The notes beneath the pieces were generated by a model. It searched no databases. It saw only the letters and a list, made by a program, of their open reading frames with translations, and had not been told where the DNA came from. The position numbers and the translations under genes are program-made. Positions 1-64,000 of a stretch of 64,000 bases of DNA are shown piece by piece. The DNA lies in contig JAHCKM010000001.1 in assembly GCA_026125795.1 (NCBI GenBank), forward strand, positions 124,001 to 188,000, in the 5' to 3' direction. Source of the DNA: Burkholderiaceae bacterium. Its GTDB lineage: Bacteria > Pseudomonadota > Gammaproteobacteria > Burkholderiales > Burkholderiaceae_C. Each line of letters starts with the position of its first letter. Position 1 is the stretch's first letter.

Positions 1-1135
1 GACGCCGCAGGCGGCGGCTGCCGCGGCCACGCCACAGCTGGTGGCCAGCGAAGGCGCGGCCAACCAGCGCCTGCGGGTGGAGCGATTGCCGGCACCGGTG
101 CTGGCATCGCTGCGTTGGCCGAGCCGGCCCGATTTTCCCGGCGGCAACCCGGCATGGAGCTACATGATCCGGTACCCGCACGGCGAGTTCTCGCTCTTCG
201 TGGGTGAGCTGCCGGCCGAGGCGGGACCGGAGTCGGGGCTGTTCGCGCGCAACCTGCCCTTTGAGGTGTGGGTCAACGGTGCGGAGCAGCCGCGCGGCCT
301 GGCCGCGCTGGCCAAGACCTTGTCGATGGACATGCGCGCCAATGATGCGGCATGGTTGAAGCTCAAGCTCGATGCGCTGGCCACCGTGGCCGAGGAGCGT
401 GCGTTCCAGATGCCGATGCCGCCGCACGGCGAGCTGCGGCTGTTCCCGGGTGTGGTGGCCGCCACCGCGGCGGTGATCCGCTGGCGCTGCGAGCAGCTGG
501 GCGCGCTGCAAGAAGGCGGCGCCACGCCGGTGATCGACGCCATGTTCAGCCGCGAGGAGCCGCGCACCACCACGTCGGGCACGCTGGCGTGGGCGGTCGA
601 CGTGAACAACCCCGCCAGCGGTGAGTCGTTCACCGTGACGCTCAAGGAAGTGCAGCTGCCCGCGGCCGAAGGGGCTGGGTTCATCACCCGGCCGTGTGCG
701 ATCGGCTTCTCCGGCAACTACCCGCGCGCGCTCGACGGGCTGGCGCGTTTGTTGTCGTTGGACATGCGTGTGATGGACCCGGCCTGGATCGGCATGAAGC
801 TGCGCAAGCTGCTCAACGTGGGCGAGCCGCTGGGCCACTTCATGGCGCCGGTGCCCGGCGAACGGCGTCAGCAGCTGTGGCCCTCGACCGTGGCCTACAT
901 CGCGCGGCTGGTGATCCACCGGTATGCGATGTTGGGCGCGCTCGATGCACAGGGCTTTCCGCTCAGCGCCATGGGCATCCTGCAGCCGCCGGCCGACAAG
1001 TCGCGCGGCGCTGCCGGCACCGCCGCTGCGCCGATGGCCGGCTGGCGCTGCCCGGAGTGCGCCAACTTCAGCGTGATCCACAAGGACGGCTGCGAGTTCT
1101 GCACCGCCTGCGGATACATCGGGGCCTGCGGGTAG
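1..1135 (+). CDS. nrdJ: adenosylcobalamin-dependent ribonucleotide reductase, C-terminal part (5' cut by window edge)
   Basis: The frame is open from base 2 to the stop at 1135, so only about 377 C-terminal residues are visible and the catalytic barrel lies outside the window. The part seen holds two similar modules, each with a beta-rich stretch followed by a motif like KTLSMDMRANDAAWLKLKLD or RLLSLDMRVMDPAWIGMKLR. They precede a four-cysteine zinc ribbon at the very end (CPEC, then CTACGYIGACG). This tail is the C-terminal signature of the class II, vitamin-B12-dependent ribonucleoside-diphosphate reductase of Burkholderiales. That enzyme makes deoxyribonucleotides, and the C-terminal cysteines are thought to shuttle reducing equivalents. 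Family recognition is from memory of the tail and the repeated modules. Confidence 0.85.
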   Translation, partial: TPQAAAAAATPQLVASEGAANQRLRVERLPAPVLASLRWPSRPDFPGGNPAWSYMIRYPHGEFSLFVGELPAEAGPESGLFARNLPFEVWVNGAEQPRGLAALAKTLSMDMRANDAAWLKLKLDALATVAEERAFQMPMPPHGELRLFPGVVAATAAVIRWRCEQLGALQEGGATPVIDAMFSREEPRTTTSGTLAWAVDVNNPASGESFTVTLKEVQLPAAEGAGFITRPCAIGFSGNYPRALDGLARLLSLDMRVMDPAWIGMKLRKLLNVGEPLGHFMAPVPGERRQQLWPSTVAYIARLVIHRYAMLGALDAQGFPLSAMGILQPPADKSRGAAGTAAAPMAGWRCPECANFSVIHKDGCEFCTACGYIGACG

Positions 1136-1158
1136 CCGGCGGCGACAACGGCGAAGGC

Positions 1159-2412
1159 TCACATCGAATCGAGCGGGCTGCGCACGCCGCGCCCGCCGCG
1201 GTTGAGAACGTGCGTGTAGATCATCGTCGTCTTGACGTCGGCGTGGCCGAGCAACTCTTGGACCGTGCGGATGTCGTAGCCGGCCTGCAGCAGGTGCGTG
1301 GCGAACGAATGGCGCAGCACGTGCGGCGAGCATGGCTTGACAATGCCCGCCCGCCGCGCTGCCAGCGCCACGGCCTTCTGAACCGAGGTTTCGTTCATGT
1401 GGTGGCGCTGCTCGACGCCGGACCGCGGGTCGACCGAATGCACCGTGGAGGGAAACACCCACTGCCAGCCCCATTGACGGTCGGCGTTGGGGTACTTGAC
1501 CTCCAGCGCATCGGGCAAACGGACGTTGCCGCGCCCGGCCTCGAGGTCGCGCAGGTGGAGCGCGCGCACACGCGACAGCTGGGCTTGCAGCGGCTGCACC
1601 AGGTTTTCCGGCAGTACCGTCACGCGGTCCTTGGCGCCCTTGCCGTCGCGCACGACGATCTCGCGGCGCTCGAACTCGATGTCTTTCACCCGCAGGCGAA
1701 GGGCTTCGAGCAGCCGCATGCCGGTGCCGTAGAGCAGGGCGCCCAGCAGGCCCATGGCGCCGCCGCTCAGCTGCGCCAGCAGACCGCGCACCTCGGACGG
1801 CGTGAGCACCACCGGCAACCGCCGCGGCAGCTTGGCACCGATGATGTCGTCGAGCCAGGGCAGTTGCACGCCCAGCACCTCGCGATAGAGGAACAACAGC
1901 GCCGACTTGGCCTGGTTCTGCGTGGGCGATGCCACCGAGCGATCGACCGCGAGATGTGTCAAGAACGCCTGCACCTCGGCCGCGCCCAGCGAAGCCGGAT
2001 GACGCAAGGCATGAAAGCGGATGAAGCGTCGCGCCCACTCGACGTAGGCCTGCTCGGTGCGGATCGAATAGTGACGCACGCGCAGCGCCTCGCGCAGCCG
2101 AGACAGGAGTCTGGGTGGCGGGGCATCGGCCGTCCCCTGCCACCCGGGTTCATGCCCGACGGTCGCCGACGGCGCGACGGACGGCTGCGCCATGTCCGCC
2201 GACCCAGACGTTGGGGTGGTGCCGGTCGCAACGTCCACATCCTCGGCATCGGGGGTCGTTGGCTCCGCGTGTGGGAAACCGCTGGTGTTGTCAGGCGGCG
2301 TGTTCGATGGCGGCGGCGCTTTGCTTGACACCGTCGGCGCCACATGCCGGTCTCGGAGCGCAGCGGTCGTTGATTTGCCACCGGGTTTGGGTGTGCGCTT
2401 CTCGGATGCCAT
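1159..2412 (-). CDS. intI: integron integrase (tyrosine recombinase)
   Basis: Site-specific recombinase that would insert and excise gene cassettes at attI and attC sites. From the ATG at 2412 it is 417 aa. Tyrosine-recombinase residues are present: Arg233 (TGMRLLEAL), the HxLR box His364/Arg367 ([14 protein letters not shown]), His390 (LLGHAD) and the nucleophile Tyr399 (IYTHV). What makes it IntI rather than XerC/D is the extra patch at about residues 301-321 ([12 protein letters not shown], then WGWQWVFPS), diagnostic of integron integrases. The N terminus is odd: about 95 low-complexity, Pro/Thr/Ala-rich residues precede the usual start region ([18 protein letters not shown]). A start at the internal Met (codon at 2193) would remove most of them. 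The gene faces away from the small genes on its 5' side, the usual integron arrangement. I see no LexA box upstream. Confidence 0.9.
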
Positions 2413-2597
2413 GCCGAGCAATTTAGGCAGGCCATGGCCCCAGCGCATCGCCCGCAAGCATGGAACGAAGTGGGCACCCGAAAGGGGGCGGTGCGCGGGC
2501 GATCGCCGCAATCGGCGCTGATATGCTCGCTTTGAAAGTGGCCAAGCCGTGGCTGGCAAGGCCTTCTTGTAGCCACAAGAACACCTGGAGACGATAG

Positions 2598-2990
2598 ATG
2601 TTCAGCCACGTGATGGTCGGATCGAACGACATCGAGCGCTCAAAGCGGTTCTATGACGCCGTGCTCGGTGTGCTTGGGGCAGCAGAGCCGATCAGAAACA
2701 AGAACAGCACGGGGCAGGTCCGGCTGTTCTATCGGCACGACGGTGGAACGTTCTGCGTCAGCGAGCCGATCAACGGCGCGTCGGCCACGTTTGCCAACGG
2801 CGGCACCATCGGCTTCAAGTGCAGTTCGCCCGAGCAGGTGCGGCAGTTCCACGACGTGGCAGTCGCGCACGGTGGAACTTCCATCGAAGATCCGCCAGGC
2901 TTGCGTGAGGGCAAGCTGGGCGCGATGCACCTGTCTTATGTGCGCGATCCGGACGGCAACAAGCTCTGTGCGCTTCACCGACCCAAATAG
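2598..2990 (+). CDS. VOC / glyoxalase-fold protein, likely integron cassette gene
   Basis: 130-aa protein of the vicinal-oxygen-chelate superfamily. It starts with the typical [19 protein letters not shown] beta-alpha unit and ends with a strand holding [12 protein letters not shown], the usual second metal-ligand region. A ribosome-binding site (GGAG) lies about nine bases before the ATG. Small VOC proteins are among the commonest genes in integron cassettes, and this one begins about 185 bp from the divergent intI start, where a first cassette would sit. Substrate unknown: glyoxalase, fosfomycin-resistance and dioxygenase-like roles all occur in the fold, and none can be chosen here. Confidence 0.75.
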
Positions 2991-3096
2991 GCCCGCTGCC
3001 TCAAGCCGCGCGGTCCCGGCTCGGGCCGAGCGCGCAGCGCAACCGGTGGCTGGGTCTGGTGCGAGCGCCGGGCTTGTCCTCCTCGCAACGTTAAGC
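2981..3096 (+). other. candidate attC-like recombination site (weak)
   Basis: The segment ends with GTTAAGC at 3090-3096, which fits the attC core GTTRRRY. It begins at the VOC stop codon with ACCCAAA, one base off the inverse core RYYYAAC. Between them CAAGCC (3002-3007) and GGCTTG (3070-3075) form inner arms spaced 14 and 13 bases from the outer boxes, roughly symmetrical as in real attC sites. The rest of the hairpin pairs poorly. The length (116 bp) fits. A GTTRRRY match alone is expected by chance in about every kilobase, so this is a tentative call that rests on position and symmetry. Confidence 0.25.
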
Positions 3097-3122
3097 GCTG
3101 AACGAACCACGGCCCGCATCCC

Positions 3123-3293
3123 ATGCTTCTCGTACGCGTCACCGTGAAGCCCAGCGCCATACAGGGTTTGGGCGTCTTCGCCGCGGAGCCGATCGCTGCC
3201 GGTACGGTGCCTTCGCTGCACCGGGGTGGCTGCAGCGTGCTTCGTCCGCAGGCGCACTCCGCTGGGCTCCAGGTGCATTCGAGACGAGTGTGA
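3123..3293 (+). pseudogene. truncated SET-domain protein remnant
   Basis: A 56-codon frame whose first 29 residues (MLLVRVTVKPSAIQGLGVFA, then EPIAAGTV) look like the N terminus of bacterial SET-domain proteins. In that family the sequence continues into the lysine-methyltransferase fold. Here homology stops after AGTV, the next 27 residues are unlike any domain I recognise, and a stop follows. It overlaps the GTG start of the next gene by four bases. I read it as the 5' stub of a broken gene inside the cassette-like region. Alternatively it is a small unrelated gene. Confidence 0.45.
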
Positions 3294-3718
3294 CCGTGCG
3301 AGCCTGCCTGGACGTCGCCGCTCTGTCCGAGGAACAGCGCGACCTGTGGGACAGAGTCTGTCAATTGTGGGCACAGTCTCAAAGCCGAGACCGTACGCTC
3401 ATCGCGACGTCCATCCACCCGCAGTATGTCGGCTGGGACATGTCGGCTGACCAGCCGCATCACAAGGACGCTGCGATCGCTTCAGTGGTCGGCGACGCAC
3501 CCGAGCTGAAAAGCTACAGACTCGCTCCCCACAGTGTGCAGGTGTATGACCACGTGGTCGGTGTTGTCCACTATTCGTACGAGGCGACCGTGCAGCCGCA
3601 CGGAGCCGCGTCGCTTGCCGTTACCGGCAAGTGGACCGAGGTATACCTGCGGCAGGCAGACGCATGGGTGATGGTCGCGGTCAGCGGGCGGCCCGATCCT
3701 GCTGAGCCTGCGCCCTGA
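3290..3718 (+). CDS. NTF2-like (SnoaL/DUF4440-type) small protein
   Basis: 142-aa protein from a GTG start. The pattern fits the NTF2-like cone fold: an N-terminal helix (LWAQSQSRDRTLIATSIHPQ), a WDM strand, and C-terminal strands (VVHYSYEATV, GKWTEVYLRQ, AWVMVAVSGRP). Such proteins are small hydrolases, isomerases or of unknown role, so substrate cannot be told. The true start is uncertain because the first 20 residues may belong to the junction with the SET remnant. It lies in the small-gene tract beside intI and may be a cassette gene. Confidence 0.6.
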   Translation: MTVRACLDVAALSEEQRDLWDRVCQLWAQSQSRDRTLIATSIHPQYVGWDMSADQPHHKDAAIASVVGDAPELKSYRLAPHSVQVYDHVVGVVHYSYEATVQPHGAASLAVTGKWTEVYLRQADAWVMVAVSGRPDPAEPAP

Positions 3719-3826
3719 CCTTCGCTGCATCGCGGCCAGCAGAACAACCGAGGCCAACGCCGCATGCCCATCGCGCCGTTGAGCGCTTGCCGGGCCGGCT
3801 TCGCCCGTTACCGGACACGGGCGGCG

Positions 3827-4528
3827 TCAACTCCCGGTGCGGAGGATCGACGCCTGTGTCGCGCCGCGCAGTGCGGGATGCGGCTCGCGCAGCACGGCAT
3901 CGATCGGGCCTTCTTCAGGCAGCACGTAGACCACGCCGCGCCGCGCACCCAGCGTGGGGGCGATCACCTCCCGGTAGAAGGCCACCGGCACCACGACACA
4001 GCCGAAGGTGATGCGACGTTGGGCTGGATCCGCAGAAGCCAGGCGCTGAGGGCGCCGTTCATGCTCGGGCGCAGGGCGCAGCCGGTGGATGGCGAGTGCG
4101 GCGTCGTACTGGAACCAGACGATCGCCTCGCCCTTGTCATTGTGGCCGGGTTCGGTCTCGAATCGGCCCGCCGGCGTGGTGCGCTCGTGCGGCATCAGTG
4201 TGGCCACCGGACGCGCGCCGAGGTGGGGTACCGCGTCGCGGTCGCCGTTGGCCAGGCCGATCAGCACCGACGATGCGCCCACCAGCACCCCTGAGGGCTC
4301 GAAGACGTGAATGCGCGCCTGCTTCTTGTCGACCACGGCGAACGGCCGGCCACGATGGTCGGCTTGCCGCAGCACCCAGTGCAGCGTTCTTTGCGTGTCG
4401 CCGTCAATCGGCACGCCGCCGTCGATTGGCACGCCGCCGTCGTCCGCCCGGGCCGACGCGGCGCTCGCCGCGATCGACACCAACAGCCCGTACACAAAGG
4501 CCAGCAAACTGCGCCGGCTGTTGCGCAT
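3827..4528 (-). CDS. L,D-transpeptidase family protein (YkuD domain), exported
   Basis: 233 aa from the ATG at 4528, chosen because GGAGA lies seven bases upstream and a clear signal peptide follows (RRSLLAFVYGLLVSIAASAA). YkuD-type enzymes make 3-3 cross-links in peptidoglycan or attach proteins to it, using a catalytic cysteine. The motif here is RRITFGCVVVP with Cys177 and an upstream His148 (LAIHRLRP). The usual Ser/His before GC is Phe, a variant seen in a betaproteobacterial subgroup. Two near-identical 18-bp tandem units (4403-4438) encode a doubled GVPIDG just after the signal peptide. It is convergent with the NTF2-like gene. Confidence 0.75.
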   Translation of the reverse strand: MRNSRRSLLAFVYGLLVSIAASAASARADDGGVPIDGGVPIDGDTQRTLHWVLRQADHRGRPFAVVDKKQARIHVFEPSGVLVGASSVLIGLANGDRDAVPHLGARPVATLMPHERTTPAGRFETEPGHNDKGEAIVWFQYDAALAIHRLRPAPEHERRPQRLASADPAQRRITFGCVVVPVAFYREVIAPTLGARRGVVYVLPEEGPIDAVLREPHPALRGATQASILRTGS

Positions 4529-4676
4529 CCGACTTCTCCTGCTCCGCAAAGCGGCCGATTGTGCAGCAAGCGCGCACACGCGGGAGCGGCGCACGGGCAC
4601 CGCGTTGAGCGTCTTCACGCGGTCTTGACCGCGCTCAACCGGCAGGCCGGTTCAGGACACGGCGGGGGCTGTCGGT

Positions 4677-5672
4677 TCAGGCGGCGGGCCGGTACTGGCG
4701 CCGATACGCGATTGGCGGCATGCCGAAGCGTGCTGCAAAGTGCTGGCGCAGCGACAGCGCCGAACCGAATCCGGCGTCGACCGCGATCGATTCCACCGGA
4801 CGATCGGTGGTCTCGAGCAGGCGCCCGGCGAGCATCAGCCGCTGGTGCGTGAGCCACTGCACGACGCTGGTTCCGGTGGCTCGCTGGAAGTGCCGCGTGA
4901 AGCTGCGCCGGCTCATCGCGACGCGGCGCGCCAGCGTGTCGAGGTCATGGCGCTCGTGGAGTCGGGCCTGCAGCCACTGCAGCAGGTCGTGCAGCCGCGT
5001 GTCGGCATCGGGCGGCGGCAGTGGTTGTTGAATGAACTGCGCCTGGCCGCCGCGCCGGTGCGGCGCCAGCACGAGCCGGCGCGCCACGCGGTTGGCCACC
5101 TCGGCCCCGCACCAGCGCCGCAGCAGATGCAGGCAACAGTCGAGGCTGGCGGCGATGCCGGCCGAGGTCACCACACGCCCGTCGTCGACGTACAGCACCG
5201 ACGGGTCGAGGTTCACTGCCGGGTAGCGCGCGGCGAACGCCGGTGACCAGTGCCAATGCGTGGTGGCGCGCCGCCCGTCGAGCAGGCCGGCGGCAGCCAG
5301 CAGGAACGCGCCGGTGCACAGGCCCACCACGGTGGCGCCGCGCGCGTGGGCGGCGCGCAGCGCGCGCAGCAGCGGCACCGGCGGATCGTCGCTGTACGGC
5401 GGGCGCCAGCTCGGCACGATCACCACGTCGGCATGGCGCAGGGTGCCCAGGCCATGCGGCGTGTCGATCGCGAAGCCGGCGGCGCTGCGCAGCGGCGCTG
5501 GCTCGGCGGCCACCACGCGCAAGTGAAAGCGCGGCACGCCGAGCTCGCGCAGATCGGAGCCGAACACCAGACAGGGGACCGACACCTGGAACGGGCTGAC
5601 GCCATGGAAAGCCACCACCGCGATCGACCGCGGCACGGGCTCGGAGCGGCGCGGTATCCTGGCGGCGGCCAT
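4677..5672 (-). CDS. GlxA/FtrA-type transcriptional regulator (DJ-1/PfpI-like plus AraC HTH)
   Basis: 331 aa. Residues 15-190 form a DJ-1/PfpI-like amidotransferase domain with the nucleophile-elbow cysteine in VVGLCTGAFLLAAAGLL (Cys119). Residues about 225-331 form an AraC-type double helix-turn-helix (LDTLARRVAMSRRSFTRHFQ, then ESIAVDAGFGSALSLRQHF). This architecture is that of GlxA/FtrA regulators, which sense small metabolites (arginine, carnitine and choline derivatives in known members) and activate neighbouring genes. It is divergent from the tautomerase gene across about 100 bp, so that gene is a plausible target. Confidence 0.85.
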   Translation of the reverse strand: MAAARIPRRSEPVPRSIAVVAFHGVSPFQVSVPCLVFGSDLRELGVPRFHLRVVAAEPAPLRSAAGFAIDTPHGLGTLRHADVVIVPSWRPPYSDDPPVPLLRALRAAHARGATVVGLCTGAFLLAAAGLLDGRRATTHWHWSPAFAARYPAVNLDPSVLYVDDGRVVTSAGIAASLDCCLHLLRRWCGAEVANRVARRLVLAPHRRGGQAQFIQQPLPPPDADTRLHDLLQWLQARLHERHDLDTLARRVAMSRRSFTRHFQRATGTSVVQWLTHQRLMLAGRLLETTDRPVESIAVDAGFGSALSLRQHFAARFGMPPIAYRRQYRPAA

Positions 5673-5774
5673 GGCCCGATTCTATCGACCATTGTCTTTC
5701 AGGCCAATGGTGCGTCGGACGCCGCTCGTCCAACATGGCGCACAACCTGATACCGCGTTCTGCAAGGAGATGCC

Positions 5775-6155
5775 ATGCCCCTGGTCACCCTCACGCTGCG
5801 CAGCGGCCGCGCGCCGGCGCTCAAGTCGGCCGTGCTCGATGCCGTGCATGGCGCGCTCGTCGCCTCGGGCGTGCCGCCGGCCGATCGTTTCCAGCGCGTG
5901 ATCGAACTCGATGCGCAACATTTCCGCTTCGACGCCAAGTACCCCGACGTGGAGACGGCACGCACCGACGACTTCGTGCTGGTCGAGATCCTGTGGTCGG
6001 CCGGACGCAGCGTCAAGGTGAAGAAGAAGCTGCTGCACGATCTGGTGGCCGCGCTCGGCGAAGCCAGTGTCGACCCCGAGAACGTGATGGTGGCCTTCAA
6101 GGAGACCACCTGGGAGAACTGGTCGTTCGCGGGAGGCCGCTTGATCCACGCGTGA
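5775..6155 (+). CDS. tautomerase-superfamily protein
   Basis: 126 aa beginning Met-Pro ([11 protein letters not shown]). After Met removal this gives the catalytic N-terminal proline of the tautomerase superfamily. The length, about twice that of 4-oxalocrotonate tautomerase, and the motif [20 protein letters not shown] point to the Tautomerase_2 family, which includes malonate-semialdehyde-decarboxylase-like proteins. A ribosome-binding site (AAGGAG) is seven bases before the ATG. Substrate unknown. Its divergent partner is the GlxA-type regulator. Confidence 0.75.
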
Positions 6156-6219
6156 AGGTGCGCGGCAGCCGTGCGCCGTGCGGCCTACACTGCGCTGCAC
6201 GGGTTTGTCGGGGATCCTC

Positions 6220-8949
6220 ATGCGCCACCTGGTGTTCGCACTTGCATTGTTTTTCAACGCTGCATGGGCGCAGCCGGGCGCGGCCTTGCCGGCCGGGGTC
6301 ACGCGCGGCGCCAGCGTCGAGGGCATCCACGAATACCGGCTGGCCAACGGCCTGCAGGTGCTGCTGGTGCCCGACGGCTCCAAGCCCACGACGACCGTCA
6401 ACGTCACCTACCACGTGGGCTCGCGCATGGAGAACTACGGCGAGTCGGGCATGGCGCACCTGCTGGAGCATCTGCTCTTCAAAGGCACGCCCAGACATCC
6501 CGAGGTGTGGGGCGAGTTCTCCAGGCGCGGCCTGCGCGCCAACGGCACCACGTCATACGACCGCACCAACTACTTCGCCAGCTTTTCGGCCAACGACGAC
6601 ACGCTGCGCTGGTACCTCGGCTGGCAGGCCGACGCCATGGTCAACAGCTTCATCGCGCGCAAGGACCTCGACACCGAGATGACGGTGGTGCGCAACGAGA
6701 TGGAGCGTGGCGAGAACAACCCGAGCCGCGTGCTGATCCAGCAGATCATGGCGTCGATGTACTGGTGGCACAACTACGGCAAGGCCACCATCGGTGCGCG
6801 CGCCGACGTGGAGAACGTCAGCATCGAGCGGCTGCAGGGTTTCTACCGCACCTACTACCAGCCCGACAACGCCACGCTGATCGTCGCCGGCCGCTTCGAT
6901 CCGGCGCGGACGCTGGCATGGATCGCCGAGGCGTTCGGGCCGATCCCGAAGCCGGCGCGCACGCTGCAGCCCACCTATACGCTCGATCCGGCGCAGGACG
7001 GCGAGCGCAGCGTCACGCTGCGGCGCGTCGGTGGCGCGCCGCTGCTGTACGTGGCGCACCACATGGGCGCGGGTTCGCACCCCGATTTCGCCGCCGCCGA
7101 TCTGCTGGCATCGATCCTCGGCGACGCGCCGGCCGGGCGGCTGCACAAGCGGCTGGTCGAGCCGCAGCTCGCGGCGTCGAGCTTCGGCTTTGCCTGGTCG
7201 CTGGCCGAGCCGGCGCCGATGTTCCTCGGCCTGCAACTGGCTCCGGGGCAGGACGTGGACAAGGCGCGCGCCGCGCTGCTGGGCGTGCTGGACGCCGTGC
7301 ACGACGAGCCGATCACCGCCGAGGAGCTCGAGCGTGCGCGCGCCGCGTGGCTGAAGAACTGGGAGCTCGGCTTCACCGACCCCGAAAGTGTGGGCGTGCA
7401 GATCTCCAACGCGATCGCGCGCGGCGACTGGCGGCTGTACTTCCTGCAGCGCGACCAGGTGCGCAAGCTGACCCTGGCCGACGTGCAGCGTGTCGCCAAC
7501 GAACGGCTGCTTCGAGCCAACCGCACGGTGGGCCTGTACCTGCCCACCGACAAGCCGCAGCGTGCCCCTGCGCCGGCACGCACCGATGTGGCGGCGCTGG
7601 TCAAGGACTACAAGGGCGATCCGGCAGCCGCGCAGGCCGAGGCGTTCGACGCCACGCCGGCCAACCTGGATGCGCGCACGCAGACCTTCACGCTGGCCAG
7701 CGGCATGCGCGTGGGCCTGATCCCCAAGGGCACGCGCGGCCGTGTGGTGCAGGCGAGCTTGCGGCTGCACTACGGCGACGAGAAGAGCCTGATGGGCGAG
7801 GAAACGGTGGCGTCGTTCGTCGGCAGCCTGCTCGACAAGGGCGGCGCCGGCCTGACGCGACAGCAGATCAGCGACGAGTTCGACCGCTTGCGCGCGCAGG
7901 TGGTGTTTGGCGCACACGAGCAGACGCTGACCGCCGCGCTGACCACCACGCGTGAGCATCTTCCGTCGCTGATCCAACTCGTGGGGCGCCTGATGCGAGA
8001 GCCGGCGTTCCCGGCGCCGGCACTGGAAGAAACGCGCCGCCAATGGCTGGCCCGCATTGAGACGCAGCGCAAGGAGCCCGACGGCGTGATCACCAACGCG
8101 CTGCGGCGCCACGGCAATCCGTACCCGCGCGGCCACCTGCGCTACGCCAGCACGTTCGAAGAGATGGTGCAGGATGTCAACGCGGTGGACGTGGAGCGGC
8201 TGCGCCACTTCCACGCGCGCTTCTACAGCGCCGCGGTGTCCGAGTTCGCGGCCGTCGGTGACATGGATGCAGCCGCGGTGCGGCGCGCCCTGGAGTCGGC
8301 GTTCGGCAACTGGCGTCAGCCGAGCGCCGGCGCGGTGCCCTATGCACGCGTGCCCGAGCCGGTGCTGGCACCGAAGCCCGAGCGCTTCGTGCTGCTCACG
8401 CCGGACAAGCAGAACGCCAACCTGCGCACCGCACTGCAGCTGCCGATCTCCGACGAGCACGCCGACTACCCGGCGTTGCTGCTGGCCAACCGCATGTTCG
8501 GCCTGGGCACCGCGTCGCGGCTGTGGCTGCGCGTGCGCGAGCGCGGCGGCCTCAGCTACGACGTGCGCTCGGTGATCCTCTGGAACGACCAGGCGCCGAA
8601 CTCGCTGTGGACGGTGTCGGCGATCTTTGCGCCGCAAAATCGCGCGCAGGTGGAAGCGGCGCTGCAGGAGGTGATGGCGAGCACGCGCGACGGCGGCTTC
8701 ACGCAGGCCGAGCTGGAGCAGAACCGGGTCGGCCTGCTCGGCCAGCGCCGCCTGCAACGCGCGCAGGACGCAGCCGTGGCCGGGCAACTGGCCCAGAACC
8801 TGCATCTGAAGCGCACGTTCGCGCTGTCGCAGCGCGTCGACGCGGCGCTCGAGCGGCTGACCCTGGCCGACGTGAACGGCGCCTACCGCAAGTACGTCGA
8901 CGCCACGCGCTGGTCGATCGCCTGGGGCGGCGACTTCAAGGGCCCCTGA
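6220..8949 (+). CDS. M16-family zinc metallopeptidase (insulinase/pitrilysin type), exported
   Basis: 909 aa from the ATG at 6220, chosen because a signal peptide follows at once ([16 protein letters not shown]). The first M16 half holds the inverted zinc motif HxxEH (HLLEH, residues 80-84) followed by [18 protein letters not shown], which supplies the distal glutamate. The second half (from about residue 450) keeps the fold ([22 protein letters not shown], then [18 protein letters not shown]) without a zinc motif, as is usual in single-chain periplasmic M16 enzymes. It should degrade peptides in the periplasm. A GC-rich hairpin (8957-8991) follows the stop. Confidence 0.9.
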
Positions 8950-8956
8950 CGGCCGA

Positions 8957-8991
8957 CCCGCCCAAGGACTGGGACGATCGCCCTGGGCGGG
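8957..8991 (+). terminator. hairpin after the M16 peptidase gene
   Basis: Perfect 8-bp arms CCCGCCCA (8957-8964) and TGGGCGGG (8984-8991) with a 19-base loop, seven bases after the stop codon. No T-run follows, so it is a structure that may protect the transcript's 3' end or aid termination rather than a classic intrinsic terminator. Confidence 0.4.
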
Positions 8992-9046
8992 CGGCCGCGC
9001 CGGCGCGCCGTCAAATCCTGGCCCGGGCCTGCGGGCTGGCGCGATG

Positions 9047-9060
9047 GTATCGTTTGTTAC
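9047..9060. promoter_or_regulatory. candidate operator before the cupin gene (copy A)
   Basis: GTATCGTTTGTTAC, an imperfect inverted repeat 19 bases before the cupin ATG. It matches the perfect palindrome at 13402-13415 (GTAACGACGGTTAC) at the pattern GTAWCGNNNGTTAC. The two sites lie before the two transcription units that flank and include the marR-like gene, which suggests one regulator for both. The match is seen in the sequence. The link to MarR is inferred. Confidence 0.5.
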
Positions 9061-9078
9061 CTTGACGCCGTCGCACGC

Positions 9079-9879
9079 ATGACCCAGCCCCGGATCCAGC
9101 CCATCTACCAGCGCGCCCGCACCGCCCGCGTGCACGTGTTCGACGCCGCCGAGCTGCCGTGGCAGGCCACCGCCCATCCCGGGCTGAAGCTCAAGGCGGT
9201 GCGCAACGACGACGAGCGCAGCGAGTTCCTCGGCCTGGTGTCCTTCGCGCCGTTCGTGCGCAGTGCGGTGCACCAGCACACCGGCGTGGCCACCAGCTTT
9301 GTGGTCGACGGTGGGCTCACCGACTATCACGGCGCGCTGACGCTGCACCAGGTGGGCATCAACGTGCGGGGCTCGACGCACGATGCGGTGAGCTATCAGT
9401 CCACCGTGCTGGTGTCGCGCCTCGAGGGCCCGGTGCTGTACCCGCCGGCCGATGGCGAGCCCAGCGGCGTGCACGCCGGCTCGCGGGTGCAGGCGTTCGT
9501 GAACCCCGACCCCGACGTGGCACCCGAGGTCAACGTGTCGGTCGACGCCGTGCCGCCGCAGCCCACCGGAGTGCCCGGCGTGACGCGCCAGATGGTGTTC
9601 GACTACGCCGGCACCGGCACCACGCGGCGCCTGGTGCAGCTGCGATGGCGGCCAACGTCCGACCTGCCGGCCGCGCGCGCCACCGACTGGATCGAGCTGT
9701 GGGTGCGCGGCGGCGAACTGCTGGTCAACGGCCAGCGCGCGCACGCCAACTGCTTCGTGGTGATCGAGCCGGGCGCATCCTTCGCGTTGCGTGCACCGTT
9801 CGGCGCCAGCGCGCTGGCGTGGGCCGAAGGCCGCGAGGCCTGGCCCGCCGGCATCGACGGCAACCTGTTCGGCTTTTAG
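9079..9879 (+). CDS. double-cupin protein
   Basis: 266 aa with two cupin barrels. The first has a histidine-containing metal-type motif (FVRSAVHQHTGVATSFVVDGG, about residues 55-75). The second has WIELWVRGGELLVNG and is degenerate. It resembles ChrR-type and bicupin proteins, but lacks the zinc-binding anti-sigma part, so a catalytic or binding role on a small acid is likelier. Its stop codon overlaps that of the convergent marR-like gene by two bases. A candidate operator lies just before its start. Confidence 0.65.
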   Translation: MTQPRIQPIYQRARTARVHVFDAAELPWQATAHPGLKLKAVRNDDERSEFLGLVSFAPFVRSAVHQHTGVATSFVVDGGLTDYHGALTLHQVGINVRGSTHDAVSYQSTVLVSRLEGPVLYPPADGEPSGVHAGSRVQAFVNPDPDVAPEVNVSVDAVPPQPTGVPGVTRQMVFDYAGTGTTRRLVQLRWRPTSDLPAARATDWIELWVRGGELLVNGQRAHANCFVVIEPGASFALRAPFGASALAWAEGREAWPAGIDGNLFGF

Positions 9880-10343
9880 CTTTCGCCCGCTGCGGCGGCG
9901 TCGGCCGCGCGCAGCGCGTCGATCAGGCGGTCGAGCGTCCGGCCCAGGCGCGCCTGCTCCTGAGCACCGACGCCGCCGAACACCTGGCGCTCGCGCAAGC
10001 GCGCGCTGACCGACAGCTCGTCGAACAGTCGCTGGCCCGTGGCGCTCAGCCACAGGAGCGTGCGCCGGCCGTCGGCCGGGTCGGGCTTGCGCGTCACCCG
10101 GCGCTTGCGCGCCAGCGCGGCGATCGCGCGGCTGACGCTCATCTTGTCCATTCCGGTGCGCTGGCACACGTCGGAAGCCGTCGTGCCCGGATGGCTGCCG
10201 AGCACCATCATCACGCGCCAATCGTTCAACGACAGGTCGTGGCGCCGGCCGAGGCCTTCGTTGAACGGGCGCGCGGTCAGGTTGACCACGCGCACCAGCT
10301 TGAAGAACAGCGATTCGTCGAGTTGTTTGCCTGTTTGGTTCAT
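9876..10343 (-). CDS. MarR-family transcriptional regulator
   Basis: 155 aa. The winged helix is visible: LSLNDWRVMMVLGSHPGTTA, the recognition segment MDKMSVSRAIAALARKRRV, and a wing with the hallmark DPADGRR. The start is the ATG at 10343, which overlaps the dctP stop codon (ATGA, four bases), so it is translationally coupled as the last gene of the TRAP-1 operon. MarR proteins usually repress their own operon and respond to an aromatic or organic acid. The candidate operators at 9047 and 13402 would fit autoregulation plus control of the cupin gene. Confidence 0.88.
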   Translation of the reverse strand: MNQTGKQLDESLFFKLVRVVNLTARPFNEGLGRRHDLSLNDWRVMMVLGSHPGTTASDVCQRTGMDKMSVSRAIAALARKRRVTRKPDPADGRRTLLWLSATGQRLFDELSVSARLRERQVFGGVGAQEQARLGRTLDRLIDALRAADAAAAGES

Positions 10344-11368
10344 GCCTTGCGGGTCTTGGCGACGATCTCTTCGGCCTTGCCGATCAGGCCGGCATGGATC
10401 TGCGCCTTCCACGATGCATAGGTGCGGCGCGTCGCGATCTGCCACGCGCCGAGCTCGGCCGGCGTCGGCACGTGCACCTGCACGCCGAGCCCGCTGACGC
10501 GCTGCACGTCCTCTTCGAACAGCTTGCGCACCAGCGCCACCTGCTGCTTGGCGGCGTCGATCGCCGACTCGCGCACGATCTTCTGGTCGGCTGCATTCCA
10601 GCTCTGCCAGATCGGCGTGGCGATCGCGAACAGCAGGATGTCGTTGGAGTAGTTCCACTTGGTGACGAACTTCTGCCCGAGCGTGTGGATCTTGGCGGCG
10701 AGAAACACCTCGAGCGGGTTCTCCTGCGCGTCGACCGCACCGGAGGCCAGCGCAGGCTGCGCGTCGGCCCAGCTCATGAACGTGGGGTTGGCGCCCATCG
10801 AGCTCATGATCTCGCCGTACATCGGGCTGCCGACCACGCGCACCTTGATGCCCTTGAGATCTTCGGGCTTGACGATCGGGCGCTTGCTGTTGCTGATCTG
10901 CCGGTAGCCGGTCTCGCCCACGGCGAGCGGCTCGGCGCCGGCCTTGCGCACGAGGTTGAAGTACTCGTCCATGAACGCGCTGTTGCCGGTCACCGCGTCC
11001 CAGGCCTTGTGATCGGGGAACAGGAACGGCAGCGTGAACACGCCAAGCTCGCGCGCCGTGCCGGCCCAGTTGATCGGGGCGCCGCACAGCACGTCGATGA
11101 TGCCCTGGCGCATGGCCGACAGCTCGCGATCCTGCTGGCCCTGCACCAGCGACGCGCCGGGGTACTGCTTGATGTTGATGCGCCCTTGCGTGCGTTCGCG
11201 CACCAGGTTGCCGAAGATCTCGCCGCCCTTGCCCCAGGCGAAGGCCGGCGGCACGACGGTGGACATCTTGTACTCGGCGCGGTAGCTGCCTTGCGCGAAT
11301 GCGACGCGCGGGATGCCCAGCGCGGCGGGGGCCAGCAGGGCGCTCTGGATCAGGGCACGGCGTTTCAT
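10340..11368 (-). CDS. dctP: TRAP transporter substrate-binding protein (DctP), system 1
   Basis: 342 aa from the ATG at 11368 (AGGAGACACTCG just upstream). A signal peptide follows (KRRALIQSALLAPAALGIPRVAFAQG) and may use the Tat path. DctP-family features include IIDVLCGAPINWAG, the conserved KGIKVRVVGSPMYGEIMSSMG strand-helix and ASGAVDAQENPLEVFLAAK. Captures an organic acid in the periplasm and delivers it to DctQM. Order on this strand is DctQ, DctM, DctP, MarR. Given the malonate genes immediately upstream, malonate is a candidate substrate. DctP sequences do not reveal the ligand by eye. Confidence 0.85.
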   Translation of the reverse strand: MKRRALIQSALLAPAALGIPRVAFAQGSYRAEYKMSTVVPPAFAWGKGGEIFGNLVRERTQGRINIKQYPGASLVQGQQDRELSAMRQGIIDVLCGAPINWAGTARELGVFTLPFLFPDHKAWDAVTGNSAFMDEYFNLVRKAGAEPLAVGETGYRQISNSKRPIVKPEDLKGIKVRVVGSPMYGEIMSSMGANPTFMSWADAQPALASGAVDAQENPLEVFLAAKIHTLGQKFVTKWNYSNDILLFAIATPIWQSWNAADQKIVRESAIDAAKQQVALVRKLFEEDVQRVSGLGVQVHVPTPAELGAWQIATRRTYASWKAQIHAGLIGKAEEIVAKTRKA

Positions 11369-11405
11369 CGAGTGTCTCCTTGAGGTCGAAGCCATCTTAG
11401 TCAGT

Positions 11406-12704
11406 TCAATAGCCGAGACTGCGCGGCAACCACAACGCGAGTTCGGGCACGAACAGCACGGCCAGCGCGGCGCCGGCAAACCACACCACCAGCCAGCCGA
11501 CCCACGGCACGGTCTGCTCCATGCGCACGTTGGCAAGCCGGCACGCGACCATCAGGTTCACCGCCACCGGCGGCGTGAACTGGCCGAGCGCGATGTTGAT
11601 CGTCAGCAGCACGCCAAACCACACCGGGTCCCACTGGAACGCGATCATCAGCGGGTACAGCAGCGGCAGAAAGATCAGGAAGATCGACACGCCGTCGAGG
11701 AACATGCCGATCACCATCATCACGACAAACAGCATCAGCAGCGTGCCGGTCGAGCCGAGGTTCAAGCCCCTGATCGCAGCAACCACCGGATCGGCCAGCC
11801 CGAGCGTGTTGACGACGTATGCGAACACGCCGGCCAGTGCGATCACGATCATGATCACCGCCGAGATCTCGCTCGCCTCGCGGAAGATGCCCCACAGGTC
11901 GGCCATACGAATCGTGCGATGCACTACCAGGCCCAGGAAAAGCCCGTATGCAACGGCGACCACCGCCGCCTCCGTGGGTGTGAACCAGCCGGCGCGCATG
12001 CCGCCCAGGATCAGCACCGGCGCGGCCAAACCCCACGATGCGCCGGCCAGCGAGGGCCAGAAGGCCGGGCGTGGCAGGTCGCGCTCGTGCTGACCAAAGT
12101 GATGGCGCCGGCTCAACCACACCGCCGGCACGATCAGCGCCAGGCCGGCGAGCAGCCCCGGCACCATGCCGGCGGCGAACAACGCCGGGACGCTGGCACC
12201 CGGCACGTTGACGCTGTAGACCACGAACGCGATCGACGGCGGAATCAGGATGTCGGTGGCCGCTGCCGCACCGACCACGCTGGCGCTGAACGCGGCGGGA
12301 TAGCCCGCGCGCGCCATCGCCGCGATCATCACGCCGCCCACCGCGGCCGCGTTGGCGGGGCCCGAGCCGGAGATGCCGCCCAGCACCATCGCCACCAGGA
12401 TCGCCACCATCGGCAGCATGCCCGGTGATCGTCCGACGCAGGCCTGCGCGAACAGCACCATGCGCTGCGCGACGCCCGAGCGGTCGAACACCGAGCCGAC
12501 CAGCACGAACATCGGCAAGGCCAGCAGCGGGTACTTGGCGATGCCGGCGTGCATGTTCTGCGGCGCTGCCAACAAGCCCCACCACGGCGCATCGGGGTTC
12601 GCCATCGCCATCGCGATCATGCCGCCGGCGCCCAGCGCCACCGCGATCGGCACACCGGCGATCATCAGCGCGACGAAGACGATGAACAGGACGGCGCCGG
12701 TCAT
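11406..12704 (-). CDS. dctM: TRAP transporter large permease (DctM), system 1
   Basis: 432 aa from the ATG at 12704, chosen because the DctM N terminus (TGAVLFIVFVALMIAGVPIA) starts there. About 12 hydrophobic segments. Family motifs include SGSGPANAAAVGGVMIAAM, PPSIAFVVYSVNV and the C-terminal TINIALGQFTPPVAVNLMVA. It is the ion-coupled transport subunit. The 151-bp gap before it is filled by a palindromic repeat cluster, unusual inside a TRAP operon where dctQ and dctM normally touch. Confidence 0.9.
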   Translation of the reverse strand: MTGAVLFIVFVALMIAGVPIAVALGAGGMIAMAMANPDAPWWGLLAAPQNMHAGIAKYPLLALPMFVLVGSVFDRSGVAQRMVLFAQACVGRSPGMLPMVAILVAMVLGGISGSGPANAAAVGGVMIAAMARAGYPAAFSASVVGAAAATDILIPPSIAFVVYSVNVPGASVPALFAAGMVPGLLAGLALIVPAVWLSRRHHFGQHERDLPRPAFWPSLAGASWGLAAPVLILGGMRAGWFTPTEAAVVAVAYGLFLGLVVHRTIRMADLWGIFREASEISAVIMIVIALAGVFAYVVNTLGLADPVVAAIRGLNLGSTGTLLMLFVVMMVIGMFLDGVSIFLIFLPLLYPLMIAFQWDPVWFGVLLTINIALGQFTPPVAVNLMVACRLANVRMEQTVPWVGWLVVWFAGAALAVLFVPELALWLPRSLGY

Positions 12705-12705
12705 G

Positions 12706-12855
12706 TCCAGTGTCGTCCGGCCGCCCGAAGCCACTGGCAGCCCCCGCGGGGCCGGACGGGAACAGTCCAGTGGACTGTTCCCGCCTGGCGAGGGGTTGGC
12801 CGCTTGCGGCCAACGCGCCCTGCAAGGGCAGCGAGCGAAGCGAGCGTGGGGGCCA
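12706..12855. repeat. mosaic palindromic repeat cluster between dctQ and dctM
   Basis: The gap is almost wholly palindromic. It holds a 27-bp inverted repeat with 13-bp arms (12757-12783, arm CGGGAACAGTCCA around a central G), a 20-bp one with arms GTTGGCCGC/GCGGCCAAC (12795-12814), and a terminal module GCGAGCGAAGCGAGCGTGGG followed by GGGCC. The terminal module recurs at 32299-32320 and 41891-41910. The dctQ stop (TGA) is at the very edge of the element. RNA hairpins here could separate dctQ from dctM expression. Confidence 0.8.
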
Positions 12856-13371
12856 TCATTCGGGTTGGCGACGCCACACGCGCAGGCCCCACGCCAGCGC
12901 ACGCAGCGCCACGGCCGCGGTCAGCAGCGGTGCCGCCGCGGTGAACCACCAGCGCGGCACGCCCAGGCCCATCGAAGTCTCGGCCCAGCGGAATTCGTCG
13001 GCCACCATGCGCGCGAACAGCACAGTGAGCAGCGCGAACACCAGCGTGGTGACGCCCGCCGAGAACAGCCGCAGCGCACGCCGACGCCGCGGGCTGCCGC
13101 TGTCGTACATCGCCTCGATGCGCACGTGGCCGTCGCGTCCGGCCGCGGCCGCGGCTCCGGCCAGGGTCATCACCACCATCAGCACGATCGAGAGCTCTTC
13201 GGTCCAGGCGAAGGATTGGTCGGTGAGGTAGCGCGTGACCACGTTGAGCAACGTGATCGCCACCAGTGCGGCCATGCACAGCACGGCCACTTTCTCTTCG
13301 AACGAGGCGCGGCGCGGCGCCGGTCGGCGTGCAACCGCGCCGGCGGCGGTGGGGTCGGGCTCGGGTCTCAC
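12856..13371 (-). CDS. dctQ: TRAP transporter small permease (DctQ), system 1
   Basis: 171 aa from a GTG at 13371. Four hydrophobic segments and the DctQ hallmark SFAWTEELSIVLMVVMTLAG (W-TEE) plus GRDGHVRIEA. DctQ pairs with DctM in the inner membrane. A perfect palindrome (13402-13415) lies 31 bp upstream and overlaps the stop of the preceding CWC gene, so this is a probable operon start under MarR control. The weak ribosome-binding site leaves the exact start open. Confidence 0.85.
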   Translation of the reverse strand: MRPEPDPTAAGAVARRPAPRRASFEEKVAVLCMAALVAITLLNVVTRYLTDQSFAWTEELSIVLMVVMTLAGAAAAAGRDGHVRIEAMYDSGSPRRRRALRLFSAGVTTLVFALLTVLFARMVADEFRWAETSMGLGVPRWWFTAAAPLLTAAVALRALAWGLRVWRRQPE

Positions 13372-13401
13372 TCGCGAGCGATCGGCGGACGGCGGCTGAT
13401 C

Positions 13402-13415
13402 GTAACGACGGTTAC
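13402..13415. promoter_or_regulatory. candidate operator before dctQMP-marR (copy B)
   Basis: GTAACGACGGTTAC: perfect 5-bp arms GTAAC/GTTAC around GACG. It lies 31 bp before the dctQ start and covers the TAA stop of the CWC gene. It shares GTAWCGNNNGTTAC with the site before the cupin gene (9047-9060). The size and symmetry suit a MarR-type dimer. Confidence 0.55.
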
Positions 13416-13636
13416 TCTTGCGCGGCTTGGCCGTTATCCCTAGGGTGTGGCGCGGGCGCTTCGGCCAACTCGCGCAGGCAGCTCAGGCACAGGCAACCGG
13501 TGTAGCGCTGGCGCAGCGTGGCGAGCAGCACCGCGTCGAGCTTCAGGCCGGTGCACGCGCACGGCGTCGGATCGCCCGAGCCGCAGTGAAAGCCACTGCC
13601 ACAGCGCGCACAAGAGGCGTTCAGATCAGCCGCCAA
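13412..13636 (-). CDS. small cysteine-rich CWC-type protein
   Basis: 74 aa, probably from the TTG at 13636 which overlaps the matB end by 11 bases. Eight cysteines lie in CARCGSGFHCG, TPCACTG and GCLCLSCL, a layout matching the cysteine-rich CWC family common in Burkholderiales, presumably a zinc-binding protein of unknown role. The TTG start and overlap suggest coupling to matB, though functional linkage to malonate is not implied by the family. Confidence 0.6.
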   Translation of the reverse strand: MAADLNASCARCGSGFHCGSGDPTPCACTGLKLDAVLLATLRQRYTGCLCLSCLRELAEAPAPHPRDNGQAAQE

Positions 13637-15167
13637 ACAGACCCTGGTGCTGCTGGCGCAGCAGGTTCTTCTGCACCTTGCCCATCGTGTTGCGCGGCAA
13701 CTCGTCGACGACGAACACCTGCTTGGGCACCTTGAAGTTGGCGATGCGCTGCTTCAACGAGCCGACGATCGTGTCACCATCGAGTGCCGCACCCGGCTTG
13801 GGCACCACCACCGCCACCACGCCCTCGCCAAAGTCGGGATGCGGCAGGCCGATCACCGCCGACTCGGCCACGCCGTCCATCTCGTTGATCAGGCCTTCGA
13901 TCTCGGCCGGGTAGACGTTGTAGCCGCCGGTGATCACCAGATCCTTGCTGCGGCCGACGATTCGCAGATAACCGCGCTCGTCGATCAGTCCGACGTCGCC
14001 GGTCTTGAACCAGCCGTCGGCAGTGAACTCCTCCTGTGTCTTCTCCGGCATGCGCCAATAGCCGGCAAACACATTGGGTCCCTTGACCTCGATGCCGCCG
14101 ATCTCGCCGGCGGGGCAGGGCTCGCCGCGTTCGTTGCGCACGCGCACGCCCACTCCCGGCAGCGGGAAGCCCACGGTGCCGCGGCGGCGCTCGCCATCGG
14201 CCTCGCGGTACGGGTTGCTGGTGAGCATCACCGTCTCGCTCATGCCGTAGCGCTCGACGATGGTGTGGCCGGTGCGCTCCCTCCAGGCATCGAAGGTCTC
14301 CACCTGCAGCGGCGCGGAACCCGAGATGAACACGCGCATGTGCCGGCACGCGTCGGGCGTCAGACCGGCTTCGCCCAGCAAACGCGTGTAGAGCGTCGGC
14401 ACGCCCATGAACACCGTGGCCTCGGCAAACCGCTCGATCGTCGCCTTGGGGTCGAAGCGGGAGAACCAGATCATCTTGCTGCCGTTGAGCAGCGCGCCGT
14501 GCGAGGCCACGAACAGGCCGTGCACATGGAAGATCGGCAGCGCGTGGATCAGCACGTCGCCGAGCTGCCAACCCCAGTAGTCCTTGAGCACGCGCGCGTT
14601 GCTCACCAGATTGCCGTGCGTCAGCATTGCGCCCTTGCTGCGCCCGGTGGTGCCGCTGGTGTAGAGGATCGCCGCCAAGTCGTCGTCGCGTTTCACGGCG
14701 GGCGCGTGCTGCTCGCTCATCAGCGCGGCGCGCTCCAGCAGGCTGCCGGTGCGGTCGTCGCCGAGCGTGAACACGTTCTTGGTGCCGCCGCTGAACGCCA
14801 GCCGAGAGATCCAGGTGAAGTTCTTCGGCGTGCACACCACCACCGCAGGCTCGGCGTCGCGGATGAAGTATTCGATCTCGTGCTGCTGGTAGGCGCTGTT
14901 CAGCGGCAGGTACACGTAACCGGCGCGCTGCACCGCCAGGTACAGCATCAGTGCCTCGACGCTCTTGTCGGTCTGCACCGCGATGCGCGAGCCGTCGGCC
15001 AGGTGCAGCGAGGCCAGCACGTTGGCCATCATCGCGGTGCCGCGTTCGAGGTCGCGCCAGGTGTAGGCCAGCGGCGCGCCGGGGCCGTCGGCCGTTTCGA
15101 TCGCGATGCGATCCAGATCGGCCGGGAAGCCGTCGCGCAGCGCGGCGAAGATGCCGGCGTTCACCAT
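13626..15167 (-). CDS. matB: malonyl-CoA synthetase (malonate-CoA ligase)
   Basis: 513 aa from the ATG at 15167 (a GTG five codons upstream is possible). Acyl-adenylate-forming enzyme: P-loop-like motif YTSGTTGRSKGAM (169-181), A5 motif ERYGMSETVMLTSNPY, hinge region DLVITGGYNVYPAEIE and the C-terminal lysine motif LPRNTMGKVQK. The GMSETVML...NPYREADGERRRGTVGFPLPG pattern and size are those of MatB, which activates malonate to malonyl-CoA with ATP. It works with the malonyl-CoA decarboxylase two genes away to turn malonate into acetyl-CoA. Confidence 0.85.
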   Translation of the reverse strand: MVNAGIFAALRDGFPADLDRIAIETADGPGAPLAYTWRDLERGTAMMANVLASLHLADGSRIAVQTDKSVEALMLYLAVQRAGYVYLPLNSAYQQHEIEYFIRDAEPAVVVCTPKNFTWISRLAFSGGTKNVFTLGDDRTGSLLERAALMSEQHAPAVKRDDDLAAILYTSGTTGRSKGAMLTHGNLVSNARVLKDYWGWQLGDVLIHALPIFHVHGLFVASHGALLNGSKMIWFSRFDPKATIERFAEATVFMGVPTLYTRLLGEAGLTPDACRHMRVFISGSAPLQVETFDAWRERTGHTIVERYGMSETVMLTSNPYREADGERRRGTVGFPLPGVGVRVRNERGEPCPAGEIGGIEVKGPNVFAGYWRMPEKTQEEFTADGWFKTGDVGLIDERGYLRIVGRSKDLVITGGYNVYPAEIEGLINEMDGVAESAVIGLPHPDFGEGVVAVVVPKPGAALDGDTIVGSLKQRIANFKVPKQVFVVDELPRNTMGKVQKNLLRQQHQGLFGG

Positions 15168-15182
15168 GGTCGCGCCCGGCAC

Positions 15183-15285
15183 TGCCGGTCGGCGCCGGGG
15201 CGCCCCAAGCCGACCGCGCCAGAGCCACGACGGGGCTCTTGCGGAGCCCTGGGGGCAGCGACCGAAGGAAGCGTGGCGGCCAGCA
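15183..15285. repeat. mosaic palindromic repeat between Bug and matB genes
   Basis: About 100 bp holding inverted units such as AGAGCC(N8)GGCTCT and GGGGCTC(N5)GAGCCCT. The opening module GGCGCCGGG...GCCCCAAGCCG is also found inside the uvrA-like gene at about 63115-63140. The stop of the Bug gene abuts the element. Confidence 0.65.
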
Positions 15286-16275
15286 TCAGTCCAGCTTGGC
15301 GCCCGAGGCCTTCACCACCTCGGCCCAACGCTTGATCTCGCTGCTGACGAACCGGCCGAAGGCGTCGCCGTACAGGTTGGGAATCTCCGCGCCCATGCCG
15401 TTCCAGGTGGCCTTGATGTCGTCGGCGGCAAAGGCCTTCTTCATCTCGGCCTGGAAACGATCGACCGCCTCCTTCGGCGTGGCCTTGGGTGCCCAGATGC
15501 CGTACCACGTGGACACCTTGTAATCGGGCCCGCCGGCCTCGACGCAGGTGGGCAGGTCGTTGAAGCCCGGCGCGCGCCGATCGGCGGCGACCGCCAGGGC
15601 CTTGATGCGGCCGGCCTTGATGTGCGCCGCCGACGAGCCCATGCCGTCGAACATGATGTCGACCTGGCCGGCGATCAGGTCCTGCAGCGCCGGGCCGGCG
15701 CCGCGGTACGGGATGTGCGTGATGAAGGTCTTGGTCTGCAGTTTGAACAGCTCGCCGGCCAGGTGGTGCGACGTGCCGTTGCCGGCCGAGCCGTAATTGA
15801 ACTTGCCCGGACTCCTGCGCACCAGCTCGAGAAACTCCTTCAGGCTGCCCGCCGGCACGCGCTGCGGGTGCACCACGATCACCTGCGGCACGCTCGACAC
15901 CAGGCCCACCGGTACAAAATCGCTCTCCAGCTGATAGTCGAGTTTGGGGTACATCGACGGCGCGATCGTGTGGTGCACCGCGCCCATGAAGAAGGTGTAG
16001 CCGTCGGCCGCGGCGCGCGCCGCGATCGATGCGCCCACCGTGCCGCCGGCGCCGCCCTTGTTGTCGATGATCACCTGGCGCCCCAGATTCTTGGCGAGCG
16101 CAGCGGTCAACGGCCGCGCGAACGCGTCGGTGCCGCCGCCCGCCGGGAAGGGCACTACCACCGTCACCGGCTTGGTCGGCCACGCCTGGGCGCGCACCGC
16201 ACCGGCGCCGAGCGCTGCCACCGCCGCACCCGCACGCAACACATCGCGCCGCGTGGGTTGGTGAATTCGACTCAC
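15286..16275 (-). CDS. Bug/TctC-family tripartite tricarboxylate receptor (orphan)
   Basis: 329 aa from the GTG at 16275, chosen for GGAGA seven bases upstream. The N terminus holds a Tat-like signal (RRDVLRAGAAVAALGAGAVRAQA). Bug-family marks are WPTKPVTVVVPFPAGGGTDAFAR, FNYGSAGNGTSHHLAGELFK, THIPYRGAGPALQDLIAGQVD and YGIWAPKATPKE. These proteins bind carboxylic acids in the periplasm. No tctAB permease genes are nearby, so it is an orphan receptor, either serving a distant permease or acting in signalling. Its position between the malonyl-CoA decarboxylase and matB suggests malonate or a related acid. Confidence 0.88.
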   Translation of the reverse strand: MSRIHQPTRRDVLRAGAAVAALGAGAVRAQAWPTKPVTVVVPFPAGGGTDAFARPLTAALAKNLGRQVIIDNKGGAGGTVGASIAARAAADGYTFFMGAVHHTIAPSMYPKLDYQLESDFVPVGLVSSVPQVIVVHPQRVPAGSLKEFLELVRRSPGKFNYGSAGNGTSHHLAGELFKLQTKTFITHIPYRGAGPALQDLIAGQVDIMFDGMGSSAAHIKAGRIKALAVAADRRAPGFNDLPTCVEAGGPDYKVSTWYGIWAPKATPKEAVDRFQAEMKKAFAADDIKATWNGMGAEIPNLYGDAFGRFVSSEIKRWAEVVKASGAKLD

Positions 16276-16332
16276 TGTTGTCTCCTGATGTGGGCAGCGC
16301 GGACGCTGCATGCAGAACGAGCCTTGAGGTGG

Positions 16333-17640
16333 CTACAGCAGCGCCGAAAGTGCGCGCGAATGTACCACCCGGCCGTGCACGAAACGATCGTGGCAAGTCT
16401 CGATGCGCGACAGGTCGTACAGGTAGTTGACCATCAGGCCGGCCGACTGCTTGAGCCCCTTGGACGACAGGTTGGCGTTGGCGTTGAGCCGCTCGAGCCG
16501 GGCCCCGTTGTCGAGGTGGAAGCGTGCCACCGGGTCGCCGCGCGGCGTGGGCGACACGAACACCAAGTAGGTCGCGGCCAGCCGCCACAGCGCCTGGTGC
16601 GCCGCGGTGGGCAGCGCATGCAACGCATGGAGCTGCGACAGCGCGGCGAGGTCTTCTCCACAGGCCTTGCGCAATTGGGCCAGCGCGTGTGCCGCATGCT
16701 CGGCCTGTTGGGGCTTGATGCCGGGCAGGTCATCGAAGGTCTTGACCTTGGCCAGCCACGGCAGCAGCGTGGGAATCGGCGAGAGCGTGCAGAAGGTCCT
16801 GAGCTGCGGCAGCTCGCGCTTGAGCTCGTCGGCCACGCGCTTGATCAGGAAGTTGCCGAGCGACACGTTGCGCAGCCCGGGCTGGCAGTTGCTGATCGAA
16901 TAGAACACCGCCACCTTGAACGTGTCGCTGGCCGCGGGCGTCGACTTCTTGTCGATCAGTGGCGCGATCGCACCGGCCATCTCGGGCAGCAGCGCCACCT
17001 CCACGAAGATCAGCGGCTCGTCGGGCAGTTGCGGATGAAAGAATCCGAAGCAGCGCCGGTCGGGCTGCAGGCGGCGGCGCAGGTCGTCCCAGCCGTCGAT
17101 CTCGTGCACCGCCTCGTGGCGGATGATCTGCTCGAGCAGCTGTGCCGGCGAGTTCCAGTCGACGCGGCGCATCTGCAGAAAGCCGGCGTTGAACCAGCTC
17201 GACAGCAGGTGCAGCAGATCGGCCTCCACCGCCTGCAGCTGTGGCTGCCGCGGCAGGCGCTCGAGCAGCGCGCGGCGCATGCGCACGATGGCCGCCGTGC
17301 CGCCGGGCGCACGGTTGAGGCGCCGGAACAGCTCCTGCCGTGGCGGCTCGGTGACCTGCGTCAGCCGCATGAGCCGCTCGGCGTCGGGCTTGATCGCATA
17401 GGCCTGCGCGCTGGCCAGCACCGCCTTGGGGTCGGGGCTGAAGTCGCGCGCCAGGTGATCGAAGAAGCGCGCGCGCCGCTCGTCGGCCAGCCCGTCGATG
17501 CGTTCGACGATCTGCGACGCGATTGCCGGGCCGTTGGCCTCGCCGCGTTCGCTGAGCAGGCGCCGGCACTCGGACAGCAGGCCGCGCAGCGCATGGTCGT
17601 GGCGCATCACCCGCGCCCTGGCCTTCAGTTCATCCAGCAC
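16333..17640 (-). CDS. matA: malonyl-CoA decarboxylase
   Basis: 435 aa, a full-length MLYCD. It decarboxylates malonyl-CoA to acetyl-CoA. Family signatures: FYSISNCQPGLRNVSLGNFL (246-265, with the proposed catalytic serine region), HEAVHEIDGWDDLRRRL, and the C-terminal ARFHLDNGARLERLN (His about 375) followed by SAGLMVNYLYDL. The start overlaps the GntR gene end by 11 bp, so the two are co-transcribed. Together with MatB this is the rhizobial-type mat pathway, not the biotin-dependent or ACP-dependent mad/mdc type. No acyl-carrier or mdc subunits are present. Confidence 0.92.
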   Translation of the reverse strand: MLDELKARARVMRHDHALRGLLSECRRLLSERGEANGPAIASQIVERIDGLADERRARFFDHLARDFSPDPKAVLASAQAYAIKPDAERLMRLTQVTEPPRQELFRRLNRAPGGTAAIVRMRRALLERLPRQPQLQAVEADLLHLLSSWFNAGFLQMRRVDWNSPAQLLEQIIRHEAVHEIDGWDDLRRRLQPDRRCFGFFHPQLPDEPLIFVEVALLPEMAGAIAPLIDKKSTPAASDTFKVAVFYSISNCQPGLRNVSLGNFLIKRVADELKRELPQLRTFCTLSPIPTLLPWLAKVKTFDDLPGIKPQQAEHAAHALAQLRKACGEDLAALSQLHALHALPTAAHQALWRLAATYLVFVSPTPRGDPVARFHLDNGARLERLNANANLSSKGLKQSAGLMVNYLYDLSRIETCHDRFVHGRVVHSRALSALL

Positions 17641-18337
17641 GCCGTCCCGCCTTGCGCGGTCGCGTCAAGCGCTTCGACTCGAGCTTCTGCAGTGCCTTCA
17701 ATGCGGCCAGCTGCGCCATCAGGTGATCGTGCATCGCGCGTTCGGCGCGCACGGCGTCGCGCTGCTCGATGGCGTCGATCAGGACGCGGTGCTCGTTGAT
17801 CGACGCGTCGATGCGCCCGGGCAGCGCCAGCTGCCGGCCGCGCCACAGGCGCACGAACTTGCGAAGGTCGCCGGTCACGCGGTCGAGCCAGCGGTTGTCG
17901 GCCAGCGCCTGCACGCGGCTGTGGAACGCGTGATTGGCGGCGTAGTAGCCGTCGACGTGGCGTGTGCCGGCCTGGCGCTCGAGCTGCTCGTGCAGGCGCC
18001 GCAGCTCGGCGATATCGTCATCGCCGGCCTTGCGCACGGCCTCGTAGGCGCAGCGGCCCTCGAGCAGCGCCATCACCGGCAGCAGCGCCTCGGCGTCGGC
18101 ATCGGTCATCTCGATCACCCGGCAGCCGCGCCGCGGCACCAGCTCCACCAGGCCCTCGGCAGCCAGCACCTTCAGCGCCTCGCGCAGCGGCGTGCGGCTG
18201 ATCTGCCAGCGCGCGGCGAGCGCCTTCTCGTCGATGTGGTCGCCGGGCTTGAGCTCACGCTCGAACACCATCGCGCGCAGCCGGGCCGCGACGCCGTCGT
18301 GCATCGACGTACCGTGCAGGGGGATCGGATCGACCAT
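17630..18337 (-). CDS. GntR-family regulator (FCD type), probable malonate regulator
   Basis: 235 aa. N-terminal winged helix (DEKALAARWQISRTPLREALKVLAAEGLVELVPRRG, in blocks) and an all-helical FCD ligand domain. This type represses catabolic operons and releases on binding the acid or CoA ester. First gene of the malonate cluster, overlapping the decarboxylase gene. The divergent promoter to TRAP-2 holds an 18-bp palindrome at 18354-18371 whose core CGTAATTAC resembles FadR/GntR operators and loosely the MatR site of rhizobia. By position it may control both directions. Confidence 0.88.
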   Translation of the reverse strand: MVDPIPLHGTSMHDGVAARLRAMVFERELKPGDHIDEKALAARWQISRTPLREALKVLAAEGLVELVPRRGCRVIEMTDADAEALLPVMALLEGRCAYEAVRKAGDDDIAELRRLHEQLERQAGTRHVDGYYAANHAFHSRVQALADNRWLDRVTGDLRKFVRLWRGRQLALPGRIDASINEHRVLIDAIEQRDAVRAERAMHDHLMAQLAALKALQKLESKRLTRPRKAGRRAG

Positions 18338-18353
18338 GGTATCTCCGGGTCAC

Positions 18354-18371
18354 TGTAATCTCGTAATTACA
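18354..18371. promoter_or_regulatory. palindromic operator in the GntR / TRAP-2 divergent promoter
   Basis: TGTAATCTCGTAATTACA: perfect 6-bp arms TGTAAT/ATTACA around CTCGTA, with an inner GTAATTAC palindrome, 17 bp before the GntR start. It is AT-rich in a GC-rich setting. Position and form fit binding by the adjacent GntR protein. Confidence 0.6.
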
Positions 18372-18534
18372 TAATCGCAAGACTGGGGTTTTCCGGGGTC
18401 CGACGCCGCTGCGTCATCGCTAGAGTTGGACACAGATCACCGATGCCGCTTCGCGCGTGTGCGACACGCCGGCACGGCGCACCGCCGCCACGTCGCGCCC
18501 GCCACGGGCGCCGCTATCACACCAGGAGACTGCC

Positions 18535-19539
18535 GTGACTCACCGCCGATGGATCCGACTTGCTTCGTGCTTGCTGGCCGCCGCCGCGCCCTGGGGTGCG
18601 GCGCTGGCCGACAACGTGTCGCTGAAGGCGTCGCACCAGTTTCCGGGCGGCAAAGGTGACGTGCGCGACGAGATGGTGCAGATCATCGCGCGCGAGGTCG
18701 CGGCCGCCAAGGTCGGGCTCGAGATCAAGGTCTACCCGGGCTCGAGCCTGGTGAAGGCGCAGGAGCAGTGGAAGGCGATGCAGACCGGGCAGATCGACAT
18801 GACGTCGTTTCCGCTGGACTATGCCTCGGGCTTCCATCCGCAGTTCGGCGCCACGCTGATGCCGGGGCTGGTGCGCAACCACGAGCACGCGCAGCGCATC
18901 AACAACTCGCCGTTCATGAAGGACATCAAGGCCATCATCGAGCAGGGTGGCGTGCATGTGCTGGCCGACGCCTGGCTCGCCGGCGCGTTCGGCGCCAAGG
19001 ACAAGTGCATCCGCAAGCCCGAGGATGCCGCCGGCCTGAAGGTGCGCTCGGCCGGCTCGACCTTCGCGCAGATGTGGGCCGGCGCCGGCGCATCGATCGT
19101 CTCGATCCCTTCCAACGAGGTCTACAACGCGCTGCAGCAGGGCGTGGCGCAGGCCACCGACACCTCGTCGGGCAGCTTCGTGTCGTTCCGGCTGTACGAG
19201 CAACTCAAGTGCCTCACGGCGCCCGGCGACAACGCGCTGTGGTTCATGTACGAGCCGGTGCTGATCTCCAAGAAGAGCTGGGACAAGCTCAATGACGCGC
19301 AGAAGAAGGCGCTCACCGCCGCGTCGAAGAAAGCCGAGGCGTATTTCAACGCCGAGTCGAAGAAGCTCGACGACAAGATGGTCGAGACCTACAAGAGCAA
19401 CAAGGTCGAGGTGGTCTCGCTCAGTGACGCCGAGGCCGACGCCTGGCGTGCGGTGGCCCAGAAGACCTCGTACAAGGAGTTCGCCGAGAAGGTGCCTGGC
19501 GGCAAGGAGCTGATCGAGAAGGCACTGAGTGTCAAGTGA
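18535..19539 (+). CDS. dctP: TRAP transporter substrate-binding protein (DctP), system 2
   Basis: 334 aa from the GTG at 18535, chosen because AGGAGA lies six bases upstream and a signal peptide follows (THRRWIRLASCLLAAAAPWGAALA). DctP features: VSLKASHQFPGGKGD, KVYPGSSLVKAQEQWKAMQ, the strand AAGLKVRSAGSTFAQMWAG and SIVSIPSNEVYNALQQGVAQ. First gene of a four-gene operon (dctP, dctQ, dctM, sigma-54 activator) divergent from the malonate cluster. Confidence 0.88.
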   Translation: MTHRRWIRLASCLLAAAAPWGAALADNVSLKASHQFPGGKGDVRDEMVQIIAREVAAAKVGLEIKVYPGSSLVKAQEQWKAMQTGQIDMTSFPLDYASGFHPQFGATLMPGLVRNHEHAQRINNSPFMKDIKAIIEQGGVHVLADAWLAGAFGAKDKCIRKPEDAAGLKVRSAGSTFAQMWAGAGASIVSIPSNEVYNALQQGVAQATDTSSGSFVSFRLYEQLKCLTAPGDNALWFMYEPVLISKKSWDKLNDAQKKALTAASKKAEAYFNAESKKLDDKMVETYKSNKVEVVSLSDAEADAWRAVAQKTSYKEFAEKVPGGKELIEKALSVK

Positions 19540-20068
19540 AGCCGGCGCCGCGCCGCGCTGGGTGGCGGCGGTGCATGCGACATCGCGCGCGTTCGGGGTC
19601 GCGGCAGCAGGGCTGATCCTGCTTTCGGTGGCGGTGATCTGCCACATGGTGTTCGTGCGTGCGGTGCTCGGCGAGTCGTCGATCTGGCAGACCGAGTTCA
19701 CCACCTTCGCGCTGATCGCAGCCACGTTTCTCGGCGCGCCCTATATCGCGCTGACACGCGGCCACGTGTGCGTCGACGTCGTGCCGCTGATGGTGTCGCC
19801 GCGTGCGCGCCGCTGGCTGAGCCTGGGCGGCACGCTGCTGGCGGCGGTGTTCTGCGCACTGTTCCTCTATGCCGCGCTGCCGTGGTGGCTGGAGGCCTGG
19901 CATTCCGGGCATACCACGCCGTCGATCTGGCGCGCGCGGCTGTGGATCGCCACCCTCGCGGTGCCGGCCGGACTGACTCTGCTGTGCCTGCAGTTCGCGG
20001 CCGACCTTTGGATGGTGTGGAGCGGACGCGAGCAGCCGTTTGCCACGCCGGCGCCGGGAGCCAAGTGA
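19529..20068 (+). CDS. dctQ: TRAP transporter small permease (DctQ), system 2
   Basis: 179 aa from a GTG that lies inside the dctP end (11-bp overlap). Four hydrophobic helices with the DctQ mark SIWQTEFTTFALIAATFLGAP and TRGHVCVDVVP. Forms the membrane complex with the DctM encoded 34 bp downstream. Confidence 0.87.
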   Translation: MSSEAGAAPRWVAAVHATSRAFGVAAAGLILLSVAVICHMVFVRAVLGESSIWQTEFTTFALIAATFLGAPYIALTRGHVCVDVVPLMVSPRARRWLSLGGTLLAAVFCALFLYAALPWWLEAWHSGHTTPSIWRARLWIATLAVPAGLTLLCLQFAADLWMVWSGREQPFATPAPGAK

Positions 20069-20102
20069 ACGCTGCCCGGCGCCCGGCGCGGAGGCTCGCC
20101 CG

Positions 20103-21410
20103 GTGAGCCCGCTGGCGATCGGCGTATTGATCTTCGTCGTCACCACGCTGGTGCTGGCCACCGGCATGCCGATCGCGTTCGGGCTCGGCGCGGTGGCGCT
20201 GGCGTTCATGCTCGCCTTCGACGGCTGGAGCAGCGTGCACTTCGTGCCCGAGACGGTGTTCGCCGGCCTGAACGACTTCACGCTGGTCTCGCTGCCCATG
20301 TTCATCATCATGGGCGCGGCGGTGGCGTCGTCGCGTGCCGGCAGCGACCTCTACGAGGCGCTGGCGCGCTGGCTGCACCGCGTGCCGGGCTCGCTGGTGA
20401 TCTCCAACATCGGCGCCTGCGCGCTGTTCTCGGCCCTCACGGGCTCGTCGCCGGCCACGTGCGCGGCGATCGGCAAGATGGGCATCCCCGAGATGCGCAG
20501 ACGCGGCTACGACGCCGACCTCGCCACCGGCGCGATCGCCGCCGGCGGCACGCTGGGCATCCTGATCCCGCCGAGCATCACGATGATCCTGTACGGCATT
20601 GCGTCGGAGACGTCGATCGGCCGCCTGTTCATCGCCGGCATCCTGCCCGGTCTGATGCTGACGGGGCTGTTCATGCTGTGGGCGCTGTTCCTGAGTTGGA
20701 AGCGCGGCACCCGGCTGGTGGACGCCGGTCGCATCTACTCGCTGCGCGAGAAGCTCGAGCTGATGCCGCGGCTGCTGCCGTTCGTCGCGGTGATCGTCGG
20801 CGTGGTCTACGCGCTGTACGGCGGCATCGCCACGCCGTCGGAGGCCGCAGGCATCGGCGCGGCGCTGTGCCTGGCCATGGTGATGGTGCTGTACCGGGTG
20901 TGGCGGCCTGCCCAGCTGTGGGCGATCCTGCGCGATGCGCTGCGCGAATCGGGCATGCTGATGCTGATCATCGGCGCGTCGATCCTGTTCGGCTACATGA
21001 TGTCGTCGCTGCAGGTCACGCAGGCGGTGGCCGGCTCGATCGGCGAGATGCACGCCAACAAATGGGTGGTGCTGTTCGCGATCAACCTGCTGCTGCTCGT
21101 GGCCGGCTGCTTCCTGCCGCCGGCGGCGATCATCCTGATGACCACGCCGATCCTGCTGCCGGTGATCACCGCCGCTGGCTTCGACCCGATCTGGTTCGGC
21201 GTGGTGCTGACCATCAACATGGAGCTCGGCCTGATCACCCCGCCGGTTGGGCTGAACCTGTTCGTGATCAACGGCATCACGCCCGATATCAGCCTGCCCA
21301 CCATCCTGAAGGGCGCATTCCCCTTCATGATGTGCATGGTGCTGTCGATCGTGATCCTGTGCGTGTTTCCCGAGATCGCGACCTGGCTGCCGGCCAAGCT
21401 GATGGGGTGA
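20103..21410 (+). CDS. dctM: TRAP transporter large permease (DctM), system 2
   Basis: 435 aa from the GTG at 20103, with GGAGG ten bases upstream and a typical DctM N terminus ([20 protein letters not shown]). Family motifs: [59 protein letters not shown]. About 12 membrane segments. Four bases separate it from the next gene, so the regulator is co-expressed. Confidence 0.9.
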
Positions 21411-21414
21411 CCCG

Positions 21415-22893
<1,479 letters not shown>

Positions 22894-22951
22894 GCACGGC
22901 AGTGCCGTCGCGGCAGCACCGCTCGAGCCATGCCGAGCTGAAGTCAGCCCC

Positions 22952-23848
22952 TCAACGCGGCACGATCTTCACGTTGGCCAGCTTCTCCTGAGCCTCCACC
23001 AGCGACGGCACGAGCTTGTTGCCGAAGCCCAGCGCACAGGCCAGCGTGAGCGACTGGTGCGTGGCCTCGCCCATCACCGTGGGCACGCCGAGGCTCTCGG
23101 CCATGTGGGTGTAGTAGCGCACGTCCTTGCGCGCATTGTTGAGCTCGAACTTCATGCCGTCGAGCGTGCCGTCGAGCGTCTTGCTCATGACCTGGAACAG
23201 GCCGGAGTTCACCAGGCCTGCCGACACCAGCGCCACCAGCTTCTTCAGATCGACGCCGGCGCGCTGGCCGACGGCGAAAGCCTCGGCGATCGCGTTGCAC
23301 TGCGCCTGTGCGATGAAGTTGTTCAGCAGCTTGATGATGTGCCCCGCGCCGGGCCCGCCGACGTGGAAGATGTTCTCGGCGAAGCATTTCAACAGCGGCT
23401 CGATGCGCGCAAAGTCTTCCGCGCTCGCGCCCACCATCACGTTGAGCTTGCCGGCCTCGGCCTCCACCGGCGTGCGCGCCAGCGGTGCGTCGATGAAGCT
23501 GACGCCTTTGGCGGCACAGAGTTCGCGCATGCGGGTGGTGGAGTCGGGCTCGCTGGTCGAGGTGTCGACGATGACCAGGCCCTTGCGGGCCCCGGCCAGC
23601 AGCCCGTTGGGGCCTGCGACCACCTCTTCGACCTGAGGCGAGCCGGTGACGCACAGGAACACCACGCCGCACTCGCGCGCCATCGCGGCCGGATCGGGCA
23701 GCTCTTTCGCGCCCGCGGCCAGCAGATCGGCCACGCGCTCGCGCTTGCGAAACGCGGTGATCGCCAGCGGGTGGCCCTTGGCCTTGAGGTTCTTGGCCAT
23801 GCCGTGGCCCATGAGGCCCGATGCGCCGATGAAGCCGATGGTCTCCAT
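22952..23848 (-). CDS. NAD(P)-dependent beta-hydroxyacid dehydrogenase (3-hydroxyisobutyrate dehydrogenase family)
   Basis: 298 aa with a good ribosome-binding site (AAGGAG). Rossmann start GFIGASGLMGHGMAKNL, catalytic Lys173 in GAGHIIKLLNNF. The substrate loop reads DAPLARTPVEAEAGKL instead of the usual SGG form of HIBDH and tartronate-semialdehyde reductase, so substrate preference may differ. Last gene of the TRAP-3 operon, downstream of dctM by 39 bp. The transporter presumably imports a hydroxy acid that this enzyme oxidises, or a precursor of it. Confidence 0.85.
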   Translation of the reverse strand: METIGFIGASGLMGHGMAKNLKAKGHPLAITAFRKRERVADLLAAGAKELPDPAAMARECGVVFLCVTGSPQVEEVVAGPNGLLAGARKGLVIVDTSTSEPDSTTRMRELCAAKGVSFIDAPLARTPVEAEAGKLNVMVGASAEDFARIEPLLKCFAENIFHVGGPGAGHIIKLLNNFIAQAQCNAIAEAFAVGQRAGVDLKKLVALVSAGLVNSGLFQVMSKTLDGTLDGMKFELNNARKDVRYYTHMAESLGVPTVMGEATHQSLTLACALGFGNKLVPSLVEAQEKLANVKIVPR

Positions 23849-23887
23849 GTGTGCAACTCCTTCGAGCAGTGAGACGGGAACGAAGCG

Positions 23888-25204
23888 TCAGAGTGTGCCG
23901 GGCGGGAACAGCCGAGGCAGGAACAGTGGGATGTTGGGCCACATGATGATCGCCGCCAGGACGAGCAACATCGGCGCCAGGAAGATCAGCGTGTCCTTCA
24001 GGGCGTCGATCAGGCGGATCCGGGCCACCGCGCAGGCCACCATCAGGCACAAGCCGTACGGCGGCGTGACGAGCCCGAACGCCAGCGCCACGATGCCGAC
24101 GATCGCAAAGTGCACCGGGTCCATGCCGACGCTTTGCGCCAGCGGCTGCAGGATGGTGCCGACGATGATGATCGCGGGTATCGCGTCGAGGAAGCAGCCC
24201 ACCACCAGGAACACGCCGGCGATGAAGAATCCGGTGGTGGTCGGTCCCATGTCCCAGCTGGTCACGCCGGCCAGCAGCGCCTTGGGGATCTGGTAGTACG
24301 CCAGCAGCCAGCCGAACGCGCTCGCGGTGCCGACGCAGAAGAGTGTCACGCCGGCCAGCTTGCCGGTGTCGAGCAGCGCGCGGTGCAGGCCCTTCAGGCC
24401 CATTTCGCGGTAGATGAACAGGGTCAGCGCGCCGGCATACAGCACCGCGATCGCCGCCGACTCGGTGGCGGTGAACCAGCCGAACACCTTGCCGCCGACG
24501 ATGATGAACGGCGTCATCAGCGCGGGGATCGACACCAGCGCCGAGGAAAACACCTCGCGCAGCGTGGCGCGGGGATAGGTGGGATAGCCGCGCCGCCTGG
24601 CATAACCGTGCACGGTGGCCATCTGCGCCAGACCGATCAGCAGCCCGGGAATGATGCCGGCCAGCATCAGCGCGCCGATGCTCACCGTGAGCACGCCGCC
24701 CCACACGATCATCATGATCGATGGCGGGATGATCGCCGCCATCACCGCCGACACCGCGGTGACGGCCACCGAGAAGCTGAGGTCGTAGCCTTCCTTGGTC
24801 TGCGCCTCGATGAAGATCTTGCTCTGGCTCGCCGCGTCGGCGGTGGACGAGCCGGACACGCCGGCGAAGAAGATCGACAGCACGACGTTCACCTGCGCCA
24901 GCCCGCCGGGAAAGTGCCCCACCAGCGACCGCGAGAAGCGCACCAGCCGGTCGGTGATGCCGCCCACATTCATCAGGTTGGCGGTGAGCAGGAAGAACGG
25001 CACCGCCAGCAGGATGAACGAGTTGAACGCGTTGAAGGTCTCCTGCACCAGGCCCTGTGCGTCCAGGCGCGGTTCGATGAGATACATCGGCACGCAGGCC
25101 AGCCCGAGCGCGAAGGCCACCGGCACCCGAAGCAGCATCAGCGCGAAGAAGATGCCGAACAGGATCAGCGCCGCCATGCCGGGGCTGAGCGCGCCGCCGG
25201 TCAT
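23888..25204 (-). CDS. dctM: TRAP transporter large permease (DctM), system 3
   Basis: 438 aa from the ATG at 25204, which overlaps the dctQ stop (ATGA). DctM motifs: FFAGVSGSSTADAASQSKIF, AIIPPSIMMIVWGGVLTVSIG and GLVTPPYGLCLMVACAVARI. About 12 hydrophobic segments. Confidence 0.92.
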   Translation of the reverse strand: MTGGALSPGMAALILFGIFFALMLLRVPVAFALGLACVPMYLIEPRLDAQGLVQETFNAFNSFILLAVPFFLLTANLMNVGGITDRLVRFSRSLVGHFPGGLAQVNVVLSIFFAGVSGSSTADAASQSKIFIEAQTKEGYDLSFSVAVTAVSAVMAAIIPPSIMMIVWGGVLTVSIGALMLAGIIPGLLIGLAQMATVHGYARRRGYPTYPRATLREVFSSALVSIPALMTPFIIVGGKVFGWFTATESAAIAVLYAGALTLFIYREMGLKGLHRALLDTGKLAGVTLFCVGTASAFGWLLAYYQIPKALLAGVTSWDMGPTTTGFFIAGVFLVVGCFLDAIPAIIIVGTILQPLAQSVGMDPVHFAIVGIVALAFGLVTPPYGLCLMVACAVARIRLIDALKDTLIFLAPMLLVLAAIIMWPNIPLFLPRLFPPGTL

Positions 25205-25713
25205 GCGGACTGCTCCGATCCGGCCGCGCTGCCGCGCCCGAGCAGCACGCGCAGCGCTTCTGCCATGTGCTCGCCCTGGAACACCAGCCACGTGAGGCCG
25301 GTGACCGGCCAGGCCACGTGGATCATCCACAGCGGCAGTTCGGCCAGCTCGGACAGGCGCTTCCACGCAAAGGCGGTGAACAAATAGCCGCCCCACACAA
25401 ACACCAGCGCGAAGGCCAGGATGCCGAGACCGGAAACGATGCGCACCGCCGCGTTGGCGCGCGGGCCGAGCCGCGGCCACACGTCGACCTCGAAGTGCGT
25501 GGCATCGCGCACGCCGACCATGGCGCCGATCATCACCATCCAGACGAAGAGAAAGCGCGCCATCTCCTCGGTCCAGATGTAGCTGGGAATCAGCTCGGTG
25601 TAGCGCGAGAAGATCTGCAGTGACACCGGCACGATGATGATCGCCACCGAGGCCACCAGCAGCCACGACAACAGCCGGCTGTAGGCAGCCGTCAAGCGCT
25701 TGTAGAGATGCAT
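25201..25713 (-). CDS. dctQ: TRAP transporter small permease (DctQ), system 3
   Basis: 170 aa. Hallmark IPSYIWTEEMARFLFVWMVM (W-TEE) and DATHFEVDVWP, four membrane helices. Translationally coupled to dctM by a four-base overlap. Separated from its receptor gene dctP (upstream on this strand) by 168 bp filled with a mosaic repeat. Confidence 0.9.
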   Translation of the reverse strand: MHLYKRLTAAYSRLLSWLLVASVAIIIVPVSLQIFSRYTELIPSYIWTEEMARFLFVWMVMIGAMVGVRDATHFEVDVWPRLGPRANAAVRIVSGLGILAFALVFVWGGYLFTAFAWKRLSELAELPLWMIHVAWPVTGLTWLVFQGEHMAEALRVLLGRGSAAGSEQSA

Positions 25714-25739
25714 TCGACGGAGACGAGGGATGCCAGCTT

Positions 25740-25885
25740 GTCTCGACGGCCTGCCGTCAGCAGGGAAGCGGCGCCACTCCAGTGGCGCCTCCCCCAGTGA
25801 ACGCCGCGGATCCGGCTTTGCCGGTCCGCCGGCGTTGCCCCCTCGAGGGGGAGGCGGCCGCCAGGCCGCATCGGGGGTGGGTCAT
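25740..25885. repeat. mosaic palindromic repeat between dctP and dctQ of system 3
   Basis: Holds a perfect inverted repeat with arms GGCGCCACT/AGTGGCGCC (25770-25789), a CCGGC-TTT-GCCGG hairpin (about 25811-25824), the palindrome CCCCCTCGAGGGGG (25838-25851) and a terminal module. The terminal 42 bp (25844-25885) match 34362-34403 in inverse orientation at 39 of 42 positions, and CCGGCTTTGCCGGTCCGC is also shared exactly. The element supplies the TGA stop of dctP. Confidence 0.85.
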
Positions 25886-26877
25886 TTCATCGCGTTGATC
25901 TTGTCGTAGATCGCATCGGCGCCGATCTCCTTGGCGTACGCCGCCATCACCGGATCGGCCAGCTTCTTCATCGGCTCGCGATCGGTGAACGGCACGCGCT
26001 TGAGCTTGCCGTCCTTCTCGAGCTTGTCGAGCTTGGCGGTGTCCTCTGAGCTCTCGATCTGGCGCCCGTGCGCGCCCGCCTCCTTGCCGGCCTTGACGAT
26101 CGCGTCCTGCAGATCCTTGGGCAGCTTGGCGAAAGTCTTGGTCGAGAAGCAGATCGGGCGGATCGTGATCGCATGCTGCGTCATCGACAGGTGCGGCGCC
26201 ACTTCGTAGAACTTCATCGCTTCGACGCCGGCGGCCTCATTCTCGCCGGCGGCGATCACGTTGTTCTGGATCGCGTTGTAGACCTCGTTGTAGGCGATCA
26301 CCGTCGGGCTCATGCCGATGGCGGCGAAGGTCTTGCTCCAGATCGGCGCGCCCTGCACACGCACTTTCAGGCCCTTCATCTCGGCCAGGTTGCGCACCGG
26401 CTTGTTGACGAAGATGTTGCGCGTGCCGCCGCCGGCATAGCCGATCAGCATCACCTCGGCGTTCTTGTTGACCTCGTCGGCCACCGGCTTGAGCAGGTCG
26501 GCGTCGAGTACCTTGTTCCAGTGCGCGAGGTCGCGGAACAGGAACGGCGCGTCGATGAACGGCGCCGCCTTGGAGAAGGTGCTCATGTGCGCCGGCGACA
26601 CGATGCCGTAGTCGACCGCCTTGCCCTGCGCCATGTACTCGAAGTACTGCTTCTCCAGCCCGAGTTCGCTGTTGCGGTGGAGCACGAACGTGATCGGCTT
26701 GCCGTAGTACTTCTTGACCAGCTCCTCGAAGCGCAGCAGCGCCTTGTTGAACGCGTGGTCGTCGTTGAACTGCACGGCGCCGTGCAGCGTGATCGCCTGC
26801 GCGTGCGCGGTGTGCACGAACGGCGCCGAGACGATCGGCGCTGCAGCGATCGACTGCAGCAGGGTTCTGCGCTTCAT
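25882..26877 (-). CDS. dctP: TRAP transporter substrate-binding protein (DctP), system 3
   Basis: 331 aa. Signal peptide KRRTLLQSIAAAPIVSAPFV, then DctP marks: VQFNDDHAFNKALLRFEELV, DYGIVSPAHMSTFSKAAPFID, and the conserved AEMKGLKVRVQGAPIWSKTF plus VIAYNEVYNAIQNNVIAAGE. The stop codon TGA lies in the terminal module of a mosaic repeat. First gene of the dctP-dctQ-dctM-dehydrogenase operon. Its promoter region is shared with the divergent liv/depolymerase operon. Confidence 0.9.
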   Translation of the reverse strand: MKRRTLLQSIAAAPIVSAPFVHTAHAQAITLHGAVQFNDDHAFNKALLRFEELVKKYYGKPITFVLHRNSELGLEKQYFEYMAQGKAVDYGIVSPAHMSTFSKAAPFIDAPFLFRDLAHWNKVLDADLLKPVADEVNKNAEVMLIGYAGGGTRNIFVNKPVRNLAEMKGLKVRVQGAPIWSKTFAAIGMSPTVIAYNEVYNAIQNNVIAAGENEAAGVEAMKFYEVAPHLSMTQHAITIRPICFSTKTFAKLPKDLQDAIVKAGKEAGAHGRQIESSEDTAKLDKLEKDGKLKRVPFTDREPMKKLADPVMAAYAKEIGADAIYDKINAMK

Positions 26878-26974
26878 GGGCTTGTCTCCTTCGTGTGGCG
26901 GGTTCGTTCAGACGACCCGAACCGATCGGCACGATAGACCGCAGTGACCGATTTCCAGCCAGGGACTCACCCGA

Positions 26975-26989
26975 AGTTGTCCGACAACT
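26975..26989. promoter_or_regulatory. palindrome upstream of the sigma-54-type promoter (candidate activator site)
   Basis: AGTTGTCCGACAACT: perfect 7-bp arms AGTTGTC/GACAACT with one central base. It lies about 108 bp upstream of the -24 element at 27084, the usual distance for an enhancer site of a sigma-54 activator. It is flanked by a wider GTGACC...GGTCAC inverted pair (about 26944 and 26990). Confidence 0.5.
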
Positions 26990-27082
26990 GGTCACGACCC
27001 GCGCCGAGGCGTTCGCGGGCGTGGGCCGATGCCCGCGCTCTTCCCTGGTGCGTCTCGGTGTTTCCCCGCGCTTTTGCCGTTC

Positions 27083-27098
27083 CGGCACGGTGCTTGCG
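27083..27098 (+). promoter_or_regulatory. sigma-54 (-24/-12) promoter of the liv/depolymerase operon
   Basis: CGGCACGGTGCTTGCG against the consensus TGGCACG-N4-TTGCW. The invariant GG (27084-27085) and GC (27096-27097) are separated by exactly ten bases. Transcription should start near 27109, about 65 bases before the binding-protein ATG. Two consensus edge positions differ. Confidence 0.6.
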
Positions 27099-27174
27099 GA
27101 CTGCTGGCTCGGCGGCGTTGCGCCACGCGGTGCACGCACGAGGGTTTGTTTCATAAGCACAGGCAGGAGACCGC

Positions 27175-28383
27175 ATGTCGACACCCGTTCAATTCACCCG
27201 CCGCAGCGCGTTTGCCGTGGCTGCGCTGGCCGCTGCCTGCGCGCTGCCGCTGGCCGCGCAGGCGCAGGGCAAGGAAGTTCGCATCGCCCACATCTACAGC
27301 AAGACCGGTCCGCTCGAGGCCTACGGCAAGCAGACGGCCACAGGTTTCATGATGGGTCTGGAGTACGCCACCGGCGGCACGATGACCGTGGCCGGCAAGA
27401 AGCTGGTGGTGCTGGAGAAAGACGACCAGGGCAAGCCCGATCTCGGCAAGAACCTGCTGGCGCAGGCCTATGGCGACGACAAGGCCGACATCGCCGTCGG
27501 TCCCACGTCGTCGGGCGTGGCGCTGGCGATGCTGCCGGTGGCCGAGGAGTACAAGAAGGTGCTGCTGGTGGAGCCCGCGGTGGCCGACTCGATCACCGGC
27601 GACAAGTGGAACAAGTACATCTTCCGCACCGGCCGCAACTCCAGCCAGGACGCCATCAGCAACGCGGTGGCGCTCGACAAGCCGGGCGTCAGCATCGCCA
27701 CGCTGGCGCAGGATTACGCGTTCGGCCGCGACGGCGTGAAGGCGTTCAAGGAGGCGATCAAGACCGCCAAGGTGGTGCACGAGGAGTACCTGCCGACCAC
27801 TACCACCGACTTCACCGCCGGTGCGCAGCGGCTGATCGACGCGTTGAAGGACAAGCCCGGCCGCAAGGTCATCTGGGTCATCTGGGCCGGCGCGGGCAAC
27901 CCGTTCAAGATCGCCGACCTCGATCTGAAGCGCTACAACATCGAAATCGCCACCGGCGGCAACATCCTGCCGGCGATGACGGCCTACAAGCAGTTCCCGG
28001 GCATGGAAGGCGCCACGTACTACTACTTCGCGATCCCGAAGAACCCGGTCAACGAGTGGCTTGTGGCCAACCACTACAAGCAGTTCAAGGCGCCGCCTGA
28101 TTTCTTCACTGCCGGCGGCATGAGCGCGGCCATCGCGGTGGTCGAGGCTCTGAAGAAGACCAACGGCGATACCAGCGCGAACAAGCTGATCTCGACGATG
28201 GAAGGCATGAGCTTCGAGACGCCGAAGGGCAAGATGACCTTCCGCAAGGACGACCACCAGGCGATGCAGTCGATGTACCACTTCAAGATCAAGGTGGATC
28301 CGGCGTTCGCGTGGGGCGTGCCTGAGTTGGTGTCGGAGATCAAGCCTGAGCAGATGAACGTCCCTATCCGCAACAAGCGCTGA
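27175..28383 (+). CDS. branched-chain-amino-acid-type ABC transporter substrate-binding protein
   Basis: 402 aa with CAGGAGA upstream of the ATG. Signal peptide (RRSAFAVAALAAACALPLAAQAQ), then a type I periplasmic binding fold: VRIAHIYSKTGPLEAYGKQ, GDDKADIAVGPTSSGVALAM, YAFGRDGVKAFKEAIKTAK. This LivJ class binds amino acids, amides, hydroxy acids or aromatic acids, so the ligand cannot be read by eye. The depolymerase gene immediately downstream and the hydrolases later in the operon suggest a polyester breakdown product such as 3-hydroxybutyrate or its oligomers (inference). Confidence 0.88.
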   Translation: MSTPVQFTRRSAFAVAALAAACALPLAAQAQGKEVRIAHIYSKTGPLEAYGKQTATGFMMGLEYATGGTMTVAGKKLVVLEKDDQGKPDLGKNLLAQAYGDDKADIAVGPTSSGVALAMLPVAEEYKKVLLVEPAVADSITGDKWNKYIFRTGRNSSQDAISNAVALDKPGVSIATLAQDYAFGRDGVKAFKEAIKTAKVVHEEYLPTTTTDFTAGAQRLIDALKDKPGRKVIWVIWAGAGNPFKIADLDLKRYNIEIATGGNILPAMTAYKQFPGMEGATYYYFAIPKNPVNEWLVANHYKQFKAPPDFFTAGGMSAAIAVVEALKKTNGDTSANKLISTMEGMSFETPKGKMTFRKDDHQAMQSMYHFKIKVDPAFAWGVPELVSEIKPEQMNVPIRNKR

Positions 28384-28417
28384 CGCGCTTGCTGCGGTAG
28401 GGACTTTTGGCTCCCCC

Positions 28418-28438
28418 AGCCCCCTCCGAGAGGGGGCT
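28418..28438 (+). other. strong hairpin between the binding protein and depolymerase genes
   Basis: Perfect 9-bp arms AGCCCCCTC (28418-28426) and GAGGGGGCT (28430-28438) with loop CGA, 35 bases after the stop. No T-run follows. Such a hairpin after a binding-protein gene typically stabilises its mRNA and lowers read-through, giving more receptor than permease. It also resembles the G/C modules of the mosaic repeats. Confidence 0.6.
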
Positions 28439-28457
28439 CCAGTCAGAGCTGGAAGTC

Positions 28458-29612
28458 GTGTTCCTCAACGTCTTGCTTCGTGTTGCGATGCTGTGCGCCT
28501 GCGTGGCTCTGCCCATGGTGCACGCCGCACCGCTGTCTGCGCTGAAGATCGACGCGTCGAGCGTCACCGTGTCGGGGCTGTCGTCAGGCGGCTACATGGC
28601 CACGCAGCTGCACGTGGCATGGTCGTCGGTGTTCAAGGGCGCGGGCGTGATCGCGGCCGGGCCGTACTACTGCGCCCAGGGTCTCGCCACGTTCGCGACT
28701 ACGCGTTGCCTGACGCGCGACAGCGCACCGCCGGTGGCCGCGCTGGCGGCCACGGCTAAGGCCTGGGCGGCGGCGGGGCGCATCGACGCCACGTCGAACC
28801 TCGCGTCGTCAAAGGTGTGGCTGTTCGCCGGCGCGCAGGACAGCGTGGTGGTGCCGGCGCTCGGCGCGGACTTGAAGCGCTTTTACGAGGCTTTCGTGCC
28901 AGCCGCGAACATCATCGTGCGCAACGACGTGCCGGCCGAACATGGCATGCCGACCGACGATTTCGGCAGCGCCTGCAGCCACCGCGGGCTGCCGTTCATC
29001 AATGACTGCGACGTGGACGGGGCCGGCGAACTGCTGCGCCACCTGCTCGGCACGCTGCAGCCGCGCAACGACGGCGCGCTCCAGGGGCGTTTCGTCGAGT
29101 TCGATCAGCACGAGTTCATCGGCGCGGGGCAGGGCATGGCCGGAAACGGCTGGCTCTTCGTGCCGCAGGCGTGCACCCCCAACGATGCGTGCAGGCTCCA
29201 CGTGGTGCTGCACGGATGCGGACAGAACGTGGAGTCGCTCGGCGACAGCTATGTCCGGCGCACCGGCTACAACCGCTGGGCCGACACCAACCGCATCGTC
29301 GTCCTGTACCCGCAGACGAGCAACGACGCGCTCAACGCCTGCTGGGACTGGTGGGGATACACCGGTGCGGACTACGCGCAGAAGTCGGCACCGCAGATCG
29401 GCGCCATCGTCGCGATGGTGCGGCGCCTGTCGGGCGACCACGGCGTGTGCAACGACACGTTGAACGGTTGGCATGTATGGGCCGGGCGCGCGCGTTGGGA
29501 CGGCTTTGGTGCGGCGGTGGCCAAAGGCTCGAACCACAAGCTCGGCTGGTGGTGGCGCTCGAGCAGCCTGCGCGAGTCGCCGCGCGGTCATTTCGTCGAG
29601 GGGCGTTGCTGA
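28458..29612 (+). CDS. secreted poly(3-hydroxybutyrate) depolymerase, catalytic domain type 2
   Basis: 384 aa from the GTG at 28458 (GGAAG just upstream), with a signal peptide (LLRVAMLCACVALPMVHA). Extracellular PHB depolymerases of type 2 carry, in order, lipase box, Asp, His and oxyanion His. Here the order is GLSSG (40-44, Ser42), FAGAQDSVV, EHGMPTDDFGSAC and LHVVLHGCGQN, so the type 2 order is clear. No fibronectin-like linker or substrate-binding domain follows, so it should act on amorphous polymer, oligomers or soluble esters. The stop overlaps the livG ATG by one base, tying it to the ABC transporter. Confidence 0.82.
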   Translation: MFLNVLLRVAMLCACVALPMVHAAPLSALKIDASSVTVSGLSSGGYMATQLHVAWSSVFKGAGVIAAGPYYCAQGLATFATTRCLTRDSAPPVAALAATAKAWAAAGRIDATSNLASSKVWLFAGAQDSVVVPALGADLKRFYEAFVPAANIIVRNDVPAEHGMPTDDFGSACSHRGLPFINDCDVDGAGELLRHLLGTLQPRNDGALQGRFVEFDQHEFIGAGQGMAGNGWLFVPQACTPNDACRLHVVLHGCGQNVESLGDSYVRRTGYNRWADTNRIVVLYPQTSNDALNACWDWWGYTGADYAQKSAPQIGAIVAMVRRLSGDHGVCNDTLNGWHVWAGRARWDGFGAAVAKGSNHKLGWWWRSSSLRESPRGHFVEGRC

Positions 29613-30379
29613 TGCTCGTCACCACCGACCTGACGATCCGCTTCGGCGGCCACGTGGCGGTCGACCACGTGTCCTGCACCTTTGAGGCCGGTACGCTGAC
29701 CGCGATCGTCGGCCCCAACGGCGCCGGCAAGACCACTTACTTCAACCTGATCTCGGGTCAGTTGCGCGCCAGCGAGGGCCGCGTGGCGCTCAAGGGTGAA
29801 GACATCACCGCCCTGCCGGCGCCGCTGCGCACGCGCAAGGGACTGGGGCGCGCGTTTCAGCTCACGCAACTGTTCCCCAACCTCACCGTGCAGGAGAACG
29901 TGCGGCTTGCGGTGCAGGCGCGCGAGCAGGGGCGCGGGCACCACGCGATCGACCTGTGGCATGTGTGGCTCGACCGCAAGGCCTGGATCGACGAGGCCCG
30001 TTCGATCCTCGACAGCGTGCGGCTCGACGACAAGCGCGACGCGCACGCCAGCGCGCTGCCGCACGGCGATCAGCGCAAGCTCGAGGTGGCGATGCTGATG
30101 GCGCTGGATCCGCTGGTCTACATGTTCGACGAGCCCACCGCAGGCATGAGCGTCGACGAGGTGCCGGTGGTGCTGGATCTGATCCGCCAGCTGAAGGCGC
30201 GCAAGGATCGGCTGATCCTGCTGGTGGAGCACAAGATGGACGTGGTGCGCGAGCTGAGCGACCGCATCGTCGTGCTGCACAACGGACAACTGGTCGCCGA
30301 CGGCGAGCCCGCCACGGTCATTGCATCTCCGGTCGTGCAGCAGGCGTACCTTGGCATGGCCGCAGAGGAGCCCGCATGA
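29612..30379 (+). CDS. livG: ABC transporter ATP-binding protein, LivG type
   Basis: 255 aa. Walker A GPNGAGKT (34-41), Walker B LVYMFDEP, and the LivG mark GLGRAFQLTQLFPNLTVQENV. The signature motif is degenerate (LPHGDQRKLE in place of LSGGQ), common in LivG. Powers uptake with LivF. Start overlaps the depolymerase stop (TGATG), end overlaps livF (ATGA). Confidence 0.92.
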   Translation: MLVTTDLTIRFGGHVAVDHVSCTFEAGTLTAIVGPNGAGKTTYFNLISGQLRASEGRVALKGEDITALPAPLRTRKGLGRAFQLTQLFPNLTVQENVRLAVQAREQGRGHHAIDLWHVWLDRKAWIDEARSILDSVRLDDKRDAHASALPHGDQRKLEVAMLMALDPLVYMFDEPTAGMSVDEVPVVLDLIRQLKARKDRLILLVEHKMDVVRELSDRIVVLHNGQLVADGEPATVIASPVVQQAYLGMAAEEPA

Positions 30380-31113
30380 GCACGAATCTGTTGGAGCTCA
30401 CCGGCGTGCACACGCACATTGGCGCGTACCACATCCTGCACGGCGTGAGCTTTGCGGTGCGCGAGGGCGAGGTCACGATGCTGCTCGGCCGCAACGGCGC
30501 CGGCAAGACCACGACGCTGCGCACGATCATGGGTCTTTGGTCGGCGAGCCAGGGCGACATCCGCTTCAAGGGCGAATCGCTCAAGGGACTCGCGACACCC
30601 GATGTCGCGATGCGGGGCATCGCCTACGTGCCCGAGAGCATGGGCATCTTCACCGACCTCACGGTGCAGGAGAACCTGGTGCTCGCCGCGCGCGCGGCAC
30701 GGCACGCCGGCGAGCTGGACAGCGTGCGGCTTGACTGGATCTTCGGCCTCTTCCCGGCGCTGAAGAAGTTCTGGCTCTATCCGGCGGGCAAGCTCTCCGG
30801 CGGACAGAAGCAGATGCTCGCGGTGGCGCGCGCCATCGTCGAACCGCGTGCGCTGCTGTTGATCGACGAGCCGAGCAAGGGCCTGGCGCCATCGATCATC
30901 AACAACCTCGTCAGCGCGTTCAACGAGCTCAAGCGCCAGAAGACCACGATCCTGCTGGTGGAGCAGAACTTCCACATGGCGCGTTCGCTCGGCGACCAGG
31001 TGGCGGTGATGGACAACGGCGCCGTCGTGCACACCGGCTCGATGCGCGAGCTCGCCGAAGACGAGGCCATGCAGCAACGCTTGCTCGGTCTCTCACTGGC
31101 GGTGCATCAATGA
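30376..31113 (+). CDS. livF: ABC transporter ATP-binding protein, LivF type
   Basis: 245 aa. Walker A GRNGAGKT (38-45), signature LSGGQ (140-144), Walker B LLLIDEPSKGLAP. The ESMGIFTDLTVQENLVLAAR stretch is typical of LivF. Its stop TGA lies in the first bases of a mosaic repeat (ATGAGCCCC...). Confidence 0.92.
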   Translation: MSTNLLELTGVHTHIGAYHILHGVSFAVREGEVTMLLGRNGAGKTTTLRTIMGLWSASQGDIRFKGESLKGLATPDVAMRGIAYVPESMGIFTDLTVQENLVLAARAARHAGELDSVRLDWIFGLFPALKKFWLYPAGKLSGGQKQMLAVARAIVEPRALLLIDEPSKGLAPSIINNLVSAFNELKRQKTTILLVEQNFHMARSLGDQVAVMDNGAVVHTGSMRELAEDEAMQQRLLGLSLAVHQ

Positions 31114-31257
31114 GCCCCGCCCGGCCGCCCGAAGGGGTTCAGCCCCCGCTTGGCGGGGAGGCGCGAAGCGCCAGGGGTGCACTTATGAGCGCCGCACGGC
31201 CGCTCCGAAGGCGCTCGCTCCCCCTCGGGGGGAAGGCGCGCCGCGCCAAGGGGGCGA
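31111..31257. repeat. two mosaic palindromic repeats between livF and livH
   Basis: Two tandem units begin alike: ATGAGCCCCGCCCGGCCGCC at 31110 and ATGAGCGCCGCACGGCCGCT at 31186, each followed by CGAAG. They contain hairpins (GCTTGGCGGGGAGGCGCGAAGCGCC; CCCCCTCGGGGGG). The first unit's start recurs at 58618. The second's GCTCCCCCTCGGGGGG recurs at 41868-41883. The livH ATG follows directly. Confidence 0.8.
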
Positions 31258-31258
31258 C

Positions 31259-32293
31259 ATGAACACCACGACAACCAGCCCGGCGCTCGCGGCGGCCACC
31301 GCCGGCGCGGCGATCCCCAAAGCGCAGTTCGACTGGATTCCGGTCGCGCTCGTCGTCGCGGTCGCCGTGGCCGCGCTGCCGCTGATCGGCTCGCCATCGA
31401 CCTGGGTGACGCTCACCGTCGCCGGGCTTGCGATGGGGATGATCGTCTTCATCATCGCGTCGGGCCTCACGCTGGTGTTCGGGCTGATGGACGTGCTCAA
31501 TTTCGGCCACGGCGTGTTCATCGCGCTCGGCGCGTTCATCGCCACCAGTGTGATGGGCGGCATGGCCGGATGGGCGGGCCAGTCCGGCGTCGCCCAGCTA
31601 GTGGCCGTGTTCACGGCGATGTTGGTCGCGTTCGCCGCCGCGGCGGCGCTCGGCTGGCTGTTCGAGCGCGTGATCGTGCGGCCCGTGTACGGGCTGCACC
31701 TCAAGCAGATCCTGATCACGATGGGCGGCATGATCGTCGGCGAGGAGCTGATCAAGGTCATCTGGGGGCCGCTGCAGATCCCGCTGCCGCTGCCGGAGGT
31801 GCTGCGCGGCTCGTTCCTCATCGGCGACGCGGCCGTCGAGAAGTATCGCGTGCTGGCCACGCTGATCGGCGCGGTGGTGTTCGTGGCGCTCGCGTGGACC
31901 TTGAGCCGCACCAAGATCGGCCTGCTGATCCGAGCCGGTGTGCAGGACCGCGAGATGGTGGAGTCGCTCGGCTACCGCATCCGGCGCCTGTTCGTCGGCG
32001 TGTTCGTCACCGGCAGCGCGCTCGCCGGCGTGGGCGGCGTGCTGTGGGGCCTGTATCAGCAGAGTGTGGTGCCGCAGATCGGCGCTCAGGTCAACGTGCT
32101 GCTGTTCATCGTGATCATCATCGGTGGGCTCGGCTCGACGCTCGGCTGCTTCGTCGGCGCGCTGCTGGTCGGGCTGATGGCCAACTACACCGGCTTCCTG
32201 GCGCCGAAGGTGGCGCTGTTCTCCAACATCGGGCTGATGGTCGCCATCCTGCTGTGGCGGCCGCAGGGCCTGTATCCGGTGACCAACCGATGA
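31259..32293 (+). CDS. livH: ABC transporter permease, LivH type
   Basis: 344 aa with eight or nine hydrophobic segments. LivH marks: GLTLVFGLMDVLNFGHGVFI (the conserved N-F-x-H-G motif), IGLLIRAGVQDREMVESLGY and the C-terminal LWRPQGLYP. About 25 extra N-terminal residues precede the first helix. Forms the channel with LivM. Confidence 0.92.
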   Translation: MNTTTTSPALAAATAGAAIPKAQFDWIPVALVVAVAVAALPLIGSPSTWVTLTVAGLAMGMIVFIIASGLTLVFGLMDVLNFGHGVFIALGAFIATSVMGGMAGWAGQSGVAQLVAVFTAMLVAFAAAAALGWLFERVIVRPVYGLHLKQILITMGGMIVGEELIKVIWGPLQIPLPLPEVLRGSFLIGDAAVEKYRVLATLIGAVVFVALAWTLSRTKIGLLIRAGVQDREMVESLGYRIRRLFVGVFVTGSALAGVGGVLWGLYQQSVVPQIGAQVNVLLFIVIIIGGLGSTLGCFVGALLVGLMANYTGFLAPKVALFSNIGLMVAILLWRPQGLYPVTNR

Positions 32294-32447
32294 ACCGTTG
32301 GCCCCCACGCTCGCTTCTTTGGCTGCGGCCGGCGCTTGGCGCCTTCACATCGCTGCGCGATGTGAGCCTGCGCCGCAACCTTCGGTTGTCGCTGCCCCCC
32401 GAGGGGGCTGGCCGGCTCGGGAGCGGCCCAGCGCCGGCCGGGTGCGC
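32294..32447. repeat. mosaic palindromic repeat between livH and livM
   Basis: Starts at the livH stop (ATGA) with the module GGCCCCCACGCTCGCTTC (32303-32320), the inverse of the module at 12836-12855. Further inverted pieces follow (CATCGCTGCGCGATGTGA; CGCAACCTTCGGTTG; GCCCCCCGAGGGGGC). The livM ATG begins directly after it. Confidence 0.75.
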
Positions 32448-33527
32448 ATGATGATCGCTCGTCTACTCTCGCATGACCTGCCGCGCAGCCGCTGGCTCGC
32501 GCTCGCGCTGGTGCTGGTGCTGATCGCGCTGGCCTTCGCGCCGTTCCTGTTCCCCGGAAACAAGGCGCTCGGCGCGGCGGCCAAGATGCTGGTGTTCATC
32601 CTGCTGGTGGCGAGCTACGACCTGCTGCTCGGATACACCGGCATCGTCAGCTTTGCGCACACGATGTTCTTCGGCATCGGCGCCTATGGCGTGGCGATCG
32701 CCAGCACGCGCCTGGAGCCCACCTTCGGCGCGATCGCATCGGGGCTGTTCGCCGCGCTGCTGGTCTCGCTCGTGCTGTCGCTGGTGATCGGGCTGTTCTC
32801 GCTGCGCGTGAAGGCGATCTTCTACGCGATGATCACGCTGGCGGTGGCCAGCGCGTTCCAGACGCTGGCGTCGCAACTGTCGGAGTTCACCGGCGGCGAG
32901 GACGGGCTCACGTTCAAGAACCCGCCCGTCTTGAGCCCGAGCTTCGAGCCGTTCGAGAACCCGATCTTCGGCGTCACGATCGACGGCAAGCTCTTCACCT
33001 ACTACCTGCTGTTCGTTGCGGTGGTGCTTCTGTTTCTCGCGCTGCTGCGCATCGTCAACTCGCCGTTCGGACGCGTGCTGCAGGCGATCCGCGAGAACGA
33101 CTTCCGCGCCGAGGCGATCGGCTACCGCACGGTGGTTTACCGCACGCTGAGCAACGTGTTGGCGGCGCTGTTCGCCACGCTGGCCGGCGCGCTGCTCGCG
33201 CTGTGGCTGCGCTACACCGGGCCCGACACCACGCTCAGCTTCGAGATCATGCTCGACATCCTGCTGATCGTCGTGATCGGCGGCATGGGCACGCTGTATG
33301 GCGCGGTGATCGGCAGCGTGATCTTCGTGTTTGCGCAGAACTACCTGCAGGACCTGCTCCAGGTCGGGCAGGCGGCGCTCGGCGGCGAAGGCGGCGTGCC
33401 GGTGTTGAGCCAGCTGGTGTCGCCCGATCGCTGGCTGTTGTGGCTGGGTGTGTTGTTCGTGCTCGCGGTGTATCACTTCCCGAGCGGCATTGTCGGCCGC
33501 CTGCGTTTGATGAAGGCGAAGGCATGA
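32448..33527 (+). CDS. livM: ABC transporter permease, LivM type
   Basis: 359 aa from the ATG at 32448, where the usual LivM N terminus begins. Marks: LLVASYDLLLGYTGIVSFAH, GIGAYGVAIA, LQAIRENDFRAEAIGY and DILLIVVIGGMGTLYGAVIG. An insert at about 145-185 (EDGLTFKNPPVLSPSFEPFE) fits LivM of the aromatic or hydroxy-acid branch. Stop overlaps the next ATG by four bases. Confidence 0.92.
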   Translation: MMIARLLSHDLPRSRWLALALVLVLIALAFAPFLFPGNKALGAAAKMLVFILLVASYDLLLGYTGIVSFAHTMFFGIGAYGVAIASTRLEPTFGAIASGLFAALLVSLVLSLVIGLFSLRVKAIFYAMITLAVASAFQTLASQLSEFTGGEDGLTFKNPPVLSPSFEPFENPIFGVTIDGKLFTYYLLFVAVVLLFLALLRIVNSPFGRVLQAIRENDFRAEAIGYRTVVYRTLSNVLAALFATLAGALLALWLRYTGPDTTLSFEIMLDILLIVVIGGMGTLYGAVIGSVIFVFAQNYLQDLLQVGQAALGGEGGVPVLSQLVSPDRWLLWLGVLFVLAVYHFPSGIVGRLRLMKAKA

Positions 33528-34360
33528 CTGCATCGACTTCCCACTACGTCACCGTGTCGGGCCGCGAGCTGCACGTCACCGAGTGGGGTTCCGCGCACGC
33601 CGACGTAATCGTCGCCTGGCACGGCCTGGCGCGCACCGGGCGCGACATGGATGACATCGCCGAACACCTGTCGCAGCGCTACCGGGTGATCTGCCCCGAC
33701 ACGATCGGCCGCGGCCTGAGCCAATGGAGTCCCGATCCCGATCGCGAGTACTGCCTGGCGTTCTACGAGCAGCTCGCGCTCGGCCTGCTCGATGCGCTGC
33801 AGATTCATCGCTGCCTGTGGCTCGGCACTTCGATGGGCGGCGCGATCGGGCTGCGCGCCGCCGCCCATGCGTTGCGCGGCCGCATCCGCAAGCTGGTGGT
33901 CAACGACATCGGCCCGGAGTTGCCGCAAGCCGCGCAGCAGCGCATCCTCACCTACGCCGGCTGTCCCGAGGCGTTTGCCACCGTGAGCGAGCTCGAGGCG
34001 TATTTCCGCGTCATCTACAAGCCCTATGGCTGGTTGAGCGACGCGCAATGGCGCCGACTCACCGAAACCTCGGCGCGCCGCCTGCCCGATGGCCGCGTGA
34101 CGCCGCACTACGACCCGGCGATGGTGCGCCAGTTCGCCGTGCACCCCAACGACTACCAGCAATGGGACGCCTGGGACGCGCTGGACATCCCGGTGCTCGC
34201 GCTGCGCGGCGAAAGCTCCGACCTGCTGCTGCCCGACGTGGCCGAGGCCATGCGCACGCGCGGCCCGCGCGCGGTGGTGGTGACGATTCCCGACTGCGGC
34301 CATGCGCCGGCATTGAACACGCCAGAGCAGTTCGCATTGGTCGAGCGCTTCTTTGGCTGA
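33524..34360 (+). CDS. cytoplasmic alpha/beta hydrolase coupled to the Liv permease
   Basis: 278 aa without signal peptide. Alpha/beta-hydrolase: oxyanion HGLARTGRDM, nucleophile elbow GTSMGG (101-106, Ser103), acid in LRGESSDLLLPDV and final His in DCGHAPALN. Start overlaps the livM stop (ATGA), so it is made with the transporter and should act on what is imported. Relatives include oligomer and lactone hydrolases. A hydroxybutyrate-oligomer hydrolase role is inferred from context only. Confidence 0.75.
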   Translation: MTASTSHYVTVSGRELHVTEWGSAHADVIVAWHGLARTGRDMDDIAEHLSQRYRVICPDTIGRGLSQWSPDPDREYCLAFYEQLALGLLDALQIHRCLWLGTSMGGAIGLRAAAHALRGRIRKLVVNDIGPELPQAAQQRILTYAGCPEAFATVSELEAYFRVIYKPYGWLSDAQWRRLTETSARRLPDGRVTPHYDPAMVRQFAVHPNDYQQWDAWDALDIPVLALRGESSDLLLPDVAEAMRTRGPRAVVVTIPDCGHAPALNTPEQFALVERFFG

Positions 34361-34361
34361 C

Positions 34362-34450
34362 ATGACCCACCCCCGAAGCGACCTGGCGGTCGCCTCCCCC
34401 TCGCCGCCAGCGGACCGGCAAAGCCGGACCGCTGCGTCCGCTGGGCTTCA
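34362..34450. repeat. mosaic palindromic repeat after the alpha/beta hydrolase gene
   Basis: 34362-34403 is the inverse of 25844-25885 (39 of 42 bases identical). It is followed by a hairpin around GGACCGGCAAAGCCGGACC (34411-34430), also present in inverse form at about 25808-25826. A nine-base piece found in the first copy is missing here. The element starts one base after the upstream stop codon. Confidence 0.85.
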
Positions 34451-34497
34451 CGGTCCAGCGCCGCCGGGTTTGATTCCTTTGACAACCAGGAGACACG

Positions 34498-35499
34498 ATG
34501 AAGAACCATCTTTGCCGCGCTGTGGTCGTTGCCGCGGCGCTCGGCTGCGCGCTGGCGCACGCCGGCGGCACGGTGGGCAACAGCTTGCCGGCCGGCTTTC
34601 CGGCGATCGAAGACGCCTCGCTCGGCAAGCCGCTGATCGGCTTTGGCGCCTCGGGACCGGTGCAGCGCACGCCGGTGATCTTCATCCACGGCAACAACGA
34701 CACGCCGTTTCCGACGTCGTGCAACCCGTTCTTCGGCTGGATGCAATCGTTCGCGCAGTTCTTCGCCGACAGCGGCTACTCGACAACCGAGCTGTGGGGC
34801 ATCGGCTACGAGGGTGACCAGTGCGACCTCGCCGTGCAGGCGGACCCGACGCCGCCGAGCGGACCCACGCGCCGCTCGAGCATTGCGCACAGCAACGCCG
34901 CCAACGTGCCCGACCTGCGACGTTTCGTCGCGGCGGTGCTCGATGCCACCGGCGCCAGGCAGGTGGACATCGTGGCGCACAGCCTGGGCGTGACGATCAC
35001 GCGCGAGTGGCTGCGCCAGGACGATGCCTATCGGACCGTGCGGCGCTTGGTCGCGATCGACGGCCCCAATCACGGCATCATCAACTGCTCGCCCGACCCG
35101 GCGAACTTCTATCAATTGCCCGAGCAGGGTGGATTCACGCCAACGAGCGAGGTGTGCGTCGAGCTGGGCTCGCCCGACACCCCGTTCTTGAGGCGCCTCA
35201 ACAAAGGCGACGACACGCCGGGGCCGACCAAGAACCTGGTGATCCGCAACGCCGACACCAGCTTCGTCTACTTCTCGCGGCAGGACGGCCCCTTCCTGCC
35301 GCCGGTGCCGGCTGTGGACTCGTTCGGCCAGCCGGCCGACTTCTCGCGCAGCGCCACGCTGCGCGGCGCCCGCCAGCTCGACCTCACCGGCCAGGGCGCA
35401 TTCGATCCGATCCTCGGCAGCGGGCATCTGGGCATTCTCAATTCGCCGCAGACGCGCCAGGCCGCGCTCGAGTTCCTGACATCGCGTCATCCGCATTGA
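34498..35499 (+). CDS. secreted alpha/beta hydrolase (lipase / PhaZ7-like)
   Basis: 333 aa with AGGAGA upstream of the ATG. Signal peptide (RAVVVAAALGCALAHAGG). Oxyanion region PVIFIHGNNDTPFP (59-72), nucleophile elbow AHSLGV (160-165, Ser162) and a conserved DGPNHGIINCSPDP loop. The HGNxD plus AHSxG layout recalls class-2 lipases and the PhaZ7 depolymerase of Paucimonas, which attacks native amorphous PHB. Both readings fit the neighbouring depolymerase. I cannot separate them by eye. Same strand as the liv operon, 137 bp behind it with a repeat in between. Confidence 0.65.
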   Translation: MKNHLCRAVVVAAALGCALAHAGGTVGNSLPAGFPAIEDASLGKPLIGFGASGPVQRTPVIFIHGNNDTPFPTSCNPFFGWMQSFAQFFADSGYSTTELWGIGYEGDQCDLAVQADPTPPSGPTRRSSIAHSNAANVPDLRRFVAAVLDATGARQVDIVAHSLGVTITREWLRQDDAYRTVRRLVAIDGPNHGIINCSPDPANFYQLPEQGGFTPTSEVCVELGSPDTPFLRRLNKGDDTPGPTKNLVIRNADTSFVYFSRQDGPFLPPVPAVDSFGQPADFSRSATLRGARQLDLTGQGAFDPILGSGHLGILNSPQTRQAALEFLTSRHPH

Positions 35500-35539
35500 G
35501 GCCGGGGCTGCCGGCATTGCACGACAGGCGCAGCGGACG

Positions 35540-35866
35540 ATGACCTCGTTGGACGATCCGGATCCGGGTGACCGCGCGGAGCTGATCCGCGTCTCCGGCC
35601 GCGTGCAAGGCGTCGGCTTTCGCGCCAGCGCGCAGGACCTCGCGCTGCAGTACGGCCTGCGCGGCTGGGTCGCCAATGTCGGCCGCGACGTGGTGATTCA
35701 CGCATGCGGACCGGCCGGGCGGCTCGAGGCTTTTGTGCGCGCGCTGCGCGACGACATCGGAGCGCCGGCGCGCGTCGACCGACTGCGGCGTGAGCCGGCC
35801 GAGCTTCTGCCGCGCGGCGCGACGTTTGTGATCGCCCCCACCGACACGCCGCTGGCACGCCGGTGA
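35540..35866 (+). CDS. acylphosphatase
   Basis: 108 aa. Signature GRVQGVGFRA with catalytic Arg28, and GWVANV with Asn46, the two residues that bind the acyl phosphate. It hydrolyses acyl-phosphate bonds. The C-terminal part (ARVDRLRREPAELLPRGATF) is unlike short acylphosphatases and recalls the N-terminal acylphosphatase domain of the hydrogenase maturation protein HypF. No zinc-finger or other HypF domain follows. Confidence 0.85.
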   Translation: MTSLDDPDPGDRAELIRVSGRVQGVGFRASAQDLALQYGLRGWVANVGRDVVIHACGPAGRLEAFVRALRDDIGAPARVDRLRREPAELLPRGATFVIAPTDTPLARR

Positions 35867-35915
35867 CCCACACGCCAGGTGCTCGACCGGTGGGGCCTGG
35901 GCTGGAACCGCGGGG

Positions 35916-37058
35916 CTAACGCACCGTTTCCCACCACGCGCTGGAGGCGAACGGCAGGTCCGCGTCGACCGTCTCGCCGATGCGCGGCGTCAACACGTCG
36001 AGCTGCAGCGCACGCGCGGCGGCGAGCGTGCGGCGGATCGGCTCGTCCCAGGCGTGGAACGCCAGGTTGAACGTGGCCCAGTGCACCGGAAGGACTCTCT
36101 TCGCGCCCACCTCCTTGGCGGCGCGCACCGCGTCTTCGGCGCTCATGTGGATGTCGAGCCACGGCGCGCCGGGGCCGTACGCGCCGATCTTCATGAACGC
36201 GAGGTCGAACGGGCCCCATTGCGCGCCGATCTTGCTGAAGTGATCGGAGTAGCCGGTGTCGCCGCTCACGTAGAACCGATGCCGGGCGCCGAGCACGGCC
36301 CATGAGGTCCACAGCGTCTGGTTGCCGCCGCCCAGGCGGCGCCCCGAATAGTGACGCGACGGCGTCGACACGATGCGCACACCACCGAGCGCGTGTTCCT
36401 GGTTCCACTCCAGCTCGCGAAATCGCTCCGGCGCGACGCCCCAGCGCTCGAGGTGCGCGCCGATGCCCAGCGGCACGAGAAACAGCGTGCCGTGCTGCGC
36501 GAGGTGCTGCACCGTGCGCATGTCGAGGTGATCGTAGTGGTCGTGCGTGATCAGCACGGCATCGATCCTGGGCAGCTCGGCCAGGGCGATCGGCGGTGGA
36601 TGAAAACGCTTCGGCCCCACGGCGAACGGCGACGCATGGTCGGAGAACACCGGGTCGATCAGCAGCCTGAGGCCATCGATCTCGACGTATGCGCTGGCAT
36701 GCCCGATCCAGAACGCCCGCAGGCCCGCTGCGGGCGATTGCAGGCTCGCCGGCGTCACACGCACCAGGGGCAGCGGCGCCGGCGGTTCACGCACCTCGTC
36801 GCCGCCGAACTGGCCGACGAGCAGGTCGCGCACGTACGACAGCGTGTAAGGTGCAGGCGGCAGCGGGTTGACGAACGCGCCGTCGCGGTGGTGCGGATTG
36901 GCCTGGGCGCGCGCGAGTCGCTCGCCGCTGAGCTGGCCGCCGAACGGCGGCAGCGACTGCACCCACGGTGTTCCGATGGCCGCCACGGCGATCAGTGAGG
37001 CGATGGTGATCCAGATCGCGCGCCCGATGCGGCGCTTCTTCGGTTTGTCGGCGACCAC
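35916..37058 (-). CDS. MBL-fold metallo-hydrolase, NAPE-PLD-like, membrane-anchored
   Basis: 380 aa from a GTG. One N-terminal membrane helix (AIWITIASLIAVAAIGTPWV), then a metallo-beta-lactamase fold with THDHYDHLD (His172, His174, Asp176, His177), PSRHYSGR, SGDTGY and LPVHWATFN. This set is that of the NAPE-phospholipase-D/RomA-like group, which cleaves phosphodiesters. Substrate unknown. Divergent from a tiny conserved gene 20 bp away. Confidence 0.85.
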   Translation of the reverse strand: MVADKPKKRRIGRAIWITIASLIAVAAIGTPWVQSLPPFGGQLSGERLARAQANPHHRDGAFVNPLPPAPYTLSYVRDLLVGQFGGDEVREPPAPLPLVRVTPASLQSPAAGLRAFWIGHASAYVEIDGLRLLIDPVFSDHASPFAVGPKRFHPPPIALAELPRIDAVLITHDHYDHLDMRTVQHLAQHGTLFLVPLGIGAHLERWGVAPERFRELEWNQEHALGGVRIVSTPSRHYSGRRLGGGNQTLWTSWAVLGARHRFYVSGDTGYSDHFSKIGAQWGPFDLAFMKIGAYGPGAPWLDIHMSAEDAVRAAKEVGAKRVLPVHWATFNLAFHAWDEPIRRTLAAARALQLDVLTPRIGETVDADLPFASSAWWETVR

Positions 37059-37078
37059 GCCCCGAGTATGCTCGACGC

Positions 37079-37279
37079 ATGACCCGCGACGACTGGCTCG
37101 ATCAGTTCAGCGACGAGTTGATCAAGCTGCGGCCGCACGTGTCGCACCGGCTGGCGCGCACGCTGGCGTTGCAGGCCTATGCCGCCGATGCGCACCCGCG
37201 GACCGCGGCGCGCGACTACCACGCGCGGCAGTCAGCGGCGGCGCCGGTTGCGGCGGCCAAACGCACCAAGCGCGGCTGA
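37079..37279 (+). CDS. small conserved protein of unknown function
   Basis: 66 aa. Start MTRDDWLDQFSDELIKLRPH, a mixed acidic/aromatic helix, then HVSHRLARTLALQAY and a Lys/Arg/Ala-rich tail. No recognised domain. Divergent from the MBL-fold gene and in good coding frame with an ATG. Likely soluble. Confidence 0.5.
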   Translation: MTRDDWLDQFSDELIKLRPHVSHRLARTLALQAYAADAHPRTAARDYHARQSAAAPVAAAKRTKRG

Positions 37280-37319
37280 GGCAGGACCGGAAAGCGCGCC
37301 TTGCCGGCGGCGCTGAAGG

Positions 37320-37646
37320 TCACAGCGCCTGCGCGCGTCCGTTGGCGGTGGGCGTCAGCGGGTCGAGCCAGGCCGGCGCACCGGCGCGCACGCAGGCCGC
37401 AATGGTGGCGTAGCCCGGACCATCGCTGACCACCGGCAACAGTTGCACGCCCGCCGGCGGACTGACCGCCCAGCTGGCCATGTAAGCGAGCGCCTCCTGT
37501 TGTGACGGAAACGTCACCGCAGCGGGCTGGCCGACCGAATCCACCTTGGACCAATAGCCGCGGCCTTGCGCGCTGCCGAGGTACACGCCGAACTTCGGAT
37601 GCACGATCAGGTAGTGAACCTTGCTGAGCGGATTGGAGTGCGCCAT
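37320..37646 (-). CDS. hypothetical protein
   Basis: 108 aa from the ATG at 37646. Pattern HYLIVHPKFGVYLGSAQGRGYWSKV then VTFPSQQEALAYMASW suggests a small domain that ends in a helix, reminiscent of short proteins of unknown function in Burkholderiales. No catalytic motif. Convergent with the small gene at 37079. Confidence 0.5.
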   Translation of the reverse strand: MAHSNPLSKVHYLIVHPKFGVYLGSAQGRGYWSKVDSVGQPAAVTFPSQQEALAYMASWAVSPPAGVQLLPVVSDGPGYATIAACVRAGAPAWLDPLTPTANGRAQAL

Positions 37647-37836
37647 GGCAGGTGGCTCCGATGTACTGCAGGGCAGCAAGACTAGCGGCGTGTGCCGCGC
37701 CCGCCATACCCCACGGTCCCGCGCCGCGCGCCTTTGTTCACGCGAAGGCGCGCGGCGGCGTATCCCTAGAAGCACAGCCCATCACCCTCGCCGTGGGGAT
37801 GGTCAGCGCAACGCGCTTGGCCGATCCTTGGCACCC

Positions 37837-38067
37837 ATGGAAAGGATGCTGCGCTGGTTCACGCAAGGGGTGCATCATCTCTACACCGGCCGTGCGGAGC
37901 CCGATGCGCGGCCGACATTCGAGCGCGTCGACAGCGGGCGCCTCGGTGCCGGTGGCTTCCATGCGTCGGCCTCGATGGGCCTGCACGACGACTTTGCCGA
38001 AACGATGCCGGCCTACGTGCCGTCGCAGCCGCGCCACGGCGAGCCGCGCGGCCGCAGCTTTGCCTGA
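37837..38067 (+). CDS. small hypothetical protein
   Basis: 76 aa, MERMLRWFTQGVHHLYTGRA, then a Gly/Ser/Ala-rich stretch and a basic C terminus. No good ribosome-binding site and no recognised domain. Supported only by coding-like composition and by having no better gene on either strand here. Confidence 0.35.
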   Translation: MERMLRWFTQGVHHLYTGRAEPDARPTFERVDSGRLGAGGFHASASMGLHDDFAETMPAYVPSQPRHGEPRGRSFA

Positions 38068-38165
38068 CCGGCCGCCGCGTCGCGTGCGCGGCGCCGGTGG
38101 TCCGTCCGTCCGGATGCGCAAGTTGCGTGGTACTGCATCAGGTCGCAGCACGCGAGGTGCACGCA

Positions 38166-38969
38166 ATGGCTTCCGGGTCCGCCTCCGACGACCGCTGGGA
38201 ACGCGGCGATCCCTACGAACGTTACATCGGCCGCTGGAGCCGGCGTGTGGCGCCGCGCTTTCTGTCGTGGCTCGCTGCCGCGCCTGATCTGCGCTGGCTC
38301 GACGTCGGATGCGGCACCGGCGCGTTGACCGCCGCCATCCTCGACCACGCGCAGCCGAAGTCCGTGAGCGCGGTCGAACCGTCGGATGGCTTTCTTGCCA
38401 CCGCCGCGCAGCGCCTTGGTGCGCGAGCGCAGTTGCAGAAAGGCAGCGCGGCACAGATGCCGCTGCCGGATGCGTCGATGGACGTCACGGTGTCGGGCCT
38501 GGTGCTCAACTTCACGCCCGAGCCGCCGCTCGCGCTGGCCGAAATGGCACGCGTGACCGCCCCCGGGGGCACGATAGCCGCATACGTGTGGGACTATGCG
38601 GACGGGATGCAGCTGATCCGTCGTTTCTGGGACGCGGCACGTGCCCTCGACGACAAGGCGGCAGCGCTCGACGAAGCCCTGCGCTTCCCGCTGTGTCGGC
38701 CCGAGGCGCTCGCGGCGCTGTTCGAAGCGACGGGCTTGCACCGGGTGCAGACCGGTGCGCTCGAGATCGAAACCCGCTTCGTCGACTTTGACGACTGCTG
38801 GCAGCCGTTCCTCGGTGGGCAGGGTCCTGCCCCGGCCTACGTGGCCACACTCGACGAAGCGGCTCGAGCTCGCCTGCGCGCGGAGTTGCGCACGCGGATG
38901 CCGGCGCGGCCCGACGGCTCGATCGTGCTCAGCGCGCGGGCGTGGTCGGTGCGCGGCAGGCGCCCCTGA
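38166..38969 (+). CDS. class I SAM-dependent methyltransferase
   Basis: 267 aa. Motif I LRWLDVGCGTGALTAAILD, acidic post-I SAVEPSDGFLATAA, and motif LPDASMDVTVSGLVLNFTPE followed by EMARVTAPGGTIAAYVWDYADG. The UbiE/COQ5-like Methyltransf_11 pattern with the VWDYADGMQLIRRFWDAA insert is typical of small-molecule methyltransferases of unknown substrate. Confidence 0.82.
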   Translation: MASGSASDDRWERGDPYERYIGRWSRRVAPRFLSWLAAAPDLRWLDVGCGTGALTAAILDHAQPKSVSAVEPSDGFLATAAQRLGARAQLQKGSAAQMPLPDASMDVTVSGLVLNFTPEPPLALAEMARVTAPGGTIAAYVWDYADGMQLIRRFWDAARALDDKAAALDEALRFPLCRPEALAALFEATGLHRVQTGALEIETRFVDFDDCWQPFLGGQGPAPAYVATLDEAARARLRAELRTRMPARPDGSIVLSARAWSVRGRRP

Positions 38970-38981
38970 AAAGGCGCCGCT

Positions 38982-39698
38982 TCAGGCCGGCACCGGCCGC
39001 GGCGGGATGTTGAGCCCGCGCATCACCGCCGGACGCGCCTTGAAGGAACCCAGCACGCGCGTGACATGGGGAAATTCGGCGATGCGCACCAGCTCGCCGG
39101 CGCCATAGAAGTTGACCAGGTTGTTGACCCACGGAAAGGTGGCAATGTCCGCGATCGTGAACTCGTCGCCCATGATCCACGCACGGTCGGCGAGCTGCTG
39201 CTCAAGCACCGCGAGCAGGCGCGCCGACTCGGCCACGTAACGATCGCGCGGGCGCTTGTCCTCGTAGTCCTTGCCGGCAAACTTGTGGAAGAAGCCCACC
39301 TGGCCGAACATCGGACCAATGCCGCTCATCTGGAACATCAGCCACTGGATCGCCTGCCAGCGCTGCGCGGGGTCGCGCGGCATCAGTGTGCCCCCGGCCT
39401 TGTCGGAGAGGTAGAGCAGGATCGCGCCGGACTCCCACAACGGCAGCGGCCGCCCGCCCGGTCCGTTGGGATCGATGATCGCCGGGATCTTTTGGTTCGG
39501 GTTGAGCGACCGAAACTCCGGTGACCTCTGGTCGCCGCTGTCAAAGCTGACCCGGTGCGCCTCGTATGGAAGCCCGGTTTCTTCCAGCATGATCGACACC
39601 TTCACGCCGTTCGGTGTGGGCAGCGAATAGAGCTGGATGCGGTCGGGGTGCCGGGCGGGCCACTTCTTCGTGATGGCAAACGCGGAGAGGTCGGTCAT
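38982..39698 (-). CDS. glutathione S-transferase, Nu class (YfcG/YghU-like)
   Basis: 238 aa. Thioredoxin-fold N-terminal half with LYSLPTPNGVKVSIMLEETG, the TPNG turn that marks the Nu class whose members act as disulfide-bond reductases with glutathione. NPNQKIPAI holds the cis-proline, WESGAILLYLSDK binds the gamma-glutamyl part. The helical half has FTIADIATFPWVNN. Convergent with the methyltransferase gene, 12 bp between the stops. Confidence 0.9.
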   Translation of the reverse strand: MTDLSAFAITKKWPARHPDRIQLYSLPTPNGVKVSIMLEETGLPYEAHRVSFDSGDQRSPEFRSLNPNQKIPAIIDPNGPGGRPLPLWESGAILLYLSDKAGGTLMPRDPAQRWQAIQWLMFQMSGIGPMFGQVGFFHKFAGKDYEDKRPRDRYVAESARLLAVLEQQLADRAWIMGDEFTIADIATFPWVNNLVNFYGAGELVRIAEFPHVTRVLGSFKARPAVMRGLNIPPRPVPA

Positions 39699-39895
39699 GT
39701 GCAGCGTGGATGATCAGTCGGCCGCCATTGTCGTGTGGGCGGCGGCGCGCGCGGCACGGACCGGCTTTGGCCTCGGCGCGCGTGGGGCGGCAATCGCCCG
39801 AACAAGCGCGCCGCCTCGCACCTGATCGCACGATGGTGCGCGCGCGCCGTGATCGAGACTGGCGCCGGTTGTTGCTGCCCGGTTGTCGTCGCGCC

Positions 39896-40408
39896 ATGTC
39901 GTCGGAGTTGTTGTGGATCCACGCCAGCGGCGTGTGCGCATTGGCACTGAACGTCGTGGCGCTGGTGCACACCTGCGAGAAAGCGTTGCGCATCCAGTCG
40001 GGACTGGCCGGCGTGATCTGGGCGCTGAACAACCTGCTGCTGGGCGCGCACACCGCGGCGGCGTTGAGTCTGGTGAGCGCGAGCCGCACCGCCACGTCGG
40101 CCATCACCCTGAGCGCGCGTGAGGGCGTCCGCCGCACGGTGTTCTGCGGATTTCTGCTCCTCACGCTGGTGATCGGCGCCCTCACATGGCACGGCTGGCC
40201 GTCGCTCCTGATGGTGTTGGCGTCGGTGCTGTCGACGTTCGCGGTCTTCTACCTGCGCGCCCGCGCGTTGCGTCTGACGATGCTGCTGGTGTCGGCGCTG
40301 TGGATGTACAACGCCTGGCTGTACGACTCGTGGGAGCAGATGGTGGCCAACGTGGCCACCGCGGCTGCCGCGTTGTACGGTGCGCGCCGCACGGCGGGCG
40401 GAGCGTGA
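39896..40408 (+). CDS. YgjV-family inner-membrane protein
   Basis: 170 aa with six likely membrane helices. ALNNLLLGAHTAAALSLVSASR and the SAREGVRRTVF loop match the YgjV family of unknown function. Start ATG at 39896 was chosen because the first helix follows directly. Confidence 0.65.
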   Translation: MSSELLWIHASGVCALALNVVALVHTCEKALRIQSGLAGVIWALNNLLLGAHTAAALSLVSASRTATSAITLSAREGVRRTVFCGFLLLTLVIGALTWHGWPSLLMVLASVLSTFAVFYLRARALRLTMLLVSALWMYNAWLYDSWEQMVANVATAAAALYGARRTAGGA

Positions 40409-40573
40409 CGCAACTGCCGCTCGGCCGCGTCGCCTGAGGTCCTCGGCATTTTGCATCGACCTTGCGCGAACACTGCCGGTACCAGGCTTCGTCGAACCGA
40501 CATGCTCCAATGCGGACCGCGCCTCAGGCAGCGCGGTCTGCCGGGCGGCGTCGTTTCGTCTGTGTCTCGCGCC

Positions 40574-41149
40574 ATGGCCCGCATCGATCTGAAGTCCGCA
40601 CCCAACCTGCTGCTCACCGATCGGCTGCGGCTGGAAACGCCGCGCATCGAGCATGCCGAGGCTTTTGCCGCCGGCGTGCAGGCGTCGATGCACACGTTGG
40701 CCTACGTCGTGTGGGGCGCCAGGCCGCGCGACGTCGAATGGGCACGGCACTTCTGCGATGGCGATTCGCGCAGCGTGGCGGCGGGCGAAGATTTGGTGTA
40801 CCACGTGTTCGAGCGCGCCGGCGGTGCGTGGGTCGGCCGCATCGACGTGCACACCATCTCGTTCGACGACGCACGCGGCGAGATCGGTTACGTGGGCGAT
40901 GCGCGCCTGGCCGGCCGCGGCCTGATGCGCGAGGCCGCGCTGGCCGTCATCGGCCTGTGCTTCGACCTCGGCTTTCAGCGCATCGAGGCGTTGAGCGACG
41001 TGCGCAACACCCGCGCGCTGCACTTTGCCGAGGCGCTGGGCATGCAGCGCGAGGGCACGCTGCACCGCCACGAACGCGACCCGCAGGGTCGCATGTGCGA
41101 CCAGGCGATCTACGCCGCGTTCAACGAGGGGCCCACCCGCGAGCCCTAG
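40574..41149 (+). CDS. GNAT-family N-acetyltransferase (RimJ-like)
   Basis: 191 aa from the ATG at 40574. RimJ/RimL layout: LLLTDRLRLETPRIEHAEAF at the start, GRIDVHTISFDDARGEIGYV, acetyl-CoA loop DARLAGRGLMREAALAVIG and RIEALSDVRNTRALHFAEAL. Transfers acetyl groups to N termini or small amines. Target unknown. Confidence 0.82.
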   Translation: MARIDLKSAPNLLLTDRLRLETPRIEHAEAFAAGVQASMHTLAYVVWGARPRDVEWARHFCDGDSRSVAAGEDLVYHVFERAGGAWVGRIDVHTISFDDARGEIGYVGDARLAGRGLMREAALAVIGLCFDLGFQRIEALSDVRNTRALHFAEALGMQREGTLHRHERDPQGRMCDQAIYAAFNEGPTREP

Positions 41150-41159
41150 CGGCCCGCGG

Positions 41160-41834
41160 CTATGGCACCGGCAACCGATTGAGCTCCGACCACCCGGTCC
41201 ACAGGATCTGGATGCCGAGGCACAGCAAGACGAACGCCATCAGCCGCGTCATCACCAGCGCGCCCACTTCACCCAGGCGCGACATCAAGCGCGCGGCGTT
41301 GCGGTAGACGAGGTAGATCACCGCCACCGTCAGCGTCGCGCCAAGCACCGCGATGCCCGCGCCCACCACGTACAGCGCCGGCTGCCGCGGCAGCCCGGCA
41401 CCGATGGCGATCGCGGCGGCGATGGTGCCGGGTCCGGTGGTGAGCGGAAAGGTCAGCGGGAAGAAGCTGCGCTTGACCACCTCGGCGCGCGACATCGCAA
41501 TGGCCTGGCTGCGCTTGACGGCGGCACGTACCTCGTCGTCATCGTGGTGGTTGAGCATGCGCCAGCCCGATGCAGCCACGAGCAGCCCGCCGCCGATGCG
41601 CACGATCGGCAGCGAGATGCCGAACAGATCGAGCACGTAGGTGCCGATGAGCAGCGAGCCCACGAGGATGACCCAGCAATTGATCGCCACCTGCCGCGCC
41701 AGCGGGCCGGTGTCGGCCGGATCGGGGCCGGCGGTCATCGAGAACACCGGCGCCCCGGCCAGCGGGTTGATGATCGGCAGCAGCGTTACCGGCACCAACA
41801 CCAGCGACTGCAGGAACTCGGTGGGCGTGGGCAT
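41160..41834 (-). CDS. MarC-family integral membrane protein
   Basis: 224 aa, six hydrophobic helices. MarC family marks: LLPIINPLAGAPVFSMTAG at the start, FFPLTFPLTTGPGTIAAAI in the middle. Function unknown in general; not a multidrug pump despite the name. The ATG at 41834 was preferred over an upstream start that lies inside a mosaic repeat. Confidence 0.85.
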   Translation of the reverse strand: MPTPTEFLQSLVLVPVTLLPIINPLAGAPVFSMTAGPDPADTGPLARQVAINCWVILVGSLLIGTYVLDLFGISLPIVRIGGGLLVAASGWRMLNHHDDDEVRAAVKRSQAIAMSRAEVVKRSFFPLTFPLTTGPGTIAAAIAIGAGLPRQPALYVVGAGIAVLGATLTVAVIYLVYRNAARLMSRLGEVGALVMTRLMAFVLLCLGIQILWTGWSELNRLPVP

Positions 41835-41844
41835 GTCAGCGGCG

Positions 41845-41912
41845 CCCGGCCGCCCGAAGCCGCTGACGCTCCCCCTCGGGGGGCAACGAGCATAACGAGC
41901 GTGGGGGCACAT
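41845..41912. repeat. mosaic palindromic repeat upstream of marC-like gene
   Basis: CGCCCGGCCGCCCGAAG, an inverted CAGCGGC...GCCGCTG pair, GCTCCCCCTCGGGGGG (shared with 31212-31227) and the closing module CGAGCGTGGGGGC. This copy lies on the 5' side of a gene, unlike most others here. Confidence 0.75.
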
Positions 41913-42033
41913 TCATGCGCGGCAGTGTAGGCGTGCGTAGGACAACGCCGACAGCGCATCGCGCCAACGGACGATTCGTCCGGACTTTGGCCACGGCCTA
42001 AGCTCGGGTCACTTCAACGAAGGAGAGCCAGCC

Positions 42034-42228
42034 ATGGCAGACGATCTGACCCGCCGCGGCGGACAGGACCGCGGGCGCATCAACATCCACCAGGAGCACG
42101 AGGTGCGCGACTGGGCGGCTCGCTTCGGCGTCACCAAGGACCAGTTGAAGGCGGCGGTGCAGGCCGTGGGCGACCGCGTCGACGAGGTCGAGCGCCATCT
42201 GCGCGCCGTGGCGGCCAGCGCGAGCTGA
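42034..42228 (+). CDS. DUF3606 protein
   Basis: 64 aa with GAAGGAG upstream of the ATG. Sequence DDLTRRGGQDRGRINIHQEH followed by EVRDWAARFGVTKDQLKAAV is the DUF3606 signature, a small helical domain of unknown function frequent in Burkholderiales and rhizobia. 21 bp before the ku gene, so probably co-transcribed. Confidence 0.88.
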   Translation: MADDLTRRGGQDRGRINIHQEHEVRDWAARFGVTKDQLKAAVQAVGDRVDEVERHLRAVAASAS

Positions 42229-42249
42229 TGCGCCGGCGGAGTCGATGCG

Positions 42250-43107
42250 ATGCCGCGTGCGGTCTGGAAAGGCGCGATCGCCTTCGGCCTCGTGCACATC
42301 CCGGTGGCGCTGTATCCGGCGTCGCAGGAGACCGAGGTCGACTTCGACTGGCTCGACAAGCGCTCGATGGACCCGGTGGGCTACAAGCGCATCAACAAGC
42401 GCACCGGCAAGGAGATCGGCAAGGAGCAGATCGTCAAAGGCGTCAAGCACGACAACGGGCGGTACGTGGTGCTGAGCGACGACGAGATCCGCGAGGCCTA
42501 TCCGAAAACCACGCAGACGATCGAGATCGAGTCGTTCGTGCCGGCGGGCGACATCTCGTTCGTGTACCTGGAGCGACCGTACTACCTGGAGCCGGCCAGC
42601 CGCGCCGAGAAGGTGTATGCGCTGTTGCGCGAGGCGATGTCGCGCGCTGCGCTGGTGGGCATCGCGCGCATCGTGATGCACAACAAGGAGCATCTGGTGG
42701 CGTTGCTGCCGGCTGGACCCGCGCTGATGCTGGGCACGCTGCGCTGGGCCAACGAGATCCGGCCGGTCGAGCCGCTCAACCTGCCGTCGGCGGGCAGCGG
42801 CCAGCTCAAGGATGCCGAACTGCAGATGGCCGGCGAGCTGATCCGCAAGATGGCCGGCAGCTGGAAGCCCGAACGGTTCGCCGACCGGTTCTCCGATGCC
42901 ATTCGCAAGCTGGTAGCACGCAAAGCCACCGCCGGCCAGGCCAAGGCGGTGCAGCCGCTGGAGGAGGCGCCGGCGGAGGCCACCAACGTCATCGACTTGA
43001 CCGAACTGCTGCGCAGCAGCCTGGCCACGCGCCGGCGCGCCGCCTCGAACAGGGTGGCGGCCAAGAAGGCGCGCAAGGGCGCGCCGTCGCGCCGATCGCG
43101 TCAATAG
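42250..43107 (+). CDS. ku: Ku protein, non-homologous end-joining
   Basis: 285 aa, the usual size of bacterial Ku. Start PRAVWKGAIAFGLVHIPVAL, core IEIESFVPAGDISFVYLERPYYLEP, REAMSRAALVGIARIVMHNKEHL, and a Lys/Arg-rich tail (RRRAASNRVAAKKARKGAPS) that extends DNA binding. Ku dimers ring DNA ends and recruit LigD. No ligD is in the window. Confidence 0.95.
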   Translation: MPRAVWKGAIAFGLVHIPVALYPASQETEVDFDWLDKRSMDPVGYKRINKRTGKEIGKEQIVKGVKHDNGRYVVLSDDEIREAYPKTTQTIEIESFVPAGDISFVYLERPYYLEPASRAEKVYALLREAMSRAALVGIARIVMHNKEHLVALLPAGPALMLGTLRWANEIRPVEPLNLPSAGSGQLKDAELQMAGELIRKMAGSWKPERFADRFSDAIRKLVARKATAGQAKAVQPLEEAPAEATNVIDLTELLRSSLATRRRAASNRVAAKKARKGAPSRRSRQ

Positions 43108-43227
43108 TCACGCGGGTGCCTGCGGCGCAGGAGACAGTTGCAAGCGCTGCGCAGCGCGTTAACAACGACCGCTTTCGCGCCGCCTGGCATCCGTAAGCTG
43201 GCTTCAAGCAATCCACAAGGATGTGCC

Positions 43228-43848
43228 ATGGCCAGCAGTCCACTGGGCCGCAAGGGCCCATCACGCCGGACGCCGTTGAAAGACCGGCGTGCGGCGCCCG
43301 ATGCGGCGCAGAGTTCGCTGCGCAAGCTCAAAGGCGCGCTCAACCGCCCGATCGGCCTGCAGCGACGCGACGGCAAGCTGTGCGTGGTGCTGGCCGAGCG
43401 CCGGCGCTCCCGCCCGGCCGACGAAGAGCCGTCGATCGCCCTGCTGTGCGTCGAGCTGAGCGCCCGGCTGCTGGCCCACGAGGCCAATGAAGCGGCGCAG
43501 ACGATGCGCCACTTGATTCTGGTGCACGACGCGCTCGAGCGCAAAAGCTGGCTCGGTCTCGAGACGCTGTCGAGTCTGGTGCTGGCCAGGGCGATCGAGC
43601 AGGCGTCGGTGCTGGCGCGCGAGGAGCCGTCGCCGCACATGGACATGCTGATCGAGGGGCTGCGACCGCTGCAGGCGGCCGCTGCGCTGCGCGAGCAGCG
43701 CGAGGCGCAGGCGCACGAGATGCGGCTGGGCGACAACGTGGAGGTGTCGGAGTCGGATTACGCCGAGTTCGAAGACGCCGAGCAAGACTGGTCGTCCAGC
43801 GCCACCATGCCGCTCGACCTGGTGCCGCCGCGCGAACGCGACGACTGA
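43228..43848 (+). CDS. hypothetical protein, helical
   Basis: 206 aa from the ATG at 43228 with AAGGA upstream. Basic N terminus (SSPLGRKGPSRRTPLKDRRA), predicted helical middle (ALLCVELSARLLAHEANEAA, QTMRHLILVHDALERKSWLG) and an acidic C terminus. No motif recognised. Lies behind ku with a 120-bp gap, so a role in DNA-end repair is possible by location only. Confidence 0.6.
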   Translation: MASSPLGRKGPSRRTPLKDRRAAPDAAQSSLRKLKGALNRPIGLQRRDGKLCVVLAERRRSRPADEEPSIALLCVELSARLLAHEANEAAQTMRHLILVHDALERKSWLGLETLSSLVLARAIEQASVLAREEPSPHMDMLIEGLRPLQAAAALREQREAQAHEMRLGDNVEVSESDYAEFEDAEQDWSSSATMPLDLVPPRERDD

Positions 43849-43855
43849 ATCGCGG

Positions 43856-44938
43856 ATGCGCGACACTGCGGCCCACTTCATGTGGGGTGCAGGGGTGTCG
43901 CGACGAATCGTCTTGTGCTGGGCCGCGGCGAGCGGCGTGTCGGTTGCCGCAGCGGTGGCGCGTGCTCAGGTCAACCCGGCCGACTGCGTGCGCATCGACG
44001 ATGATGCTGCGCGGCTGGTCTGCTACGACCGCGCGCACCGGCGCGATCCCGTGCCGGCCGGCGTCAGGAAGTCCGATGGCGACTCGAAGCAGGTCTCCTC
44101 GCCGGTGCCCACCGGCACGGCCTCTGCGTCGTCGTTTGACGATCGCTGGGACCTCGACGGCCGGCGCAAGGGCGAGCTGTTTTTTCCGCGCGCGTACAAG
44201 CCCGTGTACGCACTTCCGTTCACCTGGACCGATCGGGTCAACGAGCGTCCGACGTCGCCCCAGCCGGCCAACACGGTGATCGATCCGCTGGTGCTGCGGC
44301 CGATCGAGGTGAAGTACCAGCTCAGCCTGAAGGCCAAGCTGTGGGAGGACTTGCTCGGCACGCCGCTGCGCGTGTGGGGCGGCTACACGCAGTCCTCGCG
44401 CTGGCAGGTCTACAACGGACACGAGTCGCGGCCGTTTCGCGAGACCAACTACGAGCCCGAGATCATTTTCGCGTGGCCGCTGGACCATTCCTTCTGGGGC
44501 TGGCGGCTGCGCCAGCTGTCGCTGGCGGCGAACCATCAGTCCAACGGCCGCGGGTTGCCGCTGTCGCGCAGCTGGAACCGCGTGATCGGCGAGGCGGCGC
44601 TCGAACGCGGCCACTGGACGCTGCAGCTGCGTCCCTGGCTGAGGCTGCATGAACGCCGCGCCGACGACGACAATCCCGACATCTCCAACCACATCGGACG
44701 CGCCGAAGTGTTGATGACCGGCAGGCTGGGCCCGAACGTCGTCGCGCTGCAACTGCGCCACACGCTGCGCGGCGGCGGCAACTCGCGCGGCGCGGCGCAG
44801 CTTGAATGGGCGTTTCCGATCGACGGGGCGCTGCACGGCTACGCGCAATGGTTCAGCGGATACGGCGAGAGCCTGATCGACTACAACCACCGGCAGAACA
44901 AGATCGGCCTCGGCGTGTCGATCGTCGAGTGGCGTTGA
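43856..44938 (+). CDS. pldA: outer-membrane phospholipase A
   Basis: 360 aa with an N-terminal signal sequence (IVLCWAAASGVSVAAAVARA). Outer-membrane beta-barrel with the OMPLA active site NHQSNGR (His227, Ser229) and KLWEDLLGTPLRVWGGYTQS earlier. Active as a calcium-dependent dimer that removes acyl chains from phospholipids when the outer membrane is perturbed. Between signal and barrel lies a Pro/Ser-rich stretch of about 50 residues. Start could be the GTG 14 codons later. Confidence 0.88.
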   Translation: MRDTAAHFMWGAGVSRRIVLCWAAASGVSVAAAVARAQVNPADCVRIDDDAARLVCYDRAHRRDPVPAGVRKSDGDSKQVSSPVPTGTASASSFDDRWDLDGRRKGELFFPRAYKPVYALPFTWTDRVNERPTSPQPANTVIDPLVLRPIEVKYQLSLKAKLWEDLLGTPLRVWGGYTQSSRWQVYNGHESRPFRETNYEPEIIFAWPLDHSFWGWRLRQLSLAANHQSNGRGLPLSRSWNRVIGEAALERGHWTLQLRPWLRLHERRADDDNPDISNHIGRAEVLMTGRLGPNVVALQLRHTLRGGGNSRGAAQLEWAFPIDGALHGYAQWFSGYGESLIDYNHRQNKIGLGVSIVEWR

Positions 44939-44946
44939 GGCCCACG

Positions 44947-45351
44947 ATGCGGCCGAAGCACGTCTGGGCTGCGGGGTGCGTTCTGTTGGTCGTGGCGCTG
45001 TCGATCGGCTGCACCAGCCCAATGGGCCCGCGCCCGCAGCCGGTGCCACGCGCCGTTGAAGAGGGCCCGCGGCGCATGCAGGGGCTGTACCGCTACAGCG
45101 CCAACGCGGCTTCGTTCTTCGATTGCACCAGCGGCGACCAGTTTCCGGTTGCGCCCGACGGCGCGGGCGCGGCGCTGCAGGCGGCCTATGCCGCGGCGCG
45201 TGCCGTGCCCGGAGAGCCCAGGCTCGCATCGGTGGACGCCCGCATCGTGATGCGCCCCGCCGGGCCGGGTGGCGCGCCACGCGCCGCCCTGCGCATCGAA
45301 CGATTGATCGCCCTGTCGGCGCAGGCCCAGTGCGCGGTGGCGCAGCGCTGA
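44947..45351 (+). CDS. outer-membrane lipoprotein, NlpE-like
   Basis: 134 aa. Lipobox LSIGC (Cys22) after a signal peptide. The mature part contains FFDCTSGDQFPVAPDG and PGEPRLASVDARIVMRP, a pattern shared with the NlpE-type copper/stress lipoproteins, though only part of that domain is seen. Eight bases after pldA, so the two probably form an operon for outer-membrane stress. Confidence 0.6.
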   Translation: MRPKHVWAAGCVLLVVALSIGCTSPMGPRPQPVPRAVEEGPRRMQGLYRYSANAASFFDCTSGDQFPVAPDGAGAALQAAYAAARAVPGEPRLASVDARIVMRPAGPGGAPRAALRIERLIALSAQAQCAVAQR

Positions 45352-45482
45352 GAAGCGTCGCGCCGTTGCAGAGACGGCTCGGTTCCCGCCCCTGCGGCAG
45401 CGGGGCGAATCGTCCGGCGTCGACACGCCACACGGCCCGGGTGTACCGTGGCCGCGCAGCGCCTTGGCGCGCTGGGGAACCG

Positions 45483-46880
45483 ATGGTGTGCTCGACGCTC
45501 GTTCGATGGTCGCTGTCGTGGCTGCTGCTGGCCGCGCTGGCGGCCGTCGCGCAGCGAGCGCCGACCCCGGCCGCGGCGGCACCGGTGCTGTTACTGACCG
45601 TCGATGGGGCCATCGGTCCGGCGGCGTCTGAGCGCGTGACGCGCGCGCTCGGCCGTGCCGCACGAGAGCAGGCGCAACTGGTCGTGCTCCAACTCGACCC
45701 GCCGGGCGGCCTGGACACCTCGATGCGCAGCATCATCAAGGCGATCCTGGCGTCACCGGTTCCAGTGGCCACCTACGTGGCGCCGCAGGGCGCGCGCGCC
45801 GCCAGCGCCGGCACCTATATCCTCTATGCCTCGCACATCGCGGCGATGGCGCCGGCCACCAACCTGGGTGCGGCAACGCCGATCGCGGTCGGCATGCCGG
45901 CGCCGGGCGGCGACCCGGCGCAACGGCCCGGCGGCAAGGCGTCAGAACCCGAAGGCCACGATGCGCAGGCCGCCAAGCGCATCAACGACGCCACCGCCTA
46001 CATCCGCGGCCTCGCGCAGTTGCGGGGCCGCGACGTCGCCTGGGCCGAGCAGGCGGTGCGCGAGGCCGTCAGCCTGCCGGCCACCGACGCGCTGCAGCGC
46101 CGCGTGATCGACGTGATCGCGGCCGATGTCGGCGACCTGATGCGCCAGCTCGAGGGCCGCACGGTCGCGCGCGATGCCGGGCACGGCGGCGCCGTGACCC
46201 TGCACACCGCGGGAGCGAACGTCGTCGTGCTCGAGCCCGACTGGCGTGATCGCCTGCTGGCGACCATCAGCGATCCGAGCCTGGCGCTGATGCTGCTGAT
46301 GATCGGGGTCTACGGGCTGCTGTTCGAGTTCATGAATCCCGGCTATGTGGTGCCGGGCGTGATCGGCGGCGTCAGCCTGCTGCTTGCCTTCTGGGGGCTG
46401 CAGATGCTGCCGATCAACCACGCCGGCCTGGCGTTGATCCTGCTCGGCATCGCGTTCTTCGTCGTCGAGGCGTTCGTGCCGAGTTATGGCGTGATCGGCA
46501 TCGGCGGCGTGGCGTCGTTCGCCTTTGGCGCGCTGCTGCTGATCGACAGCGAGACGCCGGCGTACGGCATACCGCTGCCGCTGGTGGTCGGCCTGTCTGT
46601 CCTGTCGGCCTTGATCGTGACCGGCGTGGTCGGCATGGCCCTCAAGGCGCGCAGCCGCCCGCTGGTGAGCGGCGCGTCGACGTTCGTCGGCGATGCCGCG
46701 GTGGTGATCGAGTGCGACGCCGACGGCGCGTGGGCGCTGGTCAACGGCGAGCGCTGGCGCGTGCGGGCGGCCGAGCCGCTGCGCCCGGGACAGCACGTGC
46801 GCGTCACGGCGATCGACCAGCTGACGCTGCAGGTGGTGCCGGTCCCCGAACCCCATGCACCGCAAGGAGCGTCTTCATGA
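45483..46880 (+). CDS. NfeD-family membrane-bound ClpP-class serine protease
   Basis: 465 aa. Signal/anchor, then a ClpP-like protease domain with catalytic Ser108 in [10 protein letters not shown] and Lys165 in [10 protein letters not shown], followed by four or five membrane helices ([30 protein letters not shown] and others) and a C-terminal OB-like NfeD domain ([20 protein letters not shown]). This class cleaves stomatin C termini. Its stop overlaps the stomatin start by four bases, the standard pairing. Confidence 0.92.
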
Positions 46881-47650
46881 GCGCCGTGATCGCATCGGCC
46901 GTGATCTTCGTGCTGGTGGCATTGATCGCCGCCAGCTCACTGCGCATCCTGCGCGAGTACCAGCGCGGCGTGGTGTTCCAGCTCGGGCGCTTCTGGCGCG
47001 TCAAGGGGCCGGGGCTGGTGGTGCTGATCCCGGGCATCCAGCAGATGGTGCGCATCGACCTGCGCACGGTGGTGATGGACGTGCCGAGCCAGGACGTGAT
47101 CTCGCGCGACAACGTGACGCTGAAGGTCAACGCGGTGCTGTACTTCCGCGTGGTCGACCCGCAGAAGGCCGTGATCCAGGTCGAGAACTTCATGGCCGCG
47201 ACCAGCCAGCTGGCGCAGACCACCCTGCGTGCCGTGCTCGGCAAACACAACCTCGACGAGATGCTGAGCGAGCGCGAACGCCTCAACCTCGACCTGCAGA
47301 AGATCCTCGACAGCCAGACCGACGCCTGGGGCATCAAGGTCACCAACGTCGAGATCAAGCACGTCGACCTGAACGAGTCGATGATCCGCGCCATCGCGCG
47401 CCAGGCCGAGGCCGAACGCGAGCGGCGCGCCAAGGTGATCCATGCCGAGGGCGAGTTGCAGGCGGCCGAGAAGCTGGCGCAGGCCGCGGCGATCCTGGCG
47501 CAACAGCCGCAGGCGATCCAGCTGCGTTACCTGGAGACGCTGACCGTGATCGCCGCCGACAAGAACTCGACCATCGTGTTCCCGCTGCCAATGGACATCG
47601 TGGCGCCGCTGCTCGACGCGCTCAAACGCTCGGGGCCGGGCGCGGCCTAA
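46877..47650 (+). CDS. stomatin-like SPFH/band-7 protein
   Basis: 257 aa. N-terminal hydrophobic hairpin, then [40 protein letters not shown], and the coiled coil [20 protein letters not shown]. Organises membrane microdomains. Translationally coupled to the NfeD protease. Its end overlaps the convergent sigma-factor gene by four bases. Confidence 0.93.
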
Positions 47651-48894
47651 CGTCCAAGCCGCGCGGCGCGCTGCTGCAGATGGCGCCGTACCGCGGGCTC
47701 GCGCTCCAGGCCGACGGCTTGCTGGTAGGCGCGCCTTGCACCTTCAGCGTCGCCGTGGCGCGCCAGCAGTTCGGCGCGTGCGGCCCAGTACGGCTGGTAC
47801 TGCTGCAGCCGTGCATCGCGGCCAAGCGTGTCGAGCGCGGCCAGCGCCGCCGCGGTGCCGCGCGACTGCGCGATCGCCACCGCGCGGTTCAGTGCCGCCA
47901 CCGGTGACTGCATGAGCGCGCACAGTGCGTCGTACAAGGCTTCGATCGCCGCCCAGTCCACGCGGTCGCCGCGCCGGCGCACCGCATGCGCCGATTGCAC
48001 CGCCGCTTCAATCTGGTAGCGGCCGCTCGGTCCGGGCAGCGCATTGGCCCGGTGCAGCAGCGCCTCGGCCTCGTCGATCAGCGCCGCATCCCATGCGTGC
48101 GGATCCTGTTCGCTCAGCGGCACGAAGTCGCCCGCCGGATTGCGGCGCGCGTCGCGCCGCGCCTGCGCATGCAGCATCAGCGACAGCAGGCCGAGCGCCT
48201 CGGCTTCGTCGGGCAGCAACGACGCCACCACGCGGCCGAGCCAGATCGCCTCGTCGGCGAGGTTGCGCCGCCGCGCGTCCGCCCCTTCGGGGTCAGACCA
48301 GCCCTCGGCATAGGCGGCGTAGATCGCATCGAGCACCGCCTCGAGCCGGCCGCGCAGCGTGTCGCCGCTGGGCACCTCGAAGCCGATGCCGGCCTGGCGG
48401 ATCTTGGTCTTGGCGCGCACCAGCCTCTGCGCCATCGTGGCCGGCGCAACCAGAAACGCCGACGCGATGGTCGCGGCGTCGAAGCCGAGCACCACCTGCA
48501 GCATCAGCGGCGCATGCAGGTCGCGCGCAAGGGCCGGGTGCGCGCAGGCGAACAGCAGGCCGAGCCGCCGGTCGGGCCACTCGGGTTCACCATCGTCGTC
48601 GGCCTTGAGGTCGGCCAGCCACTGCAGGTGCGCGGCCGCGTCTTCGTCGTGGCGACGCCGGCGCAGCGCGTCGACCAGTTTGCGGCGCGCCACGGTGAGC
48701 AGCCAGGCTTCGGGCGAATCGGGAACGCCGCGCGCGGGCCACTCGGTGAGCGCGACGGCCAGCGCATCCGACAGGGCATCCTCGGCGCCCGCGACATCAC
48801 GCGTGCGTGCCGCCAGCACGGCGATCAGCTTGCCGTAACTGCGCCGCGCGGCCGCCTCGGCGGCGCGTGCGGCAACAGCCTCCTCAGGGTTCAC
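47647..48894 (-). CDS. ECF sigma factor with C-terminal extension (ECF42 type)
   Basis: 415 aa from a GTG that overlaps the upstream YCII-like gene by 11 bp. Region 2 ([40 protein letters not shown]), region 4 ([20 protein letters not shown]) and a long C-terminal part with tetratricopeptide-like helices. The size and the partner gene mark the ECF42 group, where no anti-sigma factor is used and the C-terminal domain controls activity. Confidence 0.88.
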
Positions 48895-49240
48895 CGACCG
48901 GCCATACGGGGCGCACTTCGATCACGCCGTGCGCGGCACCCGGGCAGCGTGCCGCCCACGACAGCGCACTGTCGAGGTCGGGCACGTCGATCTGGAAGTA
49001 GCCGCCGAGCTGCTCGCGCGTTTCGATGAACGGGCCGTCGAGCACCTGCGACTTGCCGGACTGCAGCCGCACCGTGGTAGCGGTGTTGCCCGGGCGCAGG
49101 CGTGCGCTGTGCTTGAGCACGCCGGCCTTCTGCAGCGCCTCGTGGTAGGCGCCGTAGGCGGCCAGGCCCTCGGCGGCCTGCGCCGGCGTGAGCTTGGCCC
49201 AACCCTGAGGGTCCGAGTAGATCAACAGCATGTATTCCAT
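48884..49240 (-). CDS. YCII/DGPF-domain protein, partner of the ECF sigma factor
   Basis: 118 aa. MEYMLLIYSDPQGWAKLTPA at the start and QVLDGPFIETREQLGGYFQI with the DGPF motif. These proteins are both the usual genomic partner and the usual target of ECF42 sigma factors. Role unknown, thought to be linked to oxidative or antibiotic stress. Confidence 0.9.
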   Translation of the reverse strand: MEYMLLIYSDPQGWAKLTPAQAAEGLAAYGAYHEALQKAGVLKHSARLRPGNTATTVRLQSGKSQVLDGPFIETREQLGGYFQIDVPDLDSALSWAARCPGAAHGVIEVRPVWPVGEP

Positions 49241-49378
49241 GTGGGGCTCCGTGTCCAAGGCGACGCACCGTGCCTCGCCTGAACAATGTCGCTCGGTGCC
49301 GGCGGGTTTCGACATCGCTTGGCCATGATCGCTGAAAATCGGCCGACAAACGAAACCGCCAACCTGCGAGCTTGCCGC

Positions 49379-50560
49379 ATGAAGAATCCGACGATCGCGC
49401 GCCGCACCGCCGAGATGACGGCGATCGGCGTGGAGCGCATGGGCGACCGGGCCGACGCGCTGTCGGATCCCTCGGTGCTGCGGCTCGAGAACCTCGACAC
49501 CGATCTGTTGCCGCCGGCACCGGCACTGGAGGCCACGCAGGCGGCCGTGCACGACGACGACGCCAACAGCTACCTGCCGTTCTTCGGCCACGATCGCCTG
49601 CGCCGCGCCGCCACCGCGCTGGTGGAGCGCAACGCGCGCTTGGGTGCGGGCCGATACGACTGGCGGCGCCAGTGTTTCATCTCGGCCGGCGGCCTGAGCG
49701 GCGTGCTCAACGCGCTGCTCGCGTTGATCGATCCCGGCGACGAGGTGGTGATGACCAGCCCCACCTACGTCGGCCTGATCAACCGCGTGCGCCTGGCCGG
49801 TGGTGTGCCGCGTTTCGTGCGGTTGCTGCCGGGCGCAACCGGCTGGCGCGTCGACATCGCTTCGATCGGCGACGCGGTGTCGGACAAGACCAAGGCGTTC
49901 CTGATGATGAGCCCGTCGATGCCGAGCGGGGCGGTCCTCGAGCGCGACGAATGGGCCGCGATCTGCGATGCATGCCTCGGGGCCAACGCGTGGATGGTGG
50001 TTGACACGGCCATGGAGCGCATCTTGTTTGATGGTGCGCCGCACTGGCACCCGGCCGCTTTTGACGGCATGTTCGAGCGCACCGTCACCGTGGGCGCGGC
50101 CTCCAAGGAGTACCGCATGATCGGCTGGCGCGTCGGCTGGGTGGTGTGCCCGCTGGCCGTGGCCGAGGCGATCGGGCGCGTGGCCATCTCCAACGTGGTG
50201 TGTCCGGTCGGTATCGCGCAGCAGGCGGTGGCCGCGGCGATCGAAGCGCCCGACGATGGGCTGGCCGCCTGCACGGCCATCTGGCAGCAGCGGCACGACC
50301 TGCTGGTGCGCGAGCTGTCGCCACGGTTCCGCGTGATACCGGCGGCAGGTGGCTGGTCGCTGCTGATCGATTTTGCGCCGCACGGCCTGAGCGGCGCGCA
50401 GGCGTCGGCCGCGCTGCTGCAGCACGGTGTGGCGGCCACGTCGATGGAGAACTGGGGCGAGGCCGACACCGCGCGTTATCTGCGGCTGGTGTATGCGAAC
50501 GAGCCGGTGGAGCGGCTGCAGGACATCGCAGCACGCTTTGCGCGCGCCTTCGCGGCTTGA
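49379..50560 (+). CDS. PLP-dependent aminotransferase, class I/II
   Basis: 393 aa from the ATG at 49379. Fold-type I: substrate loop PFFGHDRLRRA, ISAGGLSGVLNALLALIDPG, the Schiff-base Lys243 in GAASKEYRMIGWRVGW and the C-terminal Arg region TARYLRLVYANEP. The SKEYRMIGWRVGW version belongs to the aspartate/aromatic group, including aminotransferases of unknown substrate. Upstream of the second Bug gene by 67 bp. Confidence 0.85.
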   Translation: MKNPTIARRTAEMTAIGVERMGDRADALSDPSVLRLENLDTDLLPPAPALEATQAAVHDDDANSYLPFFGHDRLRRAATALVERNARLGAGRYDWRRQCFISAGGLSGVLNALLALIDPGDEVVMTSPTYVGLINRVRLAGGVPRFVRLLPGATGWRVDIASIGDAVSDKTKAFLMMSPSMPSGAVLERDEWAAICDACLGANAWMVVDTAMERILFDGAPHWHPAAFDGMFERTVTVGAASKEYRMIGWRVGWVVCPLAVAEAIGRVAISNVVCPVGIAQQAVAAAIEAPDDGLAACTAIWQQRHDLLVRELSPRFRVIPAAGGWSLLIDFAPHGLSGAQASAALLQHGVAATSMENWGEADTARYLRLVYANEPVERLQDIAARFARAFAA

Positions 50561-50627
50561 CCATCGCGAACGCGGCTATCCTGCGCCGTTGGCCGCTCGC
50601 GGCACCCACCACGCAGGAGACCTGTCG

Positions 50628-51593
50628 ATGACAACGATCCGCTTTGCGGCCGTGCTGATCGGCCTAGCCTGCGGCCTGGCCAGCGCAACGGCCCTGGCAC
50701 AGGGCTACCCGAACAAGCCGATTCGCATGGTGGTCACGTTCCCCAGCGGCGGTGCACCCGACATCCTGTCGCGGCTGTTCAGCGAGCGCGCCAACCTGGG
50801 CCAGCCGATCGTGGTGGACAACAAGCCCGGCGCCGGCGGCAACATCGGCGCCGACAGCGTCGCCAAGGCGCCGCCGGACGGCCACACGCTGGTGATGGGC
50901 ACGGTCGGCACGCATTCGATCAACGGCGCGCTGTACAGCAAGATGCCCTACGACATGGTGAAGGACTTCACCCCGGTGGCGCACATCGCGTCGGCGCCCA
51001 ATCTGCTGGTGGTGACCAACAGCCTGCCGGTGAAGACGGTGCAGGAGCTGGTCGCCTACCTGAAGTCCAATCCGGACAAGGTGAGCTTCGGGTCGCCCGG
51101 CATCGGCACGTCGGTGCACGTGTCGGCCGAGCTGTTCAAGTCGCTGACCGGCACGCAGATGACGCACGTGCCGTACAAGGGTCGCCAGTTCGCGATTCCG
51201 GATCTGGTCGGCGGACAGATCCAGGTGATGTTCGACAACATGCCGTCGGCGCTGCCGATGGCCAGAGAAGGCAAGATCCGGGCGCTGGCGCAGACCACGA
51301 CCAGACGGTCGGCCGCCGCGCCCGACGTGCCCACGGTGGCCGAGACGGTGCCCGGCTTCGAGGCCACCACCTGGTTCGCCGTGTTCGCACCGGCGAACAC
51401 GCCGCGCGAGGTGGTGATGCGCTTGAACGCCGAGCTGCAGCGCGTGTTCGCGCTGCCCGACGTACAGGACAAGCTGAAGGCGATCGGTCTCGAACCGTGG
51501 ATCTCGACGCCGGAGGAACTGGCGAGGTACCAGGGCGACGAGATCGTCAAGTGGGCGAGAGTGGTGAAGGACTCGGGGGCGAAGGCCGACTGA
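50628..51593 (+). CDS. Bug/TctC-family tripartite tricarboxylate receptor (second orphan)
   Basis: 321 aa with CAGGAGA upstream. Signal peptide (AAVLIGLACGLASATALAQG), then YPNKPIRMVVTFPSGGAPDI, DNKPGAGGNIGADSVAKAPP, FGSPGIGTSVHVSAELFKSL and FAVFAPANTPREVV. Ligand unknown; no TctAB nearby. The last 47 bp overlap the end of the convergent WYL regulator gene. Confidence 0.9.
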   Translation: MTTIRFAAVLIGLACGLASATALAQGYPNKPIRMVVTFPSGGAPDILSRLFSERANLGQPIVVDNKPGAGGNIGADSVAKAPPDGHTLVMGTVGTHSINGALYSKMPYDMVKDFTPVAHIASAPNLLVVTNSLPVKTVQELVAYLKSNPDKVSFGSPGIGTSVHVSAELFKSLTGTQMTHVPYKGRQFAIPDLVGGQIQVMFDNMPSALPMAREGKIRALAQTTTRRSAAAPDVPTVAETVPGFEATTWFAVFAPANTPREVVMRLNAELQRVFALPDVQDKLKAIGLEPWISTPEELARYQGDEIVKWARVVKDSGAKAD

Positions 51594-52566
51594 CGGCGCG
51601 GGCCTGCGCGTAGAGCGCGTTCATCTGCGCGATCAGCGCACGCATCCGCGCGCGCAGCGGGGCCGGTTGCAGCACCTCGGCCTCGGGCCCGAGGCGCAGC
51701 ATCTCGCGTGCCGCATGCTCGATCGATTCGATCGGCACCGTCACCGTGATCCAGCCCTGTGCATCGGGCGTGCCCGCCGTGCGCTGCGCGGCCTGTGCCA
51801 CCAGCGGGCTGAACCCCTGCAGGCGCTGCAAGCCGGCAGCCGACACGCGCAGCGCCGCGAAGTCGCGGTACACGCCCTCCTCGAAGCGCTGGGTGGCCTC
51901 GGCCCAATAGACGGCCAGATCGAACTCCCGCGGGCGCTGGAAGTGTTGCCGCAGCACCTGCACGTCGTGCATGTTCGCCAGCTTGTAAGTGCGCACCACG
52001 CGTGCGCGCCGGCCCACCACGTACCACGCGCCGGCCTTCAGCACGAGGCCGAGCGGCTCGATCTCGCGCTCGGCCACCTCGGTCCAGCTCTCGTAGCGCA
52101 TGCGCAGGCGCTGTTCGTTCCACACCGCCTGCGCCACGTCGCGCAGGTGATCGGCCGGTGCCGCGCCGCGGAACCAGTCGACCGGGTCGAGGTAAAAACG
52201 CGAGCCGACGCGCTCGGCATCGGCTTGCCAGTCGCCCGGCAGTGCGGCCATCAGCTTCAAGTGGGCCGATGCCGCAGCCTCGCCCAAGCCGAGCGCCTTG
52301 GCCGGTCCCGGCAGGCCGGCAAGCAACAGCGCGCGCGCTTCGCCCGGCGTGAGGCCGGTGAGCTGTGTGCGCCAGCCGTCGCGCAGCTGGTAGCCGCCGT
52401 TGCGGCCGGGGTCGCCGTACACCGGCACGCCCGCGGCACTCAGGCTGTCGATGTCGCGGTAGACGGTGCGCACCGACACCTCGAGCTGGCGCGCCAGCGC
52501 CGGCGCGCTCATGCGGCCGCGCGACTGCAGCAGCATCAGCAGCGACAGCAGGCGGCTGGCCAGCAT
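51547..52566 (-). CDS. YafY-type regulator (HTH plus WYL domain)
   Basis: 339 aa. N-terminal DeoR-like HTH (LARQLEVSVRTVYRDIDSLS, AAGVPVYGDPGRNGGYQL) and a WYL sensor domain (YESWTEVAEREIEPLGLVLK, AGAWYVVGRRARVVRTYKL). The WYL triad appears as WYV. Binds nucleic-acid-like or other small ligands. Divergent from the NIPSNAP operon with a 17-bp palindrome between them. The C-terminal 16 codons are Pro/Ser-rich and overlap the Bug gene end on the other strand. Confidence 0.88.
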   Translation of the reverse strand: MLASRLLSLLMLLQSRGRMSAPALARQLEVSVRTVYRDIDSLSAAGVPVYGDPGRNGGYQLRDGWRTQLTGLTPGEARALLLAGLPGPAKALGLGEAAASAHLKLMAALPGDWQADAERVGSRFYLDPVDWFRGAAPADHLRDVAQAVWNEQRLRMRYESWTEVAEREIEPLGLVLKAGAWYVVGRRARVVRTYKLANMHDVQVLRQHFQRPREFDLAVYWAEATQRFEEGVYRDFAALRVSAAGLQRLQGFSPLVAQAAQRTAGTPDAQGWITVTVPIESIEHAAREMLRLGPEAEVLQPAPLRARMRALIAQMNALYAQARAVSRPSPPSPSPLSPT

Positions 52567-52588
52567 GGTGGCAGTCTCGAAGCAAAAG

Positions 52589-52605
52589 CTGACATCAGGT
52601 GTCAG
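52589..52605. promoter_or_regulatory. palindromic operator between the WYL regulator and NIPSNAP genes
   Basis: CTGACATCAGGTGTCAG: perfect 6-bp arms CTGACA/TGTCAG with a 5-base spacer, 23 bp before the regulator start and 45 bp before the NIPSNAP start. The TGACA-N5-TGTCA form is seen before other YafY/YobV-type operons, so self-repression and control of the operon are likely. Confidence 0.65.
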
Positions 52606-52649
52606 TATTTTATTGGGACCATGAGGTCATCACATCCCAGGGGACGGAC

Positions 52650-53414
52650 ATGAGCACTTCCAGCGTGACCGAGCATGCCGCAGCACCGGCGCTCGAAGAC
52701 TGCGCCGTGATCGAGCTGCGCGACTACCGGATGCAGCCGAACCAGCGCGACGTGCTGATCGACCTGTTCGAGCGCGAGTTCATCGAGACCCAGGAGGCGC
52801 TCGGCATGCGCGTGATGGCGCACTTTCGCGATCTCGACCGGCCCGATCACTATGTGTGGCTGCGCGGCTTTGCCGACATGCCGGCGCGCCAGCGCGGACT
52901 CGAGGGCTTCTACGGCAGCGGCGTCTGGCTCGCGCACCGCAACGCCGCCAACGCCACGATGATCGACTCCGACGACGTGCGGCTGCTGCGTTATGCGCGG
53001 CCCACCTGGTCGCTCGCGTCACCGTCTGTCCCACGTCCGCACCGCGACGCGGAGCCTGCGCTGCCGCAATCGGTGTTCGTGCTGATGGTCGCGACGTTGG
53101 CCACGCCCGCCGATGCGTCCTTCAAGCGCACGTTCGAGCGCGACGCGCTGCCGCTGCTGCGCGAGTGCGGCCTGATGCCGATCGCGGTGTTCGAGACCGA
53201 GCCGGCGCCCAACAACTACCCGCGACTGCCGATCCGCACCGATGCACCGGTGTTCGCGTGGCTGTCGCGCTGCGTCGGCGTGGCCGCCGCCAGCCAGGCC
53301 TTGTCGCGCTGGGACGCGTCGTTGCGCGCGGCCGGCGTGCTGCTGCCGCGCTTGGGCTTGGCCAGGCTCGAGCGCATGCGGCTGCAGCCGGCGGCGCGCT
53401 CGTGGCTGCGCTGA
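52650..53414 (+). CDS. NIPSNAP-family protein
   Basis: 254 aa from the ATG at 52650 (CAGGGGACGG upstream). NIPSNAP ferredoxin-like fold, first repeat VIELRDYRMQPNQRDVLIDL then YVWLRGFADMPARQRGLEGF, second repeat with FVLMVATLATPADASFKRTF and PNNYPRLPIRTDAPVFAWL. Enzymatic role unknown. First gene of a two-gene operon under the WYL regulator. Confidence 0.85.
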   Translation: MSTSSVTEHAAAPALEDCAVIELRDYRMQPNQRDVLIDLFEREFIETQEALGMRVMAHFRDLDRPDHYVWLRGFADMPARQRGLEGFYGSGVWLAHRNAANATMIDSDDVRLLRYARPTWSLASPSVPRPHRDAEPALPQSVFVLMVATLATPADASFKRTFERDALPLLRECGLMPIAVFETEPAPNNYPRLPIRTDAPVFAWLSRCVGVAAASQALSRWDASLRAAGVLLPRLGLARLERMRLQPAARSWLR

Positions 53415-53436
53415 TCGTCCTCACCGGAGACACACG

Positions 53437-53919
53437 ATGGATCTATCCAGGCTGCCGCACGGCGACATTCACGACTTTGACTTCCTCGCCGGGCGCTGGC
53501 ACGTGCACAACCGGCGGTTGGTGACGCGCCTGCGCGGCGCCGACGACTGGGCCGAGTTCGGTGCCACCAGCTGTTGCGAGCCGCGCTTGAGCGGCGGCGC
53601 CAACGTCGACCAGATCGACTTCCCGAGCCTGGGCTGGTCCGGCATGACGCTGCGCACCTTCGACGTGGCGCAGCGGCGCTGGTCGATCTACTGGATCAAC
53701 AGCCGCGCCGGCGTGCTGACGCCGCCGGTGCACGGCGGCTTTGATGGCGATCGCGGCCTGTTCTACGGCGAGGACGCCGAGGACGGCCGTCCGGTACAGG
53801 TGCGCTTCATCTGGACGCGTGCCGGGCGCGACGCCGCGTCATGGCAACAGGCGTTCTCGCTCGACGGCCGTGAATGGGAAACCAACTGGACGATGGCGCT
53901 GACGCGCGTCACGGATTGA
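53437..53919 (+). CDS. DUF1579-like protein of the NIPSNAP operon
   Basis: 160 aa with CCGGAGA upstream. Calycin-like pattern: DFDFLAGRWHVHNRRLVTRL, then TLRTFDVAQRRWSIYWINSR and WTRAGRDAASWQQAFSLDGR, ending WETNWTMALTR. This is the lipocalin-like fold found in proteins annotated DUF1579. Ligand unknown. 22 bp behind the NIPSNAP gene. Confidence 0.7.
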   Translation: MDLSRLPHGDIHDFDFLAGRWHVHNRRLVTRLRGADDWAEFGATSCCEPRLSGGANVDQIDFPSLGWSGMTLRTFDVAQRRWSIYWINSRAGVLTPPVHGGFDGDRGLFYGEDAEDGRPVQVRFIWTRAGRDAASWQQAFSLDGREWETNWTMALTRVTD

Positions 53920-53923
53920 TGCT

Positions 53924-54817
53924 TCAGGCGCGGCCCTGGAAGCCGCGCAGCTCGCGCAGCATCCAGTCGATGAAGACACGCGTGCGCGCCGGCAGCAGAC
54001 GCGCCTGCGGCACCACCAGGCTCACCGGCCGCGGCGGTGGCTCGAAAGTCTGCAGCACGATCCTGAGACGGCCTTGCTCGACCAGCGATGCCACCTGGTA
54101 GGACATGAAGACGCCGCAGCCCAGCCCGGCGACAACGGCGTCGACCACGGCCTGAATGTGGTTGCAGCGCAGGCTGCCGCGCACCGGCACGGTCAGAACC
54201 TTGCCGTCCTGATGGAACGACCAGGTGCTGCCGCTGCTCGAAACGCGCACACAGTCGAGCGATTGCAGATCCTGCGGCTGCTCGGGTGTGCCGTGGCGGC
54301 GCAAGTAAGCCGGGCTGGCCACCACCACGCGCCGGACCGAGCCGATGGTGCGTGCCACCAGGGAGGAGTCGTCGAGCGTGCCGATGCGGATGCCGACGTC
54401 GAAGTTCTCCTCGAGCAGGTTCGCCACGCGGTCCAGCAGCTCGAGGTCCACCTGCACCAGCGGATGCTTCTGCAGGAAACGCGTCACCGCCGGTGTCACG
54501 TGCAGCTGGCCGAACAGCACCGGCGCGGTGACGCGCAGCTGGCCGGCGGGTGTCGTCAGGTCGCTGCTGATCGCACGCTCGGCCTCGTCCAGCGTGGCCA
54601 GGATCTGGCGCGCGTAGTCGAGGTATCGACGGCCTTCTTCGGTGAGGCTGACACGGCGTGTCGTGCGGTTGAACAGGCGCACGCGCAGCTGCGCCTCGAG
54701 CGCGGCGAGCGAGCGCACCACCGCTGGCAGCGACAGGTCCATTGCCCGCGCGGCTCGTGTCAGGCTGCCGCGGTCGGCGATCTGCACAAAGGTCTGAAGC
54801 GCCTTCAGCCGGTCCAT
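53924..54817 (-). CDS. LysR-family transcriptional regulator
   Basis: 297 aa. LysR HTH (ALQTFVQIADRGSLTRAARA, LSLPAVVRSLAALEAQLRVR) and the periplasmic-binding-like effector domain. Sits in the AphB/DsdC-like large group; effector unknown. Divergent from the FMN-binding-fold gene at 54901, the likely target. Convergent with the DUF1579-like gene, four bases between. Confidence 0.9.
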   Translation of the reverse strand: MDRLKALQTFVQIADRGSLTRAARAMDLSLPAVVRSLAALEAQLRVRLFNRTTRRVSLTEEGRRYLDYARQILATLDEAERAISSDLTTPAGQLRVTAPVLFGQLHVTPAVTRFLQKHPLVQVDLELLDRVANLLEENFDVGIRIGTLDDSSLVARTIGSVRRVVVASPAYLRRHGTPEQPQDLQSLDCVRVSSSGSTWSFHQDGKVLTVPVRGSLRCNHIQAVVDAVVAGLGCGVFMSYQVASLVEQGRLRIVLQTFEPPPRPVSLVVPQARLLPARTRVFIDWMLRELRGFQGRA

Positions 54818-54826
54818 CGCGCGATT

Positions 54827-54838
54827 GTTGCGCGCAAC
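54827..54838. promoter_or_regulatory. palindrome in the LysR divergent promoter
   Basis: GTTGCGCGCAAC, a perfect 12-bp palindrome ten bases before the LysR ATG and 62 bases before the divergent gene. It lies within a wider GATTG...CAATC pair (54823-54848). A LysR binding site of the T-N11-A type can be drawn through it. The palindrome is seen; the binding is inferred. Confidence 0.4.
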
Positions 54839-54900
54839 GGAGCAATCAACTGCAAGCCACGGCATTGGCCTTTGGCGCCGCCGTCGGCACCATCGGTCGC

Positions 54901-55887
54901 ATGAAGACCGACACCATTGTGCTGCCCGATCCCTACCACGCCGGCGAGCAGGCGCTGCAGCGCCGCGTCGGCTGGCGCGAACGGCTGGCCGAGGTGGGCC
55001 CGCACCTGATGCGCGACCACATGCCCGACCCACACCGCGAACTGTTCGGCCGGCTGCCGTTCGTGCTGCTCGGTGGCATGGACGCGGCGGGGCAGCCGCA
55101 TGCATCGATGGTGATGGGACCGCAAGGCTTCGTGCACACACCCGACGCGCGGACCCTGGTGATCGGCGCGTTGCCCGAGGCGCAGGATCCGCTGCTCGGT
55201 TTGCTGCACGTCGGCGCGTCGATCGGCGTGCTGGGCATCGAGCCGCACACGCGGCGGCGCAATCGGATGAACGGGGTGGTGCGCGCCCTGCATGCGAACG
55301 GCTTCGAGCTGCGCGTGCGGCAAAGCTTCGGCAACTGCCCCAAGTACATCCAGGCGCGCCATGCGCGCTGGGTCGACGGCGCGGGGGCGCCGGCGGCAGC
55401 GCAGCGCATGGCGCAGCTCGATCTCGCGGCGGCCTCGCTGATACGCAGCGCCGACACGTTCTTCATTGCCAGCGCGGTGCCGCCAGCGCAGGTTGACTCG
55501 ACCGCCGCGCATGGCATCGACGTGTCGCATCGCGGCGGCAGGCCGGGTTTCGTGCGCCTGCAGCGCGGCACCGACGGCGCCGACGTGCTGACCGTGCCCG
55601 ACTTCGCCGGCAACAACATGTTCAACACGCTCGGCAACCTGGAGCTGCACCCGCGCGCCGGCTTGTTGTTCATCGACTTCGTGCAAGGCGATCGGTTGCA
55701 TGTGGCGGTCGAGGCGCGCGTGCTGTGGCAGGGCGACGAACTCGCGGCGTTCGCCGGTGCGCAGCGGCTGGTGCAATTCCACGTGCGCGAGGCGCTGCGG
55801 TTGAGCGGGGGATCGCGGCTGGCGTGGAGCGACCCGGTGCCGTCACCTTTCCTGCGCGCCACCGGCAGCTGGGCCGGCACGCGCTAG
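54901..55887 (+). CDS. pyridoxamine-5'-phosphate-oxidase-fold protein (FMN-binding, FPOA/FbP type)
   Basis: 328 aa. Residues 45-150 (LPFVLLGGMDAAGQPHASMV, IGVLGIEPHTRRRNRMNGVV) and 180-300 (RSADTFFIASAV, DFAGNNMFNTLGNLELHPRA, GLLFIDFVQGDRL) form two split-barrel halves of the PNPOx-like FMN fold. Similar proteins are found fused to flavodoxin-reductase domains. Here the reductase part is absent. Probably binds FMN and acts as an oxidoreductase on small molecules. Confidence 0.8.
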   Translation: MKTDTIVLPDPYHAGEQALQRRVGWRERLAEVGPHLMRDHMPDPHRELFGRLPFVLLGGMDAAGQPHASMVMGPQGFVHTPDARTLVIGALPEAQDPLLGLLHVGASIGVLGIEPHTRRRNRMNGVVRALHANGFELRVRQSFGNCPKYIQARHARWVDGAGAPAAAQRMAQLDLAAASLIRSADTFFIASAVPPAQVDSTAAHGIDVSHRGGRPGFVRLQRGTDGADVLTVPDFAGNNMFNTLGNLELHPRAGLLFIDFVQGDRLHVAVEARVLWQGDELAAFAGAQRLVQFHVREALRLSGGSRLAWSDPVPSPFLRATGSWAGTR

Positions 55888-56399
55888 CGGCCGGCGGCGG
55901 TCTTGTACGGCGGCTTGGCCGCGTTGCCGACCATCAGCTCGTTGACCACACCCTCTACATCGTCGATCAGCCGCACGAGGCGCTCGAGGTCTACCCGCTG
56001 CTGGGGCGTGGCCACACAGCCTTTCAGCCATACCCAACGCCGCTGACCGAGCGCCCACACCGTGGTGTCGGCGTAGCGGCCGTCGGCGCGCACGGCCTTG
56101 ACCACGCGCGGAATGATCTCCTTGTCGTACAGGTAGGCGTTGTGCAGCCGGCAGCGGCCGGCGAGCCAACAGCTGGTGCCGCGTTGCGAGCGGTCGTGCG
56201 CCTCGTTGCGGATCTGCTCCTCGGTGAACAACGGCGGCTCGGCGACCGGACAGTTGGCCAAGCCCTGCGTGACGCCGGTGAACGGGTCGTCGAACGGGTT
56301 GCGGCGCGGTTCGTCTGCAGCCGCTGCGGTGCATGCGAGCGCCAGCACCTGCGCAGCAAGCTGCATTGGCCACTTGGGCATCGAACGGATCATGGCCAT
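55884..56399 (-). CDS. BON-domain protein, exported
   Basis: 171 aa from the ATG at 56399 or two codons later. Signal peptide (KWPMQLAAQVLALACTAAAA), then a spacer with Cys-containing NCPVAEPPLFTEEQIRNEAH and one BON domain (IIPRVVKAVRADGRYADTTV, WVWLKGCVATPQQRVDLERL, VEGVVNELMVGN). BON domains bind lipid surfaces. Most family members have two; this has one. Its 3' end overlaps the FMN-fold gene by four bases. Confidence 0.75.
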   Translation of the reverse strand: MAMIRSMPKWPMQLAAQVLALACTAAAADEPRRNPFDDPFTGVTQGLANCPVAEPPLFTEEQIRNEAHDRSQRGTSCWLAGRCRLHNAYLYDKEIIPRVVKAVRADGRYADTTVWALGQRRWVWLKGCVATPQQRVDLERLVRLIDDVEGVVNELMVGNAAKPPYKTAAGR

Positions 56400-56489
56400 C
56401 GTGTCGTGTCGAACGATCGGGGTCGGCTTGGCAATGTGCGAGCACCGGCCTATCGTAGTCCTGACGATGCCTGCACCCAGAGCACTGCC

Positions 56490-57938
56490 ATGTCCGACTC
56501 CCCATTGCCAGCCGGCCGCCTGCCGATCAAGCTGGACCCCACATCCAACGGCGAGTTCGAGCCGGTGCCGCTCGATCCGGTTGCGCGCCATGCCCGCGAG
56601 CGCGCGCTGGCGGCGATCGAGGCCGGACAGCGCCGCCTTGCCATGTCGCGCCGCGCCTACCTGACGTCGCTCATCGGCGCCGCGGCCACACTGCAGGCGT
56701 TCAACGAGGCGTTTGCGGCCGACGGCCCACGCGGGGGCTACTACTCGCTGCCCAGAGAGTCACCGTTCGAAGCGGCGGCGGCGCAGAGCGTGCTGGCGAG
56801 CGACGACTTCATCTTCGACGTGCAGTTGCACCACGTGAACCCCAAGGGCGCGTGGCGCCAGCGTGCCGGGCCGAACGCGTTTCGCGGCATGCCCAACAGC
56901 AACTGCGGCAAGAGCGACCACGTGGAGTGCTTCTCCAGCGGCGCGCTGCTGAAGGACGTGTTCCACGACAGCGACACCGCGATGGGCGTGTTGTCGCACG
57001 TGCCGGGCGGCGCGCAGACCAACCCGCTCGATTTTGAAGCCGCCGGCGCCACGCGTGCCGCCGCCAACACGCTCGACGGCACGCAGCGGCTGCTGCTGCA
57101 CGGCCGCTGCATGCCCACGCTGCCGGGCGAGCTCGACGGCATGGAGGCGCAGGCGGCGCAGTTCCCGGTGGCTGCGTTCAAGACCTACACGCAGTTCGGA
57201 CCGGCCGACGGACCTGCGGGCTTCTACCTCGACGACGACCGGTTCGGCACACCGTTCGTCGAGCGATCCCGCAAGCTCGGCGTGAGGAACATCGCAGTCC
57301 ACAAGGGCCTGTCGTTCGGGGCCCGTGGCTACGAGTACTCGACCGCGCGCGACATCGGACCGGTGGCCAGGCGGCATCCGGACATGACGTTCCTGATCTA
57401 CCACTCCGGTTTCGACACGGCCGTGAAGGAAGGGCCGTACGACCCCGACGCCAAGGCCGGCGTCGACGTGCTGGTGCACTCGATGCGGGAGGCTGGAAAT
57501 CCCCGCAACGTCTATGCCGAACTGGGCAGCACCTGGCGCTTCGTGATGCGCGATCCCGACCAGGCGGCGCACCTGCTGGGCAAGCTGCTGAAGACCTTCG
57601 GCGAGGACCGTGTGTTGTGGGGCACCGACTCCATCTGGTACGGCAGTCCGCAGGATCAGATCCTGGCGTTCCGCGCATTCCAGATCAGCACGGAGTTTCA
57701 GCAGCGCTACGGCTATCCGGCCTTGACGCCGGACCTGAAGCGCAAGGTGTTCGGCCTGAACGCCGCGAACGTGTATGGGTTGAAGCCCGCGGAGCTGCGC
57801 AAGAAGCTGGCGAAGGATCGCGTGCAGAAGAGCAAGCTCGAGTACCTGAACCACCCGCAACCGACGTTCGCCACCTACGGGCCACGCACGCGTCGCGAGT
57901 GGCTGGCGTTCAAAGCCATGGCCGGCGCCGTGCCCTGA
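56490..57938 (+). CDS. amidohydrolase-2-family protein with Tat-like signal
   Basis: 482 aa from the ATG at 56490. Residues 52-76 (MSRRAYLTSLIGAAATLQAF) are a twin-arginine signal, preceded by a 51-residue leader; a start at the internal ATG (56643) would give a standard Tat protein. The amidohydrolase fold has FDVQLHHVNPKG, RNIAVHKGLSFGARGYEYST, FLIYHSGFDTAVKEGPYD, YAELGSTWRFVMRD and the metal Asp in WGTDSIWYGS. The usual HxH is HH-type, so it belongs to the decarboxylase/hydrolase subgroup of unknown substrate. Convergent with the sigma-factor gene. Confidence 0.8.
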   Translation: MSDSPLPAGRLPIKLDPTSNGEFEPVPLDPVARHARERALAAIEAGQRRLAMSRRAYLTSLIGAAATLQAFNEAFAADGPRGGYYSLPRESPFEAAAAQSVLASDDFIFDVQLHHVNPKGAWRQRAGPNAFRGMPNSNCGKSDHVECFSSGALLKDVFHDSDTAMGVLSHVPGGAQTNPLDFEAAGATRAAANTLDGTQRLLLHGRCMPTLPGELDGMEAQAAQFPVAAFKTYTQFGPADGPAGFYLDDDRFGTPFVERSRKLGVRNIAVHKGLSFGARGYEYSTARDIGPVARRHPDMTFLIYHSGFDTAVKEGPYDPDAKAGVDVLVHSMREAGNPRNVYAELGSTWRFVMRDPDQAAHLLGKLLKTFGEDRVLWGTDSIWYGSPQDQILAFRAFQISTEFQQRYGYPALTPDLKRKVFGLNAANVYGLKPAELRKKLAKDRVQKSKLEYLNHPQPTFATYGPRTRREWLAFKAMAGAVP

Positions 57939-57942
57939 GGGT

Positions 57943-58470
57943 TCAGTGTGCGGCGCTCAGCAGGTGCGCCCGCGCTCGGTGCATGCGCACGAACAGGTTC
58001 TGCTCGGTGATGCCGAGCAGCTTGCACACCGCCTCGCTGGTGTGATCGCGCAGCACGCGCAGCTGCACGGCCTCGCGCAGGCCGGCCGGGAGCGCGGCGA
58101 TGCGCGCCAGCGTGCGAGCCAGCAGTTCGCGCTGTTCGGCCACCTCGTCGGGACGCGGCAGCGGACACGGCAGCGCGAGCTGATCGTCGAGATCGCAGGT
58201 GTCTAGGCTGTCGTGGCCTGTGCGCTCGCGCACCAGGTCGACGATCTTGTGACGCAGGATCGCCACCAGGAAACTGCGCAGCGCCGAGCGGCCGCCGAAC
58301 TGCGCGCGGCCGGTCATCACCGCTTCGAACACGTCGTGCACCAGGTCTTCGGCCAGCGTCGGATCCTGCAGGCGGCGCTGCGCGTAGTGCACGAGGAAGG
58401 CCCGGTGCTCGGCCAGGTCGGTCCAGCCGAGCGGGGTCGTACTGGACCCGGAGGAGGAGTGTGCGGTCAT
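57943..58470 (-). CDS. ECF-type RNA polymerase sigma factor
   Basis: 175 aa from the ATG at 58470. Region 2 (RRLQDPTLAEDLVHDVFEAV, RSFLVAILRHKIVDLVRERT) and region 4 (LPAGLREAVQLRVLRDHTSE, KLLGITEQNLFVRMHRARAH). No anti-sigma gene follows; the next gene is the convergent amidohydrolase five bases away. In related operons a small zinc-finger anti-sigma is usually downstream. Confidence 0.88.
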   Translation of the reverse strand: MTAHSSSGSSTTPLGWTDLAEHRAFLVHYAQRRLQDPTLAEDLVHDVFEAVMTGRAQFGGRSALRSFLVAILRHKIVDLVRERTGHDSLDTCDLDDQLALPCPLPRPDEVAEQRELLARTLARIAALPAGLREAVQLRVLRDHTSEAVCKLLGITEQNLFVRMHRARAHLLSAAH

Positions 58471-58617
58471 GGCAGCAGGTACGGCCGTGGACGGTGAGTG
58501 GATGAGCGCACTGTCGCCGCGCTCCCTCGCGCCAGGCTCACCGAACCTCACGGCCAGATAACATCGATGTAAGAACGCGTCCCGACGGGGCGACACTCCC
58601 GCATGGATGCCGCCGCC

Positions 58618-58682
58618 ATGAGCCCCCGCCCGGCCGCCCCGAAGAGGGCTCTACCCGCAGCGCGCAGCGCGGAGGGTGCCCA
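58618..58682. repeat. mosaic repeat fragment before the response-regulator gene
   Basis: Begins with ATGAGCCCCCGCCCGGCCGC then CCCGAAG, nearly identical to 31110-31134 (livF end), followed by CCGCAGCGCGCAGCGCGGAG. It lies directly before the response-regulator ATG and could hold or cover its ribosome-binding site (GGAGG at 58670-58674). Confidence 0.65.
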
Positions 58683-59399
58683 ATGACTTCAGAGATCCTC
58701 GTCGCCGAAGACCAGGCCGATATCCGCGACCTGATTGCGCTCAACCTGCGCCACGCCGGCTACGCGGTGACGCCGGTGGCCGACGGGCGCGCCGCGCTGC
58801 AGAGCCAGACCGAGCGCGCGGCCGATCTGTTGATCCTCGACCTGATGATGCCGGGGCTCGACGGGCTCGAGGTGTGCAAGGCACTGCGCGCCCAAGGCAA
58901 CGCAACACCGATCCTGATGCTCACCGCCAAGTCGACCGAGCTGGATCGCGTGCTGGGGCTCGAACTCGGCGCCGACGACTACCTGACCAAGCCGTTCTCG
59001 ATGGCCGAGCTGCTGGCGCGCGTGAAGGCGCTGCTGCGCCGCGCCGAGCTGCTGCGCCAGGCGCAGATGAACCAGGCGCAGAACGCGGGTCGCGCCAGCC
59101 TGCACAACGGCGAGATCGAGATCCAGGCGGTGCGGCGCGAGGTGAAGGTGCGCGGCCAGCCGGTGGAGCTGACCGCGCTGGAGTTCGATCTGCTGCTGTA
59201 CTTCGCGCAGCACCCGGGTCATGTGTTCTCGCGCACGCAGCTGCTCGATGCGGTGTGGGGCTACTCGCACGAAGGCTATGAGCACACGGTGACCACGCAC
59301 ATCAACCGGCTGCGCGCCAAGCTCGAGGCCGACCCGATGCGGCCGCAAGTCATCCTGACGGTGCGCGGCGCGGGCTACAAGATGCGGGATCCGCTCTGA
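58683..59399 (+). CDS. OmpR-family response regulator
   Basis: 238 aa. Receiver domain with Asp10, phospho-acceptor Asp53 (LLILDLMMPG), Thr81 and Lys103 (DYLTKPFS). Winged-helix DNA-binding domain with LEFDLLLYFAQHPGHVFSRT and TVTTHINRLRAKLEADP. A 20-residue Gln-rich linker (LRQAQMNQAQNAGRAS) joins the two. Four bases before the kinase gene. Confidence 0.94.
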   Translation: MTSEILVAEDQADIRDLIALNLRHAGYAVTPVADGRAALQSQTERAADLLILDLMMPGLDGLEVCKALRAQGNATPILMLTAKSTELDRVLGLELGADDYLTKPFSMAELLARVKALLRRAELLRQAQMNQAQNAGRASLHNGEIEIQAVRREVKVRGQPVELTALEFDLLLYFAQHPGHVFSRTQLLDAVWGYSHEGYEHTVTTHINRLRAKLEADPMRPQVILTVRGAGYKMRDPL

Positions 59400-59403
59400 G
59401 CGC

Positions 59404-60921
59404 ATGACGGTACGCCTGCGCCTCGCGCTGACGATTTTCATCACCGGGGTGTGCACGGCGCTCGGCGTGCTGGTGACCGTGGCGATGGCGTTCCAGCGCT
59501 TTGAGCACGAGACCATCTACGAGCGGGCCAACAGCTTCATCGGCCGCGTGGTCGATGTGCATCCGGACCTGCTCGACCTGCACGCACGCGACGCGGAAGG
59601 CTTCACCGGCTTCCTGCGCAACCTGCTGCTGTTCGAGCCTGATTCGCAGCTCTACCTGCTCGATCCGCAGGGCACGGTGCTGGCAGCCAGCGGCCGCGTG
59701 CAGCCGAGGCCGGGGTTCAAGGTGCGGATGGAACCGGTGCTGCAGGCGGTGGCCTCCGCGGGCGACCGCCGTCGTGCGGCCTATGTGATGGGCGACGACC
59801 CCGAGCACATGAACGTCGATGCGGTGATCGCGGCGCGCCCGTTGCGACGCGCGGCGATCCAGCCCGACAACGCCGTGGCGGGCTACTTGTACCTGGTGTG
59901 TCAGCCGCCGGAACTCGACGCCGGACGGGTCGAAGTCGTGCGCAGCTCGCTCGCAGGCTCGGCGATGTCCGGACTGCTCGCGCTGATCGTCGTGTTGACC
60001 GTGGGTGCGGCCTGGATCGTCGTCACCGTGACGCGGCCGCTGCGTGACCTGAGCGACGCGGTGGCGCGCGCGCAGCGCGAGGGCTTTGATGGTCCGGCCA
60101 TGTCCGACCCGCCGCCGCCGGGCCGTGCACGCGACGAGTTCGCGCAGCTGCGCGCGGGCTTCAACGCGATGCTGGCGCGCTTGCGCGCGCAGTGGGATGC
60201 GCTGCGCCGGCTCGACCAGTTTCGGCGCGAGAGCGTGAGCAACTTGTCGCACGACCTGCGCTCGCCGCTCACCGCGACCGTGGCGTGCCTGGAGACGCTC
60301 GACCGGCGCTGGACCGGCGACGCTGCGCGCAGCGACGACCGCGCGCTGCTCGAAGTGGCGCTGCGCAATACGCGCAACGCGGCGCAGCTGGTGCGCTCGC
60401 TGGGCGACCTGGCGCTGCTCGACGAGCCCGAGTTCAAGCTGCAGCCGATGACGGTGGACCTGGGTGAGGTGCTCGACGACATCGTGATGCGCTTTGCCGA
60501 TCGGGCCGCGCAGCAAGGTGTGCAGCTTCAGCAGGCCAGCGCGTCGAACGCGGCGCTGTTCGCCGCGGTCGACATCGAGCTGTTCGAACGTGCGGTGGCC
60601 AACCTGGTGGACAACGCGCTCAAGCACACACCTGCCGGCGGCCGCGTGACGCTGCAAGGCGAGGTTGCCGACGGTACGGTGCGCATTCGCGTGGCCGACA
60701 CCGGCGCCGGCATCGCGGCGGCCGACCTAGAGCATCTGTTCGACCGGCTCTACACCGGCTCGGGCGCGCGCGGCGAAGCCGACGGCAAGGGGCTCGGCCT
60801 GGCGATCGTCAAGCGCATCGTCGAGCTGCACCGCGGCGAAGTCTCGGTGCGCAGCGAGCCGGGCCGCGGCACCGAAGTGACGATTCGCCTGCCGGGCGTC
60901 AACGCTTCGCCGCCGCGGTGA
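59404..60921 (+). CDS. sensor histidine kinase
   Basis: 505 aa. Membrane helix 1 (about 7-29), periplasmic loop of about 150 residues, helix 2 (about 183-209), HAMP (RPLRDLSDAVARAQREG), HisKA with phospho-acceptor His283 (SNLSHDLRSP), N box NLVDNALKHTP, G1 DTGAGI, G2 GKGLGLAIVKR. Pairs with the OmpR regulator. Stimulus unknown. Its end overlaps the convergent cytochrome gene by 23 bp. Confidence 0.94.
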   Translation: MTVRLRLALTIFITGVCTALGVLVTVAMAFQRFEHETIYERANSFIGRVVDVHPDLLDLHARDAEGFTGFLRNLLLFEPDSQLYLLDPQGTVLAASGRVQPRPGFKVRMEPVLQAVASAGDRRRAAYVMGDDPEHMNVDAVIAARPLRRAAIQPDNAVAGYLYLVCQPPELDAGRVEVVRSSLAGSAMSGLLALIVVLTVGAAWIVVTVTRPLRDLSDAVARAQREGFDGPAMSDPPPPGRARDEFAQLRAGFNAMLARLRAQWDALRRLDQFRRESVSNLSHDLRSPLTATVACLETLDRRWTGDAARSDDRALLEVALRNTRNAAQLVRSLGDLALLDEPEFKLQPMTVDLGEVLDDIVMRFADRAAQQGVQLQQASASNAALFAAVDIELFERAVANLVDNALKHTPAGGRVTLQGEVADGTVRIRVADTGAGIAAADLEHLFDRLYTGSGARGEADGKGLGLAIVKRIVELHRGEVSVRSEPGRGTEVTIRLPGVNASPPR

Positions 60922-61708
60922 GCGGGTCGATCGAGAAGGTGTAGCTCTTGCCGTCCAGCGGCTTGTGACAGGCCAGGCACTCGGCCTGGTTCACGCCCGG
61001 TCGCATTTTGGTGTCGGCGTTGAAGACGGCGTAGTTCCAGTCGTCGTTGCGCAGCATCTCGGGGATGTCCTTGCCCCAGCCCGCGCCGCGCGCCATGACC
61101 GCATAGGCCAGGAAGCGGTCGGGTTCGTAGAAACCGTTGGCGCCGACGATCGGCTTGCGGTCGGGTCCCAGCTTGGCGGCAAACTGCTCCAGCACCAGCA
61201 CCGAGCCGTCGGGCAGCGGCTTGCCTTCGCGCGCCGCGCGCAGGGCCACCGGGTTGGCGTACAGGTAGCGCACCTGGTTGATGTCCGGCCGGTTGAGCGT
61301 GTGGTACATGGTGAACGTGCTGCGGTGGTTCTCCGGGAACGTGACGCCGGTCTTGGCGAGTTGCGGCAGAAAGTCGGACTTCGCGCTGGCCGCCGGCGCG
61401 CCGGGCAGCGATGCGTAGTACGCGGCGACGTTTGCCATGTCATCCGGGCTGAGTTGCGCCGCAATCGCGCCCATGATCGCGTTCTTGCGGGTGCCGTCCT
61501 TCAGTTGCCTCAGTTGGTTCGTCAGATAGGCGGCCTTCTGGCCGGCCAGGTTCGGGATGGCGTCGGTCACGCTGACCCCGTTCAAGCCATGGCAGGCCGA
61601 ACAGACGGCCTCGGCGCGCGCCTTGCCGGCCGCGACATTGACGGGCGTTTGAGCCCAAGCGCCGCATGCCGCGGCCGTGAGGGTGAGACAACCAATCCAG
61701 CTCTTCAT
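60899..61708 (-). CDS. cytochrome c / cytochrome P460-domain fusion, periplasmic
   Basis: 269 aa with signal peptide (IGCLTLTAAACGAWAQ). An N-terminal class I cytochrome c4-like domain with CSACH (36-40) and the distal segment AIMGAIAAQLSPDDMANVAA (Met ligand). A C-terminal cytochrome P460 domain (FPENHRSTFTMYHTLNRPDI, GWGKDIPEMLRNDDWNYAVF) with its own heme motif CLACH (244-248). P460-type domains oxidise hydroxylamine or bind NO in other bacteria. Here an electron-transfer or stress role is likely but not shown. Confidence 0.85.
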   Translation of the reverse strand: MKSWIGCLTLTAAACGAWAQTPVNVAAGKARAEAVCSACHGLNGVSVTDAIPNLAGQKAAYLTNQLRQLKDGTRKNAIMGAIAAQLSPDDMANVAAYYASLPGAPAASAKSDFLPQLAKTGVTFPENHRSTFTMYHTLNRPDINQVRYLYANPVALRAAREGKPLPDGSVLVLEQFAAKLGPDRKPIVGANGFYEPDRFLAYAVMARGAGWGKDIPEMLRNDDWNYAVFNADTKMRPGVNQAECLACHKPLDGKSYTFSIDPLTAAAKR

Positions 61709-61802
61709 GCGCGCGCTCCTGTCCAGCCTTCGGCCGGGTATACGCTGGCGCGATACGCATGCATCCGCGCGCCGGATTCACGGCGCCGATCAGGGATAAC
61801 GC

Positions 61803-61827
61803 GAACAAAAGCGCCGCCGGGCGGCGC
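61803..61827 (-). terminator. rho-independent terminator after the 61834 gene
   Basis: Read on the minus strand: perfect 8-bp arms GCGCCGCC/GGCGGCGC (61811-61827) with a one-base loop, followed by TTTTGTT. Seven bases beyond the stop of the 147-aa gene. The only clear intrinsic terminator with T-run that I see in the window. Confidence 0.75.
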
Positions 61828-61833
61828 GCAACG

Positions 61834-62277
61834 CTACAGGTCGGCGGGCTCGGTCGGGGCGACCTCGAGCAGCGACTGCACATAAGCGGCGAGGCGACCG
61901 ATCTCCTGCTCGATCTGTAGCGAGAAGCCCTTGCGGTGGCCGCGCTCGTCGGCCAGCAGCCGCATCAGCACCAACTGCGTGTCGCGCGGGCTGTCCCAGA
62001 TGTCGGCCAGGTGGTTGGCGATGCGCGGGTACTGCGCGCACAGCGCCTTGGGCCGCGCGTTGGACGGCAGGCTCAGCATCCAGTCGATGCCTCTGCCGGT
62101 GAGCGCTGTGTCCGCCGCGGTGAGCGGTCGGCGGTGCTCTTCCCAATGGCCCGGCAACAGCCTTTCGATGGCCGCCACCGCCGCCGGCTTGTCGGCTTTG
62201 CGCCGTGCCGATTCTCCTTCGGTGAACTCGATCAAGCCGGAGGGCTTGAACGGTTTCTGGCCTTGTGGCTCGGACAT
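61834..62277 (-). CDS. conserved protein of unknown function
   Basis: 147 aa. Basic, Pro-rich start (SEPQGQKPFKPSGLIEFTEG), then a helical core with IERLLPGHWEEHRRPLTAAD, PRIANHLADIWDSPRDTQLV and DERGHRKGFSLQIEQEIGRL. I do not recognise a named domain. It has its own terminator and is divergent from the uvrA-like gene, so it is a single-gene unit. Confidence 0.65.
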   Translation of the reverse strand: MSEPQGQKPFKPSGLIEFTEGESARRKADKPAAVAAIERLLPGHWEEHRRPLTAADTALTGRGIDWMLSLPSNARPKALCAQYPRIANHLADIWDSPRDTQLVLMRLLADERGHRKGFSLQIEQEIGRLAAYVQSLLEVAPTEPADL

Positions 62278-62541
62278 GGTGGAGTAACGAAGGGATAGGG
62301 TTGTAATGGCTGCGATCTTGTCATGCGCACCGAATGCGCGGTGCTTCGGCTCTTCGCGAAGCGCGCACTTGGTCCGCGTGGTTACCTCACGCCGAGACGG
62401 CCCGTGACAAATTCGCGGCGGGTTACAGGTAGCCCCCCTCCGCGCGACCGCGGCGCGGGCTCCGCGTGGCGGATGCCGGCGCGACGAGGGTCTGCCGTGC
62501 TTCCTTAGAATGTTCGGCCCCACGCATCAAGGGCTTTCCCG

Positions 62542-64000
62542 ATGAGCGGCGTCATCCGCATCCGCGGCGCACGACAGCACAACCTGAAGAACCTCGACCT
62601 CGACGTGCGCACCGGCGAAATGACGGTGGTCACCGGCCCGTCGGGCTCGGGCAAGTCGAGCCTGGTGTTCGACACGCTGTACGCGGAAGGACAACGGCGC
62701 TACGTCGAGACCTTCAGTGCCTACGCACGCCAGTTTCTCGACCGCATGGACCGGCCGGCGGTCGACCGGGTCGAAGGGGTACCGCCGGCGATCGCGATCG
62801 ACCAGACCAACCCGGTGCGCACATCGCGTTCGACGGTCGGCACGATGACCGAGCTGAACGATCACTTGAAGCTGTTGTTTGCGCGCGCGGGCCAGCTGTT
62901 CGACCGCGAGACGGCTCTTGCGGTGCGCCACGACACGCCGGAGTCGATCCACGCCGATCTGGTTGAGCGCGCCACCCAGGCGGGCGATCCGCGCGTGGCG
63001 ATCACGTTTCCGGTGCAACTGCCGGAGAACGTGACGCCGGCCGAGATCGAGCAGTGGCTGTCGGCCAGCGGCTTCACGCGGGTGCAGGCCGAGCGCGTCG
63101 TCGAGCACGCCCGCGGCGCCGGGCCGCCCCAAGCCGCGCGAGCCCGCCCGGGGCGCAGCGCCGCGGCGTCAGCCGCAAGCCCGGGGGCGCATGTGAAGGT
63201 CCTCGACGTGGTCGCCGACCGTCTGCGCATCGTCGGCGCCGAGCGTGCACGCGTGATGGAGGCGATCGAGTTGGCGCTCAAGCGCGGCAGCGGACGCGTC
63301 AACGTCTACGTGCTGCGCGACGAGGCGGCGCCGGAGCTGTGGCGCTATTCCAGCGGTCTGCATTGCCCGGAAAGCGACATCCGCTATGCCGATCCGCAAC
63401 CGGCGCTGTTCTCGTTCAACTCAGCCTATGGCGCGTGCGACACCTGCCGCGGTTTCGGCCGCGTGATTGGCGTCGATTGGGGGCTGGTGATCCCCGATCA
63501 GCGCAGGACGCTGCGCGGCGGCGCGATCAAGCCCCTGCAGACGCCGGCGTGGAAAGAGTGCCAGGACGATCTGATGAAGTACGCCGGCGAGGAGGGCATC
63601 CCGCGCGATACCGCGTGGACCCAGCTCACCGACGAGCAACGCCACTGGGTGATCGAAGGCTCGCCCAAGTGGAATGGCAAGTGGAACCAGCAGTGGTACG
63701 GCGTGCGCCGCTTCTTCGGCTACCTGGAGAGCAAGGCGTACAAGATGCACATCCGCGTGTTGCTGTCGAAGTACCGCAGCTACACGCCGTGCACCGTGTG
63801 CAGCGGCGCGCGCCTGAAGCTCGACGCGCTGCTGTGGCGCGTCGGCACGAAAGCGGGCGCCGACGCGGTACTCGAGCCGGCACGTCGCTTTCTGCCGACG
63901 GGAGTTCGATGGAGCCGCGCGCAGCTCGAAGCGATGCCCGGACTGACGCTGCACGATCTGATGCTGCTGCCGATCGACCGCGTGCGGCATTTCTTCGACG
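62542..64000 (+). CDS. uvrA: UvrA-family ATPase, N-terminal part (3' cut by window edge)
   Basis: The frame runs from the ATG at 62542 to the window end, 486 residues. Walker A GPSGSGKS (34-41), the UvrA signature TLYAEGQRRYVETFSAYARQ, and the two CxxC zinc modules CDTCRGFG and CTVCSGARLKL. The stretches RMDRPAVDRVEGVPPAIAI and TNPVRTSRSTVGTMTELNDH mark the long UvrA-like form of Burkholderiales rather than the canonical repair UvrA. About residues 192-217 are encoded by a mosaic repeat copy (63114-63192). Excision-repair or DNA-damage role inferred. Confidence 0.8.
   Translation, partial: MSGVIRIRGARQHNLKNLDLDVRTGEMTVVTGPSGSGKSSLVFDTLYAEGQRRYVETFSAYARQFLDRMDRPAVDRVEGVPPAIAIDQTNPVRTSRSTVGTMTELNDHLKLLFARAGQLFDRETALAVRHDTPESIHADLVERATQAGDPRVAITFPVQLPENVTPAEIEQWLSASGFTRVQAERVVEHARGAGPPQAARARPGRSAAASAASPGAHVKVLDVVADRLRIVGAERARVMEAIELALKRGSGRVNVYVLRDEAAPELWRYSSGLHCPESDIRYADPQPALFSFNSAYGACDTCRGFGRVIGVDWGLVIPDQRRTLRGGAIKPLQTPAWKECQDDLMKYAGEEGIPRDTAWTQLTDEQRHWVIEGSPKWNGKWNQQWYGVRRFFGYLESKAYKMHIRVLLSKYRSYTPCTVCSGARLKLDALLWRVGTKAGADAVLEPARRFLPTGVRWSRAQLEAMPGLTLHDLMLLPIDRVRHFFD
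63114..63192. repeat. mosaic palindromic repeat inside the UvrA-family gene
   Basis: GGCGCCGGGCCGCCCCAAGC, then GCGCGAGCCCGCCCGGGGC and GCAAGCCCGGGGGCGC. The opening shares GGCGCCGGG and GCCCCAAGCCG with the intergenic repeat at 15192-15215. It keeps the frame open and encodes an Ala/Arg/Pro-rich loop between otherwise conserved segments (VVEHAR and HVKVLDVVADRLR). Confidence 0.6.

Follow-up and report, generated by a model that had tools for sequence, protein, structure and literature searches.

Extracellular depolymerases of PHB, a natural polyester, are well studied, whereas the entry of their products into cells is not. The hbtABC system of Ruegeria pomeroyi is a TRAP system, i.e., it belongs to a different transporter class from the Liv-type importer that we describe here. 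According to the available passages of PMC10130141, which mention no depolymerase, hbtABC is the only confirmed bacterial uptake system for 3-hydroxybutyrate (3HB), the same substrate that we propose for the Liv cassette.

Liv/HAAT importers, such as LivJK-HMGF of Escherichia coli, the Urt system and the aromatic-acid systems of Rhodopseudomonas palustris, have the same five-part make-up and binding-protein fold as the importer studied here. Type-2 extracellular PHB depolymerases are represented by model NF050059 and by PDB entry 2d80, the Penicillium funiculosum enzyme, with catalytic positions Ser39, Asp121 and His155. In the accessible parts of the open-access literature, we recognized no description of an operon that combines a depolymerase with liv genes. 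A paper on HDPE biofilms (PMC11583400) reports both liv and phaZ transcripts, and its available parts report no operon.

Gene content of the locus

The window, by which we mean the whole stretch of 64,000 nucleotides that was analyzed, contains the following features, given with coordinates and strand.

21415-22893, +, PAS / sigma-54 activator / Fis-type regulator (tblastn, 59% identity to an Acidovorax protein)
23.9-26.9 kb, -, TRAP transporter and hydroxyisobutyrate-dehydrogenase-like gene, including a DctP-type protein at 25882-26877 (PF03480)
27083-27098, +, candidate sigma-54 (-24/-12) promoter CGGCACGGTGCTTGCG (score 13.5; 92 bp before the binding-protein start)
27175-28383, +, substrate-binding protein, Liv/HAAT type (Peripla_BP_6, 174 bits)
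28458-29612, +, PhaZ, type-2 PHB depolymerase, probably secreted (NF050059, 386 bits)
29612-30379, +, LivG-type ATPase (its ATG shares 1 base with the PhaZ stop, TGATG)
30376-31113, +, LivF-type ATPase (profile match)
31259-32293, +, LivH-type permease (PF02653)
32448-33527, +, LivM-type permease (PF02653)
33524-34360, +, alpha/beta hydrolase, core cassette member (PF00561/PF12697; 4-base overlap with LivM)
34498-35499, +, lipase-like hydrolase, secreted (PF01674, Lipase_2, 69 bits)

All eight genes from the binding protein to the lipase-like hydrolase lie on the + strand in the order given by a preliminary description of this DNA. We confirmed its claims that the depolymerase gene sits between those of the binding protein and LivG with its stop overlapping livG, and that the alpha/beta hydrolase gene overlaps livM. 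A single gene run contains the complete Liv/HAAT make-up, namely a Peripla_BP_6 protein, two BPD_transp_2 permeases and two ATPases. Unlike the described Liv/HAAT systems, operons of this type have a depolymerase and often also an oligomer hydrolase inside them.

PhaZ is well above the cut-off of NF050059 (type-2 short-chain PHA depolymerase; 280 bits), and we judge the GTG at 28458 to be its best start codon. Its Ser, Asp and His residues and its HGC motif align with those of 2d80. The catalytic triad is invariant in our PhaZ alignment (A1), with the lipase box near the N-terminus and the oxyanion His towards the C-terminus, and the N-terminus, judged by eye, resembles a Sec signal. Based on these sequence features, we predict that the protein is a PHB depolymerase, probably destined for secretion. 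It differs from 2d80-type depolymerases in that it is encoded within an ABC-transporter operon and in that its C-terminal region is shortened, the Fn3-like linker being absent (alignment A1). The C-terminal region is not specific to proteins encoded at this position (the PhaZ slot), as it is absent in three of these and present in about ten unlinked ones. The slot proteins fall into two groups, A and B, which may have arrived there independently or split from each other after arrival. In the window's own genome, PF10503 has two matches, i.e., the PhaZ of the window and C1:1861188-1861766, which is outside the window. PhaZ matches on plasmids amount to 35 records, all with less than 60% identity.

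The regulator at 21415-22893 matches NCBIfam sigma-54 regulators and is orthologous to the regulator upstream of the cassette in most loci of the family that were read. Its Acidovorax orthologue has the Pfam domains PAS, Sigma54_activat and HTH_8, and the regulator of the window is 65-85% identical to those of the seven related loci tested. A sigma-54 box scoring at least 13 is present in 91 of 135 distinct upstream regions, compared with 14 of 1510 random windows; at loci outside the family, the corresponding count is 0 of 16. This probable operon regulator and the -24/-12 promoter both lie outside the interval 27175-35499 to which the preliminary description was confined.

Distribution of the cassette and its inserts

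The preliminary description proposed that the polymer is cleaved outside the cell and its products imported, a functional link that would fail if the depolymerase gene were in this operon in one strain only. We considered how often the arrangement recurs in a sample of 200 genomes of the family, 107 of which encode the binding protein and 44 of which encode PhaZ; genera were tallied by hand from genome tables. PhaZ lies directly 3' of the binding protein in 28 of the 44 PhaZ-bearing genomes, representing 25 genera. LivG lies beyond PhaZ in 27 of these 28, and the contig of the other (G104) ends. Among the best 80 named PhaZ loci, i.e., the closest of 575, the binding protein and LivG flank PhaZ in 68. 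The operon is present in strains of Variovorax and Acidovorax. In 16 of the 44 genomes PhaZ is found outside the slot, and at 17 such loci neither the cassette nor any other LivG/H/M set was in view; 3HB-oligomer hydrolase (3HBOH) is beside PhaZ in one of the 17.

These data show that the depolymerase gene is not confined to one strain, and they support the functional link well, but they revise the role of PhaZ, which does not belong to the operon's core and is inserted, in some genomes only, into a larger cassette. The larger cassette consists of the sigma-54 activator and, further along, the binding protein–LivGFHM–alpha/beta hydrolase run. Two other genomes of the same genus were sampled, and the cassette is present in both, PhaZ in neither. 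In all 20 PhaZ-less loci of the family, the alpha/beta hydrolase follows LivM. A tree built from the cassettes of 76 loci requires at least 12 gains or losses of PhaZ.

A second optional insert encodes 3HBOH, and is placed between LivM and the alpha/beta hydrolase. Full-length matches to PF10605 were obtained in the operons of the two relatives tested (1053 and 1037 bits). Of 42 compared genomes with both the cassette and 3HBOH, 32, representing 27 genera, have the latter on the cassette's strand at 3.6-7 kb downstream, and 10 have it elsewhere. The PhaZ slot is empty in 17 of the 32 (G063 was assigned by hand). In all 17 loci without PhaZ, 3HBOH comes after LivM, and the alpha/beta hydrolase comes after 3HBOH in 16, the contig of the 17th ending. 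At least 10 changes are required for 3HBOH on the same tree. Here, then, the enzyme is tied to an importer, unlike the PF10605 enzyme as known. This further support for the functional link could not have been seen in the preliminary description because the window's own genome has no match to PF10605.

Similarity of the transporter to known systems

The binding protein is the orthologue of RPA4397 of R. palustris CGA009 (PDB 3n0x), to which its AlphaFold2 model is 71% identical in a structural alignment (Foldseek). The PDB title of 3n0x refers to branched-chain amino-acid transport and names no ligand, and RPA4397 is not named in the available portions of the main text of a screen of R. palustris binding proteins (PMC3223731).

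With the models of the branched-chain LIV system (PRK15404, PRK11300, PRK11614, PRK10740 and PRK11301), all five proteins fall below the curated cut-offs: 54 versus 477 bits for the binding protein, 186 versus 362 for LivG, 169 versus 441 for LivF, 70 versus 379 for LivH and 79 versus 366 for LivM. The urea (Urt) models likewise give scores below their curated cut-offs, e.g., 55 versus 493 bits for UrtA. The importer also differs at the position of LivJ Glu226, the acidic residue that contacts the ligand's amino group in amino-acid-binding proteins. This position corresponds to Asn263 of the binding protein, and the Asn is invariant (30 of 30 binding proteins), although this evidence is weak because the alignment profiles are thin.

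Proposed function and alternative explanations

Two enzymes that act at consecutive steps of PHB degradation are gained and lost at set positions in the operon, which links the Liv transporter to 3HB or its short oligoesters. This genomic context suggests that the Liv system is an importer of 3HB or PHB products, and that in many soil and water bacteria one operon joins PHB-cutting enzymes to an importer that takes up 3HB or short chains of it. We thus propose, with a probability of roughly 0.72, a PHB-utilisation operon in which the products of PhaZ and 3HBOH are imported by the Liv system and cleaved inside the cell. The sigma-54 activator would turn on a single transcript, and exported PhaZ would cleave extracellular PHB into 3HB and its short oligoesters. 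In the relatives that encode it, 3HBOH, as a lipoprotein, would break the oligomers down further while they are still outside the cytoplasm. 3HB and/or its dimers and trimers would then be captured by the binding protein and imported by LivHMGF. The alpha/beta hydrolase, which has no evident signal peptide when judged by eye, would most likely cleave the imported oligoesters in the cytoplasm. Homologues of 3HB dehydrogenase encoded elsewhere in the genome (two matches above the cut-off) could then pass the monomer to central metabolism.

It might instead be that the Liv system imports another carboxylate, e.g., an aromatic or other hydroxy acid, and that PhaZ and 3HBOH are in the operon only because they are of use under the same starvation-type sigma-54 control. 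We regard this as unlikely, but it is the strongest of the alternatives. Apart from RPA4397, the solved structures closest to the binding protein are of proteins bound to 4-hydroxybenzoate and its relatives; however, these proteins are just 21-27% identical. Of the 107 genomes that encode the binding protein, 62 have neither slot PhaZ nor linked 3HBOH (some copies may be missed where contigs end), and therefore the core ligand could be broader than 3HB and its oligomers. Outside the family, the link is thin, with 15 of 15 cassettes lacking PhaZ and 14 of 15 lacking 3HBOH. On the other hand, enzymes for two consecutive steps of a single pathway recur in this operon, each in its own fixed slot, and no other liv cassette adjoins any of the 17 unlinked PhaZ loci, both of which argue against shared control as the only connection.

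We consider it far less probable that the neighboring TRAP transporter imports 3HB while the Liv system carries something else. The precedent of hbtABC and the DctP-type binding protein at 25882-26877 fit this idea, but the TRAP genes and the dehydrogenase gene are unmatched in seven related loci (two from the same genus) in which the cassette is intact. Finally, it is very improbable, and was already disfavored, that PhaZ and 3HBOH are chance passengers unrelated to the transporter: PhaZ is patchy even inside the genus, but the two enzymes occupy the same places on the same strand in 25 and 27 genera, with repeated gain or loss, and this gene arrangement is not chance.

An extension of the proposed PHB-utilisation operon, to which we would give slightly less than even odds, is a polyester-utilisation locus comparable to the polysaccharide-utilisation loci of gut bacteria. 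It would consist of a Liv importer dedicated to linear (R)-3HB oligoesters, two plug-in slots for the depolymerase and the oligomer hydrolase, and a core cytoplasmic oligoesterase, and cassettes without the secreted enzymes would scavenge PHB fragments from neighbors.

If the proposed function is correct, a substrate can be assigned to a transporter with a binding protein encoded in more than half of the family genomes sampled (107 of 200), RPA4397 gains a candidate ligand and the biodegradation of PHA plastics gains a marker operon. Genome annotations probably assign the cassette's transporter to branched-chain amino-acid transport, just as the PDB title of RPA4397 does.

Variation among related loci

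The preliminary description called the hydrolase at the end of the run a lipase or PhaZ7-like enzyme. The assignment as lipase-like stands, but the protein scores 65 bits with the PhaZ7 model (NF050060), for which the cut-off is 450, and is by this measure not a PhaZ7 but at best a distant relative. Among the 270 loci fetched, relatives of it occur only in two loci of the same genus, L173 and L174, with 84-87% identity. In L173, there is a 0.8-kb gap between the genes for the binding protein and LivG. In a locus from another family of the order (L234), LivM, an acyl-CoA ligase and 3HBOH are encoded consecutively, and in a Ramlibacter locus (L136), LivM is separated from the hydrolase by a carboxylesterase (PF00135) and a second binding protein.

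Organization of the operon

We propose that the genes listed below, from the binding protein onward, form a PHB-utilization operon, in which a Liv importer takes up 3-hydroxybutyrate (3HB) and/or short 3HB oligoesters. The preliminary description had a type-2 PHB depolymerase (PhaZ) between the binding protein and LivG, and an alpha/beta hydrolase overlapping livM; all of these were found in this layout on the forward strand.

Genes of the operon and its upstream region
21415-22893, sigma-54 regulator
22952-26877, reverse strand, TRAP cluster
27175-28383, forward strand, binding protein
28458-29612, forward strand, PhaZ (NF050059, 386 bits, cut-off 280)
Consecutive between PhaZ and the hydrolase, forward strand, LivG, LivF, LivH, LivM
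33524-34360, forward strand, alpha/beta hydrolase
34498-35499, forward strand, secreted lipase-like protein

PhaZ aligns across the Ser, Asp and His of the catalytic triad with 2d80, a PHB depolymerase of solved structure. Stop and start overlap at two junctions, PhaZ/LivG and LivM/hydrolase.

Recurrence of PhaZ between the binding protein and LivG

The conservation of depolymerase and liv gene order, for which a survey had been suggested, was examined in 200 genomes spread evenly over the family. A PhaZ relative (E up to 1e-20) is present in 44 of these and a binding-protein orthologue (E up to 1e-130) in 107. In 28 of the 44, from 25 genera (hand count), PhaZ lies directly downstream of the binding protein: coordinate matching gave 27 genomes with the PhaZ start at most 235 bp downstream on the same strand, and G063 is added through its second binding protein. 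LivG lies beyond PhaZ in 27 of the 28, of which 21 come from a set of 30 loci and 3 each from two further sets; in the remaining genome, G104, the contig ends. Loci L211 and L027 show duplicated binding proteins ahead of PhaZ: G132 has a tandem pair, and G063 has two neighboring copies.

A scan of named organisms gave at least 575 PhaZ relatives, of which we kept the best 80, i.e., those closest to the window's PhaZ, which are largely from Variovorax and Acidovorax. The order binding protein-PhaZ-LivG is seen in 68 of these best 80 loci, and a contig end truncates a further one (L082). The other 11, some on short contigs, have neither binding protein nor LivG in view.

The 16 remaining sampled PhaZ genomes hold 17 loci with PhaZ outside this position, and the transporter cassette was found at none of them. 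Four show weak LivF-like matches (25-28%) and nothing more of Liv; only one (L193) has a 3HB-oligomer hydrolase (3HBOH) gene adjoining PhaZ.

A second optional enzyme

At several loci a gene of approximately 700 codons separates LivM from the hydrolase. The two that were tested both encode full-length 3HBOH (PF10605, 1053 and 1037 bits) with an N-terminus that is lipobox-like by eye. A 3HBOH match occurs in 63 of the 200 family genomes; its position was compared in 59, of which 42 also hold the binding protein. In 32 of these 42, from 27 genera (hand count), 3HBOH is encoded on the same strand 3.6-7 kb further downstream; in one of them (G027) it is fragmented. Seventeen of the 32 lack PhaZ next to LivG (leaving out G063, whose PhaZ adjoins its second binding protein). 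All 17 fetched loci without PhaZ there have the order binding protein-LivGFHM-3HBOH, followed by the hydrolase in 16, while the contig ends in the 17th. Among the best 80 of at least 575 named PhaZ relatives, 25 loci have 3HBOH at this place. The window's genome gave no 3HBOH match in a search that finds relatives' copies, and control genomes were likewise blank. In Ramlibacter sp. WS9 (L136:14954-17889), the place of 3HBOH is taken by a carboxylesterase (PF00135) together with another Peripla_BP_6 protein.

The wider cassette and its regulation

In 62 family genomes the binding protein is present with neither PhaZ beside it nor linked 3HBOH. We read 20 of these loci; each shows the order binding protein-LivG-LivF-LivH-LivM-hydrolase, preceded in 19 by the sigma-54 regulator. 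In the window, the regulator is parted from the operon by the TRAP cluster, which contains a DctP-type TRAP binding protein (PF03480), a hydroxyisobutyrate-dehydrogenase-like gene (PF03446, PF14833) and, between them, DctQ/DctM-like frames; this cluster had no match in 7 related loci. Of 135 distinct upstream regions, many of them from near relatives, 91 carry a -24/-12 box scoring at least 13 ahead of the binding protein; among 1510 random windows drawn from these loci, 14 reach that score. In a same-genus genome, the binding protein and LivG are separated by 0.8 kb of sequence (L173:6213-7017) that gave no PhaZ match.

Beyond the family, 15 of the 16 stretches read have the binding protein with LivGFHM, and one (L237) has the binding protein without them. 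The -24/-12 box was absent at these 16 loci. None of the 16 has PhaZ and only one has 3HBOH: L234:3922-8836, from another family of the order, where LivM is directly followed by an acyl-CoA ligase and 3HBOH. The link to PHB is therefore strong within the window's family of Burkholderiales and thin beyond it. Downstream of the cassette in another outside-family genome (L242:4713-8472) come genes for an alpha/beta hydrolase, a regulator that looks TetR-like by eye, a crotonase-family protein and an acyl-CoA ligase.

Possible ligands

The nearest solved structure to the binding protein (AlphaFold2 model, pLDDT 88.6) is RPA4397 of Rhodopseudomonas palustris (3n0x, 71% identity), and no ligand is named in its listed title; the next nearest are aromatic-acid complexes (21-27%). 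An amino acid appears an unlikely ligand, because LivJ Glu226, the amino-group anchor, aligns with Asn263, invariant in 30 of 30 sequences (alignment with E. coli LivJ/LivK; thin profiles). The sequence by itself does not discriminate between 3HB, 3HB oligomers and another carboxylate, and it is the genomic context, with a depolymerase and an oligomer hydrolase in two fixed places, that favors a 3HB-type ligand. The conserved hydrolase lacks an N-terminal signal by eye, which inclines us to the view that dimers or trimers make up at least part of what is imported. The hydrolase's weak match to the intracellular PHA depolymerase model (42 bits, cut-off 300) is no proof of this.

According to PMC10130141, hbtABC of Ruegeria pomeroyi is the sole bacterial system confirmed to take up 3HB. 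We found no recognizable description of a depolymerase-liv operon in one open-access library of papers, the scope of our search. The operon would combine a transporter of known architecture with a newly proposed substrate, and it includes modules that cut the polymer.

History of the cassette and PhaZ

A quick tree was made from the five transporter proteins at 76 loci (the full set of five was present in 104 of 120 candidates; Variovorax and Acidovorax were thinned to 7 each). It implies at least 12 changes for PhaZ, 10 for 3HBOH and 6 for the hydrolase. These numbers are not rates, because PhaZ loci are over-represented and some contigs are cut short. On this tree the window's cassette is nearest to the cassette of a PhaZ-less genome from the same genus. 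Its nearest named neighbors are Sphaerotilaceae, which suggests that the window comes from a bacterium of this group. The window's PhaZ is closest, among the matches listed, to an uncultured Burkholderiales copy (72%).

PhaZ catalytic domains form two deep groups, and both occur between binding protein and LivG. The PhaZ proteins of L021 and L022 differ from those of L012 and L013 in catalytic group, while their Fn3-like linkers and C-terminal regions are very similar, which suggests that domains were exchanged. In three betaproteobacterial MAGs (L134, L140, L142), the PhaZ at this position has 342-348 residues; it stops where the catalytic domain ends and lacks the C-terminal region that the others have.
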